Assembly (NCBI GenBank): GCA_013306675.1
Contig: JABLUY010000179.1
Span: forward strand, 16,380 to 80,379
Direction of reading: 5' to 3'
DNA length: 64,000 nucleotides
From: Thraustochytrium sp. TN22
Taxonomy: Eukaryota > Sar > Bigyra > Thraustochytrida > Thraustochytriidae
The position numbers were made by a program, and so were the translations under genes. Below are positions 1 through 64,000 of this stretch, piece after piece. Each line of letters begins with the position of its first letter. Position 1 is the stretch's first letter. The notes under the pieces are model-generated. The model did no database searches and was not told the DNA's origin. It saw only the letters and a list, made by a program, of their open reading frames with translations.

Positions 1-1
1 C

Positions 2-1723
2 AACTTTCTCTTCTCGGACATGGCCGAGCCTCCGATCAGCGCTGCGTGGGAGGTCTTCGGCAGCATCCCGCGCTTCTGGTGCACGTGGCACTGCGTCAAG
101 GCGATGCACAAAAACATCAAGCTCAAGGCGAGGGGCAGGATCGGCCCCAACGATCGTGGTGCACAGAGTGATGGCCCGGGTGAGGAGAGTGGGAGCAACA
201 ACAGCAGCCGTCCCAGGCGGGCAACGAGAAGACAGAGTGACAGGGATCGTCTCATCTTCGACGTGTACAACGCGCTGCACATGATGATGTTTGCGGACTC
301 CGAGGAGCGGCTTAAAACGCTCCGTTTCTACATTCTGGAGCTGCTGCGGAGCGACCACCAGACAGAGCTTCTCGCGTACCTCGAAACGTACTGGCTGGCA
401 GACCTCGAGCCGTGGTGCCTAGTCTACCGCTCTGCCGCGGTGAACAGTGCAGACGAGGTGATCCGGACCACGATGCTGCTCGAGAGCTGGCATCATAAGC
501 TCAAGGTATACCTCTTCAAGAACAAGAGCAACAAGCGCGTCGGGTACCTGCTCTTCAAGCTGGAAGCTCGCCGGCGCACCATGGTGGACCTCATGTACTT
601 GGAGGTGAACGGGCGCACCGCCCTACCGCGTGCGATGGTGAAATTCACGCCCGAAGAGACCTGGGCGATGCTGGAGGACGCTGCTGAGGATGCATTCGCT
701 GACATCGGCTCTGATGGGGAGGTCCAGCATGATGTCGGAGCGGCTACAGCTGCAAGCGCCGAGAGCGACGCCGAGAGCGACGGCCCGCTCGGCCTCGTGG
801 GGGAGAGCGAGGATGACGATGAGTACGCGAACGCGCAGCGCCACGCATCGCTCGTCGACTCCCTGCGAGATATTGAGCGGAGGCTGGAAGATATCGTGCA
901 AGGCACGGAGCTGGCCGCCGTCCAGTCCTTGGCTGGACTTGATGCCGTCAAGCAGTCGGCCCTCGCGATCATTGCGAAGGTGCAGCTGATTGCGGGCGGG
1001 CAGCATAGCTTAGCGCCTGGGCCAGTCTCCATGACACCTGATGGCCTCGTACGCATGCCAGAGGACCTCCGGAGCCATCGACGCGCGGACCAGGTCCAGC
1101 CACGCTACGATGCTAGGAGGCCCAGGCAGCGCCTGCGCACGAGCGGGCGGCACCAGGTGATCGCAGCCGAGCGTCAAGCTGAGGAGGAAGCGGCAGCCCA
1201 TGAGGGTCGTCTCGCTCGCCGCGGGGACCCTGACGATGAGGAGCTCGATGTCGACAGCACGGGCATCCAGAACTCTCCTTCTGGGGGCAACGCTGCTCAC
1301 GCGCTGCCACTTATGCCGACAAGAAACAAGAGAAGGCGTAGGGAGGCTTTTGCCGCACGAAATGAAGCCAGGCGACTCAATGGCGAGTGCTTCAACCCGG
1401 GCACGCTTTGCCTCGGCTACCAGCAGTCCATCAGTGGATTTCTCGATGCCGTCGATCGCATCGCGGCTGGGGACCTTGACGAGAGAGTTGTAGACTCGCA
1501 GGACACGGAGCCGAGCGCTACGCAAGACGCCGCTTTGACGCGTGGCGAGGGGCTCGACGGCTTCATCGAGTCGAGCGCGTTGCGGGATGTCGTCGAGGTA
1601 CTCGACCACGCCAGGGAGAACGAGCGACGACGCGAACAGGATCAGAGGGACCGCGAGACGAGGCTCCTTGGACTTATGCCCCATCTCCAACAGCCCCATC
1701 TTCGTTTCCCACACCGCCACTGA
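2..1723 (+). CDS. MULE-type transposase, 3' part (cut by window edge)
   Basis: The reading frame is already open at the first bases (frame 2), so the ATG at 20 is probably internal and the gene starts outside the window. The first 35 residues contain FWCTWHCVKAM, which resembles the end of a MULE-type DDE domain (the usual CRFHVLRA-like motif). Residues 150-180 contain LLESWHHKLKVYLFKNKSN followed by RVGYLL, close to the TNN.ESWHN.LK...K.N.RVD.LI signature common in MULE-like transposases. The remaining 350 residues are acidic, then Arg-rich and low in complexity. I see no SWIM zinc finger. The family call rests on these two motifs. Whether the element is active cannot be judged because the catalytic core would lie to the left. 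It could also be a domesticated derivative. Confidence 0.6.
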   Translation, partial: NFLFSDMAEPPISAAWEVFGSIPRFWCTWHCVKAMHKNIKLKARGRIGPNDRGAQSDGPGEESGSNNSSRPRRATRRQSDRDRLIFDVYNALHMMMFADSEERLKTLRFYILELLRSDHQTELLAYLETYWLADLEPWCLVYRSAAVNSADEVIRTTMLLESWHHKLKVYLFKNKSNKRVGYLLFKLEARRRTMVDLMYLEVNGRTALPRAMVKFTPEETWAMLEDAAEDAFADIGSDGEVQHDVGAATAASAESDAESDGPLGLVGESEDDDEYANAQRHASLVDSLRDIERRLEDIVQGTELAAVQSLAGLDAVKQSALAIIAKVQLIAGGQHSLAPGPVSMTPDGLVRMPEDLRSHRRADQVQPRYDARRPRQRLRTSGRHQVIAAERQAEEEAAAHEGRLARRGDPDDEELDVDSTGIQNSPSGGNAAHALPLMPTRNKRRRREAFAARNEARRLNGECFNPGTLCLGYQQSISGFLDAVDRIAAGDLDERVVDSQDTEPSATQDAALTRGEGLDGFIESSALRDVVEVLDHARENERRREQDQRDRETRLLGLMPHLQQPHLRFPHRH

Positions 1724-2673
1724 CCAGGAGGGAGGAGCGTAGGAGGCGCGCTAGATGCCAGGCGAGCAATCTTGACGCAGCCCGCGCGGGGTTTGCGACG
1801 CCCAGAACGGCCCTCTGAACCACACGGAGCCAGGCCAGCTCGTCTGCTCTCTGCTTCTGGACATCACCTTGTCAGATCAACGAAAATGATATTTTTAATT
1901 AAGTCAAACCATCGCATGCGCGGCTTCTTGTGTCAGCCAAACAGCCCCGCTCCCACGTCTCCATCCTCTCTGTCACCATCCTTTCAGTTGCTCTCCGTAC
2001 ACCATCCCCAAAGTTGTGCTCTTGTTGCCAGAAGCCCACTTCTGAATCAAATATCTCTCCAAATATCTTACCTTTTTGCTAAATAACAGATACGTCCTGA
2101 CTACGTTGCTTTTTTTGTGTATCGAGGTCAAATTTGGGGTACTGGATCGAAGTAATGGGCTTGATACTGATGATCACTGCAAAGATGGCACTTCATGATC
2201 GCTTTGCCCTTAGGCGCAAACGCGCTCGCCTCAGCCCCAGAAGCCTCGCGCCCGCAGCGCCTCACGCTTGCATACCACAGCACTGGCTCCTCTCCCTTCA
2301 GCTGGGCGCCCCGGGCGCTCGCGCAGGCACGATCTGCTAGGTTCGCACCACCTGCGCAACCCGCCGTTTCCCTTAGGTTACTCGTCGGTTTGGCCGAAAC
2401 GGGACCTGATCCGGCGGAAGCGCCGAGCACGTCCCGGTGGGTCCGCCGGAGGGTCACGGAAGACCTGCACGGGAGTGGCGCCGCGGCGATGGTCCCGGTG
2501 GCTGGGCGGCGCGCGGGTCTCCAGCTAGCTCTGGCTAGCTAGAGTTTCACCGTGCTGGCGCAGAGGGCACGAGCAAGATGACGGAGACGCGGCGATTGCG
2601 GGATCGCGTCTCCTGGGTGCAGCGCTCAGATTGCTCCAGCAAGAGAGCTTTTCAATACGTTTTACTACCGTAG
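1724..2673. other. Gene-free stretch with an AT-rich island
   Basis: No convincing gene lies between the transposase stop and the stop of the next gene on the minus strand. Positions 1880-2120 are markedly AT-rich against the GC-rich background, with TTTTTAATTAAG near 1891 and TCAAATATCTCTCCAAATAT near 2047. This could be the 3' flank or terminal region of the transposon. The rest is GC-rich, with small frames lacking recognisable content. Confidence 0.5.
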
Positions 2674-3402
2674 CTAGACGCGCACAAAGAGGTCGTCGTC
2701 AGAGGAGGTCTGGAGGGCGTCCGGCTGCGACCAGGCGAAGATCGTGTCGGCAATGGTGGCCGGGTCCGACCAGGAAGAGCGGTCAGCGTCCGGCATGGCC
2801 TCGCGGTTCGCAGGCGTGTCGATGACGCCGGGCAGGATGCAGCGGCAGCTGCGGCCCGAGTCGGCGCAAACGTCGTTCGCGAAGTCGGCCGCGAGCTGGT
2901 GCGTGGCTGCCTTGCTCATCCCGTAGCCGACGGCAAAGCCCGTGCCACCGAGCTGGCGCGCGGCCTGCGCGCCGGTGAGCACGAGCAGCCCGTTCGGCGC
3001 GAGCGCGTCCGCAGCCAGGGCGGCGGCCGTGAAGGCGGACTGCGCGTTCATGGCCCACATGCGCTGCACGGGCGCCACCCCATCGCGCAAGCCGCCCATG
3101 GCGAAGCCGCCGGCGACGTGCACCACGGCCTGCAGGCCTTGGGGGCCAGCCCAGTCCGCAACGCGGCCCTGCGCGAAGTCCAGCTGCTCCGCCCAGCTCC
3201 AGTCCGCGCCGCCGCGGCCCTCGCGGAGCTGCGCCGCCTCGGCGCCCAGGTCTAGGTCCACCTGCGAGGCATCCTTGGCCGCCACCATGTCCAGGCTGGC
3301 GACGCGCCAGCCGCTGCCCGCTGCCGCCGCGAACCGCCTGGTCACCGCGCTGCCCAGCGCGCCGGCGCCGCCCACCACCAGGACGCGCAGCTGCGAAGCC
3401 AT
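2674..3402 (-). CDS. QDPR: Dihydropteridine reductase (SDR family)
   Basis: This is a short-chain dehydrogenase that regenerates tetrahydrobiopterin from quinonoid dihydrobiopterin using NADH in the cytosol. The nucleotide-binding motif GGAGALGSAV is near the N-terminus. VASLDMVAAKDASQVDL, VAGGFAMGG, the catalytic YGMSKAATHQL (Tyr and Lys four residues apart) and LPGVIDTPANREAMPDAD follow in order. The last two match the dihydropteridine reductase signatures (VLPVTLDTPMNRKSMPEAD type) better than general SDRs. The length of 242 aa equals the family length (about 244). The first true ATG is at 3402. The frame is open five codons upstream but only through a GTG. The enzyme serves aromatic amino acid hydroxylases, none of which is in the window. 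Confidence 0.9.
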   Translation of the reverse strand: MASQLRVLVVGGAGALGSAVTRRFAAAAGSGWRVASLDMVAAKDASQVDLDLGAEAAQLREGRGGADWSWAEQLDFAQGRVADWAGPQGLQAVVHVAGGFAMGGLRDGVAPVQRMWAMNAQSAFTAAALAADALAPNGLLVLTGAQAARQLGGTGFAVGYGMSKAATHQLAADFANDVCADSGRSCRCILPGVIDTPANREAMPDADRSSWSDPATIADTIFAWSQPDALQTSSDDDLFVRV

Positions 3403-3600
3403 CTTTGTTTTAGACACTGCGGCTCTCCACGTTCAGAGCTTGCGGTCTCGCTGTCAGGGATTCTTGTCGAGGAGACTGTGCAGGAGGTTTTCGGTGGCCA
3501 GCTAGGCCTAGTAGCTCGAAGAGGCCAGCGGCGGGTACAGCTCCGGCTCCCCCTCGATGCACCGCTTCACGAGGTCCGCGAGCGCTCGTGGCCGTCGAAC

Positions 3601-3632
3601 GAGCGAGCGAGCGAGCGAGCGAGCGAGCGAGC
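3601..3632. repeat. (GAGC)8 microsatellite
   Basis: Eight perfect GAGC units lie between the 5' end of the reductase gene and the ATG of the transporter. The same repeat occurs at 27943-27965 before the second MFS gene. Confidence 0.95.
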
Positions 3633-3794
3633 AGCTCCACACGAGGCAAGTCCTGCGCCACGCCACGCTCCACGCACGGCAGTCAGCCAGGCCAGCGTCG
3701 ATGGAGGTCTGATTCTCGCCGGCAAGACGTCCCAAAGGCGCGCCACAAAGAGAGGTCCTCGCAGGTCCCCGAACACACCGCGCGAGAGGTACAC

Positions 3795-3906
3795 ATGCGT
3801 CCCCGTTTCTTGCTCGCCTGGCTCCCGCGCGACGCCCGCTTCGGACCACTGACCTCGCCGACTAAGCATCCACGAATGCTGCGCGGCGCAGAGGCGGCGA
3901 CGTCCA

Positions 3907-3937
<31 letters not shown>

Positions 3938-5132
3938 GGCGGAGGAGGGCGGGTCGACGCCCTTGCGCCCGCCGATCGCGCCGCTGGAGACGGAGGCCGC
4001 CTTTGCCGGCAACGCCACCAACATGCACGCGCTGACTACAGACGACGAGGAGGCGCTGCTCGCGCGCGAGGAGGTCTCGCGCGCGGACGGCCTGGAGGAT
4101 GACACCGCGACGGTGCCCGACAAGTCGTCGACGCAGCTGCGCAAGCGCGGCTTCGCGCTGCTGTTCGTGGTGGTCATCATCTGGGTCATCAGTAGCTTCC
4201 TGGTGCAGTTCATCGAGGGCAAGTTCGCGGCGCCCTTCTTTCTCACCTATGTGGGCACGGCGCTCTTTGCGCTGCTGCTGCCCTTGTCGTGGGCCACGGG
4301 CGGCGTGGCGCGCGTGCAGCTCAACGACGAGCTGGGCCGGCGCGGCGACGCCGGGTGGGATAGCCGCCGTGCCAGCCTGCGTCAGACGGTGCGCGGCGGC
4401 CTGGCCATGAGCGGCTTCTGGTTCCTGGCCATTCTAACGTACAACGCCAGCCTGCAGTACACGAGCGTGACGAGCAGCACCATTCTCAGCAGCACATCGG
4501 CCGTCTTCACGCTGGCGCTGAGCGCGCTGCTGGGCGTGGAGCGCGCCACCTGGCTCAACGGGCTGGGCGTGGCTGCCTGCATGCTGGGCTCCGTCCTGGT
4601 CGGCGTCGCGGACGGCGAGCAGCAGGACGCCGGCGCAGCGCACGAGACCTTTCTGGGCGACTTTGGCAGCCTCCTGTCCGCCTTCTTTTACGCGTGCTAC
4701 ACGCTCGTCATCGGCTGGTTCTTCCCCAACGGCGACGACAGCGTTGACATGGCGCTTGTCTTTGGCGTCGTGGGCGTCGCCAACATCGTCCTGCTCACGC
4801 CAGTCGTCGTGCTGCTGCACCTGACGGCCGTCGAGTCGCTCGCCGGCATCACGCCCGCCATCTTGGGCTGGATCGTCTTTCAAGGCCTGCTCGACAACGT
4901 GCTCTCGGACTACCTCTGGGCGCGCGCCGTGCTGCTGCTCTCGCCCACCGTCACCACCGTCGGCCTCTCGCTCACCATCCCGCTCTCTGCTGCGCTCGAC
5001 GTCATCCTGGTAGGCCACCGTCCCACGCTGCTCTCCGGTCTCGGCGCCATCATGGTCACCTTCGGCTTCGTCGCCGTCTCGCTGCGGCCCTCGCGCGCCA
5101 CGGCAGCCTCGGAGGACCACCACACCGCGTAA
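3795..5132 (+). CDS. SLC35F-like drug/metabolite-superfamily transporter
   Basis: This is a multipass membrane protein of about 445 aa with an acidic N-terminal cytosolic tail of about 120 residues, Ala-rich early on, followed by about ten hydrophobic helices. The first helix (GFALLFVVVIIWVISSFLVQ) and the next segment (GKFAAPFFLTYVGTALFAL) resemble SLC35F5-type carriers (IWVASSELT...YNKPFFSTYAKTS). TSVTSSTILSSTSAVFTLALS matches the second EamA-like half. Substrate is unknown. The first in-frame ATG is 3795. The next (3876, MLRGAEAAT) would give 418 aa and is an equally good start by context, and both precede the first helix. The stop lies only 32 bp from the stop of the convergent gene, so the 3' UTRs must overlap or be extremely short. 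Confidence 0.75.
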
Positions 5133-5164
5133 GTCCGGGATCGGGTCGCGCACGGAGTCGCCGG

Positions 5165-6124
5165 TCAAGACGCGCCCGCGCCGGCCGTCAGCGCGAGCCG
5201 CTGCCGCAGCGCCGTCGCGAAGGCCGCCTCCGACCCGCTCAGCGCGTCCGCGCACAGGAGGCGCATCCACGGCGCCGCGGCGCAAAACCCGGCCAGCGCC
5301 TGCTCCGCGCCGCGCGCCGCGTCCGCATGCCCAGCGTGCGCCGTGCGCGCCTGCACCAAGAGGCACGACAGCAGGGCGGCGGCAAACCCGAAGTCGCGCC
5401 GCGCCAGGTCCAGCACCGTGCTGCGCGGCACCGCAGCCCAGGCGGCGGCCGCGGCCGCCGCCAGCTGCCGCAGCGCCCAGCGCCGCACGTCGCCAGCCGG
5501 CTCGCCCAGCGCCTCGTCTGCGCCGAGCCCCCGCCGCTCCTCCTCGCGAGCGAAGCTCTCGCGGGCCGCGGCCGCCAGCCGTCGCAGCACCTCGCCATTT
5601 TCCGTCGGCTGCTGCTCCCACGCGCGCCGCAGCGCCGCGCTCCCGGCCAGCTCGTCCAGCAGCAGGCCGCCCTCCACGCGTGCCTCTGCGGCCTCGCGGC
5701 CGCCGCCCAGCGCGCGCAGCCGCTGCAGCGCGCGCGCCCTTGCGCGCAGCGCCTCGAGCACCTCGCCGCGCGCCGCGGCGTCCAGGTCCTGCGCCGCGCG
5801 CCGCACCCAGGCCTCGAGCGCCGCGCTCAAGAACCCCGACTCCGCCATGGCCACCAGCAGCGTCTCGCGCGCCTTGGCCGGCCAGCCCTCGTCCGTCAGC
5901 AGCGCCACCGGCACCTCGCCGCGCGCGCGCCGCGCGCGCGCCGCCTCGCGCACGGCCTCGCGCGCCGCCGCCGCCCCCCCTGCATCCCGCGCCGCCGCCG
6001 CCTCCACGCTCGCCGCCCACGCCAGCGCGCGCGCCGCCGTGCGCGAGCTCCACCGCGCCAGCGCGCGCCCGCGCGCCAGCTCCACCGCGCGCGCCACCTG
6101 CTCCACGCCCTCGCGCGCCTCCAT
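5165..6124 (-). CDS. Ala/Arg-rich helical protein of unknown function
   Basis: I do not recognise this 319-aa protein. It is dominated by Ala, Arg, Glu and Leu, predicted almost entirely alpha-helical, with repeated AL.AW.R.A and RRLAAAARESFAREEE-like stretches. No signal peptide or clear membrane helix is visible. A more ordinary, less repetitive region near the C-terminus (ARRDFGFAAALLSCLLVQAR, then CAAAPWMRLLCADAL) suggests an armadillo/HEAT-like helical fold, which is inference. The ATG at 6124 is chosen because the frame upstream is poor and unlike coding sequence. Third-position GC is extreme, so the frame could be partly compositional. The stop faces the transporter stop at 32 bp. Confidence 0.55.
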   Translation of the reverse strand: MEAREGVEQVARAVELARGRALARWSSRTAARALAWAASVEAAAARDAGGAAAAREAVREAARARRARGEVPVALLTDEGWPAKARETLLVAMAESGFLSAALEAWVRRAAQDLDAAARGEVLEALRARARALQRLRALGGGREAAEARVEGGLLLDELAGSAALRRAWEQQPTENGEVLRRLAAAARESFAREEERRGLGADEALGEPAGDVRRWALRQLAAAAAAAWAAVPRSTVLDLARRDFGFAAALLSCLLVQARTAHAGHADAARGAEQALAGFCAAAPWMRLLCADALSGSEAAFATALRQRLALTAGAGAS

Positions 6125-7762
6125 GGCCCTCGAGGGCGCGGAGCGTCGCCGGTAGTTAGGTTTCTGCCACCTTTTTGCCATGCTTTTGCCATGTTTTTGC
6201 CGTGCACTGCATCCAGCTTCTGGGCGTGCGTGGCGCGTGCTTGACGCGTGCTTCACAAGTTCACAAGCAACGCCAGACCCGAGCTTTGGCGCTCCTTGCA
6301 CGACGACCACGACGCCGACAAGAGTTTCAAGATCCAACGCCGCCAGTGCCCAGCCATCGCTCGCACCCACTGTCCGGCGTTGCCTCGAAGGCGGCACATT
6401 CAAAGGGCAGCAGTTCCCTGGCCGCAAATGCATGCCCGAGTGCGACCGAGCCCTTTCTCTACTTCAAAATTCGATCATCGTTCGCACGAGGATGCGGGCG
6501 ATCGCGTTTTGTCCTTTCATTCACTTCGCGCGAAGTCGCGTAGGTCTTGTTCTCTTCGCTTTGCGGATTCACATCCCTGACGTGCCCATGCGCAGCTCTG
6601 CAAAAGTTTAAGCGCCCACGCGCGTGCTGGCGTCCACTCGACGCATGTTTTGTTTGCTTCGGAGCATTTCCTTTGCGTGCATACTTGGTACCCTGTGCAA
6701 TCAAACGTACTTTGCGGCAGTGGCGGACGTTGTCAGAGCAACTGACGGATGACCTCTTGCAGACGCCGTTGTCAGAGTATCTGACGGATGACCTCTTGCA
6801 GACGTCGCGCCCTCCAGGTCCTCTCCAGTGCTGTCTAGCTCTATCAAGAGGCTTAGGCCTTAGACCTTAGAGCAAGAGATCGTGAGGGAGGAGCCTACAG
6901 CTCTCGATCACGGCCACATTTTTTACAAGACTCGGACTGTGCCACTGCAGCGAGAGTGCCTCGTGATGCTGATGCTCGCGAGCCAGACTAACTTCGGCAT
7001 GACGAAGCATTGGGCAGCGGCGCTACTCCCGACCTCGACTTGCCGCGCTCTTGTTTCGCTCTTGCGATTTTGCCAGCCCAAAGTCTGGGCTTCCGACTTC
7101 GGCCTGGCCAAGCTGCAATGTTCGTGAAAGGTGCATGGTGGGTGCCGCGCCAAAGCGCCAAGCGGCCGGCTGCTATCATCATCATGTTGCAGTTGCGCTT
7201 GTACAGACCCTTCCCGCCACAGAGGGGCATTCGCGGCGTCTTCCCCGCCGAGGTCGAAGCCCTCGAGCGCTCGAGCGCCTGCACCTCTGGCTCGGGCTGC
7301 TAGCCGCGACTTGGTACCAGCACCGTCGAGGCCACTTGAGCTACATTTTTGACATGTTGTTTCGTACCGGTAATTAAAAAAAACAGGTGCTGACTCCAAA
7401 AGGTCCTCACAAACGCCTACTACGAACACCACAAAAAAAAAGTCAGAACAGCAAGGTAAAATAGCTGCGGCACGCGCACGTGCGCGTGCCGCAATGTAGC
7501 CGTTGTAGCCGTTGGTCGCGCAGGGGTACGATGGACGTCCTTTTGGAAGCCATCATTCTGCCGCTACCAGACGGCCTTCGCACACGCAGGAAAGGCCGCG
7601 AAAAACTTTGCGAATGCCCTTGTGCGCGCCAACGGTGGCCCGGCCCGACCGCCAACGTCGCGCCGCCGCAGTGACGATCGTTCGCTCCACCTCAGTGAGA
7701 GTCGCGGCGCGTGCAACGAGGCGGCGCAGTGGCAAAAGCAGTTCGAGCCGACGCGCGGCAGC
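6125..7762. other. 1.6-kb gene-free stretch with lower GC
   Basis: This lies between the divergent starts of the Ala-rich gene and the ARL13-like gene. Only short frames without conserved content are seen. It holds a 39-bp tandem duplication (6728-6805), TTAGGCCTTAG near 6853, and A-runs at 7374-7384 and 7431-7440. Base composition is closer to 50% GC than the flanking genes. Confidence 0.5.
6728..6805. repeat. Two tandem copies of a 39-bp unit
   Basis: Units 6728-6766 and 6767-6805 differ at only a few bases. The period is a multiple of three. In one plus-strand frame the copies read LSEQLTDDLLQTP and LSEYLTDDLLQTS, but that frame has no ATG upstream. Confidence 0.85.
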
Positions 7763-8850
7763 ATGGGGCAGCTGCAGAGCAAGGCGCGCGAGGGCCAGGT
7801 TGCGGTGGTCGGGCTGGATGGCGCCGGCAAGACGACGATCGTGAACGCGCTGAGCGGCAGGGAGGACCGCAAGGTGGTGCCGACGGTGGGCGTGAACCAG
7901 CCGCGCGTGGTGGAGACGGCTGCGCTAAACATGAAGGTGTTCGACCTAGGCGGCAGCGCCTCGTTCCGCAAGGCTTGGACGGACCGACTGGCGCGGTGCC
8001 ACGCCGCCATCTTCGTGGTGGACATGAGCAACGCGGACCGCATTTACGAGGTGCGCGACGAGTTTGCGGCCTTTCTGAACGCCAGCGCTCTATGCGGCAA
8101 GCCCGTGCTGCTGTTGGCCAACAAGCAGGATGCGGCGAAGCTCCGGTCGGGGCAGCTGGAGGCGATTCTGAAGCTGGGCGACGAGGCGACGCTCGGGGAC
8201 AGCCCGTGGCGCATCATCCCGTGCGTGGGCGCCAAGGCGAGCAACAACGGCGCGGTGGACCCGCGGCTGATGGACGGCATGCGCTGGCTCGCGGAGGCGA
8301 TGCATGAGGACTGGAAGGCGCTGGATGCCTCGGTGGCTGACTCGCTGCGCGTGCTGGAGCGCAAGTGGAAGGCCGAGCAGGACGCGAACAAGAAGTCCGT
8401 GGCGGCCAAGAAGCGGCTCAAGAACAAGATGGCCAAGGCGTCCGCCACGGTGCGACCGGAGGTCGCGGGCGCCGGCGCTGACGGCAAGGGAGCTGCCAAG
8501 GCGGCGCCGGCGGACATTGTCTTTTGCGAGAACAAGCTCCTGCACGGCGATCAGCGCGTACCGTGCCAGAACGCAGCGACGCAGCGCTCGAGCAAGACTG
8601 GTTGGCGCCCGTTCTGCGACTCGTGTGCTGCGGCGGCCGTAGCAGCGGAAGCGGCAGGGGCCGATTCCTCGAGCGCGGGCGTCGCTGTCATTGCGAAGGG
8701 CAAGCCGACGAGCCCGTTGGAGCATGTTGCTGCGCAGGAGCATGCTATTGCGCCGACCAAGTCCAAGCTGGAAGCTTTTGCGGACCAGCTTCACCACGAA
8801 CAGCACGGGCAAGAGCAGCAAGTGCAGCAAGAGCAGCAAGTGCAGCAAGT

Positions 8851-8884
<34 letters not shown>

Positions 8885-9415
8885 GCCGTGGCTGCGGCTG
8901 CGGCGCCAGCCAAGACGGTGGCGTCGCCCACCTCGCCTCTGTCTGCGGGTTCGCCGCAATCGGCTCAAACGGGCGCGGGCGGCGTTGAGGACGACGAGGA
9001 CCGGCGGCGACGCAAGCAGGAGAAGAAGGAGCGTAAGAAGAAGAAGAAGCTGCGGCGCAAGTACCGCAACGCCTCGTTCGAGCTGGGCGAGGAGGTGTAC
9101 GCAAACTTTTACGACAAGGGTCGGTGGTTTCCAGGCAAGGTGACGTGGATGCATCCGGATGGCTCATACCGCGTGGCGTATGACGATGGCGAGCTCGAGG
9201 AGCACGTCGAGCCGTACAATGTGCTGCCCGTGCAAGGTCGCATCATCACGCCCGGCATGCGCGCCGAGGTCTCCTACCGCGGCTCAGGCAATTTCTACCC
9301 CGGCACTATTAGCAAGGTCAACGACGATGGCCTCACATACCAGATTGCCTATGACGATGGTGACACCGAGGACCGCGCTCAGCCTTACTGGATCCGGCTT
9401 TTGGAAAAGGAATAG
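7763..9415 (+). CDS. ARL13-like GTPase fused to two Tudor-like domains
   Basis: The 550-aa protein begins MGQLQSKA, a good N-myristoylation signal (Gly2, Ser6, Lys7). The Arf-type G domain follows: G1 GLDGAGKTT (residues 17-25), G3 DLGGS (61-65), G4 NKQD (about 120) and a SAK-like VGAKAS. The switch-II Gln of Arf proteins is Ser here, as ARL13 proteins also lack it. After the G domain comes a charged helix (WKALDASVADSLRVLERKW), like the ARL13B coiled coil. Then come a Cys-containing segment (C254 to CDSC near 285), a poly-Gln tract (8809-8883) and a Lys-rich stretch. Two Tudor-like repeats follow, each with a YR/YQ(V/I)AYDDG core (about 438-487 and 498-548). ARL13 acts in ciliary membranes. 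The C-terminal Tudor pair is unusual. The first true ATG in frame is 7763. Confidence 0.85.
8809..8883 (+). repeat. CAG-rich poly-Gln tract inside the ARL13-like gene
   Basis: CAG/CAA triplets encode Gln-rich sequence broken by Val and Glu, ending with a run of about ten CAGs. It forms the linker before the Tudor-like domains. Confidence 0.9.
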
Positions 9416-10411
9416 ATAAAAAGTCAAAGACACCGTGACAGTCTGTCTAACTGCAGACAGTACAGAGCAAGATTGCAGGCGGCGAGGCACGCGAAGTTAA
9501 GCTGGAGTACGCGAAGTTGGACGAGGCGACCTGGGCGACCGCAACGAGTGGCTGGGTCCATCTGCATGTCCTTCTGGCCTCAACCAGCAAGGACCACGAT
9601 CGGCGATCGCAGCGGCCTCCCGTGGCCTGCCAAAAGGCCACAGAGGCAAACCATCCACTTGCGCTACTACGTGAGCGAAGAAGATGGTGCTGACGATGAT
9701 CAAGTAGACAGCAGAGACGAAGATCGCCACGGGGGGCGCAGGATGAGGGTTCTATATGTACTTGGCTGCGAGGAAAGGGCTTGGACGCCAGCGGTGCCTC
9801 AAAGGAGCGAGGGCGCCGGCGCGCACGAGAGGCGGCCGCCCAGAAAGACAAAGTACTCGAGCTCGGCCGTGGCCCTGGCCGCGGCGGCGTCTGTCCGCTC
9901 GTGCCATGCCGGCGCCGCCATGGCGGGCACGGAAAAGGTGGGTGGCAGCGCGCGCGTGCGCGGGTTGCCAGGGCGCGGCGCGGCGCGCGGCGCGGGGTAC
10001 GGCGCAGGCATGGTGCTGCGCTGCAACGCGCTTTGCTGCGCTAATCGCCCGACCTGCGGGCACGGAAGCAGCGAGTTCGGGTTTTGCCAGTGGGAGTGCC
10101 ACGGGTGGGTTTGACTCATTGAGTAGCCAGACGCCACGCAGCGCGACGGAGACCGGACCGTGCGCGCGCCGTGCGCGCTAAGCCGCGCTTGTCTCCGCAA
10201 AGAGATCGGACGACGTCGGGGACTCACACTGCTCCATGCCATGGCATCCGAGTCAGCAGCCCGCCTCTGACAGTGAGTGTGACTCGGAGTGAGCGCGGCG
10301 CAGCAGAAGGAGAACTTGAAGCTTGCGCCCGAGTCCGAGTCCGAGCCCGAGCCCGGGTCAGTGCCTTGTCGCTGCTTCTCCTCCTTGCTTAGCGCAGAGT
10401 CCGAGTCCGAA
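9416..10411. other. Convergent intergenic region, about 1 kb
   Basis: This lies between the stops of the ARL13-like gene (+) and the kinase (-). Small frames on both strands lack recognisable content. Near 10330-10420 it carries several GAGTCC-type hexamers (GAGTCCGAGTCCGAGCCCGAG), close to the kinase stop and likely in its 3' UTR. Confidence 0.5.
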
Positions 10412-13400
10412 TCAGTGCTTGCCGCTGCGGAGCGACTTGAGAGCGTTGATGGAAGAGCGGTTCTGCTGCTTCTCCTTGGCGCGCATGGAGGAGGTCCTGG
10501 CGGCCTGCTTCTCGAGGGCGATGGACTCCGGGTCGATATAGTCCCAGTTGTCAAAATAGCGCTCGAGCTTGGGGTCGAGCTTCTTGCCCTCGGTGAGAAC
10601 GGGGATGTCGAAGTTGGGCTCTTGCTTCTTGCGCTTGGCGAACTTGCGGGCCTCCTTCTTGGCTGTCTTCTTCCATTCCCGCACGAGGGCGTCGAAGTTG
10701 GGGAACTTTCGCTTCTCGTCCAGCGGCTTGGGGTCGGGGATGTAGACGGGCTTGTACTTTTTGTGGAGCACCTTGTCCCAGTCGCACTCGGTGGCGAGGG
10801 GGCCGCCGAGCGGGATGAAGAAGGGGTGGTCCTTGAGGCTGGCGAGGTCACGGCCCTGCTCGGCGGGGCCGACACCGAGGCGCGTGTATTGGTCGAGGTC
10901 AAGGAGACCGACGAGGAGCGCGCGGGTGTGCTCGTCGAGGTGGTTGGGGATGCGCAGCTTGCGGCGCAGCAGCTTGAGCTCCTGCTCGTCGGTCTCGATG
11001 TCGACGTAGCCGGAGTCTGTGATCTTGTCCTGCGCGGGCTCAAAGGGCAGGTGGCCGACGAGGCACTCGTAGGTGAGCACGCCGAGCATGAACCAGTCCA
11101 CGCCTTCGCCGTAGTGCTCGTGGCGGATCATCTCTGGCGGGCGGTAGAGGGGCGTGCCGCAGTCGGTGTTGTGCGAGCGGATGGTCTTGAGGCGGCGGTA
11201 GGTGCCCGGGTTGTTGGTCTCGTGCGTGGCGGTGGAGCCGTGGCGCGAGTGCATGGACGAGGTCGTGTGGCCGTCCGAGTCGGCCTCGCGGAACTTGTGG
11301 TGCGAGGACGTCTCGTCGTCGGGCGCAGGCGCCGAGGAGGCGCCGTCCTCAGAGGCGGCGGCGCTCTTGGTGCCGCCGCCGTTGGGCACGTCCGTGTCGG
11401 CGCCGTCGGCCTTGACGAGGTCGCCATCGACGCCGCCCGCAGTGCCGTTGAGGTCGCCCTTGGCTTCGAAGTTGTTGTCCTCGTCGATATCGTCCTCGTC
11501 CTCGTAGACGTCAGCCTCATCATCGGCGTCGTCGACGCCGAGGTCGATCTCCTCGGCCTGGAGGTCGGCCTCCTCTGCGGGACGAGTCGGGTGGCGCGGC
11601 TCGGGCGGGTGGCCCTCGGCCATTTCCGTGTACTTGTCCTGGTAGTAGAAGCCGGCCAGGCCCATGTCGGCCAGCATGATGTGGCCGTCGGCGCGCAGCA
11701 GGACGTTCTCGGGCTTGAGGTCGCGGTAGAGGATCTCGTGCTCGTGGAGCGCCTCGAGCGCGAGGACGATCTCGGCGACGTAGAGGCGCACCTGCGGCGG
11801 CTCGAGCTGCCAGCCGGGAACATCGTCCAGGAGGTTGCGCAGCGAGCCCTCCTCGGCGAGGTCGAGGCAGAGGAAGGCGTACTTGTCGTTCTGGAAGGCG
11901 TAGCGCAGCGAGACGATAAAGGGGAAGGAGCGGTTGGCCACGAGGACGTCGCGCTCAATCTCGACGTGCTGCATCTTGCCGCCCCAGGTCTCGACGAGCG
12001 TGTCCTTGGCCTGGACCTTCATGGCGAGGTGCACGCCGGTGGACCGCTTCTTGACGTGCACGACGTGGCCGAAGCCGCCCTTGCCAAGGATGTCGACGTA
12101 GTCGAAGTCGGCGACCTCGACGTGGTTGTAGCGCACGCGCTTGTTCTTCTTGTAGGTCTCCCAGTCGCTCTCGGTCTCCTTGAAGTGCGTGTAGAGCGGC
12201 TTCATCTCCTTGAAGACCTCGTGCTGCACCTCGATGAAAAGCAGGCGCGGCGGCACGTCGGCCTCGTCGGCCGCGCCCCAGGCGGCCGTGGAGTCCTGAC
12301 GGCGGCTGCTGCCGCCATTGGCCAGCGCCGCGGCGCTCGTGAGCGAGCTGGACGACTCTCGCTGCAGCAGGACGATGTCGTCGACGTCGTCCTTGCCGGC
12401 CAGGTTGTTGACGTCGGCGCTGTCACCCAGGGTCACCGGGGACCCGTCCACGGTCTTGATGGTGACGTCGATGCGCGGCGCCGACGACGACACGTGCGAC
12501 TGCAGCCTGTGCACCTGCGAGGTGGCCTCGAGCGCCGCCGGGCTCAGGTCCACGAAGGAGCTCATGCCGATGGACGAGGAGCGGTTGCGCCGCCGCGGCG
12601 GCGACTTGCTGTGTTCGCTGTCCGAGTCGTTCGTGGTCGTCTGCTCATACCGCTTGATGGCTTCGTACAGGCTCTGCTCCACCTTGGGCCGCACCTGTAC
12701 CATGAGCGAGAGGATGTGCGCGGGGAAGGCCCAGCACACGCGCGGCAGCATGAGCTTCTCGCACTCGTACACGTGCATGCGCATCTCCTCCGAGAGCTCA
12801 GGGTTTTGCGACGTCACGGGCAGCGAGGACCCGGGCGAGGTGCCGCCCTGGGTCAGCCGCAGGCCCTTGCCGACGCCCTGCGCGGCGCCAGCCGCCTTGG
12901 CCTTGGCGCCGTCGTCGCCGCCCTCCTCCTCCTCCTCCTCCTCCTCCTTGTCGTCCGTGCTGCCGCTCCCGGCCGCGTTGCCGCGGCTGTTGCTGGCCTC
13001 AATGTCGGCGCCGACCAGGTCCTCGAGACCCTCCTCCCCGTCCAGGTCGTCCTCGTCCACGGCCTTGGCGGACTCAATGTACGTGGCCCGGTACTCGTCC
13101 GCCGCCTGCTTGGCGTTGTGCGAAATGAGGAAGTAGTGCCGGTAGATGTTCTTGCCGCTCAGGAAGCGCTCCTCCGGGTCTGTCTTGAGGTGGTTGTACT
13201 GGTGCAGCAGCAGCCAGAACCGCACCAGGTCCATGTTCTCCGGGAAGTAGTGATCCACGTGCGCCATGAAGTGCGACCGCCCCAGCGGCTCGTCCAGGAT
13301 CGTGCGCAGCTCCACGTACTCATTGTCCTGGAAGTAGTCGAACTGCGAGCCTTCGCCGCTGAAGTAGTCCTCGTCGTCTGGGTCCTTGACGAAGTGGTCC

Positions 13401-13546
13401 AGCGCGCGTTGCGGCTCCTTGCGCCACTTGTCCTCGTCGCTGTTCTCCCCCGAATCCGACGAGTTGAAGGTCGCTGGCCCGCCCTCGCTGCCGAACGTGC
13501 GGCTGAGCGTCACGCCGGCCGGGGCCTTGCTGCACGCACAGCCCAT
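10412..13546 (-). CDS. GRK-type AGC protein kinase with split RGS-like domain
   Basis: The 1044-aa protein starts MGCACSKA, which predicts myristoylation at Gly2 and palmitoylation at Cys3/Cys5, so it is probably membrane-bound. Residues about 85-165 (HFMAHVDHYFPENMDLVRFW...YNHLK) look like the start of an RGS-homology domain. A long acidic insert follows, and a second helical part lies near 255-310. The kinase core begins near 475: GKGGFGHV, AMKVQAKD (Lys near 510), YRDLKPENVLL (near 608) and ADMGLAG (DMG for DFG, near 627). About 150 acidic/Ser-rich residues are inserted in the activation loop before CGTPLYRPPEM (near 797). The C-terminal tail KPVYIPDPKPLDEKRKFPNF is AGC-like. RGS plus AGC kinase is the GRK layout. 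The ATG is at 13546, and the gene diverges from the histidine kinase across 203 bp. Confidence 0.88.
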   Translation of the reverse strand: MGCACSKAPAGVTLSRTFGSEGGPATFNSSDSGENSDEDKWRKEPQRALDHFVKDPDDEDYFSGEGSQFDYFQDNEYVELRTILDEPLGRSHFMAHVDHYFPENMDLVRFWLLLHQYNHLKTDPEERFLSGKNIYRHYFLISHNAKQAADEYRATYIESAKAVDEDDLDGEEGLEDLVGADIEASNSRGNAAGSGSTDDKEEEEEEEEGGDDGAKAKAAGAAQGVGKGLRLTQGGTSPGSSLPVTSQNPELSEEMRMHVYECEKLMLPRVCWAFPAHILSLMVQVRPKVEQSLYEAIKRYEQTTTNDSDSEHSKSPPRRRNRSSSIGMSSFVDLSPAALEATSQVHRLQSHVSSSAPRIDVTIKTVDGSPVTLGDSADVNNLAGKDDVDDIVLLQRESSSSLTSAAALANGGSSRRQDSTAAWGAADEADVPPRLLFIEVQHEVFKEMKPLYTHFKETESDWETYKKNKRVRYNHVEVADFDYVDILGKGGFGHVVHVKKRSTGVHLAMKVQAKDTLVETWGGKMQHVEIERDVLVANRSFPFIVSLRYAFQNDKYAFLCLDLAEEGSLRNLLDDVPGWQLEPPQVRLYVAEIVLALEALHEHEILYRDLKPENVLLRADGHIMLADMGLAGFYYQDKYTEMAEGHPPEPRHPTRPAEEADLQAEEIDLGVDDADDEADVYEDEDDIDEDNNFEAKGDLNGTAGGVDGDLVKADGADTDVPNGGGTKSAAASEDGASSAPAPDDETSSHHKFREADSDGHTTSSMHSRHGSTATHETNNPGTYRRLKTIRSHNTDCGTPLYRPPEMIRHEHYGEGVDWFMLGVLTYECLVGHLPFEPAQDKITDSGYVDIETDEQELKLLRRKLRIPNHLDEHTRALLVGLLDLDQYTRLGVGPAEQGRDLASLKDHPFFIPLGGPLATECDWDKVLHKKYKPVYIPDPKPLDEKRKFPNFDALVREWKKTAKKEARKFAKRKKQEPNFDIPVLTEGKKLDPKLERYFDNWDYIDPESIALEKQAARTSSMRAKEKQQNRSSINALKSLRSGKH

Positions 13547-13749
13547 CCTCGCCCTGGCTCCCTCGCGCCTGCACCCACTCCCTCACGCACGCAACGCACG
13601 CACACGCTTTCTCGCGCACACAAGCAGGCCCGCCCGCCCGCCCGCGCGCGCGCGCGCGCGAAGGCGCCTGGCGGCGCTCGCTGCGCCCGCCCGCGGCGCC
13701 ACGCACAGGCGCCGCGCGAGGCGAGGCAAGGCGAGGCGAGGCAGGGAGC
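13547..13749. promoter_or_regulatory. Short divergent promoter region (kinase / histidine kinase)
   Basis: Only 203 bp separate the two ATGs, so both promoters must lie here or inside the genes. It contains a pyrimidine/GCGC-rich centre (13620-13665) and, directly before the plus-strand ATG, a GGCGAGGCAAGGCGAGGCGA block (13720-13744). No TATA-like sequence is seen. Confidence 0.55.
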
Positions 13750-16077
13750 ATGGACTTCCACCATGGCATGCCGGTGCTGGAGGACGAGGACGAGGCCGAC
13801 CTTGAACGGCCCGCCACGGCGCTCTCCAAGCGCCGACTCGCCGCGGACCTGTGCCGCGCGCTCTTCTCGGACGTAGAGGGCACCGGACTGGCGGTCTGCG
13901 TGCCGCTCGTGCGCAGTCCGGTGCGCCAGGACGCCACCAAGCGCGGTCCCGAGCCGGTCGAGGAGGCCGACCCATCCGGGGGCCGCCCAGATGACGAGGT
14001 GCCGTCTTTGTCGCAGCAGGAGCAGCAAGGACGGCGACCAGGCGCTCAGAATGAAGAGGCGCGCGGCGACCCGCTGCTCAGCAAGTCCGCGTCGTCGCGG
14101 CCCAAGCCGCTGGACGACGTGCAGGCGCTTCGGACCGCGCGCGCGCTGGGGCGCGCCGTGGTCGTCTTCGCCAACGGCGTCTTCCAGGAGCGCTTCGGCG
14201 CCACCGACTGCCTCGACCTCGACCAGCTCTGTGCCGATGAGCCGGACGTCGCCATCCGCGCCAAGACGCTCGACGGCGACCGCTACCTGGTGGTCGAGGC
14301 CGAGAGCGTGCGCATCGCCACGCACCGCGCCAACATCGAGGTCGCGCAGAAACAGCTGCAGTTCGTCGCGCAAGCCAGCCACGAGATCCGCACGCCGCTT
14401 GCTGGCCTGCTCGGCATGATCGAGTGCCTCGACGCCGACGAGGCCGCCGCCCCCCACGACGGCCCGGCTTCGCCATCTTCGTGTGACTCGCGCCCCTCGC
14501 CATCCTCACCCTCGTCGTCCCCGACTGCCACGGCCCTCGGCAAGCGTCGCCTGGCGCGCAACAAGGACCTTGGCACGGCCGCGCCCATCCCTGCCACCAC
14601 CTCGGATATCCTGCGTCAATGCGCCAACACGCTTCACGCCGTCGTCAGCGACGTGCTCGACCTCACCGCCTGCTCCTCCAACCAGGTGCTCCTGCGCCCC
14701 AGTCCGGTCCACCTGCACAACGCCTGCCTGCGCCGCGTCGCCGACCTCTTCAGCCGCGTCGCGCAGCGCCAGGAGTGCCAGATTGTCTGCGAACCCGCGC
14801 CGGCCGGCTTCCCGGACCCCATCCTGGTCGACGAGCACCGCCTCAACCAGGTCGTGTCCAACCTTGTCGGCAACGCCGTCAAGCACACGCCTTCGGGCCG
14901 CATCACTATCCGCGCCAAGCTCCTGGGCGCTGGCGCTCCGGAGACCGACGCCGCACTGCGCACCGCCAGCTCGCTTGCGCCCGCCGCGATCCCGGCCTCG
15001 CCGACCGACGCTGGCGCACCCGCCCTCGCCGCCCTCGCCGCCACCTCGAGCGACGACGACGTCGACCCGGAGCCTGTGCTGCGCTTCCTCATCGAGATCG
15101 AGGACACCGGCGCTGGCATCAGTGAGGCCGACCAGCAGCGCATCTTTGAGCCCTTTTACCAGGCCAAGGACACACCGCGCGCCACCATGAAACCGCTGCC
15201 GCGCCGCACCAGCCGCGAGGCCAAGGATCAGGCTCTCAGCGCCGCCGCCAGCGCCTCGGGCGACAGCTCCTCCGGCTCCGAGTCGGCCGGCTCCTCCGAG
15301 TGCGATGCCACCGACACCGCCTCCCACATCGATGACCAGCACGACGCGCGCCTTGCATCGCCCCTCTCCTCCTCAGGCCTAGGCCTCGCCATCTCGCGCG
15401 ACCTCGCGCGCCTCATGGGCGGCGACATCACCGTTGTCAGCCAGCTCGGCAAGGGCTCGCTCTTTCGCTTCGAATTTATCGCCGCACCCGCGCCTGCGCC
15501 CGCACCCGCGCCCGCGCCCGCGCCCGTGCCCAATCCGGCCGACGCCGGCGGCCTCGCCCGCAATCAGCGGGACCACCTCGCGCAGGACCTCCACAACGGA
15601 GCCCGCCATGTCGACGCCGCCTCCTCCTCCTCCGACCTCGACGCCGACCCTGCCTGTGACACGGCGGCGGCCGCCCAGGCGGCGGCCGTGCGCCGCGGCC
15701 TCAAGGTCCTCGTGGTCGACGACAATCTCGTCAACTGCCAGGTTTGTGCGCGCCTCTTGCGGCGCCTTGGCGTCGTCTGCGACGTCGCGCACGACGGCCT
15801 CGAGGCTGTTGACCTTTTCGAGCAGGCGCAGTACGACCTCATCTTCATGGACTGCCACATGCCCAACATGGACGGCTTCGAGGCTACGCGATGTATCCTC
15901 GAGCGCGCCGACGCCGGGGGCATCGCGCCGCCCGCCGTCGTCGCCATCACAGCCAGTGTCATGGCACAGGACCAGGCCAAGTGCTTCAGCGTCGGCATGC
16001 GCGATCTCTTGCCGAAGCCCTTTACCATGGCTTCGCTCGAGCGCATCCTCACGCGGCTCGGCGACGGTGCTCTCTGA
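13750..16077 (+). CDS. Hybrid sensor histidine kinase with C-terminal receiver domain
   Basis: The 775-aa protein has an N-terminal part of about 190 aa that may hold a degenerate PAS-like sensor (AVVVFANGVFQERFGA). The HisKA helix has the phospho-acceptor His211 in QASHEIRTPLAGLLGMIE. A Ser/Pro-rich insert separates the two dimerisation helices. The ATPase domain shows NLVGNAVKH (N box, near 373), EDTGAGIS (G1, near 450), IFEPFYQ (F box) and GLGLAISRDLARLMGG (G2, near 545). About 60 residues are inserted in the ATP lid. An Ala-Pro repeat linker (15484-15530) leads to the receiver domain, with VVDDN, the phospho-acceptor Asp701 in FMDCHMPNMDG, and Lys in LLPKPF. No membrane helix is visible, so it is probably cytosolic. 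The ligand is unknown. A separate His-phosphotransfer protein would be expected elsewhere. Confidence 0.92.
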   Translation: MDFHHGMPVLEDEDEADLERPATALSKRRLAADLCRALFSDVEGTGLAVCVPLVRSPVRQDATKRGPEPVEEADPSGGRPDDEVPSLSQQEQQGRRPGAQNEEARGDPLLSKSASSRPKPLDDVQALRTARALGRAVVVFANGVFQERFGATDCLDLDQLCADEPDVAIRAKTLDGDRYLVVEAESVRIATHRANIEVAQKQLQFVAQASHEIRTPLAGLLGMIECLDADEAAAPHDGPASPSSCDSRPSPSSPSSSPTATALGKRRLARNKDLGTAAPIPATTSDILRQCANTLHAVVSDVLDLTACSSNQVLLRPSPVHLHNACLRRVADLFSRVAQRQECQIVCEPAPAGFPDPILVDEHRLNQVVSNLVGNAVKHTPSGRITIRAKLLGAGAPETDAALRTASSLAPAAIPASPTDAGAPALAALAATSSDDDVDPEPVLRFLIEIEDTGAGISEADQQRIFEPFYQAKDTPRATMKPLPRRTSREAKDQALSAAASASGDSSSGSESAGSSECDATDTASHIDDQHDARLASPLSSSGLGLAISRDLARLMGGDITVVSQLGKGSLFRFEFIAAPAPAPAPAPAPAPVPNPADAGGLARNQRDHLAQDLHNGARHVDAASSSSDLDADPACDTAAAAQAAAVRRGLKVLVVDDNLVNCQVCARLLRRLGVVCDVAHDGLEAVDLFEQAQYDLIFMDCHMPNMDGFEATRCILERADAGGIAPPAVVAITASVMAQDQAKCFSVGMRDLLPKPFTMASLERILTRLGDGAL

Positions 16078-16812
16078 GCGCCCTCTTTTTTGCATGCTAG
16101 CCGAAGCCTCCTCCTTTCGGGGGGGTGGCGGCGGCGCTTTCGCCTGTCTCCATCATGGCCTTTGTGCCCGGATGGAATTCTTCTGTGCTCTCGACGCTGC
16201 ACTCGACGCAGTGGCAGTCTCATCGTCTGCCTCTTTCCTAGTGCAGTGCTGCTTGGCAGGCTGCCTGCCTACCTGCCTGCGTGCCTGCGCGCCCGTCTGC
16301 ACTTAGCCAGCCAGGCAGCCCCTCTGCGTCTGCATTTTTGGCTCCGCCTCGTTTTCTTCACGGAGAAGAATAACAGAGGCCGAGTAAACCCATCACATCA
16401 CATCACATCACAACCAAAGCCCCCCTGCAATTTTGGCCCAGCGTCGGTCTCTCAACTCTCTCACCAACCCTCCCATTTTTGCTATCTACCCTTCTACTTT
16501 GTAGTTGGAGCTCTCGCCGCCGTTTCCGGACAGCCTGCGCGAGTTCCTCTCGACCATGAAGTGAATTCTCCGTCCATAACTTCGACCTGTTACGCTCCAA
16601 GACTTGTTCTGCACCCCCGGCGACAATGACTTTCCCAAGCGCTCCTGTACCGTTCGTGTGCAGTAGGCCTAGGCCTAAACTGTCGCCGTTGCTGGACATG
16701 AACACCGTGACAGGCTACACACAAGCGCCGATGGGCTGCCGATGCGTGCTCACACACAGGCTGTCCGATGATGACGCTCGCCATGCTCGTTTCCCCATCC
16801 CGCTAAATCCGA
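16078..16812. other. Intergenic region with TAGGCCTAGGCCTA motif
   Basis: No gene is recognised. It holds CTGCCTGCCTACCTGCCTGC-like repeats (16259-16290), a CATCACATCACATCACATCA repeat (16391-16412) and the double palindrome TAGGCCTAGGCCTA at 16664-16677, about 135 bp before the next ATG. Confidence 0.5.
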
Positions 16813-18762
16813 ATGGGCGCGGCCATGACGGTGGCGCCACGGCGGGGGCGCGCCACGGCGCCCGTGGCGCCGGCCACGGTCATCGTGGAAAGCGGGTCGG
16901 CCACGCAGCCGCGCGGCATCCGGACGCCGCCCCGCGTGGCGTCGCCCAGGGCGGCGAGGCTAATGCCATGTACCTGGCCCCGCGCGGCGCTCGCGCTGCT
17001 GGCCGCGGGGCTCGTGCTGGGCCTGACCTTCATGTCGGAGGACTCGCGCGCCGCGCTCAGTGACACCAAGACAGACCTGCTCGCCAGCCTGCACGCCACC
17101 TTTGGTGGCACCGGCGCAAGCCTCGTGGCCAGCGACGCCGCCACGGCGCCGCCCACGGCGCCCTACCTCCAGGAAACGCGGCCACAAGAATACGCACCAG
17201 GCTGGGCTCCCGCTGCTTCAGCGACTCGGGCCAGCTACGAAGTGCAACGGGCCGCCTGCTACTTCAAGGACGTGCTCGGCAAGGTCGAAGACCGACAGGC
17301 CACGCACGCGATCTGTTTCGAGGCCTGCGCCAACCACAACCGCGCCATTGAAGCGGCCCGGCGCAGTAGCCGTAGCTCCGCCCCAGGAGGGCGGGCTTGC
17401 GCTGGCTGGACCGTACTCAAGAGGGCAGCCTGCGATCGCAGCGACCCAACATCCTGCGAGGGCGACAACCGCGGCTCGAGCGCATGCCTCCTGCTCAGCG
17501 ACTTCCGCTCCGACGGATCCTACCTGCACGAAGACTGTGCTTCTGGCCGGCTCGTGTTGCCTGGCGCTGCCGACGAGCCCGCGGCCTCCACGGCCGCGCC
17601 GGTTGCGAATGCGCCTGGAACGCCGCCGAAGGATGCCCCGGAGAATGCGACGGACAAGGTGGACGACAGCGAGTACCAGGGGTCTGACGAAGACGGCGCG
17701 GAGGACCAAACCGCGCTACCCACGAGTGCGCTGCCCGTCGTAGCCTGCCCGGCGCGCACCGCCGTGCTCAACGGGGCGCATCGCCCGCTGCGCATCTTCG
17801 TCGCCTGCCTGCAATCCAGCGGCTGCACGCTATTGTCCTACTTGCTGGCGCAGGGTAGCGCCACAGTCTCCGTGCTTGACGTTCCCGTGCATGAGCCGTT
17901 CCCGGATGCGAGCTTCTTCGACTTTGCCGAGGCCGCCTACCCCAGCGTGCAGACCATCGTGCTCAAGCAGTCCATGCGAGGCACGCAAGCCGCAGACCCT
18001 GCACTCTGGCTCGAGACGGTGCGCGCCCGATTCAAGCCCGACGTCGCGCTGCTCCTGGTCCGCCACCCGCTCGACATGCTGCTGCACCTTGCCAACCACA
18101 TTAGCCCGAGCGCTGCCGCGGCCATGCCCACCGACGCGGATCTCGCCAAGTGCGAGTCTCCCGCCACGAAAGCAGCGGCGGGGCCGCCCACGGAAGCGGA
18201 TGGCCTCACGTGCGGCACGCCCGAGGCCAAGCTGCAAGCCATTAACCAGGTTTTTCGCGACCGCGCTGACCTTGGCATCACAGGAGTTGTGCGCTACGAG
18301 GACATGTGCGAGGACCGCGCCACGCTGGCGGAGACGCTGGCGAGCTTTGGCGTTTGCATTGCCCAGCAGGATCTACGCCAGCCCAAGCGCCCCATCGTGG
18401 ACGTGATGCGGGCCTCGCTCAAGTACTTTACGGGCCCTGTAGCGGCCGACAACGCCGACGCCGCCGCCGCCGCCACCGCCGCCGCCGACGACCTGCAGCC
18501 CTCGGAGGACCAAGGGCCAAGCAGGCGCCAGCGTCTCAATTGGGGCCCAGGCAGCCTGCGCAACACCTTTCACGCTGCTAACGGGACGTTGGAAGCCGAA
18601 GCGCGCGCCTTTCGCATCTGCGAACAGGAAATGTCCACCAATGTGCGCGTCAAGTTACTCGCGTATTCTGTTGCGCCTTACTCCTCTGCGACCATGTCGG
18701 AGCTCGAGCAGGTTGTTGAGCGCATGGCGCCGGACCTCGTGGAGGCATACCGGGAGTTCTGA
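16813..18762 (+). CDS. Type II membrane sulfotransferase-like protein with PAN-like Cys domain
   Basis: The 649-aa protein has a short basic N-terminus and a single signal-anchor helix near residues 55-75 (RAALALLAAGLVLGLTFM), as in Golgi type II enzymes. A Cys-rich region follows (about 145-245; spaced Cys in ACYFKDV, ICFEACANH, CAGWTVLKRAAC, CLLLSDF), resembling a PAN/Apple module. The C-terminal half matches a sulfotransferase fold. LRIFVACLQSSGCTLLSYLL (about 328) sits where the PAPS 5'-phosphosulfate loop is expected. LLLVRHPLDMLL (about 414) resembles the 3'-phosphate site, and VVRYEDM (about 493) resembles the usual RYEDL. The loop lacks the usual Lys or Arg before SG, so activity is uncertain. 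Acceptor unknown. The start is the ATG at 16813, with another in frame at 16825. Confidence 0.65.
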   Translation: MGAAMTVAPRRGRATAPVAPATVIVESGSATQPRGIRTPPRVASPRAARLMPCTWPRAALALLAAGLVLGLTFMSEDSRAALSDTKTDLLASLHATFGGTGASLVASDAATAPPTAPYLQETRPQEYAPGWAPAASATRASYEVQRAACYFKDVLGKVEDRQATHAICFEACANHNRAIEAARRSSRSSAPGGRACAGWTVLKRAACDRSDPTSCEGDNRGSSACLLLSDFRSDGSYLHEDCASGRLVLPGAADEPAASTAAPVANAPGTPPKDAPENATDKVDDSEYQGSDEDGAEDQTALPTSALPVVACPARTAVLNGAHRPLRIFVACLQSSGCTLLSYLLAQGSATVSVLDVPVHEPFPDASFFDFAEAAYPSVQTIVLKQSMRGTQAADPALWLETVRARFKPDVALLLVRHPLDMLLHLANHISPSAAAAMPTDADLAKCESPATKAAAGPPTEADGLTCGTPEAKLQAINQVFRDRADLGITGVVRYEDMCEDRATLAETLASFGVCIAQQDLRQPKRPIVDVMRASLKYFTGPVAADNADAAAAATAAADDLQPSEDQGPSRRQRLNWGPGSLRNTFHAANGTLEAEARAFRICEQEMSTNVRVKLLAYSVAPYSSATMSELEQVVERMAPDLVEAYREF

Positions 18763-19135
18763 AAGTACGCCTTCACGAGGTACTTCTGACAGGGAATTGA
18801 TGACCATGTTTGTGCAAGTAAAAGCTGGTTTGCTCCAAGCTAACTAAGAAAAGCTAACTTTAGTGAGCATACCGCGCCGTGGCCTGACAACGTGAGCGCT
18901 TGCTCATGCGCACGTTGGTGTTTGCCGTTGTGGGCCTGGATGTGCCAGCCACGGGTGTCCACTGTCAAAGTTGCCCATCCGGCCTGGGGCCAGCTTGTCA
19001 ACATTCGTTCTACTGTAGCATGCATTTTTGTGGGGGAGGGAGGTTTGTGTAAATGAAGCAAGGTTGCCGCCCTCACCCCCTCATTGTCCGGCAGCACTTG
19101 CAGCGCTCGAGCAATTTCCGGGGCAAGGCGTCCAA
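18763..19135. other. Convergent intergenic region
   Basis: About 370 bp between two stops. No gene or clear repeat is seen, and GC is lower than in the flanking genes. Confidence 0.5.
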
Positions 19136-20701
19136 TCACCAGCGATTCCTAGAGCGCTCCAAGATGGCGGCGATGCCGTCCGAGGTGGTGGCGGTGGCTG
19201 CGCTGGCGCCGTTGGCAAGGCCCGGCGAGCGACCAGTGCGGGGCGAGCGGCCCGGGGAGCGGCCCGGCGTGGACGGCGGCGTCTTGCTGTCCTCGTACTG
19301 CACGCGCTGCAAAAGCTTGTTCGAGTACGGGTGGCCACCGGAGGCGCCGCCCGACACACCGCTGGTGGCACCGCTGGGCCCGGCATGCAGGCCGCGCGGG
19401 TCGGTGACCTCGGAGAAGGCCTGGCGGCGGAAGGAGTGCAACAGCGCGTTTTCAGCGTCCTCGATGCCGCCCGGGTCAGAGCCCAGGTCAAAGTCAGCGG
19501 ACTGCGTGCGGCGCTCAAAGGCGCCCAGGTGCAGCAGGTGGTCCATATGCGAGAGGTTGGCATGCAAAATGTCGCTGAGCTCCTGCTGCGTGTGCACCTC
19601 GCGGTGCGCGACAAGGTAGACGCCCCAGCACATGAGGCAGACTCCGGAGAGAAAGCCAATCCAGTCCGGCGTGGTGAAGGCCTTGTAGGTTTTGTAAAAG
19701 AGCACGCCCGAAACGATGGTGGCGAGCGTGCCGACGATCTCGTAAATGGGCACCACGAGCCCTTGCTCGAAGGCGCCAAGGCCGACGTTGAGCAGCGCCA
19801 GCTGGCTGACCAGCATGCAGATCCAGAGCACGACCAGAAAGGTGGCCTCCGGCGAGTCGAATTGGTTGTCGCCCTTGATGGACCTTGATATGAGCGTGGT
19901 CGACACCTTGGAGAGCGTGGCGCAAAAGGCCGCCATGAAGCCGCACAGGCCGGCGATGAGCGCCGCGTTTAGGTTGCCCGTCTTATGGTTGCGCCAGTTC
20001 TTGACGAGGAAGAGCGAGGTGATGAACATGCTCACCATCATGAAGCCGCCCCAGATGCAGTACGGCGCCTCGGCCCAGCGGTGCAGCAGTTCGCGTGCGT
20101 CCATCTTGTTTTCGGGCGTCTCCGGCGTGAACACCACCGCCACGCACGACCCGAGGATGAGAATGGCGCAGTGCAGCGCGTCCCAGCGTTGCACCACGGC
20201 GCCGAAGGAGCCCAGTTGCGTGGGCGGCCGCACGTGGAAGGACTCCTTAAAGATGAAGACCGAGAGCGCCGCGTTCCACACTAGCGTGAAGTTGCTTAGC
20301 AGCGCCACGTTCGTTTGCGAAGTCAGCGACATGGCGAAGAGCTCCAGTACGTTGCCCATGATGAAAATGCCGAGTCCCAGCAGCCAGCCGAAGTTGCTCA
20401 GCAGCTCGCAGCTGTCCGGCACCTGAGTGTCGTTGATGGCATTCGCCTCGCGCATGCTGTGCTCGGTAAACACCGTCATCATCTCGCTGTCCGTCTCGTC
20501 TTCCGACATGGACACGTAGCCGCCACCGCGCTCCGCGCCGTCCTCGTCGCTGTTGCGCCGCAGGCCCACGGCCGACGTCAACCTGTTTGTCTCAATCAGC
20601 TTCATCACCGCCACCTTTTGCACCGCTAGCCCGGCAACCGTGCAAAGGTCGGCGCCCAGCACCTCCACCAGCGCTCCGATCAGCGTGTACAGGTTCATCA
20701 T
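19136..20701 (-). CDS. NIPA-type magnesium transporter-like membrane protein
   Basis: This 521-aa multipass protein resembles the NIPA family of Mg2+ transporters (DMT-related). A first hydrophobic segment (LYTLIGALVEVLGADLCTVAGL) is followed by an acidic/Ser-rich loop (residues 45-95). Helices then include FGWLLGLGIFIMGNVLELFA and TNVALLSNFTLVWNAALSVF with a following FKE. The latter corresponds to the conserved NIPA region around LGAL.VVWN...A..FL.E. GAFEQGLVVPIYEIVGTLAT and VSGVLFYKTYK match the NIPA C-terminal helix pair. The cytosolic tail of about 120 aa is Ser/Pro-rich. The annotation is by family; transport of Mg2+ is inferred. Two consecutive ATG codons sit at the start (20701). The long low-complexity region upstream is its likely promoter. 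Confidence 0.75.
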   Translation of the reverse strand: MMNLYTLIGALVEVLGADLCTVAGLAVQKVAVMKLIETNRLTSAVGLRRNSDEDGAERGGGYVSMSEDETDSEMMTVFTEHSMREANAINDTQVPDSCELLSNFGWLLGLGIFIMGNVLELFAMSLTSQTNVALLSNFTLVWNAALSVFIFKESFHVRPPTQLGSFGAVVQRWDALHCAILILGSCVAVVFTPETPENKMDARELLHRWAEAPYCIWGGFMMVSMFITSLFLVKNWRNHKTGNLNAALIAGLCGFMAAFCATLSKVSTTLISRSIKGDNQFDSPEATFLVVLWICMLVSQLALLNVGLGAFEQGLVVPIYEIVGTLATIVSGVLFYKTYKAFTTPDWIGFLSGVCLMCWGVYLVAHREVHTQQELSDILHANLSHMDHLLHLGAFERRTQSADFDLGSDPGGIEDAENALLHSFRRQAFSEVTDPRGLHAGPSGATSGVSGGASGGHPYSNKLLQRVQYEDSKTPPSTPGRSPGRSPRTGRSPGLANGASAATATTSDGIAAILERSRNRW

Positions 20702-21888
20702 CCCTGCCCGCCTCTAGTAGCTAGACGCGCGAGCGTCGGGCAGGGCAGAGCAGGCCAGGCGCAGCGCAGCGGAGCGCAGCGCACGGTTTGGTGCGGTGCA
20801 GCAGAACGAGCCCGCTGCTGCGCCCTCTGCCCACCTCTTGCGCGCTCCTCGCGCGACGCTAACCAGGTCCTTCGCTCGCCTCGAGCTGCACTGCCCTGCA
20901 CAGCGTTGCCCGCGCCTCGCCTCGCCTCGCCTCGCCTCGCCTCGCCTCGCGCGCCGCGCTCCTGCGCTGCGCCTCGAGGCGAGGTGGTCACGAGCCTGGT
21001 CGCCGCCGCCGTCGCCGCCGCCGCCGCCGCCGCCGCACCTCGCCTCGCCTCGCGTCGCCGCGCCCGTCCCAGCGCAGCCGTGCCGCGCCGCGCCGCGCCG
21101 CGCCGCGCCGCCGCCGCCCGGAGCGCGCCGCGCGCGCGGCCAGTTGCGCGCCTGCGCCGCGCGAGCGCGAGGCGCGAGGCGGACTCCGCCTCGGCGCCGC
21201 GGGCGGGTTGAGAGAGAGAGAGAGAGAGTCAACGCCACGCCAAGAAGAAAGAACTTCAGGTCGCGTTGCTTGCAGCTGCTTGCAGCAAACAAGCAAGCCA
21301 CGAGATCGGAGAGCTGGCCTGAGCGCCTTGGAACTCTGTCACAGGCGCGGCCGCCGGCTCCACGTTGTCGAGCTGCTTCGCTTCGTTGGTTTCGCGCTTC
21401 TGGAGCTGCTCTGATAGCTAGCTAGCTGCTCGTTCGCTCTACTAGCTGAAGCAGCTGCCGAGGGGGGCAACTGGCACGGCGAGCATTCGCGGCCACGCCC
21501 GGGCCAGCTGCGCCCGCATTGACATGTGAGTGACTGTGAACTCTTGTCGTCACTCATGTTCGTCTTGGACAGTCGAGTATCAGCGAGCAATACTCGTGAT
21601 GGAAGCCGTGCTCATGAGTCGGGTGCGCCAAGTTCGTTCTCGACCGAGGTCAGCTAGCTACCTGGGAGCGCCGGCCAGCGCGGCGGCGCCAGGACGTTTG
21701 CAGATGTTCAGCACACCTTTGTGCTCAGATCGGTGTCCATTGGTCTCGTTAGTGTGCGCGAGACTTGGCATGGACAGGAATTCACGACGAGCTTCGCAGT
21801 CCCACGTGCGGTCCTAGGTGATCTCTGCAAGACTTGGATCTACCTGCCTTCTGCAGTGCATGCGTGTGCGTTTATCTCTCTCCTACTT
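20702..21888. other. 1.2-kb intergenic stretch rich in short tandem repeats
   Basis: It contains the NIPA-like gene promoter and the 3' flank of the HAT gene. It holds (CTCGC)n at 20914-20950, (GCC)n at 21001-21037, (GCGCC)n at 21082-21118, (GA)9 at 21210-21228 and TAGCTAGCTAGC near 21416. No gene is supported. The 20.9-21.2 kb part is almost pure GC. Confidence 0.6.
20914..20950. repeat. (CTCGC)n pentanucleotide array
   Basis: About seven units of CTCGC. On the minus strand, in the direction of the adjacent gene, it reads GGCGAGGCGAGG, like the block upstream of the histidine kinase ATG. Confidence 0.9.
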
Positions 21889-22433
21889 TCATGGCTGGGG
21901 CTCAGAAACGCTGGCAGTCGCGGTACGCTGGCCAGCGACCGGAGTGACAGCCTTGAGGCCTTGGCGCAAGGCCTTCTTCTGGTAGTGCATAAGAATGAGG
22001 GAAGAGTGCTTGGCGCGGCGCAGTTCGTCGAACTGGATGCAATTGTGCTTGCAAATGTCGAGGAATGCCATGCGCGTGTCGAAGATGCCAGGCGGCAGCA
22101 CTGGGTCCGGGTCGCTGGTGTCGCGCTTGATAAGGAGCCCGTCGAGATCGGTCACGGCAGAGGGCTGTGAGGCGAGATCGGCCGGGTCGTTGAGCTGAAG
22201 CACGAGGAAGTTCTCCGCCATGGGCTTGATGGACGCGGCGAGGCGGCGCATGAGCCAATCGTTGCGCTGCTGCGGCGACGCGAAGCCCTTGGACAGGTCG
22301 ACCTGCTGCAGGTCGGCCGTGGGCGCCACCTTCCACGTGGGCGCGTTCACGGGCTGTAGCGTGCCGCCCTTGCCCTCCGCCGCCACCTGCGGCGCCTCGG
22401 CGGCGGACGCATCGCTGTTGTCCGCCGCGGAAA

Positions 22434-22464
<31 letters not shown>

Positions 22465-25110
22465 TTGTGCCGTGGACGACGGCCGACTCCCGACGCCGGT
22501 GACGCCAACGCCCCGCAGGAGCGTGGCGTGCGTGTGCACGCCCCAGACCTCGCGCCACCAGACGGCAATCTGCTCGTCGCAGGAGGACTGCAGGGGCGCG
22601 TCGGCAGTGTCACGCGGGTTGCGCAAGATGTTGAGCAGCGATTCGACCTCGTTCGGCAGGTAATCACCGTAAAAGTACGGCACGGACTCGAGCGGCGCTT
22701 TGATGCGCGCCGCAGGCCCGTCCAGCGCGCCGGCCGCCGCGGCGGCCACCGTGGGCGAGATGGCCTCGGAGGCCTGCTGTCCGCGGCCACGCCCCCCGCC
22801 GCGACCGCGCGCCGCGCGGGTGTTGAGCAGCGGCTTGAAGTTTGACAAGTGCTTGTCGTAATAGTTTGTCTCAGACAGCACGACGCCCTCGTCCTTGCAC
22901 TGCTGCACGATCTGTGCGTACCACTTGCGCAGGCGCTCAATACCGGGCGACCGCTGCCACTTGGGGTGGCAGTACAAAATGTAAGCATCGCCGCGCTGGG
23001 GCGGGCAGGCCCAGATGTAGCACGTCTCGAAGCCGCGTGCCTTGCACCAGCGAAAGTAGCTTACCATGACCTGCTGGAAGAGCGCCGTGCGGTAGCTCGC
23101 TGGCTCAATGTACACCACCGAATCCAGGTACGAAACGTAAATGCACCGCCGATTCGGCGGCGGACATGCGGCGCCGTACTCCTGCACGTAGAGCACGAAG
23201 CACAGCACGTCCACGCCGTCGATGCGCTTGAAGAGCAGCACAGTCTTGGACCGGCACGGAAACCGCTGCGACAGACGGTCGCCCGCATACGCCGGTGCGC
23301 ACGACATGCGCTGCGCCTCAATCCAACGCAGTGCGCGCGCTTCGTACTCCGTCACGAACTCGCGGCTCGACACCACGCGCAGCGAGATGGACGCCGCCTC
23401 CTCCTCGGACACTAGCTCTCGCGCCTTGGCGCGCACCTGCGCCTCCAAGTACGCACCCATGTTTGTGTGCGGCAGCGAGTCCGCCCACGGGTCCGCGTTG
23501 CGCAGCACGCCCTCCACGGTCTCCGCCACCGCCGCCGTCGCCGCTGCTGCCGCAGGTGGAGACGCCGGTGAGGACGCCGTTGGCCCGAGTTTCCCGTTCT
23601 CGGGGTGCGGACTGGCGTCGCCGTTCTGGCCGGCCTCCGCGGTCTCCTTGGTCTCCTCGGCGCCCTCTGTGACGAAGCGCGCGCGCTTCGCGACCGGCGT
23701 ATCTTCCGGCTGCACGCAGGCGTCTTCCGCATCCTGCGGGCGGCGCTTCTTTGAGGTTGACGCATCCGCCCGCAGGTGCCGCAGCGCGTCACGCTGGCCG
23801 CGCTCCAGGACCACACAGACGGCACAGCGCACGAGGGCCGAGTCGCGCACGATGCTGCGGTGGTAGAGCGTGCAGATCTGGTGCACGCGCCGCCGGCAGT
23901 GGTCGCACTGCACCCACGGCTCGCGGAAGACCTCGTTGTTGACACGGCGCTCCAGGTCGCTCTTCTGAATGCTTTGGCCCAGTACGCCAATGAAGGACTC
24001 CGGCAGCGCCGTGTAGCACCGGTTGCACCAGTGCTGACCGCGGTCCCCGCCAAGCCGGTAATAGACCGCGTTGCGGTTGATGCGTGCCTTGCAAGGCGCA
24101 CTGCAACGCAGCACGGGCTCTTGGAAGTGCAGGCATCGCTGCCCACAAAGTTCGCACGTGTCGCCCTCGCACACCTCGCACGTATGCGCGCGGGACTCCG
24201 CTTCCTGCGCCTCGTGCTCTGCGACCAGCTTGCCGTAGTCCGTCTCAAAGAGCTCCAGCAGCTTCTTCGCGGATTGATGCACAGCGAATTTCGACGGGTT
24301 GAACAGCATCGCGTTGCTAAACACGAGCCGCACGTCCCGCGCGAACGACTCCATGTCGTCATACGCAAGCGAGTACAGCTTGTCGCGCACCGTGCCCAGG
24401 TCCATGGGCTCCTTGACGATGTCACGGTACGTGGGCAGGTTGAGCGCCACCGGGTCCACCGGGTAGTTGAAGACGCCCCGATTCAACCGATGCTCCAGGA
24501 GCCGGCGCACCAGCAGCGTCAGCGGCGACCGCACGTGGTTTGCGCCGCGGGCTAGATCCTCCACGTGCCGTCGCACTTCCTCATCCGTCAGGAGCGCGCC
24601 GCCCACCACGGACAGACGCTCCATCTCCGCGGCACTAAGCGCGGGCCTCTTCTTCACTGGCGTCCTCGGAGGTTTGCTAGGCTGGGGCGAGAGCGCCTGC
24701 TGCTCATGTTGTTGGTGCTCTTGCGCCTGCGGCTCCGAAGCTTGCTGCGGCTCCTGCTGCTCTTGCTGCGCAGTCGGCGCTACGGGCGCCTGCGGCCCGG
24801 CCTTGAGCGCTGCAGCCGCAGCAGCCTCCTGCTGCGCCTCAGCGCCATCTTCTCGCACGGCGTATACCGGCGCAGCCTCGCCAAGCGCGGCGCGGGGCTC
24901 GCCCTCGCGCTCGCCGCCGGCCCACGCGCGCCACTCATGCAGCACCTCCGCCTTTTGCTCGCGCAGGCGGTCCGCCGCGTCGCCGCCGCCGCTGTCGCCG
25001 CCGCCATGGCCGCCATCATGGCCGCCATCCCGCGCGCCGGCAGCGGCGTCCGCCGTGCCTGCCGCGGCCGCGCCGCCGGCCGCGGCTGCTTCGGCCGCCG
25101 CGCCGGACAT
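21889..25110 (-). CDS. CBP/p300-type histone acetyltransferase (KAT11)
   Basis: This nuclear transcription co-activator acetylates histone lysines using acetyl-CoA. The 1073-aa protein has a low-complexity Ala/Gly/Gln-rich N-terminus (1-165). A bromodomain follows at about 190-290 (VFNYPVDPVALNLPTYRDIV, EPMDLGTVRDKL, NAMLFNP). A Cys/His-rich zinc region lies at about 300-430 (CEVCEGDTCELCGQRC, HWCNRCY, WVQCDHCRRRVHQIC), consistent with the RING/PHD module of CBP/p300. The KAT11 domain spans about 540-820: FPCRSKTVLLFKRIDGVDV, YISYLDS-like YVSYLDSVVYIEP, GFETCYIWACPPQRGDAYIL and WYAQIVQQC. TAZ/KIX domains are not evident. An Ala-Gln hexanucleotide-encoded linker lies near 22440-22475. The first ATG in frame is 25110; longer frames start only at TTG. 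Confidence 0.92.
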
Positions 25111-26127
25111 GCCCGCGCCGCCGCCGCCGCTCGCGCGCGCCGCGCGGGCGAGAGCGCCTGGGCTCGGGGTCTGCTGGCTGGGCGGCAACGGCGACGGCGT
25201 CGGCCTCGCCGCCTCCTTCCCCAGCTACCTGGAGTACCACCACCTCCATACCACGAACTCGGGCCTCGCAGCCTGCCAGTGGGAGCTTCGCAGCGCCTTC
25301 TCGGTCGACGACCTTCCGTCGCCGGCCTCCGTGCAGCTCTGGGAGCGACGGCCCTTGCTTGGATGCGGACACGCGTCGTGGTGGTCATCGTCCTGGCCGG
25401 CTACGAGGGCGACGAGGGAGGAGAGGTACTTGGCTAGCTGCCTGGCCGGCAGTGACTTGATGACGAGGATCTGCGACTTGCCGCCACGCTCGTGCTTCAT
25501 AGCGAGACCGACGGACATCACTGTCACACGAATTGTAGGTTGAGGCTCCGTCGAGCAGCAGCATCCTTGCTGCAACAGCAAGCACGTAAGAGCTTCCCGA
25601 GTCTGTTTGCATGCCAGCGAAGCTGCCGGCTGCAGCATCGCTAGGCTACTCCTGGCCTCCAGGTCCATCACGATCGTTTGTCTCGACAACATGAAGATCA
25701 CGCAGTGCCTGTGTTGCTGATGATCCCCTCTCGTCAAAGCGAAGGCGCTGGAGACGACAAGAACGGAGCAAGAGCAAGCGTACTGCGTCGGCCGCGCCGT
25801 ACAGCCCAGCGCAGCGCTGCCCTGCCCAGCGCAGCGTAGCCCAGCGCAGCGCAGCGCAGCGCAGGCAGCACAGCAATCGCGGCATGACTCGGTGAGGCGC
25901 CGACTGGATGACGCAGGTGTGGCCTGCACAGGCAGACCAAGAACGCCGCTGCGCCGCGCAGCGCAGAGGCGCGTGGGCACGGGCGAGGCGCCGCCCTCCT
26001 CGCGACCAGGTCGCGCTCGCGCGCGCCGTGCCGCGGCTCTCCTCTGCTCTCCTCTCCTCTGCTCTGCTCTGCTCTGCTCTGCTCGACTCGGGCGGGCTGC
26101 CGACCGCAGGGGAGCCTGAAGAGCAAG
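25111..26127. promoter_or_regulatory. Divergent promoter region (HAT / first MFS gene)
   Basis: About 1 kb between two divergent ATGs. It contains a GCAGC-rich imperfect array (about 25798-25865), with AGCGCAGCGCAGCGCAGCGC-type repeats, and a (CTCTG)n pyrimidine array (about 26038-26085) 40 bp before the MFS ATG. No gene is supported. Confidence 0.55.
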
Positions 26128-27657
26128 ATGGGCTTCCTGAGCGACGTGCGCGGGCTGCGCGCGTGGCAGAACCGCAACGTGCGCGTGGCAATGCTATACA
26201 CGGCCACTTACAGCTTCGCGCTGGGCCTCTGGGGCACCTCCGTGCTCAGCGGGTACTTGAAAACCATCCCCCCGGGCAAGAACACGCTCGTGGGCATCGC
26301 CGAGGGCCTCCAGGGCACCGTGCAGGCCATTGCGGCGCTGCCCAGCGGCTACATGGGCGACAAGTACGGCCGCGAGCGTGTGCTGCGCATGGCCAGCGGC
26401 GTGGGCGTCCTGACGGTCTGCGTCTTCCTGCTGACGCTTACGCTTGGCGCGAGCTTCGACGGCAGCGTGTCGAGCGGCACGATCGAGTTCGTGCTCATGT
26501 GCGTGTCGCTGAGCATGTTCGGCTTCTTTGACGGGTCGAGCAGCGGGTCGCTGGAGGCGCTCTTCCACGACTCGCTGCACACCGAGGAGCGCCCCACGGT
26601 GACTACGGCCAAGTTTGTCACGCGCGTCTTCTTCGCCGCGACCGGCCCCTGCCTGTCCGCGGTGCTCTTCGTGATGATCGGCGACCAGTGGACGCGGCCT
26701 GAGCTGCGCACCGTCTTTTACGTCGGTGTGAGCCTGACGTTCATTCCGGCGCTCCTGCTCCTGCTGCTCAGCGACAAGTTCACGCTGGGCCACGAGAGCG
26801 AGGCGGTGCCGCAGTCGCCCGAGTTTGGCGTGCCGGACGCCTCGGACTTGACGTACGCCGCGCTGCCGAGCCCGGTGATGACCGCTGCGGCTGTGGACGA
26901 CGCCGACTTCCACGCGCTCTCCGATGGCGAAGCGCCGCTCGAGGCGCGCGACGAGGCGGCGGACGACCTGCAGACGCCGCTGAACGGCGGCGCGGCTGCG
27001 CCGGCCCGCACGGCGCCCACCTCCAGCGCGCGCGGCGCCAAGTTCTGGATCCCGCGCATCACGCTCACCTGCGATATTTGCTTCGGCCTCGCGTCTGGGA
27101 TGACCATCAAGTTCTTCCCGCTCTTCTTCAAGGAGGAGACCGGCATGTCGCCAGGCCAGGTCAACGCCATCTACGTCGTCACGCCTCTGGCCATTGTCGT
27201 CTGCTCCATCATCGCTGCGCGTCTCATCTCCATCTTTGGCCGCGTGCGCGTGCCCATCCTCTTCAGCGTGGCCGGCATTCTGCTCCTCTTTGCCATGTAC
27301 TTTATGGGCCAGGACGAGCACAAGGTGCTCTGGCGCCGCCCGGCCGTCATCGTGCCGGTCTTTATCCTGCGCACCGCCTTTATGAACTGCTGCGCGCCCA
27401 TCCGCAAGTCCATCCTCATCGACTTCGTCGACAAGAGCAGCCGCGCCTGGTGGAACTCCATGGACTCCGTCGCCCAGTTCTCCTGGAGTGGCAGCGCCGT
27501 CCTCGGCGGCTTCATCTGCGACCGCTACGGCTACGGCGCCTCCTTTTTGGCCACCGCCATCGTGCAGGCCATCGCCGTCGGCTTCTTCTCCTTTTTGCTC
27601 GTTTACCGCGACCGCATCGACGGCATCGGCAGGGTCGCTCCGTCCGAGCGCGCCTGA
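26128..27657 (+). CDS. Major facilitator superfamily transporter, tandem copy 1
   Basis: The 509-aa membrane protein has about 12 hydrophobic helices. The MFS motif A-like loop SGYMGDKYGRERVL lies between helices 2 and 3 (residues about 75-90). A long acidic cytosolic loop (about 230-300) separates the two six-helix halves. GMTIKFFPLFFKEETGMSPG starts the second half, and the motif A-like position there is RLISIFGRVRVPIL. Substrate unknown. It is followed 611 bp downstream by a near-identical gene in the same orientation. Residues MGFLS..RGLRAWQNRNVRV at the N-terminus are shared. The first ATG (26128) is preceded by a CTCTG array. Confidence 0.9.
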   Translation: MGFLSDVRGLRAWQNRNVRVAMLYTATYSFALGLWGTSVLSGYLKTIPPGKNTLVGIAEGLQGTVQAIAALPSGYMGDKYGRERVLRMASGVGVLTVCVFLLTLTLGASFDGSVSSGTIEFVLMCVSLSMFGFFDGSSSGSLEALFHDSLHTEERPTVTTAKFVTRVFFAATGPCLSAVLFVMIGDQWTRPELRTVFYVGVSLTFIPALLLLLLSDKFTLGHESEAVPQSPEFGVPDASDLTYAALPSPVMTAAAVDDADFHALSDGEAPLEARDEAADDLQTPLNGGAAAPARTAPTSSARGAKFWIPRITLTCDICFGLASGMTIKFFPLFFKEETGMSPGQVNAIYVVTPLAIVVCSIIAARLISIFGRVRVPILFSVAGILLLFAMYFMGQDEHKVLWRRPAVIVPVFILRTAFMNCCAPIRKSILIDFVDKSSRAWWNSMDSVAQFSWSGSAVLGGFICDRYGYGASFLATAIVQAIAVGFFSFLLVYRDRIDGIGRVAPSERA

Positions 27658-28268
27658 AGAAGCGGCCTCCGAAACACCGTCTCGTCAGTTTTTAGTTGGT
27701 ACTTCGCTTGAAGATTAATCGCACCAAGCACCGTGACCGTCTCGTGGGCTCTTGCCTTTGAAAGAACGGCGCTCTTCGTCTTGTCTCTTGTCCATGGCGT
27801 TGCGCGAGCTGTCGTGGCGCCCTGTGAGACCATCGCGGTCCCAGCGCCGCAGCATCATGACCGAGTCGCTCTGCGGCGCTGCGGCGCAGAGGATCCTCCT
27901 TGCCACGGGGACGCACGACAGCAGAGACACGGCGGCCCGTCGCGAGCGAGCGAGCGAGCGAGCGAACAAAAGAGAGATTGGATGGTGGTACCAGGCACTA
28001 TGTCAGTTTGCAGGTCTGCGAACACGGTGACGCTGACCACGACTGGCACCTCCTCCCCCAGCCATGACGCGCGCAGACTCGAGTGACCGCCGGAGCGCGG
28101 CGGTACGACGGCCCGCGGCGGTGCGAAGGGGAGCGTGCAGAGGACCGCGGCGCGGCGCCCGCTGCGCTCTGCGCTGCCGAGAGTCCTAGCGACGGCCGAG
28201 GACTCGGCCAGGACGTCCAGCAGAAGCAGCAGCAGCAGCAGCAGCCAAAGCATCACGGTCAAGCGCCC
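27658..28268. other. Spacer between the tandem MFS genes
   Basis: About 610 bp with no gene. It includes (GAGC)n at 27943-27965 and a CAG run (28219-28243) just before the second ATG. The spacer does not resemble the region upstream of copy 1, so the duplication boundary seems close to the coding sequence. Confidence 0.5.
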
Positions 28269-29795
28269 ATGGGCTTCTTGAGCGAGGTTCGCGGGCTGCG
28301 CGCGTGGCAGAACCGCAACGTGCGCGTCGCGCTGCTGTACACGGCGACCTATAGCTTCGCGCTCGGGCTATGGGGCACGTCCGTGCTCAGCGGCTACCTC
28401 AAGACCATCCCTCCGGGCAAGAACACGCTCGTGGGCATCGCCGAGGGCCTTCAGGGCACCGTGCAGGCCATTGCGGCGCTGCCCAGCGGCTACATGGGCG
28501 ACAAGTACGGCCGCGAGCGTGTGCTGCGTGTAGCCAGCGGCGTCGGCGTCCTCACAGTCTGTGTGTTTCTGCTGACGCTCACGCTGGGCGCGAGCTTCGA
28601 CGGCAGCGTGTCGAGCGGCACGATCGAGTTCGTGCTCATGTGCGTGTCGCTGAGCATGTTCGGCTTCTTTGACGGGTCGAGCAGCGGGTCGCTGGAGGCG
28701 CTCTTCCACGACTCGCTGCACACTGAGGAGCGCCCCACCGTCACCACGGCCAAGTTCGTCACGCGCGTGCTCTTCCGCGCCACCGGGCCCTGCCTGTCCG
28801 CGGTGCTCTTCGTGATGATCGGCGACCAGTGGACGCGGCCTGAGCTGCGCACCGTCTTTTACGTTGGCGTGAGCCTGACCCTCATCCCGGCGCTCCTGCT
28901 GCTGCTGCTCAGCGACAAGTATACGCTGGGCCACGAGAGCGAGGCGGTGCCGCAGTCCCCCGAGTTCGGCGTGCCAGACGCCTCGGACATGACGTACGCC
29001 GCGCTTCCGAGCCCGCCCATGGCCGCCGCGGCGGTGGACGACGCCGACTTCAACGCACTCTCGGACGGCGAGACGCCGCGCGACCTGGACGACGGCGAGG
29101 GCGACGACCTCCGCACGCCACTCAACGGCGGTGCGAACAGCCGTGTGGCAAGCAGCGCGCGAGGTGCCAAGTTCTGGATTCCGCGCATCACGCTCACCTG
29201 TGACATTTGCTTCGGCCTCGCGTCCGGCATGACCATCAAGTTCTTTCCACTCTTCTTCAAGGAAGAGACCGGCATGTCGCCCGGCCAGGTCAACGCCATC
29301 TACGTTGTGTCGCCTCTCGTGGTGGTCATCTGCTCCATCGCCGCTACGCGCCTCATCTCGGTCCTTGGCCGTGTGCGTGTGCCCATCCTCTTCAGCTCCA
29401 GCGGCATTGTTCTGCTCTTCGCCATGTACCTCATGGGCCAGGACGAGCACAAGGCGCTCTGGAAGCGGCCGGCCGTCATCGTGCCCATCTTCATCCTGCG
29501 CACCGCCTTTATGAACTGCTGCGCGCCCATCCGCAAGTCCATTCTCATCGACTTTGTCGACAAGAGCAGCCGCGCTTGGTGGAACTCCATGGACTCCGTC
29601 TCCCAGTTCTCTTGGAGCGGCAGCGCCGTCCTCGGCGGCTTCATCTGCGACCGCTACGGCTATGGCGCCTCCTTCTTGGCCACCGCCATCGTACAGGCCA
29701 TGGCCATTAGTATCTTCTCCCTGCTCCTGCTCTTCCGCGACCGCATCGACGGAATTGGAAGGGTTGCCGCAGCCGACGACGAGCCGACGGCCTAG
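28269..29795 (+). CDS. Major facilitator superfamily transporter, tandem copy 2
   Basis: The 508-aa paralogue of the preceding gene has the same layout: 12 helices, SGYMGDKYGRERVL in the first half, an acidic central loop and GMTIKFFPLFFKEETGMSPG in the second half. Most differences fall in the central loop (for example ETPRDLDDGEGDDLRTP against EAPLEARDEAADDLQTP) and at the extreme C-terminus. The frame is open upstream as far as 28083 only through a GTG, so the ATG at 28269, matching the start of copy 1, is used. A 137-bp block (28587-28723) is identical to 26446-26582, although synonymous changes are frequent elsewhere. Confidence 0.9.
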   Translation: MGFLSEVRGLRAWQNRNVRVALLYTATYSFALGLWGTSVLSGYLKTIPPGKNTLVGIAEGLQGTVQAIAALPSGYMGDKYGRERVLRVASGVGVLTVCVFLLTLTLGASFDGSVSSGTIEFVLMCVSLSMFGFFDGSSSGSLEALFHDSLHTEERPTVTTAKFVTRVLFRATGPCLSAVLFVMIGDQWTRPELRTVFYVGVSLTLIPALLLLLLSDKYTLGHESEAVPQSPEFGVPDASDMTYAALPSPPMAAAAVDDADFNALSDGETPRDLDDGEGDDLRTPLNGGANSRVASSARGAKFWIPRITLTCDICFGLASGMTIKFFPLFFKEETGMSPGQVNAIYVVSPLVVVICSIAATRLISVLGRVRVPILFSSSGIVLLFAMYLMGQDEHKALWKRPAVIVPIFILRTAFMNCCAPIRKSILIDFVDKSSRAWWNSMDSVSQFSWSGSAVLGGFICDRYGYGASFLATAIVQAMAISIFSLLLLFRDRIDGIGRVAAADDEPTA

Positions 29796-29892
29796 TCTGG
29801 CCCACCACGCAGTCCGTCACGATAGCGTTAGTTACAGCAAACTAGGCCTGGGCCAAAGGCCTTTTTGTAAGCAAAGTAGCTAGTAAGTAAGA

Positions 29893-30083
29893 TACCTGGC
29901 CGAGACGAGCCATGGACTGGGCAAAGATAGATGCGCCATGATGCGCCCTGAGTGGGCAGGTCAGGATTATGCGCTCACGGTCCGTGTGAGCAAGACAAGA
30001 TACTCTTGCCCTGAGTCCAAATCAGGGCACTGCAAGGCCTGGCCTGCTTCGTGCAAAATTCCAGCTTGACTAGTAGACACTCG
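29893..30083. repeat. Direct repeat copy 1 with two hairpins
   Basis: Homologous to copy 2 over about 190 bp. It contains two inverted repeats: GCTCAC/GTGAGC (29973-29991) and TGCCCTGA/TCAGGGCA with a 7-nt loop (30007-30029). It has a 10-bp extra ATGCGCC duplication near 29940. Confidence 0.8.
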
Positions 30084-30128
30084 CGAGCCGCAAAGGAAGT
30101 GGAAGCCTACATAAACGGCCACAGCCGA

Positions 30129-30332
30129 TGCCTGACCGAGACGAGCCATAGACTGGGCAAGAATAGATGCGCCCTGAGTGGTCAAGTCAGGATTGTGCGC
30201 TCACAGTCAGTGTGAGCAAGACAAGATACTCATGCCCTGAGTCCAAATCAGGGCACTGCAAGTTGGGGCGGCCGGCCTACAAGGCGAGGCCTGGCCAGCT
30301 CCTGCAAGATGCCAGCCTGACTCGACACTCGT
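30129..30332. repeat. Direct repeat copy 2 with two hairpins
   Basis: The copy lies 226 bp downstream of the same positions in copy 1. Hairpins are at 30199-30217 and 30233-30255. Stems are unchanged while the loop of the first has two substitutions. Confidence 0.8.
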
Positions 30333-32079
30333 CTCACCCTCCTTTTATTCTCTCCCTCTCTTCAACTTGCCGTGGTTCACGTGGCAAACCCTTGAAGCTC
30401 CGTCCCGTGCGGCTTTTGGCCAGGTTCAAATGGAACCAAGGGAATGTAAGTTCCGGATCTGTTCTGCAGGAACGTTTTGGGATAGTTCTGCGAATAAAGG
30501 GTAGAAAAAGCATCAACACCTGTTCACCAGCAAGATGAGCCGCGTGCCGGGCATCTTTCCGTCTCATGGCAAAACTGAGGAGCTGAGGCTTCGGCCTCTC
30601 CTGCCCTGGCACGACTTCGACACTCATCTCATCTCTCTTTTTTTTTCTTCGGATCCGAGCTGTAGCGCTCTGGGCACGGTCCTCGCCTGATCCGGCCGCT
30701 GCGAGCGACCTCTCCCAGGCGTGGAACTACGACCACGTGTGCGACGCCGCGGTGATAAGCAGTCTCGCCAATTCGTTCTTTTTGGTGGTCGTCTGCGTCC
30801 CGCAGTGGGAAGAGGGACCGCGTCGCTCGCTCGCAGGTGCATCCAAGGAGACCAGGCACGCCGCACAGAGTTCAGGGTGCAGCACGCGACTGCCTGGACT
30901 CAATCTCTGCGGCAAAAGAAAGACACGTTCTCCACCAGACTTGCAAGTTGTCACGCTACATCAGTTGCGTCCGAAGGTGGCTGAAGTTCTCTCTCAAGTC
31001 TCGCTGCCAAATGGTATGCTGCTGCCTCACAGACTGCCGCTGTTGACCGCTTGTTCGTTGCCTGCCGCCCTTTGGACCGTCCTCGCCCCCGTCACATCCA
31101 GGACAAGCGCGCTCGCAGTTTTCAAATCTGTTCTTGGCGCCAGCAACATCTGCTGCTCGCGTCCTTTGCATCAGGCAGGGGTGTCGTCAAGCAGCGCAAA
31201 TGATACGCGAGCGCGAGCGATGCCGCGAGCGATGCCGCGCGAACGTTCTCACGAGCGATGCCGCGCGAGCGATGCCGCAAGCGAGGCCGCGCGAGCAAGG
31301 CCACGACCGAGACCACGCTCGCCTCGCCACGCCTCGCCTCGAGCCGATGGTTGTCCAGAGCCGGGTGCCAATTCACTTCGGGCTATCTCTTTGCCACTTT
31401 GAACCATACGGGCGCAACTACATGCAGACGGACGACACGACCGGTCGCATGTGCGTCGACTCGCCCTCGAGGTCCAGAGTTGCGGCGACGTCCGCCTCGC
31501 CCTCGAGATCCAGCATCGGGGCATTTGCCCGCGCCCTGGGCAGTCTTGCCCTCGACGTCAGCGCGCCAGGGAGGTTTCGCGCCAGCAAGAGCTCAACCGC
31601 ACCAAGGCCTCCGCGACCTACCTCACGGAGGAAGCTGGCGTGCTAATCAACGAGGCGGCTCGCCCGCAGCACAGCAAAAGCGGCGACGAGGTGGAGCGCT
31701 CTGCTCACACCTCGCTCGAGACCTCGAGCCCAATCGGAGCGGCTGCGGCTTGTGCCTCCAAGCCCAAGCTTCGACGTCTCGAAAGCCATACATCGTATCA
31801 TGGCGCTGTCTACATCCATGCGTGGGGCGACATGCCCGCAGGTGCGTTACGTCCACGCTGCATGCCACACCTAGGCCTTAGCAACTTAGCTTGACAGTGA
31901 GTAGCTGTTCCGACTAAGCAAGCGCACAGAAACCGTGGCGGCGACGCGAAGCATGAAGCGCATTACAGGCGCCTGGCCACCTGTCTACAGCCAAGAATGC
32001 GGGGGCGAATCTGAACATCAGAAACTTGTAGCGACCTTGCTAGCCAGCTAGGGAACTTGAATTTGAACTTCATTGGCCG

Positions 32080-32152
32080 GGACTCGGACTCGGACTCTGT
32101 CATGACTCGGACCGTGACCGTGACCGTGACTCGGACTCGGACTCGGACTCGA
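32080..32152. repeat. GACTCG / GACCGT hexanucleotide array
   Basis: Units GACTCG and GTGACC/GACCGT alternate over about 70 bp, broken once near 32098-32104. It lies about 540 bp before the channel ATG. Confidence 0.9.
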
Positions 32153-32409
32153 GTATTTGTTAGACCATTTTGGCAGATTACCGTTGATAGTCCCGTTCAC
32201 GCGGGACGTGGCTGACCGGGGGCCAAGGAGGCAGGGAAAGGTAGAGGCAAGGCGAGCGAGCGCCGTTCGACATCAGCGAGGCTGCTCAACCCCGAGGCAA
32301 GGCGAGGCAGGGCAGGAGCTCTCGCGCCCGTGCGCCGCGGCCCTGCGGTCGCAGTGCTCGCTCGTGGGCGCGGGCGGCGCCGGAGGGCGCGCTCGCGCGC
32401 TCGTGGACT

Positions 32410-32466
<57 letters not shown>
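32410..32466. repeat. (GACGCC)9 hexanucleotide array
   Basis: About nine nearly perfect CGACGC units upstream of the channel ATG. They create an in-frame Arg-rich extension that has no ATG. Confidence 0.92.
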
Positions 32467-32467
<1 letters not shown>

Positions 32468-32544
32468 TGCCTCTCAAACGCGGCAAGCTCGTGCGAGGCG
32501 AGCGGGTGTGTGAGGGAGCGCAACGTGCAGAAGGTCGGCACAGG

Positions 32545-32606
32545 CGAGAGCGAGAGCGAGAGCGAGAGCGAGAGCGAGAGCGAGAGCGAGAGCGAGGGCG
32601 AGAGCG
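32545..32606. repeat. (GAGAGC)n hexanucleotide array
   Basis: About ten GAGAGC units, one with a G substitution, ending about 85 bp before the channel ATG, probably in the 5' UTR. Confidence 0.92.
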
Positions 32607-32689
32607 ACCAAGACACGGCCAACGCTGCATGGCCAAGCGGGGGCGCGGACAGACGACGTAGTTCTCGCCTCCGCGCAGCAAGCGGCAGC

Positions 32690-35600
32690 ATGGGCACGGA
32701 TGCGGAGCGGCGAAGAAGCGAGACGCCAGGGTCACAATGGTCGGAGACGAGCGAGACTCGCCGACTGCAGAACGCCGGAAGCGTGAGGTCGCTGGGCGTC
32801 TTCTCGCGGGAAAATCCTGTGCGCCTGGTCTGCGTGCGAATCACCAATCACAGGGTGTTTCGGGGCTTAGTGCTGGGGCTAATTTTGGCGAATTGCGTCT
32901 TCTTAGCGCTTACAGAGCCATTCCCGACGTGCTGCACAGAGAGCGAGCTGGTGGACGACGGCATCATCAAGATCGACCTGACCAACTTCACCCACAAGTG
33001 CAACATGTACAATGAGTACGTCGATGAGGCAGGCGCATCGCTCGACGGCACGTGCTGCATCAGGAGCGAGGATCTTGTGGGCGATGACTATCACAAGTGC
33101 GCATCGGTCGCGCTCAAGCAGGTGCAGGAATCCGCCGAGGTGCTTTTCAACGTCCTCTTCACAGTGGAGATGAGCATAAAAATCGTAGCGCTTGGCTTCG
33201 TCTCCAGCAAGGGTACCTATCTGCGCGACGGGTGGAACATGCTGGACTTTGTCGTGGTCTTTGTCGGCTGGCTCTCGTACGTGCCGGGCATCGCCAACCT
33301 GTCCGCGCTGCGCACCTTTCGCGTCCTGCGGCCGCTGCGCACGCTTTCGAGCATCCCGGGGATGCGCCCCATCGTGAGTGCGCTCATCTCGTGCATCCGC
33401 TCCATGGCGCACGTTCTCATGCTTTGCGCCTTCCTCTTTACGGTCTTTGGTATCATTGGCCTGCAGCTTTTCTCCGGCACGCTCACAGGGAGGTGTCACT
33501 ACGTGGACGTGACGGGCGCCGATGGGTCCGCGCTGCTCAATGCGTCCACGCTTGAGTACATGAGCATCGTCGAGAGCGACGAGGCGCCCTGCCCGCTGCC
33601 GTGCGCCGTCAACACGGACTCCGACTCCACGGCGTGGTTTGACCCTCTCGCCTGGACGCGGCCAGGCAGAGACTGCCTCAGCCTTGCCGGCGTGCAGTGC
33701 CATGCGCGCGATCCGGTGCTCGTCGTAAACCCATTCTACGCCGGCATGGATGCCTCCGGCACTGTTGACGTGAGCGTGGCGCTGCCGACCGAGATGCTCG
33801 CGGATCTTCCCGCGAGCGTGGGCGACGCGTCCAACTTCACGGCAAACGCCGCTGGAGGGGTCTTAACGCAGACCTACGCAGTCAATCGGCCAGTCGTGGA
33901 ACTCACCTCGTTTTGCATGAATACTGGCGAGAACCAGCTGGGTGACGGCTTCGCCACCTTCGACTCCATTGGCTACGCCTGGCTCACAATCCTCACATCC
34001 ATCACGCTCGAAGGCTGGACCGACGTCATGTATGGCCTGCAGGCCTCCGTCGGCCGGCCCTTTCTTATCTTCCTCTACTTCTTCTTCATGGTCTGGATGT
34101 GCTCCTTCTTCATGTTGGAGCTCACCCTCGCCGTCATTAATGAGGCCTACGAGAAGGCGAGCGAGCAGGACCAGGCGCTCATTGCCGAGGAGGAGGAGCG
34201 CAAGAGCCACGCCCAGGCTGGTGGCGGCCGACTGGTTGGCCCTGACGGTGTCGCGCACGAAGGCGCGGGGAGTCCGACGGGCGCCGCAGACAAGGCACGG
34301 CCAGGAGCGCTGGCCCATGAGGAGTCTCTGCGCCACGGCGCAAGCGCACAAGAGGGTGTGGGCCCGAACAGGCATCACGAGCTGCACCGTGACTCCACGG
34401 CTGCGACGCTCATCGCTGATGGTGCCGAGTTGGCGCCGTATGGGCCCAAGCCGATCCGGTGGCTCTTCTGGCTCGTCTACAAGTCGGACGTTTTCACGGG
34501 AATCATCACCCTTCTGATCGTCTGCAACACCATCACACTGGGCATGGAACACCACAACATGTCGAAGGCGGAGCGTGCCTTCCAGGAGGGCGCCAACTTG
34601 TTCTTCACTGTGGCCTTCACGATTGAGATGGTGCTCAAGATTATCGGCCTGGGCCCGCACCAGTACCCGAAGGACTTCTTCAACATCTTTGACTTCGTCA
34701 TCGTGATTATCTCGCTCGTGGAACTCTTTGTGGACGCCGAGGACGGCGGCTCCGGCCTGGGCGCGCTGCGCACCTTCCGCCTCATGCGCGTCTTTAAGTT
34801 GGCACGCTCATGGAAAGATCTGCGCCGCCTGCTGCACACCATCTTGCTATCCATTCTCGACGTGACCAACGCGGCCATCCTGCTGGTCATCATCATGTTC
34901 ATCTTCACGCTGCTAGGCATGCAGCTTTTCGGTGGCATGTGGACCGCGGACCACTTTTGCGAGGATCCGGAGGATTACGAGGGCTGCCTCGCTGACACGC
35001 CACGCGCCAACTTCGACACCTTCTGGTGGGGATTCGTAACCGTCTTCCAGGTTCTCACGGGCGAGAACTGGAACGAGCTCATGTACATCGGCAAGCGTGT
35101 CAACGGCGAAATCGCCTGGGTCTACTTCGTCGCGCTCAACCTTATCGGCACCTACATGGTGCTCAACCTCTTCCTTGCAATTCTGCTCGCGCGGTTTGAG
35201 GCTGACGACAAGGTCGAGGCAATCGAGGAGGCGCGCGAGGCTCAGCGCCAGGCCACCTTGCGTTTGCTTGACGTTCGCAGTCCTGCCGTGGCTCCTCTGC
35301 CCGCCAGCAGCGAGCCCGCCAATGCCGCCTCTGGCTCCGCAGCAGCAGCAGCTACGGACAAGCAGCAGCCGCAGCGCGACGAGGGCGAGGTCGCCGCCAA
35401 GGCCAACGCGGCCGGTATCCAGCGGGGCACCCCCCCCGTCGGGGGGCGCCGCATCAGCTCGCAAGACATGCGACGCACCATCGCACGTGCTGATACCATG
35501 GGCACCGAGGGCGATCCCGACCCGGACGACTTCGTGCCCAAGCCGCAAAACCCGAACAAGATGACCATGCACCCTACGGCACGGGCATTCTTCATCTTCC

Positions 35601-37786
35601 CACCTGAGATGCGCGCGCGCCAGGCTGCCTTTGAGCTGGTGAACAGCAGCAAGTTTGACAACTTCATCCTCCTACTCATCGCCATCTCGACCGCGCTATT
35701 GGCGGCCGAAGAGCCCTACGTGGCGGACTGCAAGGAGACCACGTGTCAGTCCTTCTTCCAGTTCCTCTACGTGATGGACATCACACTCAACATCTGCTTC
35801 ATCGCGGAGATGTTGCTCAAGATGTTCGCACTCGGGCTCATCATGCACAAGTACGCGTACCTGCGAAGCGGCTGGAATGTGCTGGATTTCATCATTGTCG
35901 TGGTGTCCATTCTGTCGCTGGTCATGGGCGGGGATACTGCCTTCAAGGCGCTCAAGTCGCTGCGCTCACTGCGCGCCCTGCGCCCGCTGCGCGTCATCAG
36001 CCGCAGCCCCGGCATGCGCCTCGTGGTGAATGCCATCATTGCGGCCATTCCGGCCATCGCCAACGTCTCCGTGGTCGTCCTCCTCTTTATGCTCATCTTT
36101 GCCATCATCGGCGTGCAGAACTTCGCGGGCGGCCTCAACTCCTGCAACGACCCGGATCTCCAGGGCAACGGCTTCACCATGGACCACTGCGTCGGTGAGT
36201 GGATCCCTAGCTTCGATTCTTGTGGCGTGCATCCGACGCCGGAGCTCGTCGAAGAGTGCCTGCGCAACGGGACTGACGCGAGCCTGCCGTTCCCGCGCAT
36301 CTGGGGGCCCAACGGCGGCGTGCCCAACTCATACAACTTCGACAACGTGGGCCAGGCGCTACTCCTTGTTTTCGAGGTGGTCTCCGGCGAGATGTGGCCC
36401 GACATCATGTATTCCACCATGGACATTGCCGGCCCAGATGTCCCGATGCTGGACTGGCCACACCGCCAGAACGGCTCGGTCGCCATCTGGTACATGCTGG
36501 TGACGCTCGTTTGCTCCTTCCTCATGATCAACGTCTTTGTCGGTGTCATCATCGACAACTTCAACGACATGAAAGACAAGCAGAACGGCAGCGGTCTGCT
36601 GACAGAAGACCAGAAGCTCTGGCTGGCCACCATCAAGAAGACGATGGAGGAGAAGCCCATCAAGCAGTCCGTGCCGCCCACTGGTGCAATGCGTGCCCGC
36701 GTGTGGCACCTGATCAACTCGCGCGGCTTCGAGGTTGCGATCATGGGCTTCATCCTGCTCAATACTATCGTCATGATGCTGCAGGCTGAGGGTATGTCCG
36801 AGGTCGAGGTTGCCGTGCTGGATTCCCTCAATCTCGCTTTCCTCTGCATCTTCACGGTCGAGGCGGCGCTCAAGCTCTTCGCACTGCGAAGCGAGTACTT
36901 CAAGGCGGGTTGGAACTGCTTTGACTTCTCACTCGTCATCTTTGGATTCCTGGGCCAGCTTGGCGGCCTGGGTCCCATCGCCTCGCTGCTGCGCATCTTC
37001 CGAGTCGCGCGCATGTTCCGCCTTGTGCGCACAAGCCCCGGCCTGCTGGCAATCTTCCGCACGCTCATCTATTCCATCCCGTCCATTCTCAACGTTGGCG
37101 GCATTTTCTTGCTGCTCATCCTCATCTACGCCATCCTTGGCATGAACCTCTTCGCACGCATCAAGCACGGCGACCTCCTCAACTCCGACGCCAACTTTGA
37201 GGGTTTCTTTATCTCCGTCGGCACACTCTTCCGCGTCAGCACGGGCGAGTCCTTCAACGGCATCATGCATGACTGCATGGTTCAGGAGCCATACTGCTCC
37301 GAGGAGTACGGCAATTGCGGCTACCCGGTGTTCGCGCCCATTTACTTCTGCAGCTACTATATCCTCTCTGCTTACACGCTCCTCTCCATGATCACCGCCA
37401 TCATCCTCGACCAGTTTTCCGACCAGGGCGCCGCCGCCACGGCCGCGGTACGCGAGGAACACATCGATGCCTTCAAGACCGAGTGGGCCAAGCTTGACCC
37501 GGCCGGCACGATGCTTATCCGTGAGGAGCTCCTCGTCAAGCTTGTTTCACATGTCCCCTACCCGCTCGGCGTCCAGGGAACGCCGCGCAACGTCGCCAAC
37601 GGCCTGTCCGTGCGCAAGCTTGCCAACGCGCTCATCCAGCGCCTCGATGTCCCCACCGTGCAAGGCAACGTCGCATTCAGTGAGGTGCTCACTGAGCTCA
37701 CCAGCAAGGCCATGCCGCTTGTTGATATCCCAATCACACCTCTATGCTTACTCGTATCCGCCTACCACGCGGGGGTCCCTCGGTGA
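32690..37786 (+). CDS. Four-domain voltage-gated Ca2+-type channel, 3' end disrupted
   Basis: This is a CaV/NaV-family alpha subunit of four six-helix repeats. The S4 voltage sensors are ALRTFRVLRPLRTL (near 205), GALRTFRLMRVFKLARSW (near 690), LKSLRSLRALRPLRVISR (near 1088) and LLRIFRVARMFRLVR (near 1433). The pore loops read TLEGW, TGENW, SGEMW and TGESF, giving filter residues E441, E792, E1234 and E1520. This EEEE ring is typical of Ca2+ selectivity. After the last helix comes an EF-hand-like segment (FKTEWAKLDPAGTMLIREEL). From residue 1680 the frame reads into a transposon, giving about 18 foreign residues before the stop at 37784. The normal C-terminus with an IQ motif lies beyond the insertion. 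The ATG at 32690 is chosen; the upstream open frame is only repeat. Confidence 0.93.
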   Translation: MGTDAERRRSETPGSQWSETSETRRLQNAGSVRSLGVFSRENPVRLVCVRITNHRVFRGLVLGLILANCVFLALTEPFPTCCTESELVDDGIIKIDLTNFTHKCNMYNEYVDEAGASLDGTCCIRSEDLVGDDYHKCASVALKQVQESAEVLFNVLFTVEMSIKIVALGFVSSKGTYLRDGWNMLDFVVVFVGWLSYVPGIANLSALRTFRVLRPLRTLSSIPGMRPIVSALISCIRSMAHVLMLCAFLFTVFGIIGLQLFSGTLTGRCHYVDVTGADGSALLNASTLEYMSIVESDEAPCPLPCAVNTDSDSTAWFDPLAWTRPGRDCLSLAGVQCHARDPVLVVNPFYAGMDASGTVDVSVALPTEMLADLPASVGDASNFTANAAGGVLTQTYAVNRPVVELTSFCMNTGENQLGDGFATFDSIGYAWLTILTSITLEGWTDVMYGLQASVGRPFLIFLYFFFMVWMCSFFMLELTLAVINEAYEKASEQDQALIAEEEERKSHAQAGGGRLVGPDGVAHEGAGSPTGAADKARPGALAHEESLRHGASAQEGVGPNRHHELHRDSTAATLIADGAELAPYGPKPIRWLFWLVYKSDVFTGIITLLIVCNTITLGMEHHNMSKAERAFQEGANLFFTVAFTIEMVLKIIGLGPHQYPKDFFNIFDFVIVIISLVELFVDAEDGGSGLGALRTFRLMRVFKLARSWKDLRRLLHTILLSILDVTNAAILLVIIMFIFTLLGMQLFGGMWTADHFCEDPEDYEGCLADTPRANFDTFWWGFVTVFQVLTGENWNELMYIGKRVNGEIAWVYFVALNLIGTYMVLNLFLAILLARFEADDKVEAIEEAREAQRQATLRLLDVRSPAVAPLPASSEPANAASGSAAAAATDKQQPQRDEGEVAAKANAAGIQRGTPPVGGRRISSQDMRRTIARADTMGTEGDPDPDDFVPKPQNPNKMTMHPTARAFFIFPPEMRARQAAFELVNSSKFDNFILLLIAISTALLAAEEPYVADCKETTCQSFFQFLYVMDITLNICFIAEMLLKMFALGLIMHKYAYLRSGWNVLDFIIVVVSILSLVMGGDTAFKALKSLRSLRALRPLRVISRSPGMRLVVNAIIAAIPAIANVSVVVLLFMLIFAIIGVQNFAGGLNSCNDPDLQGNGFTMDHCVGEWIPSFDSCGVHPTPELVEECLRNGTDASLPFPRIWGPNGGVPNSYNFDNVGQALLLVFEVVSGEMWPDIMYSTMDIAGPDVPMLDWPHRQNGSVAIWYMLVTLVCSFLMINVFVGVIIDNFNDMKDKQNGSGLLTEDQKLWLATIKKTMEEKPIKQSVPPTGAMRARVWHLINSRGFEVAIMGFILLNTIVMMLQAEGMSEVEVAVLDSLNLAFLCIFTVEAALKLFALRSEYFKAGWNCFDFSLVIFGFLGQLGGLGPIASLLRIFRVARMFRLVRTSPGLLAIFRTLIYSIPSILNVGGIFLLLILIYAILGMNLFARIKHGDLLNSDANFEGFFISVGTLFRVSTGESFNGIMHDCMVQEPYCSEEYGNCGYPVFAPIYFCSYYILSAYTLLSMITAIILDQFSDQGAAATAAVREEHIDAFKTEWAKLDPAGTMLIREELLVKLVSHVPYPLGVQGTPRNVANGLSVRKLANALIQRLDVPTVQGNVAFSEVLTELTSKAMPLVDIPITPLCLLVSAYHAGVPR
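37725..37728. repeat. Left target-site duplication (ATAT, possibly GATATC)
   Basis: Channel sequence GTTGATAT precedes the element, and the same ATAT resumes at 40066. Because GATATC is a palindrome next to C/G-ended inverted repeats, the duplication can be read as ATAT with CCCAATC ends or GATATC with CCAATC ends. Confidence 0.75.
37729..37740 (+). repeat. Left terminal inverted repeat of the element
   Basis: CCCAATCACACC; it pairs with 40054-40065 with mismatches at positions 8 and 11. Confidence 0.75.
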
Positions 37787-38183
37787 CGCCCGGCACAGGG
37801 GGCACTAAAGCGTATTAAGAGGGTACTTTACTCCCGATTTGCTCCAAAAAAGTGGCCTAGAGTCTGGCGAAGTTAGTTCCGCATTCGATCAAAAACGCAG
37901 CGATGGGGCCGAGCTTGAAGAGGCCCACTCGAAGCGACCCAAGGCTCCTGCCCCCTATTCATTTTGGCCGAAGGCGTGGTGGTTAGGATGAGATGAGCTC
38001 GGCAGTTCGCCCAGAGCGGCTTTGGGGGGAGCTCGCGCGCGACTTCGTCGCGGAGCGCGCTGGAGCCGCAGGCGCTGCGGCGCGCGGCTGCAGGCGGCCC
38101 TGGCGGGTGCCTTGTGCCTGCTCTCAGCTCGCACGCCCCTGCCGCAGCGCTTGGACGTGGAGTCGGGCCCGCACTGCGACATC

Positions 38184-39859
38184 ATGGCATCGGCGAGGCC
38201 TAACCACCGCGTGGAGGACGACAGCGACAGCGACAGCGACAGCGAGTTCGTGCCCCTGGACAAGCGGGACACAGGGGACGAAGACGAAGAAGGAGAGGAG
38301 CTTGGCGACGAGGATGCTCGTGCTGAGGCCGCTGCGCAGCAAGACTTCGAAGACATACTTGCGTTGGTCGACGAACCGACGCGTGGTGCGAGTGCATGTT
38401 CGAGGTCGGCCTCATTCAGCACAAGACCGTTCCGGGGCTCGCAGTCTCGCCGGATGGAGTCGCTCGCGTCCGGCTTCCAGGCGCGGAGTGCGACGCATCG
38501 TCAGTACTATGCAGCGTCGAGATCAAGACGCGCGTCGCGCCTGGAGGCGCGGTAGACGCACGTATCGTGAGCACCCAGATGAACACGTGGGGGACGAGAC
38601 TTGGTGGAAGGCCATACCTGCCGAGCACCGCGCGCAAGTCTTGCACCAAGCTGTGGTCCTCCAAATCGATCACGTGCTCTACGTTGCTGCCAGCACGAGT
38701 TCGTGTTTGTACGCCTGCCTCGTTGAAGTGCCTCCGGACGCCCGGCTCGCCATGGAGCGCGCTCTGAAACCGTGGGCGGACAAGCTCACGACATGGGCGC
38801 ACCAGAGCATCGACAGCGGGTGCGCCGCCCAAGCCACCTGCCATCTTCGGCGAGGAGGAGGGGGCGGTGCTGAGCTCGCACTTCCGGCTGTGGCGCGCCA
38901 TGCGCAAGCTTGTCGCTCTGAAGGGGCCCATGCGGCCCGTGCATGTCATCAAGTGCTTACCGCAGGAGCTATACAACGTCGCAAAGGGCGGCGTCGACGG
39001 AAGCACACAGTACGTGGAGCAGATCACCAACACGCAGTGCATGAATCTGAGCTGCGACCAGAACATCGCGTTGCGCACGTACAAGCAGCTCGTTGTCAAC
39101 GCCATCGTGGTCTACCGCTACTTACAGGCTGCGAGGAAGAGCAACCTCGAAGACAGCGACGGGCTAAAGGCCCTCCGCGACAAGGTGAACCGCTCTGAAG
39201 CGCTCAGCACTGTCTCGTTCCGCCTCACTGTCGACATGGTCCGTCACGTCTACAGGAGCAGGCAGCTCGATACGGCGCAGGTGGAGTTCAACATGCAGCC
39301 AAGCATGCCCAAGCCCACTGGGCTCACCAGGGAAGCGGCGAGGGACCTCGTGACCGCCGGTAAGCGCAAGCGAACCCCCGAGTTGCAGAAGTTCTTCAAC
39401 CACGGCCAAGCCCGCGACATCCGCCTCGATGCCGCACTGCAACATGACTCAGAGGCAGCGGGAAAGGCATCCTTCAACGCCAACAACAAGAGGATTCCCG
39501 CCAAGCGGCTCTGCGTCATCTGCGGCAAGCAAACGCACCGTCGTTGCACCATCTGCGGTGTGCCTCTGCACGTGTTCATGAGAAAGAATGAACGCACAAC
39601 CTGCTTTTCCAAGTGGCACACGCGCGTGCGCGTCGAGCCTCACGAAGGCTTCAAGAAGCGCAAGACAAACGTCAACGGAACACCTTCGCCCATTTGCCTC
39701 GATCATGTCGATTCGAGCAGCGCCAGTGCCTCGTCCGGTACCCCTACAGCGCAGAGCAGGAACGACCACGTAGCCCAAGCCAGCTACACCGACACCCCAT
39801 CAAGCCATAGTTCAAGATCCTCTCGCAGCAGCCTCAGCACGAGTCCATCGTGCCCTTGA
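38184..39859 (+). pseudogene. Transposon protein: YqaJ-like nuclease plus piggyBac-like C-terminus, frameshifted
   Basis: The conserved blocks occupy different frames. An acidic start (ATG at 38184, DSDSDSDSEF) is in frame 3. A YqaJ-like PD-(D/E)XK part with SPDG and EIKTR (38381-38570) is in frame 2. Its continuation (WWKAIPAEHRAQVLHQAVVL, to about 38820) is in frame 1. The C-terminal part (38822-39859) is in frame 2. The last part has YNVAKGGVD, like the final acidic motif of piggyBac transposases. It ends with a cross-brace Cys/His cluster (CVICG, CTICG, CF.KWH) and a Ser-rich tail. About three frame changes and no internal stops within blocks point to a recently broken gene or to sequence errors. 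An upstream ATG at 37993 in frame 1 is an alternative start. Confidence 0.65.
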
Positions 39860-40053
39860 TGCAGCCCAAGTTGGCCTCAGCATCCGCACAGGCCAGTCGG
39901 AAGTGACCAACACTTTACGCTTCCATACAAACCCAGTAGTTGAAAGTTCCAAAAATGATTAGAATCATGATAGCAACAGGTCAGTCGAGCGCAAGCAGGA
40001 GAGCCGATTTACTAGGGATAATATGGCTATCCTGATTAAACTCCGTCTAGGGC

Positions 40054-40065
40054 GATGGGATTGGG
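40054..40065 (-). repeat. Right terminal inverted repeat of the element
   Basis: On the minus strand it reads CCCAATCCCATC, matching the left end at 10 of 12 positions. Confidence 0.75.
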
Positions 40066-40069
40066 ATAT
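40066..40069. repeat. Right target-site duplication (ATAT)
   Basis: It repeats the four bases before the left end. Channel coding sequence continues directly after it. Confidence 0.75.
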
Positions 40070-40361
40070 CCCCGAGGACAACCAGCTCGTGCAGAAGCTT
40101 CTCGGTCGCAAGGAGGACAATCAGACCAAGATGTTCCGTCGCATGGGCACCTCGCGCGAGCACGTTCTCTACAATGCTGCGCAGGTCAACGCAATCATGC
40201 TGTTGCAGTCTGCCATGCGCGGCTTCATCTACCGGTCCAAGCTTGCAGACCTCATCGACCAGCAGCCCGTTTCTCCGCAGCTCGCTCAGGAGCCCGCACA
40301 GCCCGCTGAAGTCGTCAGCAGCATTGCGGACCCCGACGAGATGGACGCCGATGGGAAGTAG
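40070..40361 (+). pseudogene. Detached 3' end of the channel gene with IQ motif
   Basis: This encodes the last ~97 residues of the interrupted channel. It begins PEDNQLVQKLL, continues exactly in phase with the codons before the insertion, contains the calmodulin-type IQ motif (IMLLQSAMRGFIYRSKL), and ends at a TAG at 40359. In CaV channels this position binds calmodulin and mediates Ca2+-dependent feedback. A frame with an ATG at 40023 runs through it, but its first 14 residues come from the transposon, so independent expression is doubtful. The detachment is seen directly. Whether the other allele is intact is unknown. Confidence 0.88.
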
Positions 40362-40970
40362 CGGCTGTGGGAAGAGACCATGATCATGATGCTGCAGAGT
40401 GTGGCGGCAAGATTATCCTCTTTGTTTCACAATGATTCTTTCTTTTCTCTCTCCTGTGGCCCTCTGTCTTTGATTTTGCAAACTTCTTGCACGTGCGACG
40501 CAAAGATCTTGCAGGCGCAGCTCAACAGGCAGCAACGCGGGCAGACCTGGAAGCGCGCTGTGCCGAATCCGGGATCGCGCACGAGTCGGGTGCGTTGGAA
40601 AGAGGGGTGTAGGGCCGCCAGCGCGTGAGCAGCTGGACACGGTCTCTCTTCGCTGGCTACCCCAGGCTATCTCATCCTCTTTGTTTGACACTTGTACTCG
40701 ACAGAGCTTGTTTCTTCGGGCCGAGCCGCCGCGGCCTCGGAACAGATCGCTGCTTCTCTCCCCAAGCCACACTCGGGCTCCGAGCGACAGTCTCGTGCAA
40801 TCACCGCCGAGAGCAAGCAGACAACTCCAAAGATCAGGTGTAATGTGTGCGACACCTGCCTGCCGTAAAAGTGTTTCGGTATGCACCAGCCGGCCATGGC
40901 ATTTCTTCAGGCGGATCTTGGGTTCGAGGGCAAGGAGGGCGTGAGTATTTTGTTTTGCCAACTTTTCTTA
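40362..40970. other. Convergent intergenic region with a gene fragment
   Basis: About 600 bp of lower GC. Apart from the duplicated EEP fragment (40860-40951) no gene is seen. Confidence 0.5.
40860..40951 (+). pseudogene. Stray copy of part of the EEP phosphoesterase gene
   Basis: The segment TGCCGTAAAAGTGTTTCGGT... through GGCGTGAGTATTTTG aligns, by eye at about 80%, with 44836-44928 inside the downstream EEP-fold gene (residues LPYRYFVHQPAMAFI onward). Shared runs include GCACCAGCCGG, ATGGCATTT and TCTTGGGTTCGA. The rest of the gene is not found here. A small duplicated, non-functional fragment is the simplest reading. Confidence 0.7.
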
Positions 40971-42659
40971 TCACAAATCTAGCTTGAATGTCTGGAACCC
41001 GCCTGAGCGGATCTTCTCCGGATCAATCTGACCGCCAAGAACTGCACCAGGACCAAGGACCGACGAGACGGTACTGACGTCCTTTTCTGCATCGCAGGAG
41101 GAGGAGGACGCCGCAGTCGCATTGCGAAGAAGCGCCGGACTCGACGAGGCGCGTGAGATAATGTAGGCTCGCTTCGGCAGCACGTTGCCCATGAGCTTGG
41201 CCTGCTCGCGACGCCTCGAGGCACGATCCGCTGCAAGGCGCTCCTTACGCTCCAGAAAGACGCCGTCTGGGTGGAAAGACGAGAAAAGCAGGTTGGCCTC
41301 GCCCGGGTCGTACTTGAGCTTCTTGCCGTTCGCATCCAAGACAGGCTGCACGGCCTGGTTACGAAAGGCAATCACGGTATCCGTGAAGCGGTTGTTGCGC
41401 ACGCGAGTGGGTTGCGCAACGGCGCCCAAGATGTCGTCCGTGGCGAAGGCGGGCGTTTTTGCGGCGAGCTCCTTGCGCTTCGCCTTCTTTTGCAGCTCCA
41501 GTGCGCGAAAGTCGCCCGATCGGGCCGGGTGCGTGCAGACTGCGTGTGTGCGGAGCTCGAAGTCCTCTCGTAGGTGGGCGCGCTTCTCGCGAACGAGCTC
41601 AAGCTCAGCAGCGGAGCGGTCAAGCTCCCACCACGGCGCACTGCTGGTCAGGATGGGCTGCGTGATTTGATCGGTGATTGCGAGTTCGCGAGCTTCTGCG
41701 CTCTGTCGCGCTGCCTCTAGCTCCACGCGCATATCCTCACGGCGCAGCTGCAGCAGTGCCTGGCGCGAGTCGGTATTGGCGAACTGCTTCTTTGAGGCGC
41801 GCCCGAAGTCGTGCGGGTCGGTCTCTTGATGATTCAGCGGGCTTGGCCCGCGCGGCCGCGTGCGCAGCACGCGCTCGCGGGGCTTCGCGTTCGCCAGCGC
41901 GCGGGCCTGCTCCTCCATGGTACGCGCAGCGCGCTCTTGAAGCACGTCGCCCTTTGTCCGCGGTTCGCGGCGCCAGCCGAGCCCAGGTGGCTCTGGTCGC
42001 TCCTGTATAATTTCGCGCCGTGGGCTCAGCAAGCCCTTGTGCTGCGGCTGCTGCTGCTGCGACTGCTGCTGCGGCTGCTGCGGCTGCGTGCCCAGCGCCA
42101 TGACCTGGGTCTCCCGCATCTGCGCAGCGACCGGGCTCCGACGCCGCACGTCCGCCGGAAGCGGTACGAGTACGCACGGCTTGACGGGCTGACCGGGCTC
42201 CAGCGAGCTGGCGTGCTCCAGCAGAACCTTGCGCGGGTCCACATGACCAGTCACAGAGGTTTGAATCTCGCTCAGGAGATCGCGGCGGCGATTCTCCAGC
42301 AACTGGCTTCGCAGCTTTTGCCCGGGCTGCGCTTCCGCGTGGAAGCGGCCCTGCACGAGGCCGGCCATCTGCTGGCTCCCCGTGAGCTCGGCCATGGATC
42401 GGATTACCATGGCCGACTGCGCCTTGGCGAGCGAAGCGGCATCTTCCTCGCGCCGCCGTCCGGCCAAGTCACCCTGCGTCGCGACGTTCACCTCGCGCGT
42501 CCAGTGCTCCGGATAGTCGGCCCTTGCGGCCCGCTTCGCCTCGGGCGCTCCAAGGCCAGACCCTTTGCCTACCGGCAGGTGGTGGCCGAACACATCGTAC
42601 TTTGGAGTGAAGTGGTGCAAGACCTCGGGCGCCGACTCGACCCTGTGCAGGCTCGACAT
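40971..42659 (-). CDS. Charged, mostly disordered protein of unknown function
   Basis: I do not recognise this 562-aa protein. It is rich in Arg, Glu, Gln and Ala, with probable coiled-coil stretches (ALLQLRREDMRVELEAARQS; RAHLREDFELRTHAV) and a Gln-rich run (near 195-210) encoded by CAG repeats. It also has repeated RR and ERP motifs of the kind found in cytoskeletal or ciliary structural proteins, which is only an impression. The conserved-looking C-terminal part contains NNRFTDTVIAFRNQAVQPVL and LLFSSFHPDGVFLERKERL, which look like real, constrained sequence. No signal peptide or membrane helix is seen. The ATG at 42659 is in frame and followed by ordinary coding composition; an 8-bp repeat array lies 57 bp upstream in the likely 5' UTR. 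Confidence 0.7.
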   Translation of the reverse strand: MSSLHRVESAPEVLHHFTPKYDVFGHHLPVGKGSGLGAPEAKRAARADYPEHWTREVNVATQGDLAGRRREEDAASLAKAQSAMVIRSMAELTGSQQMAGLVQGRFHAEAQPGQKLRSQLLENRRRDLLSEIQTSVTGHVDPRKVLLEHASSLEPGQPVKPCVLVPLPADVRRRSPVAAQMRETQVMALGTQPQQPQQQSQQQQPQHKGLLSPRREIIQERPEPPGLGWRREPRTKGDVLQERAARTMEEQARALANAKPRERVLRTRPRGPSPLNHQETDPHDFGRASKKQFANTDSRQALLQLRREDMRVELEAARQSAEARELAITDQITQPILTSSAPWWELDRSAAELELVREKRAHLREDFELRTHAVCTHPARSGDFRALELQKKAKRKELAAKTPAFATDDILGAVAQPTRVRNNRFTDTVIAFRNQAVQPVLDANGKKLKYDPGEANLLFSSFHPDGVFLERKERLAADRASRRREQAKLMGNVLPKRAYIISRASSSPALLRNATAASSSSCDAEKDVSTVSSVLGPGAVLGGQIDPEKIRSGGFQTFKLDL

Positions 42660-43886
42660 CTTGACTGCTTCCGCTGCAACCTGTCCAGCGGCCCCTGGCC
42701 CGTGCCCGTCCGCACGCGCCTGAGCGCCCGAGCGCCTGAGCGCCTGAGCGCCTGAGCGCCTGAGCGCCTGAGCGCCTGAGCGCCTGAGCGCTTGCGCTTT
42801 CGCAGCGCGAGGATTGCCCGCTTAATCGATCGTCCGCTCGATCGATCGATCGATTCCAAGGCGCCACGACTCGGAGCTCCGCGCCGCGCCGCGCCGCCGC
42901 CACGTGCGCCAGAGAACCCCACTCGGATTGGCGCGGACCCCCGGTGTGTGACGGGGGTGCGCGCGCGCACCCAGAACGAATCTCTGGGCTTTCTTTTGCT
43001 TTCTTCTCTTTCTTTTCTTTCTTTCGCGTTGCTTTCACTTTCTATTGTTTCCGACTCTTCAAGTGACGTTGATTCTATTTTGTTTTGATCACAGACTTTC
43101 ACCACCAACCGCGCAATCAAGCGTTCTCCCGTGAGATCAAGTGTGGGTTGCGCACGCAGCAAGGCGCACGTGGGAATTGCTATCGCCAGGCGCAGGCGGC
43201 GCAGGCCGCTTCATGTATGTATCTGGTCTTATTAGCTTCACGTAGGCCTCAGCCAGCACAAAACGCGTCATGTATGGAACGAGCGCCACGAGCGCACACT
43301 GAGACGCTGGCTTTGGACCGTAGGAGCGCTCGCTCGTAGATAGCCTGCCCGCCGGTGCGCGCCGCCTGGCCTTTAGATTTTGGCCTTGCTGCTTATTTGC
43401 ACGTGCACGCGCAGAAATGCAGCCGTGGTGTTGGCACGACATGCAGGAGGCAACCAAAAAGGTGGCTATTCTACCACGGCATCGAACAAAGCTCGCCCTG
43501 CTCGATGGGAGCCTCGTACCGCCGGCCTTCTTTCGTACTTTTCAAATGCTTGGAAGTGTCTTGCCGACCACTATTCACCAGTAAGCACCGGACCGGACCA
43601 TTCAAGCAGCTGCACGAGCAGCACAGCCTGGTGCCGGCCTCGTAGCAGCAGTCCCTCCTGCAAATTGGAGTTGTGAAGGTGCTTGTGCATGACCATGCTT
43701 TTGCCTGCCATCATCATCATCATGAGCCAGGAAAAATTCAAGCAAGCGAAACGCGAAGCGTGCGATGCGCCTCTCATCATGCGCGCACGTGTGTTTGAGC
43801 TGCCGCCTTGCACGCGGCGCTCGCGCAGCAGCGCAGCCTCGCGCGCGCCTCGCAGTCGCAGTGTTGGCCTTGGCTCCCAAACCGCC
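42660..43886. promoter_or_regulatory. Divergent region with repeats
   Basis: 1.2 kb between two divergent ATGs. It contains the GCGCCTGA array (42716-42796), CGATCGATCGATCGATT (about 42838-42855), a pyrimidine tract (42985-43025) and TAGGCCTC at 43244. No supported gene. In-frame ATGs at 43689 and later extend the EEP frame but would bury its signal peptide. Confidence 0.5.
42716..42796. repeat. (GCGCCTGA)9-10 octanucleotide array
   Basis: Nine to ten tandem 8-bp units with one or two substitutions near each end, located in the 5' flank of the minus-strand gene. Confidence 0.95.
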
Positions 43887-45575
43887 ATGGCGCCCGCGGC
43901 GGCGACGCTGCTGCAGCAGCAGCAGCGGCTGCTGCTGCTGCTGCTGCTGCTGCTGAGCGCAGCGGCTACGGCTGCGGCTGCGGCATCTGCGTCGGCAACG
44001 CAGACGCAGACGCAGACGTCGACGTTGGCGACGCTGACCGCGGCCATGGTGGACGTCGCCACGGCAAGGCGCTGCGCGGCGCTGGGCGGCCTAGAGACAT
44101 GGCGCGCCGCTGACGAGGACCTGTGCGCGCGACGACTGCCGCAGCGCGACGCGTCAGGGCAGTGGCTCGTGGCGGCCGACGTCGAGGTCTTCCCCGAGGA
44201 CGCACGCCTGGAGGGCTGCTCGGGCCTGGCGTACGGCAATATCGGCTTGTACGGCGCCGTGCGCAAGGTCGTCCCGGTGGACGGCGCGACCTGCAGCGCG
44301 GCGCTCGTGCTGGAGGAAGCACGGCGGCGATGGTCTGAGGTCTTTGGGGAGCGCGGCCCGCGGCGCCGACGGGCAGAGGTCCGTCGATTAGATCGGCTGG
44401 AGCTGATTGTGACGGACCCCATCGGCAGGCTGCACCCCACGCAGGTTATCACTGCGGGCGCGCGGTTCTTCTTGCGCGTCGGCCCGCCTCACGACGAGGA
44501 GCGACTCATGCTGCTCTTCCGCGATGGCAAGGTGTACCTCCACGCACGCACGGTGCGCCTGCGCCCGGAGCTCTTGCCTCCGACCACCATGTTCACGCTG
44601 CCCACAATTAGCTTGCGCGTGCTCTCTTACAACGTGTGGAACACGATGCCACACGTGGGACCGCGTTGGAGTCAAGAGGCGCGAGATGAGCGGTATACGC
44701 GCCGTCTGGAGCGCCTCGCGAGCGAGATCCGCCGCGCCATGGCAGATGTGGTGCTGCTCCAGGAGACGCGCTTCGACACGACCTTTGGCGCCGTGGCGCC
44801 CGGACCGGACCAGTTCGAGCACCTCTTGGCGAGGCTGCCGTATAGGTATTTTGTGCACCAGCCGGCGATGGCATTTATTCAAGCGGGTCTTGGGTTCGAA
44901 TGCGAGGAGGGCGTGAGCATTTTATCGCGATACCCGATCGTGGAGACGCGGTACCGACTCCTGAGCCGCCAGGTGGGCGCCGCAGCGGACGACTATCACC
45001 AGCGCATCTGCCTGCACGCACGGGTGCTCGTGCCGGGGGCGGGGCTGCTGGACGTCTTCACGTCCCACTTCTCTCTGAACGAAGCAAGTCGCTTGCGCGG
45101 CGCGCAAGACGTCGTACGCTTTGCCGACTCCGTGCGGCGGGGCGCCCAGCGGGGAGGCGCCTCGTTATTGCTGGGCCAGATCTTTGCGGGCGACGTGAAC
45201 GATGAGCCAGGTTCGCCGGCGCTGGAGCCGCTAACGAACGGCACGTGCTTTCGCGATGTGTGGCGCGACTTGAACCACGAGGAACCGCCGCGCGGTTCGC
45301 GAGACCCGACGCACGTGGCGGAGGCCTTTACGTTCCCAAGCGACGAGCCAAAGAAGCGCATCGACCTCGTGCTCGCGCGCGGAGACCGCTTGCGCACTGA
45401 GGAGGTGCGCCTCGTGGGGCGCGACGCCGACAGCGACACGTCGCGTGTGCTGCGCGAGGTAGGGATGGAGGAGCCCGGCGCCCCACTGTGGCCTTCGGAC
45501 CACCGCGGCGTGCTGGTGCGGTTTCAGGTGGACGTGGGGGAGCGCGACTGCCGACCGAGAACTCCGGGACTGTGA
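43887..45575 (+). CDS. Secreted endonuclease/exonuclease/phosphatase-fold protein
   Basis: The 562-aa protein starts with a strong signal peptide (QQQQRLLLLLLLLLSAAATA), which supports the ATG at 43887 (GCC-ATG-G context) over upstream in-frame ATGs. An unassigned region of about 210 residues follows. The EEP domain spans about 243-550. It has LSYNVWN (Asn near 249), VVLLQET (Glu near 292, metal-binding), FAGDVNDEP (Asp/Asn near 435) and PSDHRGV (Asp/His near 538). These are the metal and catalytic residues of the fold. Members cleave phosphodiesters in nucleic acids, sphingomyelin or inositol lipids, and the substrate here cannot be assigned. The signal peptide points to secretion or the endomembrane lumen. 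The gene stops 30 bp from the convergent AsnRS stop. Confidence 0.85.
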   Translation: MAPAAATLLQQQQRLLLLLLLLLSAAATAAAAASASATQTQTQTSTLATLTAAMVDVATARRCAALGGLETWRAADEDLCARRLPQRDASGQWLVAADVEVFPEDARLEGCSGLAYGNIGLYGAVRKVVPVDGATCSAALVLEEARRRWSEVFGERGPRRRRAEVRRLDRLELIVTDPIGRLHPTQVITAGARFFLRVGPPHDEERLMLLFRDGKVYLHARTVRLRPELLPPTTMFTLPTISLRVLSYNVWNTMPHVGPRWSQEARDERYTRRLERLASEIRRAMADVVLLQETRFDTTFGAVAPGPDQFEHLLARLPYRYFVHQPAMAFIQAGLGFECEEGVSILSRYPIVETRYRLLSRQVGAAADDYHQRICLHARVLVPGAGLLDVFTSHFSLNEASRLRGAQDVVRFADSVRRGAQRGGASLLLGQIFAGDVNDEPGSPALEPLTNGTCFRDVWRDLNHEEPPRGSRDPTHVAEAFTFPSDEPKKRIDLVLARGDRLRTEEVRLVGRDADSDTSRVLREVGMEEPGAPLWPSDHRGVLVRFQVDVGERDCRPRTPGL

Positions 45576-45605
45576 AAGGAAAAGGAATATTGGAGATGAA
45601 GGTGA

Positions 45606-47912
45606 CTAAAAGGAGCAGGAGCCCGGGAAGCGCGGGAAGGGAATGACATCGCGGATGTTGGCAATGCCGGTGACAAACATGACGAAGCGGTCAAAGCCTA
45701 GGCCAAAGCCAGCGTGCGGGACGGTGCCGAACCGGCGCAGGTCGCAGTACCAGGAGAAGTCCTCGGGCTTGAGGTTCATGTCGACGATGCGCTTCTCAAG
45801 AAGCGGGAGGCGCTCCTCGCGGGCGGAGCCGCCAACGAGCTCACCGATGCGCGGCACCAAGATGTCCATTGCCTGCACGGTGAGGCGGCCCTTGTCATCG
45901 AGCTGGTTCTGACGCATGTAAAAGGCCTTGATGTCGGCAGGGTAGTTGGTGAGGACGACGGGGCCCTTGAAAACGGTCTCGCTGAGGTAGCGCTCGTGCT
46001 CGGAGCCGAGATCAATGCCCCACTCGGGGTGCTCCTCAAAGCGCGGGGTGCCGTCCTCCTTGTTGAGGTGCTCGGGCTGGTTGAGGATTGCGACGCCTTC
46101 GGTGTACGTGAGGCGCTTGAAGGGCGTCTCGATAACGTTGAGCAGGCGCGCGCGCAGGCCGGGCTCAGTGTGCTTCTCAAAGTAGTCGATGTCGGCAGAG
46201 CAGTTCTTAAGGACGTACTGGGTGCAGTACTTGATGAAGTCCTCGGCCAGGTCGATGTTGTCCGAGAGGGTGGCGAAGCAAAGCTCGGGCTCAACCATCC
46301 AGAACTCGGCGAGGTGGCGCGAGGTGTGGGAGTTCTCGGCGCGGAAGGTGGGGCCGAAGGTGTACACGTCGGAGAGCGCGCAGGCGTAGGTCTCGACGTT
46401 GAGCTGGCCCGACACGGTGAGGAAGGCCGGCTTGTTGAAGAAGTCCTCGCGCCAGTCGATGTCGCCCTCCTTGAACTTGCAGGACGGGTCGTCGCGCTGG
46501 TACTGCTTGAGGCGCTCCGCGGAGATGGTCGGGAGCTGGCCCTTGTCCTTCTCTGCCTTGCCGAACATCGTCGTGACGGCCATCATCTCGCCAGCACCCT
46601 CGCAGTCGCTGGCCGTGATGATCGGGGTGTGCACGTACATGAAGCCTTGCTGACGGAAGAAGTCGTGAATGGCAAAGGCGCACGCGTTGCGCACACGAGC
46701 CACGCAAGCAATGAGGTTGGTGCGCGCGCGCAGGTGGGCCTGCTCGCGCAGAAACTCGACCGAGTGCGCCGCGGCCTTGTTTCCGGTCTTGGACAGCGGG
46801 TACTCGGAGGGGTCCACCGTGCCCAGGACGTCGACGACCTCGGCCTGGAGCTCGATGGCCTGCTCGGCCTTCTCGGGCGCCACGAGCTTTCCGACGAAGC
46901 GGTGCGAGGAGCTGACGCCGCCGGCCGCCAGGACCTGGTCGAAGTTGGCCGTGGTCTTGGCGTTGCACACCACCTGCAGGCTCGCCTGGCAGGAGCCGTC
47001 GTTGAGCTCCACAAAGGCCAGCGAGCCCTTGGCGGCGGACCGCACAGTGCGGGCCCAGCCGCACACGCAGACGGTCTTGCCCACGAGCGAGGCGCTGTCA
47101 GCCTCGAGGATGTCCTTGACGCGCGAGCGCGACCGCTTGAACAGCTTGCCCAGCGGCACAGGGTCGGCGCCCATGGCCTTGCCGCTCACGGAGTACGCGC
47201 CCTGCGCCGCACTGTCCGCGGCGGCCGCCGCGGCCGACGCCGCGGCGTCCTTGCCGGCATAGTAGCTAAAGGGCGTCTCCAGCAGCGAATCCATGCCCGA
47301 CGACTTGAGCACCGAGTCAAACCAGCGCACCGTGCTGGCCAGCGTGGACTCGCGCGAGTCCGCCTCGATGGCCTCGCGCAGCGGGCCCACGAGCGCGGAG
47401 GCAACGGCCACGTCAGCCAGCGTCAGCGCGTCGCCCACCAGGAAGCTGCGCGACCGCAGGCACGGCTCCACGACGCCACCGACCTCCACCACGAGCAGCT
47501 GCGCGGCGCGCGCCGCAACCTGGTCCGCCAGGTCGCCAGCCGCCTTGGCCTGGGGCGTGCCGGCGCGCAGGCAGGCCGCATCCGCCAGCGGGTCCAGCAC
47601 GTCCGCCGCGTACTCGAGCCACTGCTCCACCTCCGCGCGCGCCACCGCGTCGCTGCCGCCCAGCAGCGCGCCCTCATTGCCCTGCGCCTCGCGCACGATC
47701 GCGCGCATGGCCGCCAGCGAGCTAAACGCCACGCATGCCTCCTCCCCGCGCCACAGCGCCGGCAGCTTGCCCGTCGGGCTCGTGCCCTTCTTCGGCGCCG
47801 CCTTGTACGCCTTCGTCTTCACCTCGACGCCGGCCGCGGCCGCCGCCGCCTCCACGCGCAGCGTGCGCGCATTGTCGCCGGGCAGCCCGTGCAGCACCCA
47901 GGGGCCTGCCAT
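45606..47912 (-). CDS. NARS1: Asparaginyl-tRNA synthetase, cytosolic, with GST-C-like N-terminus
   Basis: This class IIb synthetase charges tRNA-Asn with Asn using ATP. In the 768-aa protein, residues 1-205 resemble a GST-like helical domain (LPALWRGEEACVAFSS, LRSRSFLVGDALTLADVAVA), seen in some eukaryotic synthetases as a multi-enzyme docking unit. The anticodon-binding OB fold follows (VCVCGWARTVRSAAKGSLAF, near 290). The catalytic core has motif 2 TFRAENSHTSRHLAEFWMVE and motif 3 GFGLGFDRFVMFVTGI. ELVGGSAREER favours AsnRS over AspRS. The ATG at 47912 is used; the upstream open frame is repeat-derived. No mitochondrial presequence is apparent. Confidence 0.93.
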   Translation of the reverse strand: MAGPWVLHGLPGDNARTLRVEAAAAAAGVEVKTKAYKAAPKKGTSPTGKLPALWRGEEACVAFSSLAAMRAIVREAQGNEGALLGGSDAVARAEVEQWLEYAADVLDPLADAACLRAGTPQAKAAGDLADQVAARAAQLLVVEVGGVVEPCLRSRSFLVGDALTLADVAVASALVGPLREAIEADSRESTLASTVRWFDSVLKSSGMDSLLETPFSYYAGKDAAASAAAAAADSAAQGAYSVSGKAMGADPVPLGKLFKRSRSRVKDILEADSASLVGKTVCVCGWARTVRSAAKGSLAFVELNDGSCQASLQVVCNAKTTANFDQVLAAGGVSSSHRFVGKLVAPEKAEQAIELQAEVVDVLGTVDPSEYPLSKTGNKAAAHSVEFLREQAHLRARTNLIACVARVRNACAFAIHDFFRQQGFMYVHTPIITASDCEGAGEMMAVTTMFGKAEKDKGQLPTISAERLKQYQRDDPSCKFKEGDIDWREDFFNKPAFLTVSGQLNVETYACALSDVYTFGPTFRAENSHTSRHLAEFWMVEPELCFATLSDNIDLAEDFIKYCTQYVLKNCSADIDYFEKHTEPGLRARLLNVIETPFKRLTYTEGVAILNQPEHLNKEDGTPRFEEHPEWGIDLGSEHERYLSETVFKGPVVLTNYPADIKAFYMRQNQLDDKGRLTVQAMDILVPRIGELVGGSAREERLPLLEKRIVDMNLKPEDFSWYCDLRRFGTVPHAGFGLGFDRFVMFVTGIANIRDVIPFPRFPGSCSF

Positions 47913-48927
47913 CCTGGCCCTCTCCCGCGCCCGCCGCGGCCTCTGCCGCCGCGCCGCGCCGCCTGCGCCTGCCGGGGCCTCTCCCGCGCGTGCCGAGCCC
48001 GCCGCCCGCGCGCGCCGCCGCCGCTGCGCCCGCGCACAAGCCCGCCCGCGCGCGCCCCTCCGCTTGCCGCTCTGCCGCTCCGAGCCGCACGATCCGCGCC
48101 GCGCCACCCAGCAGCGCCGCGATGACCTGGACGACCAGCGCGAGCAGGACGAGCAGGACGAGCAGGATGCCGGTGGCGAGCAGGAGGCGCACGACGAGCG
48201 CGGAAAAAGGACGCCGTGCACTGGCACCGCAGGCTGGAGCTGACGCGGCGAATGGCAGGGCGCCGGGGCCAGCCGGAGGCGGTGGACCTGAATGACCAGC
48301 GCGAGCTGGACGAGCAGGACGAGCAGGACGCCGGTGGCGAGCAGGAGGCGCACGACGAGCGCGGAAAAAGGACTCCGTGCACTGGCACTGCAGGCTGGAG
48401 CTGACGCGGCGAATGGCGAGGCGCCGGGACCAGCCGGAGGCCGTCGACGTGGCCGGTGATGACGCGGCGGACGCGGACCTCGAGGCAGCCGGGCTGATTG
48501 GCGATGGGCTTGATGTCACGCGTGAAGACCAGGAAAGTGCTGCAGAGACGTCGTGAAGCCAAGAAGGACTGGGACGGCGCGGGGCCTCGGGTGGATCTGT
48601 CTTGGGTGGATCCCGGTTCGTGCTTCGAACGGGAGGAGGACGAGGAGAGTGGCAGGGCTAACGGCGAGGAATGGGGGCATGGAGGGCGCGAACGGGGGAA
48701 TGGAACGGAGGCGTAACGGGGAGGACGCTGCAGTGGCGGGATGACCCGGGCCTGGCTGACTGTCAGCGAGCGCCGACCCGGAAACGAGCACAGGCCCCCC
48801 TTGCTCGGCCACTGCACTCTCGCCTCACGTGGCAAGTCAAACAAAGACAAAGACATGTAAGTTGTATCAACCAGAAAAAAATAAAAGCAGGCCTCGCACC
48901 ACACATCAGACGCGCCCCAGCGCAGAA
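47913..48927. other. Intergenic region with a 161-bp tandem duplication
   Basis: 1 kb between the AsnRS start and the SRP14 stop, both on the minus strand. It carries the duplicated 48133-48452 segment. No gene is supported, although duplicated frames encode Ser/Pro/Cys-rich peptides. Confidence 0.55.
48133..48452. repeat. Two tandem copies of a 161-bp unit
   Basis: Units begin at GACCAGCGCGAG (48133 and 48294). They share CGGAAAAAGGAC (48201 and 48362) and GCTGGAGCTGACGCGGCGAA, with roughly 90% identity by eye. The period is not a multiple of three. Confidence 0.88.
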
Positions 48928-49383
48928 TCATGCAGTGCCGGCCTCGCTAGCCTTCTTGAGCGCGACAGCGGCGCGGGACCTCTTCAGGTTGGCGCGGCGC
49001 TCGCGACGCTCGTCAGCCGCCTTGATGTCGCGCGGGCGCTTGAGCTTGCTCATGTTGTCCTTGAGCACGTCGGAGAGGCGCTTGTGGAAGACCGCCTGCT
49101 GGTCGCCGGTGAGCACCGTACTAATGGTGGCCTTTTGCTTCCGGCTCGACTTGCCGGCCTCCTTGTTGGCAAAGGTGGAGCCCTCCCGGTTGCCGCCCGT
49201 GACGAAGGCGCGGATCAGACACGCCTGGCCGCCCGGCAGCTCCGCGCGCATCGCTTTGGGCCCGTGCGCCATGTCCTTGGCGGTCACCATCTTCATGGTC
49301 ACCGTCACAGACCCTGACTCGCACGTCTCCTTGTACATCTCCGCAAGCAGCGTCAGGAAGGCGTCATTGTCCACGCGCCGCAT
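48928..49383 (-). CDS. SRP14: Signal recognition particle 14-kDa subunit
   Basis: This 151-aa protein binds the Alu domain of SRP RNA with SRP9 and causes the pause in translation during ER targeting. DNDAFLTLLAEMYKETCESG followed by SVTVTMKMV matches the SRP14 start (EQFLTELTRLFQ...SGSVYITLKK). After a loop, KATISTVLTGDQQAVFHKRL corresponds to KKKISTVVSSKEVNKFQ..Y. The basic tail (KLKRPRD...RRANLKRSRAA) is typical for RNA contact. The ATG at 49383 gives a length fitting the family. A longer open frame to 49704 would add a Gly/Ser repeat sequence and is rejected as coding. No SRP9 gene is in the window. Confidence 0.9.
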   Translation of the reverse strand: MRRVDNDAFLTLLAEMYKETCESGSVTVTMKMVTAKDMAHGPKAMRAELPGGQACLIRAFVTGGNREGSTFANKEAGKSSRKQKATISTVLTGDQQAVFHKRLSDVLKDNMSKLKRPRDIKAADERRERRANLKRSRAAVALKKASEAGTA

Positions 49384-49535
49384 CCTGTAGGCCTCCGCGC
49401 CACGCACGCCGCGCTGCGCGTGCCGAGTCGCCTCGGGGACGGAGAAGCCGCACCGCGCGTCGCTGCGCTCCGCTCCGATCTGCGCCGCCCAACGCCGCCA
49501 GCGCGGAGCTGAAACCGCGCCGCGGCTGCTGCTGC

Positions 49536-49566
<31 letters not shown>

Positions 49567-50104
49567 GTCGCCGTAGCCGCCGCCGCCGCCGCTGCCGCTG
49601 CGTCCAGCGACCCCGCGCCGCGCGAAGCTGTTTGCGCTCAGCGGCAGCGCCGTCGCGGCGGCCACGTCGTACCATTTTCTCCATCTGTGTCCCTTTTCCC
49701 GCACGCGATGTTGGCCTATTCAGTGCTCAAGTCGTGCTCAAGACGTGCTCAAGACGTCGTGCCCAAGACGTGCTCAAGACGTCGTGCTCAAGTCGTGCTC
49801 AAGACGCCGTGCTCAAGACATGCTCAAGACGTCGTGCTCAAGTCGTGCTCAAGACGTCGTGCTCAAGTCGTGCTCAAGACGTCGTGCTCAAGTCGTGCTC
49901 AAGACGTCGTGCTCAAGTCGTGCTCAAGACGTCGTGCTCATGACTTGCTCATGGTCTTGCTCATGACTTGCTCATGACAGTCAAGATCTCGCTCAGGTCT
50001 TGCTTCCGATGCCTCGCCGAGATCAAGTCGCCCAAGCAAGCAAACAAACGAACAGGTAAAATTGGCGTGTTGCTGAGCAAGTAAAATTGGCGTGTTGCTG
50101 AGCC
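49384..50104. other. Intergenic region with minisatellite
   Basis: 720 bp between SRP14 (5' end) and the WD40 gene (3' end), both minus. It holds a (GCC)n tract (49538-49570) and the 25-bp minisatellite. Confidence 0.6.
49723..49976. repeat. Minisatellite of TCGTGCTCAAGAC units
   Basis: A core GTGCTCAAG alternates with TC and ACGTC spacers to give a 25-bp higher-order unit. It is repeated about 8-10 times, most regular at 49830-49930, and degenerates into TTGCTCATGAC at the right end. Confidence 0.9.
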
Positions 50105-53100
50105 TTACGGCGAGCTGGTTGGCTGACGTGCGCCGACGACGCGCAGGAAATGCATCACGCCGGTCTTGTCACCCAGCACAACTGTGTCGTTGGAGGCGGC
50201 ACAGTCGAGAATCTCGCTGTCTGTAGTGTAACCCACGGAGGTGGCTGGATGGCTCAGCCGTAGGTGCGTATTGTCGTTTACGTGAAGCGCCTGGAGGCTC
50301 GAGCTAACTGGCCACGTGGGCAGCGCCTCGAGCGAAGATGGAGTGATGGCGTACACCTTCTCGACCGTCTGGGAGGCCGTTTCCACGCGCACGCCGAGCA
50401 CGCCATCGCCGATGCGAACCTGCTTGACGAGGTCGCGAAAGATCTCCACGTGGATCTGCGCGCCAGTGTGCAAATTCCATACGCGCACCTCGTTCTCGGT
50501 ACTGGAGACGACTAGATCGCCGTCTACCGCGACGCTCATGACCCAGTTCGTATGACCTTCAAGCACGCGCAGCTGCTTGCCCGTGCCAACATCGCAGATG
50601 CGCACCGTCGTGTCATAGGAGCCGGAGACCACTATGCGGCCGTCCGTCGCTACGCTGGACACTTCGTGGTTGTGATTCTTGAGCTCGTGCAGCAAGTTGC
50701 CCGAGTGCAAGTCCCAAAGGCGCACGGTCTTGTCCGCAGACCCCGAGAACACCAGGTCGCCGTGCAGCGCCACGCCGTGCACCTTGTCAGTGTGCCCAGT
50801 CAGGCTACGGAGCAGCCTCCCGGTTGACGCGTCCCAGATCCGTACGGATCGGTCCGCAGACGCCGACGCTGCATAATTGCCGGCAACGGCGACGCTTTTA
50901 ATCTCGCCCGCGTGCCGGTCCAACGGCGGACCGGCATCCACCGCATTCGTATTCCAGAGGCAGACCGTCATGTCGGAGGAGCCAGACGCGACCAAATCAG
51001 GACGAACGACAGCCACGCTTGTGATGGGGTTGGCGTGGCCCTCGAGCACGTGCAGGGCGTCGCCAGTGCGCAAATTCCAGATGCGCACCGTCTTGTCACC
51101 GGCTCCGGAGACGACACGATCATCCCGCACGGCGAGGCCCCGCACGACATCGGTGTGGCCCTTGAGCAGGCGCACCGCTGTGCCAGTGCGCGCGTCCCAC
51201 ACGCGCAGATCCTTGTCGTAGCCGCCGGACACAACAAAGTCGAGATTCATCGCCACGCACTCGACCGGCTCGGTGTGGCCCTCCAGCAGGTGCACTTGCT
51301 CGCCCGTCCCGAGGTCCCAGACACGCACGAGCTGGTTCCAGCCCGCAGACACCGCGCGGCCGGCAGCTGTCGCCACGCTCGTCACGCCACCGCCGTGCTG
51401 CAGCACGTATAGCGGCTCGCCTGATCGCAGGTCCCAGACGCGTGCCGTCTTGTCCCTCGAGCCCGATACAAGGTGGTCTTGGGCAAAGGCCACGCTCGTC
51501 ACGTAGTCCTCATGGCCCTTCAGAATGCGCAACGCCTCACCCGTGCGCAGGTCCCACGTGCGCACCGTCTGGTCCGCCGAGGCTGAGGCGACGAGGCCGT
51601 CCGCAATCGCGACGCCACACAAAGAAGACTCGTGGCCCACGAGCACTTGCCGACACGCGCCGGACCGGGCGTCCCAGACGCAGAGAGAGCTATCCCAGGA
51701 TCCGGACACGACGTAGTCGCCGTCCGACGCCACGCACCGTACGCCCATGGTGTGGCCTTGAAGCCTGAAGAGAAGCGGTGCGCTCGGGCGCAGCAATGCT
51801 CGCGTTCTCGGCTCGAGCCATACCGTCTGGTCCAGGCTGCGCAGCGCGGGCAGGGCCTGGGCGAATGGCGCATCTCGTGCGAGGAGCTGTGAGGGCAGTT
51901 CTCGCGGGTCCCAGCTCAGCGCACTCAGGCACTTGGCCAGGAGCCGCCCTGTGCAGGTCTCCGCGGGAGCCCCGAGGTGCAGGCAGTCCTGCGCAAGCAA
52001 GTTGATCGTCGAGAGCCGCTGCGCCCTAGACGCGGTACCCTCGTCCGCCGCCACTGCGCGCTGCACCCAAGAGAGGTCCCCAGCCCGAGCCAGGGCCTCG
52101 TCCCGTTGCCCGACTGTATCGAGGTGATGGATGGCGTGCCGGAAGGCAAAGGCATCATTCTGGGCGGCGCAGTACTGCGCCAGGAGCACGTGACCCTGTG
52201 CCACATCCACGTGCAGGTCGCCGGCCAGACTCTTGCTGGCGAGCCACGTCGCCATGCGCCTGTGCAGCAAGCTCACCCTGCCGTCGCCAGCAAGGGAGAG
52301 CAAGCGCGTCGCGCCGGTCCGGATCGCCTCACGGACGTCCTTCGTGAGCGACTCTTGCAGCACTGGCGCTGGCAGTGGCTCGCGCGCGGCCAGCAGCGTC
52401 GCCAGGAGCTTCGCGTAGAGGCTGGCATCGCCGCAGAGCACCTCGTCGCGAAAGAGCCGAAAGTAGACAGCGAGGATGCCATCAAGTCCATTCGCAGGGA
52501 GAAGCGCACTGCGCAGCACGTGCTCGGCGCTCAGGAGCGCCCCTGCTGGGACATCGTTGGCCCGGCGAATTCGCTCGAGGGCGTCCGGGAGGAAGTTTGC
52601 CCAGAGAAGGGCGCCCCCCGCGCGCCGGCCAAGCTCTTCGGCAACCACGTCCAGGTCCTTTCCCGCCACGTGGTTGCGCAGCGCCAGCCTCAGGATCGCT
52701 TGCATGCCCTCGGTGTCTTCCTGGCCGCCCACGACAAGAATCGTGGATCGAAATTCCGGTGCTGCACGAGGCCAAGCGAAGCCGACCTGTGTGCTCGCCA
52801 CGAGACAGAGCCAGTCGGGCAGCTCTGCCGTCCAGCGGCGAACGATCACATCGACCATGCGCTTGGCGCTGCTGCATTGAACCAGCCCACCTAGAACCAC
52901 CACGACTCTGCGCGCGACCAGCGTCGCGTCAAGGTTGCGCGCGGGCGTGGCCAAGAGGGCGCCGAAGGCATCCTCCGGGTCATGAAGCGTCTTTCCCGGC
53001 AAGCTGTCCCACAGTTTGTCGAAGAAGCCGGGCACTGAGGAGCAGAGCTGCCAGGCAATGCTCCGGAGCGCAGCTGCCCCCTGAGATGCTGCCGGCTCGA

Positions 53101-53896
53101 GGGCGTCCTGCCTGAAGAAGTGCATCGCGGCCACTGGCACAACGTGCGCCTCAGAGTCACCACGGCGCTCCAGGCTGCCGAGCGCTGACATACGCTGCCG
53201 CTTCGGGTGCGCTTCCGCCTCCAATGCGCCGCCGCGTCGGCACAGCTCGGCCAGTATGACATTCGTGTCCAGACCACCGTCGCCCTCCAAGCCAAGCGCA
53301 GGTAATTCGCTCGACGTGAACCACTTGGCCACTGCGGCCAGCAGCTTGCGCTGCCGTTCGGTCTGCGCAAAGTCTTGCGCCAGCCCTTCCACCCATGGCG
53401 ACGAGTCCACAGGGTCTAAGCGCGCCTTTAGCTCACTCAAGGTGGCGCGCGAGGAAAGGCCCCGCCTCGCAGTCGCGCGCTTGCGGATCTCGCTCGCGAG
53501 CTGCAGCATAGCCTCGCTCGAGAAGTCTGCCACGAGCACCAGAGATGCCGTCGTGCCCAGCAACCTCTTCGCCTGCGTCTTGTACCCACCCGTCAACTTT
53601 TCGCAGACGGCCACCGGCAGCACCGCGCCTCGCAGCTCGTTGCTCGCCGCCTGCAGGGCCGCATTGTCGTGCTCGCCCCTCAGCGCCGGGCTTATCAGGA
53701 TCACCACGACGAGCTCCGCGTCCTCCTTGAGCGCCGCGGCGAGCGGCTGCAGGTCCCCGTCCGTGACCTCCACTCCCGTCTCGGGCGCGCTTGCCTGCAG
53801 GCCGTCCCTCAACGCCGTCGCCGTCTCCGCGTCCTCCTTCGCGTGCACGACCACCACGCGCACGCCTTCATCGTCGCCCAGCGTTTCCTCCGCCAT
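50105..53896 (-). CDS. TIR-like / degenerate STAND / WD40-repeat protein
   Basis: The 1263-aa protein resembles intracellular sensor proteins. Residues 10-140 (VRVVVVHAKEDAETATALRD, ELVVVILISPALRG) look like a TIR-type flavodoxin fold. A NACHT-like region of about 500 aa follows, but the Walker A site reads GDGGLDTN (near 203) with no Gly-Lys-Ser/Thr. The Walker B equivalent is VVVVLGGL (Asp missing), so nucleotide binding is doubtful. HFFRQDALEPAASQGAAALR matches the post-P-loop segment of NACHT-WD40 proteins. From about 712, twelve or more WD40 repeats occur (LQGH...CVWDARSG, LKGH...RVWDLRSG, LEGH...RVWDLGTG), enough for two propellers. The ATG at 53896 (good context) begins just before the TIR-like part; an ATG at 54049 is possible. 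Function in immunity or incompatibility is inference. Confidence 0.85.
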   Translation of the reverse strand: MAEETLGDDEGVRVVVVHAKEDAETATALRDGLQASAPETGVEVTDGDLQPLAAALKEDAELVVVILISPALRGEHDNAALQAASNELRGAVLPVAVCEKLTGGYKTQAKRLLGTTASLVLVADFSSEAMLQLASEIRKRATARRGLSSRATLSELKARLDPVDSSPWVEGLAQDFAQTERQRKLLAAVAKWFTSSELPALGLEGDGGLDTNVILAELCRRGGALEAEAHPKRQRMSALGSLERRGDSEAHVVPVAAMHFFRQDALEPAASQGAAALRSIAWQLCSSVPGFFDKLWDSLPGKTLHDPEDAFGALLATPARNLDATLVARRVVVVLGGLVQCSSAKRMVDVIVRRWTAELPDWLCLVASTQVGFAWPRAAPEFRSTILVVGGQEDTEGMQAILRLALRNHVAGKDLDVVAEELGRRAGGALLWANFLPDALERIRRANDVPAGALLSAEHVLRSALLPANGLDGILAVYFRLFRDEVLCGDASLYAKLLATLLAAREPLPAPVLQESLTKDVREAIRTGATRLLSLAGDGRVSLLHRRMATWLASKSLAGDLHVDVAQGHVLLAQYCAAQNDAFAFRHAIHHLDTVGQRDEALARAGDLSWVQRAVAADEGTASRAQRLSTINLLAQDCLHLGAPAETCTGRLLAKCLSALSWDPRELPSQLLARDAPFAQALPALRSLDQTVWLEPRTRALLRPSAPLLFRLQGHTMGVRCVASDGDYVVSGSWDSSLCVWDARSGACRQVLVGHESSLCGVAIADGLVASASADQTVRTWDLRTGEALRILKGHEDYVTSVAFAQDHLVSGSRDKTARVWDLRSGEPLYVLQHGGGVTSVATAAGRAVSAGWNQLVRVWDLGTGEQVHLLEGHTEPVECVAMNLDFVVSGGYDKDLRVWDARTGTAVRLLKGHTDVVRGLAVRDDRVVSGAGDKTVRIWNLRTGDALHVLEGHANPITSVAVVRPDLVASGSSDMTVCLWNTNAVDAGPPLDRHAGEIKSVAVAGNYAASASADRSVRIWDASTGRLLRSLTGHTDKVHGVALHGDLVFSGSADKTVRLWDLHSGNLLHELKNHNHEVSSVATDGRIVVSGSYDTTVRICDVGTGKQLRVLEGHTNWVMSVAVDGDLVVSSTENEVRVWNLHTGAQIHVEIFRDLVKQVRIGDGVLGVRVETASQTVEKVYAITPSSLEALPTWPVSSSLQALHVNDNTHLRLSHPATSVGYTTDSEILDCAASNDTVVLGDKTGVMHFLRVVGARQPTSSP

Positions 53897-54632
53897 GCTT
53901 TCAGGGCTAGCGAGAATTGCAGAACTGGTGCCGCTGGCCGCTGGCCGCCAGCGCGTTCGACCGCGTTCGGCTGGCCGGCGACCTCGTTGCGACGTTGCCG
54001 CGCGCCCAGGATCCAAGCTCGCCCGCCGTGGTGCGTGGTTGTCGTGCATGCAGTGCACTGCACGCGCCGCTCAGATTACGCAATAACTTACTCACAGTCA
54101 GTGATGAGGTGAGAGTCAAATGAGACGAGATCACAGTCTCAAGCAAACAAACCACTGGCAGGCCTGGTGCCGCCGAGGAGGCCAAGCCAGCAGCTGGCAG
54201 AGCCCAGCGTACTGCTTCACTCCATCGTTTGGCCCAAGCAAGGCTAGGAGGTACCAGTACCCACCTTCGGGTCAAACATCGCATTCCCTCGGGTCTAGGC
54301 CTAGGCCTAACTTGAGTGCGCTCGGGGGAAACTTGAAGGAGACGAGGGCGCACGTCGCACGAGCGGCAAGCCGCCCCGCGCCGCGTCAAGCCGCTCGAAC
54401 TTGCTGGAAGAGGCCCTCACTGTCATCTCGTTTTCAGGTTTTACTTTGCTCAACCACGATGGGCGACGGTTAGTTCATCCATCCATGATTGGTAGTTACG
54501 GTACGAGGACGAGGTGAACTTGGAGAAGAACCCGAAGGAGCTAGAGGGAAAGGCGGGAAAAGGGAGACCAGGGCGCGGTCGCTAGTAGGTCGCTGGAGCC
54601 GCAGAGCCACAAGCAAGGCGGAGCGCGCGGGC
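53897..54632. promoter_or_regulatory. Divergent region with TAGGCCTAGGCCTA motif
   Basis: About 740 bp between divergent ATGs. The double palindrome TAGGCCTAGGCCTA lies at 54296-54309. No gene is supported. Confidence 0.5.
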
Positions 54633-55616
54633 ATGGCGGTGGCGGCGCTGCGGCGGCGGCGCGCGGCCGCGGAGGCGGGCGTGCTGGAGGCGCGCGGCAG
54701 CGCGGAGCTGGCGCTGGACGACCTGCGGCTGGAGGGCGTGCGGCTGCGCGCGGCGGCGCGGCGGCTGGAGGGCGCCGTGCTGCAGCGCGAGGTCTTCGAG
54801 GAGCGCGCGCGCGAGCTGCAGCGGCTGGCGCGCAAGGAGGCCGCGGCCAGGCAGGAGGCGCTGCGCGCGCTCGAGGAGGCGCTGCAGAGACACGAGGACA
54901 AGGACCCACGCACGGCCGGCACGGCGAGGGTGCTGCGCAGGGAGCTGCAGGACCTGGGCAAGGCGTGGAGCGCGCGCAGGCGAGAGCTGGAGGCGCTGCG
55001 CGCGCGCAGGCGACGCGACGCCGTGGACCAGGTCACGGCGGAGAGCATGGCGCTGGCCGTGCAGCGGCTGAGCCGCGAGGCGGCGCGCGGCGAGGAGGGC
55101 CTGGAGCGCGAGCGCCTGGCGTGGGCGGCGCTCGAGGCGCGCGCGCACCGCGCAGGCGACAAGATTGAGGCGCTCGAGGACCGCCGCGCCGCGCTGCTGC
55201 GGGACACGGCGCGTGCCGCGGAGCTCGAGGAGCTCGAGCTGCAGGCGGCCGTGGCCAAGCGCGAGCGCGACAAGGAGGAGGTCATCGACCGCTTCGTGGC
55301 CAAGCATGCAGCGCTTCGCCACCCGGCCTTTGTCACAGAGAGTGCCAGCCGCGACCAGGCCACCACCGCGCAGATCTGGCGCGACGTCGTGCGCGCGCTG
55401 GACTCCCTCGCGCAGGCCGGCCTGCCGCGTGGAGACCTGCTGCTTGCCAAGCTGCGTGTCGAGCTCACCAAGATGCATGCCGCCGTGCTGGACGCCTTGC
55501 AGCGCGAGGAGAGGGCGGCCGACGTGCTGGTCGACATGGTCAAGAGCAGCGAGGACGCGGCCGACGAAAAGGTGGCCGACGGGCCGATGGCCTGGCCCGG
55601 CGCAACTGGGAGATGA
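54633..55616 (+). CDS. Long coiled-coil protein of unknown function
   Basis: This 327-aa protein is almost entirely heptad-rich helix: LDDLRLEGVRLRAAARRLEG, LQRLARKEAAARQEALRALE, RAGDKIEALEDRRAALLRDT and ELEELELQAAVAKRERDKEE. The last 100 residues are less repetitive (DRFVAKHAALRHPAFVTES; LRVELTKMHAAVLDALQREE) and may form a conserved end domain. It has no signal peptide or membrane helix. The family is unknown; a structural role in cytoskeleton, centrosome or cilium is possible but unproven. The ATG at 54633 (GGC-ATG-GCG) is preferred because the frame upstream only opens at a TTG. Its 3' end is 154 bp from the convergent SART3-like gene. Confidence 0.7.
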   Translation: MAVAALRRRRAAAEAGVLEARGSAELALDDLRLEGVRLRAAARRLEGAVLQREVFEERARELQRLARKEAAARQEALRALEEALQRHEDKDPRTAGTARVLRRELQDLGKAWSARRRELEALRARRRRDAVDQVTAESMALAVQRLSREAARGEEGLERERLAWAALEARAHRAGDKIEALEDRRAALLRDTARAAELEELELQAAVAKRERDKEEVIDRFVAKHAALRHPAFVTESASRDQATTAQIWRDVVRALDSLAQAGLPRGDLLLAKLRVELTKMHAAVLDALQREERAADVLVDMVKSSEDAADEKVADGPMAWPGATGR

Positions 55617-55769
55617 ACACAGCAGAGCACACAGCGCTCACCCACGTTCGGACTGGACTGTGACGTCAAGTGTAAGTCGAGGCCTTTCTGCTGGCTTCAC
55701 TCACGTCCGGACAGGGCCAGGAGCCTTTCTGTTGTCTTCACTACTCTTCTTCTTGTTGTTCCTTCTTCT

Positions 55770-58508
55770 TCACCCGAGGTCAAGGCGCTTCTTCTGTTTG
55801 ACGCGAAGCGCGCGCGGCACCATTTTGGGCTGATGCTGCTGGTGTTGCTGCTGCTGCTGCTGGTCAGCGGGCCAGGTGTACTTGGTGCGAAGCGGCTGCA
55901 CGCTAATGGCGGTCGCCCCGGCGTCACCCTCGCCTTCGCCGCCCCAGGAGAAGGCCTGTTTGTGAAGCTGGAGCGCCGCCTTGGCTTCGGCCGCCGTGGC
56001 AAAGCGCACGTCCGCGGACGCGTGGTTCTCGGCCACATGCACGGCCTCGATGGCGCCGCACGCGCGCAGGGCCAGCGCAAAGGCGGACTCGCCGCGCTCC
56101 AGCGCCTGCGCAGAGCAGTGCGCAGGCGGGAGACCCGTCACGTGGACCGTGCGGAGAGCCTCGTCGGGGGAGACCTCGGGCACGGCGGGTCGCGGAGCCG
56201 GCTGGCGTTCGCCCCGCGGCTTGACTTCGAGCAGCTTGAGCGCGCGGCCGTCGAGCGGCACGCCCTGCAGCTGCGCAAAGGCCGCGTCCGCCATGGGCTG
56301 CGCCTTGTAGACCACTGTACATTGACCTTTGAACTGCCCGTGCCCGTTACGTTTCAAGAAGAGCTTGCTCACCTTGCCGCACGTTTCAAAGTGCGCGCGA
56401 ATGGCCTCCTCCGTGCTCTTGTAGGAAAAGTTGACCGCAAACACACTGCGCTTGCGCTCCGCCTCGCGTCGCGCGTCCACGTCGGCGGTGCCGGTCTCTG
56501 ACCCGCGCACGCTGCTGTTGTCGCGCTGGTCGACATCCATGCGCTCCAGGCGCTGCGCGACCTCGACCTCTGCGCCGGCCTCCTCTGGAGCGCCGACGCC
56601 AGCGGCGGCACTCTCGCCTTCGCTCGAGAGGCGCTTGCGCTTGCGCTCTGGCTCGCCCACGGGCGGTGGCTGCAGTCTTTCGAGCGCGGCAGGAGGCGCT
56701 GTCTTGGCCGCCCCCTCCTCGGCCCCACCGTCCTCGTCCTCGTCCTCGTCCTCGTCTTCGCCCTCGTCGCTGCCGTCGCTAGCGTCCTTCATCTTGTCGT
56801 CATCATCATCATCGTCGCCGCCGCCGCCGCCGCCGCCGTCATTGTTGCGCTTGACCGCGGGCTTGGCGGCCTTGCGCCCCGCCCCAGCCCGTTGCGTGCG
56901 CTGACGCTTGGCCTTGGGGCCGGTCGCTGCGAGCGTGCGCGCCCGCAACGAGAGCGCGCGAGCAACCTGCACCTGGGCCTGCGCCAGCGTTTCGAGCGTG
57001 CCGTGGCGAAGCTCAAAGTCCTCCCAGGCGCGCGCCACGCCGAGCGCGGCTCCCTGCTGCTGCGCCTTCTTCTTGCGCTTGCGCGAAGTGGCGGCGGCGT
57101 CGTCGGCAGTCTTGGCAGCGTGCAGTGCGCGCTTGTACAGTTGGCGGCACCGGGCCAGGTCCCGCTGCGCCAGCGCAAAGGCGACGGCGCGCATGTACAG
57201 CCCCACGGCGTCCGGGAAGGCCTCCAGCAGCGCGTCCCAGAGCGCAACGCAGCGCGGCGCTGCGGCCGCCTCGCCCTCCAGCGCGATGAGCGTCTGCGCG
57301 TAGTCCTCGACCACACGCGCGCGCTGCGTCGAGTCGGCCGGAAACATGCTGGACAGCACGCTGAGCGCATAGTCGAATTGCTGCCGGCACTGCTCAACGA
57401 GCTCGGGAGAGCCTGCGCATCGGCGGTATGCATGGCACGAGGCGAGCAGAATGTCGCAGAAGGCGACGGCGGACGGCAAGCCGTCCTGCAGCGCGCGGTA
57501 GGTGGTGGACGAGATGGCGTCCACCAGCAACGGCGTCCCAGCGGCGCGCTGCTCGGCCAGGAGCAGGCGCGCGCGCCAGAGCGGGACGGCGCCGCGGCAA
57601 CGCGCGAGCGCGCGGTCCGCTGTGGCCTCGGCGGCCTCCAGGTCGCGCAGCTGGAACTTGCAAAAGGCCGTGTACGCGTCCCAGAGCTCCACGCGGTGGC
57701 GGCACGTGGCCAGGGCGCGCTCGAAGAGGCAGCGCACCAGACGCTGGGCCCACGGCAGCGCCATGCGCTTGCGCACGCGCTCTTGCATGGCGTCCAGATA
57801 GTCGACCCAGAACTCCGCCAGACCCTCGGGCTCGGGCTCGCCCGCGCCCGCGGTCTCGGCGCCCTCGAAGTGCTGCAGCAGCCGCCGCTCGTAGGCGTCC
57901 GCCGCCACGGCGCACGCGTGCTGCTCTTGCACGCCCGCCAGGGCCTCGTCGGCCTGCGCTGCGCTCAGACCGCCGCGTAGCAGGCACGCCTTGAGCCCGG
58001 CGTCCAGAATAGGGCACGCCGCGCGCTCCTTCAAAAAGGCGCCGAGGTGCTCCTCCTCCTTGCGCTCCTCCTCAAAGGCCTGCCACAGGTTCCACACGGC
58101 GGCGCCCTGGCGCACGTGGAAGCCCGCAAGGCGCGCCGCGGCCTGGAAATCCTCGCGGCCCGGCTCGCCCACCGCCAGCCGCGCCGTCCAGAGCGCCGCG
58201 GAGCACGGGAGCGCGGCGCAGGCCCTCACGGCGAGCGCCTCCAGGTCGCCGCCGCCCGCCACGCGCTCGTCCTCGAGCCATGCCAGCCAGTCTGCCTCGC
58301 CCAGCGCGTGCGCGCCCGCGAAGCGCTCCCGCGCCGCGCGCACGCGCCCCAGCTCGCCCGCCGCGCGCAGCCCGGCCACCAGCGCTGCATGCGCCGCGGC
58401 GCTCGCATCGCCCGCCGCCGCGGCCGCCTCCAGCGCTTCCAGCGCCGCCTCCTCCTCCTCCTCGCCCTCGCTCGACGACCCGCTCGACGCCGCCTCGTCC
58501 TCCTCCAT
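55770..58508 (-). CDS. SART3: SART3-like HAT-repeat / RRM splicing factor
   Basis: The 912-aa protein has an acidic N-terminus and half-a-TPR (HAT) repeats over about residues 30-540 (LWTARLAVGEPGREDFQAAA; LWDAYTAFCKFQLRDLEAAE; LGVARAWEDFELRHGTLE). A basic/acidic low-complexity nuclear region follows (KRKKK, poly-Gly/Asp/Glu; about 545-680). There are two RRMs: RRM1 near 686-766 (VFAVNFSYKSTEEAIRAHF, GQFKGQCTVVY) and RRM2 near 784-870 (RTVHVTGLPPAHCSAQALER). HAT repeats followed by RRMs are the layout of SART3, the U4/U6 snRNP recycling factor (Prp24 relative). The C-terminus ends KMVPRALRVKQKKRLDLG. The RNP motifs of RRM2 are weak. The first ATG is 58508; the frame is open further only through GTG. 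Confidence 0.82.
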   Translation of the reverse strand: MEEDEAASSGSSSEGEEEEEAALEALEAAAAAGDASAAAHAALVAGLRAAGELGRVRAARERFAGAHALGEADWLAWLEDERVAGGGDLEALAVRACAALPCSAALWTARLAVGEPGREDFQAAARLAGFHVRQGAAVWNLWQAFEEERKEEEHLGAFLKERAACPILDAGLKACLLRGGLSAAQADEALAGVQEQHACAVAADAYERRLLQHFEGAETAGAGEPEPEGLAEFWVDYLDAMQERVRKRMALPWAQRLVRCLFERALATCRHRVELWDAYTAFCKFQLRDLEAAEATADRALARCRGAVPLWRARLLLAEQRAAGTPLLVDAISSTTYRALQDGLPSAVAFCDILLASCHAYRRCAGSPELVEQCRQQFDYALSVLSSMFPADSTQRARVVEDYAQTLIALEGEAAAAPRCVALWDALLEAFPDAVGLYMRAVAFALAQRDLARCRQLYKRALHAAKTADDAAATSRKRKKKAQQQGAALGVARAWEDFELRHGTLETLAQAQVQVARALSLRARTLAATGPKAKRQRTQRAGAGRKAAKPAVKRNNDGGGGGGGDDDDDDDKMKDASDGSDEGEDEDEDEDEDGGAEEGAAKTAPPAALERLQPPPVGEPERKRKRLSSEGESAAAGVGAPEEAGAEVEVAQRLERMDVDQRDNSSVRGSETGTADVDARREAERKRSVFAVNFSYKSTEEAIRAHFETCGKVSKLFLKRNGHGQFKGQCTVVYKAQPMADAAFAQLQGVPLDGRALKLLEVKPRGERQPAPRPAVPEVSPDEALRTVHVTGLPPAHCSAQALERGESAFALALRACGAIEAVHVAENHASADVRFATAAEAKAALQLHKQAFSWGGEGEGDAGATAISVQPLRTKYTWPADQQQQQQHQQHQPKMVPRALRVKQKKRLDLG

Positions 58509-59092
58509 CCTGCCGCCGCCCGCGAAGCCGCTCTGGACGCCGCTCTGCGCGGGCTCCGGGCGGCTCAAACCGTGGTCTCGGACGAGACCAACGACGACGG
58601 CGACGACCACCACGCCGAGAGCGACATGAAGGGCGGGCTCGAGCACGACAGCAGCCTGAGGGACCGGTCGCCGTCCGAGCCCGGGTCAGACTTGGGGCCA
58701 AGGTTGAAACGAGCAACGGGGATTTCCGCTTTGTGAAGAATGGAAGAGCGATGCAAGCCAGCCTGCAATGCTCGACGCAGAAGCACCAGCACCAGCAGCA
58801 CCACCAGCACCAGCAGCACCACCAGCAGCAGCGACGCGTGAGAAAAGCACGAGACGGAGCCTGAGCCGACGTGCAAAAGCTCCACGTCAGAGTCGCATCA
58901 AGTCACACCGAGATCTGCGCGTAGTGGTTTGCACTGCGCCGCCCGGTGTGAGAGGAAAAGGCCTTGGAGGCGCAAACAAGGTGCGGCGGACGCGCGACAT
59001 TCGACAAGCTGCGATCGATTCAAGCTTCGTCGTCAAACGAGCAGCCAGAGTTGTTACACAAAATGGTTACATCGAGGCCGGCACGATCACAA
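58509..59092. other. Intergenic region with CAGCAC repeats
   Basis: About 580 bp between the SART3-like start and the PH-ankyrin stop. It holds an imperfect CAGCACCAC array at about 58780-58835. No gene is supported. Confidence 0.5.
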
Positions 59093-60502
59093 TCAGGAAG
59101 CCGCTGCAAAGAGGCGCGCAGCGGACGGGCCGATGCGCAGGAGCGCTACGCAGCGCTCGACGGTCTCGAGCGCGGTCACGTCGCCAGCGAGCGCCAGACG
59201 CTTCTGCTCCGTGAGAAGCACGTCGAGGCAAGTCTGTCCGGCGCTGTTGCGGCCGCTCACGGCGTCCGGCATCGAGAAGCTGCGCGCCGTCTCGAGGAAG
59301 GAGCGGAGAACCAACGCATCCGCGGCGCGTGCGACGAGATGCAGTGGCGTATCGCCTCGGCAGTCCTGCATGGCGAGCGCCGCAGGCTCTAGGCTCGCGA
59401 GCAGGTCGCACAGGTGCTGCGCGTGACGACGAGCACGCGTCTCTTGCGCCGTGCCCCCGAGTGCCGCGGCAACGATGTGCAGGCCGGTGCGCCCGCGCGC
59501 GTCGACCGCGCGCAGGCGCGACCCCTCGCCCAGAAAGGCGTCAAGGCGCCGCCCGGGGCTGTCGACGCCGAGGACAATCTGCACTAGGACAGGCTGCAGC
59601 GAGGCGCATGCGAGGTGCACGGGCAGCTCAAAGTCGCGGTCAGCGCCCCCAGCGGCGCCGCCCTTGATCAGACCGCCAAAGCTGCATTCCTGCACGCTGT
59701 CCGGGTGCACCTCGAGCAGACGGCGCAGCGCGATCTGCGCCAGGTCAGTCTCCGCCTCGAGATCGGCCCTGCTCGCAAGCGCGGCCAAGGCCCCGCTCGC
59801 GCGCAAGAGGGCATGCAAGGGCAGCTCGTCCTGCGCTGAGCGCGCTCGCACCACGGCGGGCGCCAGCTCAACGACGAGCTCGAAGATGCGGCGCGCCACG
59901 AGACACGTCTCCTCAACCTCGGTGCTGTCGGTGTTCGTGCTCCCTACCGAGAGGCGGCGCTCGTCCGCCTCCTTGACCTCCACCTGGCGCACGGAGGCCT
60001 GCGGGGCCGTCCAGCCCGGCAGCAGGCGCACGACCTCGTGCAAGAGGTAGGTTCCACGAGTCTGCGTCACGCAGACGGTGGCCAGGTCGCTTCGCGGCAG
60101 GCTCTCCATGGTGTCCAGCAGCGTGCGGCCGAGGCCGTCGGCAGCGAGCTGCCGCCACACCGCGGTACCGGCCGCGGCCTCGCGGACCGCGCGCCGCAGC
60201 GCATAGAACCAGGTCTTGCCCGTCCGAGCGCTCTCCGTGGCCAAGTGCACCGCCGGGAGGTTGGCGTGCATCCCGAGCCGCAGCACGTAGACCTTGCCGC
60301 CGCGCGCGCCGTCCTTCTCCTTGAGACTCACGTCCGAGAAGAGCGCCAGCGCCAGCCCGCGGCTAAAGGCCTCCGCATCCTCGCGGGCCAGCGCTTCCAC
60401 CAGGAGCTCCTGCTCGTCCGTCAGCGCCACGCGGCACTCTTTGAGGTGGTTTTTGCCGCGCCTCTCCTGCACAAAGAGCGTCCCGCTCTTGACCTCGCGC
60501 AT
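59093..60502 (-). CDS. PH-like domain plus ankyrin-repeat protein
   Basis: The 469-aa protein starts MREVKSGTLFVQERRGKNHL, then LKECRVALTDEQ. It ends its first unit with TGKTWFYALRRAVREAA (near 105), the pattern of a PH domain (strands followed by a helix with a conserved Trp). From about 115 onward, ankyrin-like repeats appear: GRTLLDTMESLPRSDLATVC, DELPLHALLRASGALAAL, FELPVHLACASLQPVLVQIV, GRTGLHIVAAALGG and GDTPLHLVARAADALVLRSF. The consensus G.TPLH.A..... is clear in at least four. Such proteins bind phosphoinositides and protein partners at membranes; the specific role is unknown. The ATG at 60502 precedes the PH-like unit directly, and the longer frame upstream opens without an ATG that suits it. 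Confidence 0.8.
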   Translation of the reverse strand: MREVKSGTLFVQERRGKNHLKECRVALTDEQELLVEALAREDAEAFSRGLALALFSDVSLKEKDGARGGKVYVLRLGMHANLPAVHLATESARTGKTWFYALRRAVREAAAGTAVWRQLAADGLGRTLLDTMESLPRSDLATVCVTQTRGTYLLHEVVRLLPGWTAPQASVRQVEVKEADERRLSVGSTNTDSTEVEETCLVARRIFELVVELAPAVVRARSAQDELPLHALLRASGALAALASRADLEAETDLAQIALRRLLEVHPDSVQECSFGGLIKGGAAGGADRDFELPVHLACASLQPVLVQIVLGVDSPGRRLDAFLGEGSRLRAVDARGRTGLHIVAAALGGTAQETRARRHAQHLCDLLASLEPAALAMQDCRGDTPLHLVARAADALVLRSFLETARSFSMPDAVSGRNSAGQTCLDVLLTEQKRLALAGDVTALETVERCVALLRIGPSAARLFAAAS

Positions 60503-61909
60503 GGCCGCCGCCCTGGCCGCCGCGCCGCGTCCATTGGGATCTGCCGCCGACCGAGGCGCAAGCCAACACCAGCGCAAGACTCTCACCGACCTCGCGTCTC
60601 CCGCAGCCAGCCAGCTCGCGACGAGATCGTCAATTCGTCCCTGTCGGTCTCTTATTACGGTCAGCGACTCAGCGCCGCGTCTACTGCCGTGCCGCGTTGC
60701 CGTGTCCGGGTTCTCTGCCTGCTGGCTGCAGGATGCCGACTCTTCTGATCAGGTAGCAAACTGTGAGTTAGTAACTTACAGGCCGCAGGCGAGCCTCTGC
60801 GGTTTTGATCTTCAGTCCGAGTCTGGACAGTTACAGTCGGACGCGCCGTCCATCGTGCTCTGTTCGTACCCGGGGTCCGTCCTGCCTGCACTGGCGCTGC
60901 GCCTGCGCCTGCGCCTGCGCCTGCGATGACGAAGAGCGCGCAGCCAGCCCAAACTCTGCTCCGCCCATGCTCGCTTGCGCACGAGTCCCGCGCGCGACCG
61001 CAGCCTCTTGGCCGCCAGGGCAGCACTGTTGCTGACTTGCAGCAGCGCCGGCCCCGTGCTGCGCGCTGGAGCAGGCTCGGGCCGTGGCGGCGGCGCCGTG
61101 GTTCAGGTCGGAGCGCTTCCGATGCTCAGCGCCGCTGCCGCCGACTGCTGGCCCCAGGCAGGCGGCCCGTGGCCCCGCGACCCGGCGCGCCGCTGCCTTG
61201 CAGCTGGCAGGCCCGGCGGCCGGCGTCCGCCGACGGCCCGCCCGCCGCTCGCGACGTGCGCGGTCGGCCTAGCGATCTGTTGCGCTTTCGGTGTTGACAA
61301 GAGGCGCTCATCGAGGTTCCCTGTCGTTCTCGCGAGGGCGGGGAAAAAGTCGCCAGCAGGGCCGCTGCCTTTATCGTCGCGGCATCGTGGCACGGATGGC
61401 AGCGCGGTTCGTTTCGAGGCGAGCTGGACCTGGACGATCGGCCACGCCGCCACTGATGACTCGCCGGCCTTGAGCTTCCGAGGTTGGCAGAGTCCTGAAA
61501 CGGCGAGCGTGCGCTCAAGTTGAAGCAGGAGCAGAAACAGGTGTCCTGTCTTGATGGGTCAGAATTAGGCGACAGACTGGTTGTGGAGCAGGCACAGGGA
61601 GGCTCGGCTGCGGCTCTTCAGCTACGCGCTGCACGGGCTGCTCATGGTGATGTCGGCCGCGACGCGGCTGCAGTCCTCACGTGTGAAGGCTTTTAGCGGA
61701 AGACTCACAGATGTAACCCAAATCCCAGCGTGGCATGCCTTGGGGCCTGGGCGCGAGCAACCTCGCGGCCTCGCCTGCGGTCGCGCCGTCCTGCCACCAC
61801 CAGCGTCGCCCGTTTGAGCGTGTGCGTGTGCTCTGACTGAGGTCACGGTGAGTCCTCGTCGCAGTCACAACTGCCTGCGCAATTCCTGATCAGCGCAGCG
61901 CGAGGGAGT
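60503..61909. promoter_or_regulatory. 1.4-kb divergent intergenic region
   Basis: This lies between the PH-ankyrin gene (-) and the multipass membrane protein gene (+). It contains (GCGCCT)n at about 60896-60925 and otherwise only unconserved short frames. Confidence 0.5.
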
Positions 61910-63325
61910 ATGCGAGCCGCGGAGGCAGCCGCGCGGCGACACGTGCTGGGCGTGGGGCTGTACTCGCCGCTGGTGGCGGCCGACGCAGTGCCGCCGGCTC
62001 GGTACCCGCCGGCGCCGAGCGGCCGCAAGGAGGCGCTGGCGCTGGTGCTGCATGGCGCGGCCACGGCATCGGGGCTGGCGCTCGGCGAGCTGGTCGCGCG
62101 CGCGAGCGGCGAGCAAGAGGGAGCGCCGGACCTGGTGACGCTACTGTGCATGGTCACCGGCACGTTCGCGACCGTCTCGTGGGCATATCTTGGCCGCGAC
62201 GACCCGCTCGGCTCGAGGTACGGCTCGCGCCGCGAGTACGTGAAGCTGCTGGCCGCTGTCGCATGCGTGCTTTGGCCCGGCGTGCTACATCACACGTTTC
62301 GGCGCGAGCGAGCGTGGCCGTACGCGCTGGGGCTCTTCACGGGCGGCCACTTCGTCTTCATGGACAACGTGACGCTCTTTCAGACGTTCGGATCCAAGGT
62401 GGTTCAGGGCCCAGCCGGCTGGCGGCTCATGAGCACCGTCGAGGCCGCGCTTGGGCTCGGCATCGCGGGTGCGGTCCTCTTCGTGGCCGTGCAGCACGTG
62501 TCGCTCTTCGCTCAGGACGCGGCGGCGCGCGCGGCGGCCGCACAGATATACGGCGCAGTGGTCCTCGGCTTGCTCGTGGCGCGCTGGCGCTGGCGCGGCC
62601 AGCGCTGCTTCCACGCGCACCACTACTTTAACTTTGGCATGCTGCTGCCGCTGACACCGTTCCCGCACAATGCGTCTCTCGCGCTTCAATCCTTCGCGCT
62701 CGGAAGCGTGATCGAAGGCATCGCTTGCTGGGGCATGGACCCCATTTTCCATGACCCTTTCGCGGCCGACACCTGCTTCGCCACGCAATTTTGGACGTCT
62801 TTGCTCCTCCTCCTGGACGCCGAGCCTCGTGTGTGGGCGCACGAGGTCGCTGTGCTTCACCGCCTCCTCGCTGCCCTGGCACGCGTTCCAGCGGACCGCC
62901 TCGCCAGCCTCGAGCTCGACTTTCTCCATGCCGATCTGCAACTGCTCGCGGATGCTGCGCGTCGCGACACCTCCGGCGCCGCGAAAGCGCTGCCGCAGGA
63001 TCTCGACCACTGGTGCGACGACCTAGCGCGCCAGGTCGTCGACGACGACGACGAAGAGGTCATTCTAGCCCTGCTCGACGTCCTCGTCCGTGGTCTCCTT
63101 GCCGGCGCACAACCCCTGGCTAGCGCCGCTCGCAGCGCCCGCGGCCTTTCCCCCGCGCTCTTCTCCGCCGCAACCCAGGTATCTGCTCATCTCCCTCGCC
63201 TGCGCGCCGTCCTCGACGCCTCTCTGCGACCCGCCACGCCGACCCACGCCGACCCTGCCATCGCCGCTCGCGAGGCCTCGCTCCTCTCGCTCCTCACCGC
63301 CTCCGCGTCCCAGCCAGGCCCTTGA
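61910..63325 (+). CDS. Multipass membrane protein of unknown function
   Basis: I cannot place this 471-aa protein. It has about five to seven hydrophobic segments in residues 45-290: ALALVLHGAATASGLALGEL, LVTLLCMVTGTFATVSWAYL, LLAAVACVLWPGVLHH, PYALGLFTGGHFVFM and LGLGIAGAVLFVAVQHV, followed by YGAVVLGLLVARW. A His-rich conserved-looking loop follows (FHAHHYFNFGMLLPLTPFPH), then SVIEGIACWGMDPIF. HxHHY...G together with an acidic E-G-I motif could be a metal or heme site, but that is conjecture. The last 180 residues are soluble and helical with an acidic patch (VVDDDDEEVILAL). The start is the ATG at 61910 in frame, with normal coding composition throughout. Confidence 0.75.
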   Translation: MRAAEAAARRHVLGVGLYSPLVAADAVPPARYPPAPSGRKEALALVLHGAATASGLALGELVARASGEQEGAPDLVTLLCMVTGTFATVSWAYLGRDDPLGSRYGSRREYVKLLAAVACVLWPGVLHHTFRRERAWPYALGLFTGGHFVFMDNVTLFQTFGSKVVQGPAGWRLMSTVEAALGLGIAGAVLFVAVQHVSLFAQDAAARAAAAQIYGAVVLGLLVARWRWRGQRCFHAHHYFNFGMLLPLTPFPHNASLALQSFALGSVIEGIACWGMDPIFHDPFAADTCFATQFWTSLLLLLDAEPRVWAHEVAVLHRLLAALARVPADRLASLELDFLHADLQLLADAARRDTSGAAKALPQDLDHWCDDLARQVVDDDDEEVILALLDVLVRGLLAGAQPLASAARSARGLSPALFSAATQVSAHLPRLRAVLDASLRPATPTHADPAIAAREASLLSLLTASASQPGP

Positions 63326-63599
63326 CCACCACCCTGTACCCTTCTCCACAAGCTTAGGCGAGCTAGCTAGGCCCTTGCTCGTCCGAGTCCCAAGTACAGC
63401 CCAGTCCCAGCCGACCTGCTCTTGCCTTGCCTCGCAACCCCTTGCCCAGCACCCAGTGCGTGCGCCCTCGCTAGCCTCCTCCGCGTCGACCTCCGCTGAG
63501 CTGAGAGCGTGCCATGCGTTCCTCTCTGCAGTGCCCGCGCCGGATCACCTTGCTGTATGCTGTTGTAGGTCTAGCTAGTTTGCTCGCATCGCAAGTCCT
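63326..63599. other. 3' flank before the satellite
   Basis: GC-rich, pyrimidine-rich DNA with GAGCTAGCTAGG near 63360. Nothing else is recognised. Confidence 0.5.
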
Positions 63600-64000
63600 C
63601 GTCTCGATGCGATGCATGCGTTGCGCGCGATGATGCACCGCACGGCTCGCGGGCCCAACCGGCGCACGAAGGGCCGCTCGCCGACGACTCGACAACGAGG
63701 CCGGCCGCAACGTCCCCGTCGAGCCGGACCTTGAGCGCGTGCAGACCCCTGATTTGATCGCCGTCTCGATGCGATGCACGCGCGTTGCGCGCGATGATGC
63801 ACCGCACGGCTCGCGGGCCCAACCGGCGCACGAAGGGCCGCTCGCCGACGACTCGACGACGAGGCCGGCCGCAACGTCCCCGTCGAGCCCGGACCTTGAG
63901 CGCGTGCAGACCCTGATTTGATCGCCGTCTCGATGCGATGCACGCGCGTTGCGCGCGATGATGCACCGCACGGCTCGCGGGCCCAACCGGCGCACGAAGG
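63600..64000. repeat. Start of a ~163-bp tandem satellite (runs off the window)
   Basis: Unit starts at GTCTCGATGCGATGCA are at 63601, 63763 and 63927, giving periods of 162 and 164 bp. Units share GCGCGATGATGCACCGCACG, GGCCCAACCGGCGCACGAAG and CGTCCCCGTCGAGCC with few differences. The array is cut by the right edge. Confidence 0.93.

Follow-up and report, generated by a model that had tools for sequence, protein, structure and literature searches.

A probable piggyBac-like transposon at an ATAT target in a channel gene of Thraustochytrium sp. TN22

An interrupted channel gene

The 64,000-nucleotide stretch of Thraustochytrium sp. TN22 DNA analysed here (the window) holds a gene for a four-domain voltage-gated channel whose 3' end is parted from the rest by foreign sequence. 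The locus raises the question of what this insert is: a transposon that has recently broken the gene, a segment precisely excised from the DNA of some cells, or one removed from the transcript. The relevant features are:

32330..37786, + strand: truncated four-domain voltage-gated channel ORF, native up to 37728 and followed by 18 foreign codons and a TGA
37725..37728: target duplication, left copy, ATAT
37729..40065, + strand: non-autonomous, probably piggyBac-like element, 2337 bp
37729..37742, + strand: left terminal inverted repeat, CCCAATCACACCTC
40052..40065, - strand: right terminal inverted repeat, CCCAATCCCATCGC (on the - strand)
40066..40069: target duplication, right copy, ATAT
40070..40361, + strand: displaced channel-gene 3' end; IQ-like motif around 40188-40241

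Deletion of 37729-40069 in silico joins the flanks in frame (...DI-PEDNQLVQ...), the frame staying open until the TAG at 40361; the exact, in-frame boundaries claimed in an earlier note thus hold to the base. As sequenced, the ORF specifies 1818 aa, the last 18 being element-derived residues ahead of the TGA at 37784-37786. Pfam Ion_trans is matched in four stretches of this truncated ORF (E 2.1e-232), and the filter motifs LEGW, GENW, GEMW and GESF (EEEE) can be read by eye from the translation. The channel's GPHH (E 0.00044) and IQ (E 0.0097) matches both fall under the Pfam cut-offs and, because the latter does, “IQ-like” is the safe wording for the motif. The gene is disrupted as sequenced, and its predicted product would be without the IQ-like tail. 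The tail-less allele with 18 foreign residues proposed earlier therefore stands for the sequenced copy, with its IQ motif reduced to an IQ-like one. For the host, the insert amounts to a specific, young disruption of a calcium-type channel gene.

A dispersed family of near-identical copies

The inverted repeats CCCAATC.CA.C are seen at both element ends, as previously noted. In the repeat tool's output, the arms (37724-37738 and 40056-40070, 15 nt, 93%) take in the ATAT and one flanking base; within the element, the two ends have 9 of 10 and 11 of 14 bases in common. These inverted ends are not a chance resemblance, because a genome-wide count gives 245 occurrences of the end pattern CCCAATCMCAYCKC but 10 of a reversed-pattern control. 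Genome-wide, exact left ends number 118 (control 0) and exact right ends 127 (control 10); several contigs terminate at the element. Among the 49 fully read copies, the window copy included, 33 are identical to the window element, and the differences across all 49 amount to 35 in total, or 0.03% per base. The family has therefore been recently active, and the identity of these copies supports the earlier suggestion of a recent insertion in the channel gene. The best explanation, which we consider highly probable, is a recently mobilised, non-autonomous piggyBac-like transposon, with a YqaJ block in the transposase of its family and hairpin/overhang transfer at TA-centred targets.

Excision from DNA or from RNA

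A different reading is that of programmed or somatic precise excision, comparable to that of ciliate internal eliminated sequences (IESs), whereby the expressed genome would hold a working channel. The exact in-frame joining of the channel flanks, the TA-centred 4-bp geometry like that of Paramecium IESs (PMC3408717) and the presence of PF13843 genes in the genome speak for it; against it, all eight insertions searched, that in the channel included, are without an empty site in the one assembly. Further, open frames hold no excess of copies (a spanning frame of 200 codons or more runs across 12 of 31 insertions, compared with 82 of 128 similar sites in the window), and the family is high-copy, near-identical and self-nesting, as an active transposon would be. 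The ciliate-like developmental excision raised in the earlier note is thus unsupported, the element being dispersed and the eight insertions searched showing only the occupied site, and we hold it to be extremely improbable.

That note had also set splicing aside on the grounds that it does not fit the reading phase, which is wrong as stated: 14 of the 111 GT/AG pairs tested near the element ends would bring the reading back into frame, at the cost of extra residues in every case, so phase alone does not exclude splicing. This uncontrolled count is what favours an intron-like (introner) element spliced out with a few extra residues remaining, but one-third of pairs would fit the phase by chance alone. 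GT-AG is absent at the element ends (CCCAATC...GATTGGG), so that flush removal would proceed without it, and the four copies compared in long open frames lie in both orientations (C87 and C396 sense, C410 and C375 antisense). With neither splice sites at the ends nor, by the counts given above, a preference for genes, an introner is a very unlikely account of what we take to be a mobile DNA element.

Long copies and the relics of a transposase

The transposon reading gains detail from the interior of the element, which contains the following relics:

38184..38378, + strand: transposase N-terminus relic, homologous to the start of P0002
38378..38381, + strand: scar of an internal loss of 1.77 kb that the 4127-bp copies retain, aspartate motifs 1 and 2 included
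38381..38767, + strand: YqaJ-like nuclease block relic, with a second deletion, of 19 bp, near 38587
38867..39859, + strand: transposase C-part relic ORF, with the third aspartate motif YNVAKGGVDG and a Cys-rich tail

Four long copies, of 4127 bp, were found; the longer copy carried by L034 matches the element at 1-650 and 653-2337, with 1773 extra bases between. On its sequence, the window element descends by internal deletion from a 4.1-kb element that encodes a putative piggyBac-like transposase. A frame break is common to the four long copies, and hence none of them offers a source with one uninterrupted frame; C33 has the same layout plus one more stop. A further candidate longer copy, L039, is mostly a run of Ns and was dropped.

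A search with the C-terminal ORF alone as query found no homologs; the longer protein as query did find them, and a profile search added two fragments. The motif order of the family, [IL]DDEL, DRGYS, S[PS]D[GA]...SVE[IF]K and K[GC]G.DG, is held in common by P0004, P0005 from the dinoflagellate Durusdinium trenchii and P0006, and recurs at C239, in a 1213-aa open frame that holds all blocks. P0007 from the red alga Gracilariopsis chorda has the YqaJ block and then KGGVDG, as in the element's family; its record begins past the first two aspartate motifs and thus holds only the last two motifs. Both P0005 and P0007 are annotated only as YqaJ proteins, and YqaJ is over the Pfam cut-off in P0007 only. 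The diverged relatives L117 and L118 yielded no convincing terminal repeats.

The family profile, compared with 177,635 PDB sequences, has piggyBac (6x67) as its best match, over two collinear stretches; in the second, the family KGGvDG lies opposite piggyBac KGGVD 443-447. Taken singly, these stretches are insignificant (independent E 48 and 0.36); the whole-match E is 0.0033, and 0.028 after one more sequence was added to the alignment. PF13843 (DDE_Tnp_1_7) finds no match in P0002-P0003 and C239 (E up to 10) or in P0004-P0007 (E up to 1), and across the family members 0 of 8 are matched at E up to 10. A profile comparison against the PF13843 proteins encoded in this genome gave an alignment of the N-terminal region only (Prob 72-75%). 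The PF13843 matches in the genome (four loci, three above cut-off) were tried as the element itself and rejected, as they are other loci. On weak but collinear profile matches, the family transposase appears to be piggyBac-like, with three aspartate motifs and a Cys-rich tail, and with a YqaJ-type block between motifs 2 and 3. The link to piggyBac drawn in the earlier note is therefore broadly right, given these matches and the target signatures below; its excision role on the ciliate model is unsupported.

Alternatively, the family could be a separate IS4/IS1380-like DDE lineage that has converged on a 4-bp TA-centred target, a reading that we find unlikely. The weak PF01609 (DDE_Tnp_1) matches in 4 of 8 members, and that in C239 (E 0.0016), point in this direction, as does the failure of PF13843 to match the family. 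Against it stand the two collinear stretches of the best PDB match, together with the CCC ends, the 4-bp TA-centred duplication and the Cys-rich tail (by eye), all of which agree with piggyBac.

Target sites and a proposed transfer mechanism

Both flanks are available for 73 copies, and all 146 of their flanking 4-mers are ATAT, CTAT, ATAG, TTAT or ATAA, that is, TA-centred. Equal sides are seen in 61 copies (47 with ATAT, 9 with CTAT or ATAG and 5 with TTAT or ATAA), and unequal sides in 12. TTAA is found in 0 of the 146; the window minus the element offers 16 TTAA and 19 ATAT. The element itself contains a single site of the dominant type:

40021..40024: sole ATAT within the element, a self-insertion hotspot with 8 nested copies that have both flanks

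No nested copies were found at the element's two TTAA. Nested composites may have moved as units, and the 8 nests are not necessarily 8 events. Two nested copies at this known ATAT target (C325 and C46) have one non-ATAT side each. At the element's divergence, about 0.18 base changes would be expected over all 146 4-mers.

The unequal sides of 12 of the 73 copies fit the piggyBac hairpin mechanism, with a donor 4-nt overhang carried over. We infer that a transposase supplied in trans would nick the element ends, whereupon each 3' end of the element would attack across the 4-bp flank to form a hairpin which, once opened, would leave a 5' overhang made of the 4 flanking nucleotides. Both ends would next be joined to a TA-centred [A/C/T]TAT target, where the donor-derived overhang would pair with the target and could persist on one side of the new insertion; copies with unequal sides would be accounted for in this way. 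By this mechanism, excision is predicted to be seamless and to restore the channel frame.

The unequal 4-mers could instead be assembly chimeras of identical copies, the carry-over signature then being an artefact and the transposon itself standing. Mis-joins are possible, as the copies are identical over 2.3 kb and several contigs end at the element, and a gap of Ns lies within one copy. Spanning open frames separate real from chimeric joins poorly (at least 200 codons in 39% of 31 real against 29% of 930 chimeric joins), so that gene continuity by such frames was discarded as a test of joins. On the other side, two of the unequal cases are nested in another copy, with both flanks and the original ATAT known; a 567-aa open frame runs across the join of C410, where the PA-domain match is weak (E 0.054); and every variant falls in the same small set of 4-mers. 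Misassembly could explain some of the unequal sides and is cleanly excluded in the nested cases only; as a general explanation we think it rather unlikely, and we retain overhang carry-over as the preferred one.

Relation to known systems

The CCC terminal repeats of the family are also those of piggyBac (6X67/6X68) and of Pokey of Daphnia, and the 4-bp TA-centred duplication, the profile-aligned KGGVD and the Cys-rich tail (by eye) are likewise common to it and piggyBac. The family differs in the dominance of ATAT, in the YqaJ-like block between aspartate motifs 2 and 3, in the lack of a detected PF13843 and in its CCCA ends, which do not fit the piggyBac terminal motif CC[C/T]T (PMC2872659). 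piggyBac has been described as TTAA-specific (PMC7351741). According to PMC3849761, Pokey accepts TTAT and ATAA too, like this family, but has a TTAA share of 88.13%, against none of the 4-mers here. For Paramecium IESs, cut by PiggyMac, PMC3408717 describes a 4-base stagger centred on TA with TTAA under-represented, as in this family, and domesticated piggyBac relatives that cut ciliate DNA at TA-centred sites; unlike those IESs, the element here is multicopy, mobile and near-identical, with no evidence of developmental excision. A recently active mobile family with TA-centred non-TTAA targets is a possible intermediate between TTAA-specific piggyBac and ciliate TA-centred cutting.

A YqaJ domain also accompanies the DDE transposon ISL2EU of the PHIS superfamily, for which PMC4482050 gives, in most elements, a YqaJ protein in a separate ORF and a 2-bp duplication (AT); by comparison, the block here lies within the transposase polypeptide (one frame in C239) and the duplication is of 4 bp. 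Neither a YqaJ-piggyBac fusion nor an ATAT-targeting piggyBac is among the open-access literature matches listed, and a nuclease-type domain inside the transposase core would, among these matches, be a new architecture. We tentatively raise the possibility of a distinct lineage, sister to piggyBac, which would have kept hairpin/overhang transfer, shifted from TTAA to ATAT-type targets and placed a YqaJ-fold nuclease in its catalytic core; one dinoflagellate and one red alga would hold relatives. In such a lineage, the second nuclease might serve to open hairpins, to trim ends or to determine the target and, because targets vary, the genomic copies would record the donor overhang, making the piggyBac mechanism readable from sequence alone. 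The family might find use as a gene-delivery tool with a different target choice, and its mixed target sites would allow the overhang-transfer step to be tested on natural copies.

Target-site choice

The piggyBac-like family represented by the element in the channel gene is found predominantly at ATAT. In the 37.9-Mb genome, its degenerate end pattern has 245 matches, as against 10 for a control; exact left ends number 118 (control 0) and exact right ends 127 (control 10) genome-wide, with 100 of the former and 100 of the latter among the matches listed. Of these 245 ends, 189 were read and 43 of the 189 set aside because they came from copies that were nested, truncated, longer or at a contig end. 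This leaves 73 full-length copies, each read on both sides, as the base of the target count. Their 146 flanking 4-mers comprise 104 ATAT, 29 CTAT or ATAG and 13 TTAT or ATAA, with TTAA, GTAT and ATAC absent from all 146. By copy, 47 have ATAT on both sides, 14 another equal pair and 12 an unequal pair. The window minus the element contains 16 TTAA, 19 ATAT and 84 GTAT/ATAC. The element also serves as its own control: its single ATAT is the site of eight nested copies with both flanks there, as against none found among the 73 in its two TTAA. Two more copies lie on one side against a CTAT of the element, at positions 14 and 2299.

The targets tabulated for the piggyBac element Pokey are 88.13% TTAA, 5.93% TTAT and 5.09% ATAA (PMC3849761), and the use of the latter two provides a precedent for a TA-centred target rule. 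However, TTAA dominates in those Pokey data, whereas ATAT dominates here with TTAA at 0/146, a combination without precedent in the literature among the matches listed. The TA-centred four-base geometry is shared with the Paramecium internal eliminated sequences as described in PMC3408717.

The interrupted channel gene

The boundaries and the in-frame join proposed in the earlier note hold to the base:
32330–37786, channel open frame, its final 18 residues read from foreign DNA
37729–40065, the element (2337 bp), with ATAT on either side

The terminal inverted repeats agree at 11 of 14 bases; extended by ATAT and one flanking base, they form arms of 15 nt with 93% identity. Removal of the element and one ATAT yields ...DIPEDNQLV..., stop-free up to 40361. 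Ion_trans is matched in four stretches of the truncated frame, and the displaced 3' end contains an IQ-like motif scoring under the Pfam cut-off. Over its last 595 residues, the joined protein matches sodium and calcium channels of solved structure, the best match being to a sodium channel (E 2.8e-102). The suggested calcium-type label is reasonable but depends on the four pore motifs, read by eye as E-E-E-E.

Long open frames are also interrupted by copies on contigs C410, C396 and C375, the last falling within an HMG box (E 1.2e-11). Insertions lie in spanning frames of 200 codons or more in 12 of the 31 testable copies (of 73), less often than sites of the same kinds in the window (82 of 128), which is the single background used. 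No empty site was found in the assembly for any of the eight loci searched. Without such sites or enrichment in long frames, the speculation that the element undergoes programmed removal finds no support, and the pattern looks like ordinary insertion under selection. The argument that splicing misfits the reading phase also fails, as 14 of the 111 GT/AG pairs tested would put the channel back in frame.

The transposase family

A 4127-bp relative on contig C81 (L034) matches element positions 1–650 (98.9%) and 653–2337 (98.2%), with 1773 extra bases between the two stretches; a second difference, of 19 bp, disrupts the YqaJ-like part. Unable to encode a full transposase itself, the copy in the window must have been mobilised by one acting in trans. 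Four long copies were found, that on C81 included: across 3923 bases, those on C109 (L114), C394 (L053+L003) and C33 (L116) differ from the C81 copy at 5, 6 and 35 positions, respectively. The coding sequence of all four is broken in the same way, into two overlapping frames (of 998 and 363 aa in three copies), with one additional stop in the first frame of the C33 copy; the break may be either a common lesion or a site of programmed frameshifting.

A relative on C239 (11800–16800; L118:600–4238) has an unbroken 1213-aa frame, a single polypeptide along which follow, in this order, IDDELVG, TADRGYS, a YqaJ-like block (SPDG...SVEIK), KGGVDG and a Cys-rich tail. The search for long copies recovered no second copy of it, and a search for its terminal repeats found none convincing; it is possibly a domesticated gene or the last intact relative. 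Among the database relatives retrieved with the long-copy protein (P0004–P0007) are proteins annotated as YqaJ, from the dinoflagellate Durusdinium trenchii and from the red alga Gracilariopsis chorda. P0004, P0005 and P0006 share the motif order with minor changes, and the P0007 record starts downstream of the first two motifs. The P0006 record joins its transposase relative to an FKBP-type isomerase domain, as either a gene-model fusion or a real chimera. YqaJ is also described in ISL2EU, where it is mostly encoded by an ORF of its own and the duplication is 2 bp (PMC4482050).

YqaJ exceeds the Pfam cut-off in P0007 only (E 2e-7), and the DDE core is weakly matched in the C239 protein (PF01609, E 0.0016). 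Against PDB sequences, the family profile has its best match in piggyBac 6x67 (E 0.0033, weakening to 0.028 after one sequence was added), formed by an N-terminal stretch and one aligning KGGvDG to KGGVD, neither significant alone. The aspartate of this KGGVD is the catalytic D447 of piggyBac. Because this match is weak and in two stretches, and PF13843 is not matched in the family, we call the family piggyBac-like rather than filing it as a piggyBac member. Separately, three long open frames (L009, L010 and L011, on C398, C16 and C76), divergent from one another, match PF13843 over the cut-off (E 3e-35 to 6e-14) and are probably host genes derived from piggyBac.

Unequal sides and a proposed transposition mechanism

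In the 12 of 73 copies with differing left and right 4-mers, ATAT is present on one side in 10; at the divergence of the element, about 0.18 changed bases are expected across all 146 4-mers. For two of them, the C325 copy and the inner copy at C46, the target before insertion is known, because they lie at the single ATAT within the element itself; only one side of each is changed, and the remaining six nests there have ATAT on both. In the piggyBac structure paper, hairpin opening is described as producing an overhang made up of the flanking 4 nt, and TTAA flanks as unnecessary for excision (PMC7351741). Were such an overhang ligated into a non-identical target, each daughter duplex would retain the donor 4-mer on one side. 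The one-sided 4-mers agree with this donor-overhang model, in which we infer the hairpin itself; under it, the 14 copies with an equal non-ATAT pair would call for either mismatch repair or a similar donor.

Copy uniformity and arrangement

Among 49 fully read copies, counting that of the window, 33 are identical to the window copy, with 35 differences in total. Given a run of Ns in one copy and several contigs ending at the element, this uniformity could stem in part from gap filling during assembly. Tandem and nested arrangements are also present. At L032 (C79:16300–26245), three copies lie head to tail with 9-bp spacers, ATAT-T-ATAT, between them. At L059, L069, L085 and L038 (C189, C255, C349 and C111), one or two additional right ends of 45 bp (ATAT plus 41 bp) come after the copy, as tandem repetition of the right end or loss of an outer copy would produce.
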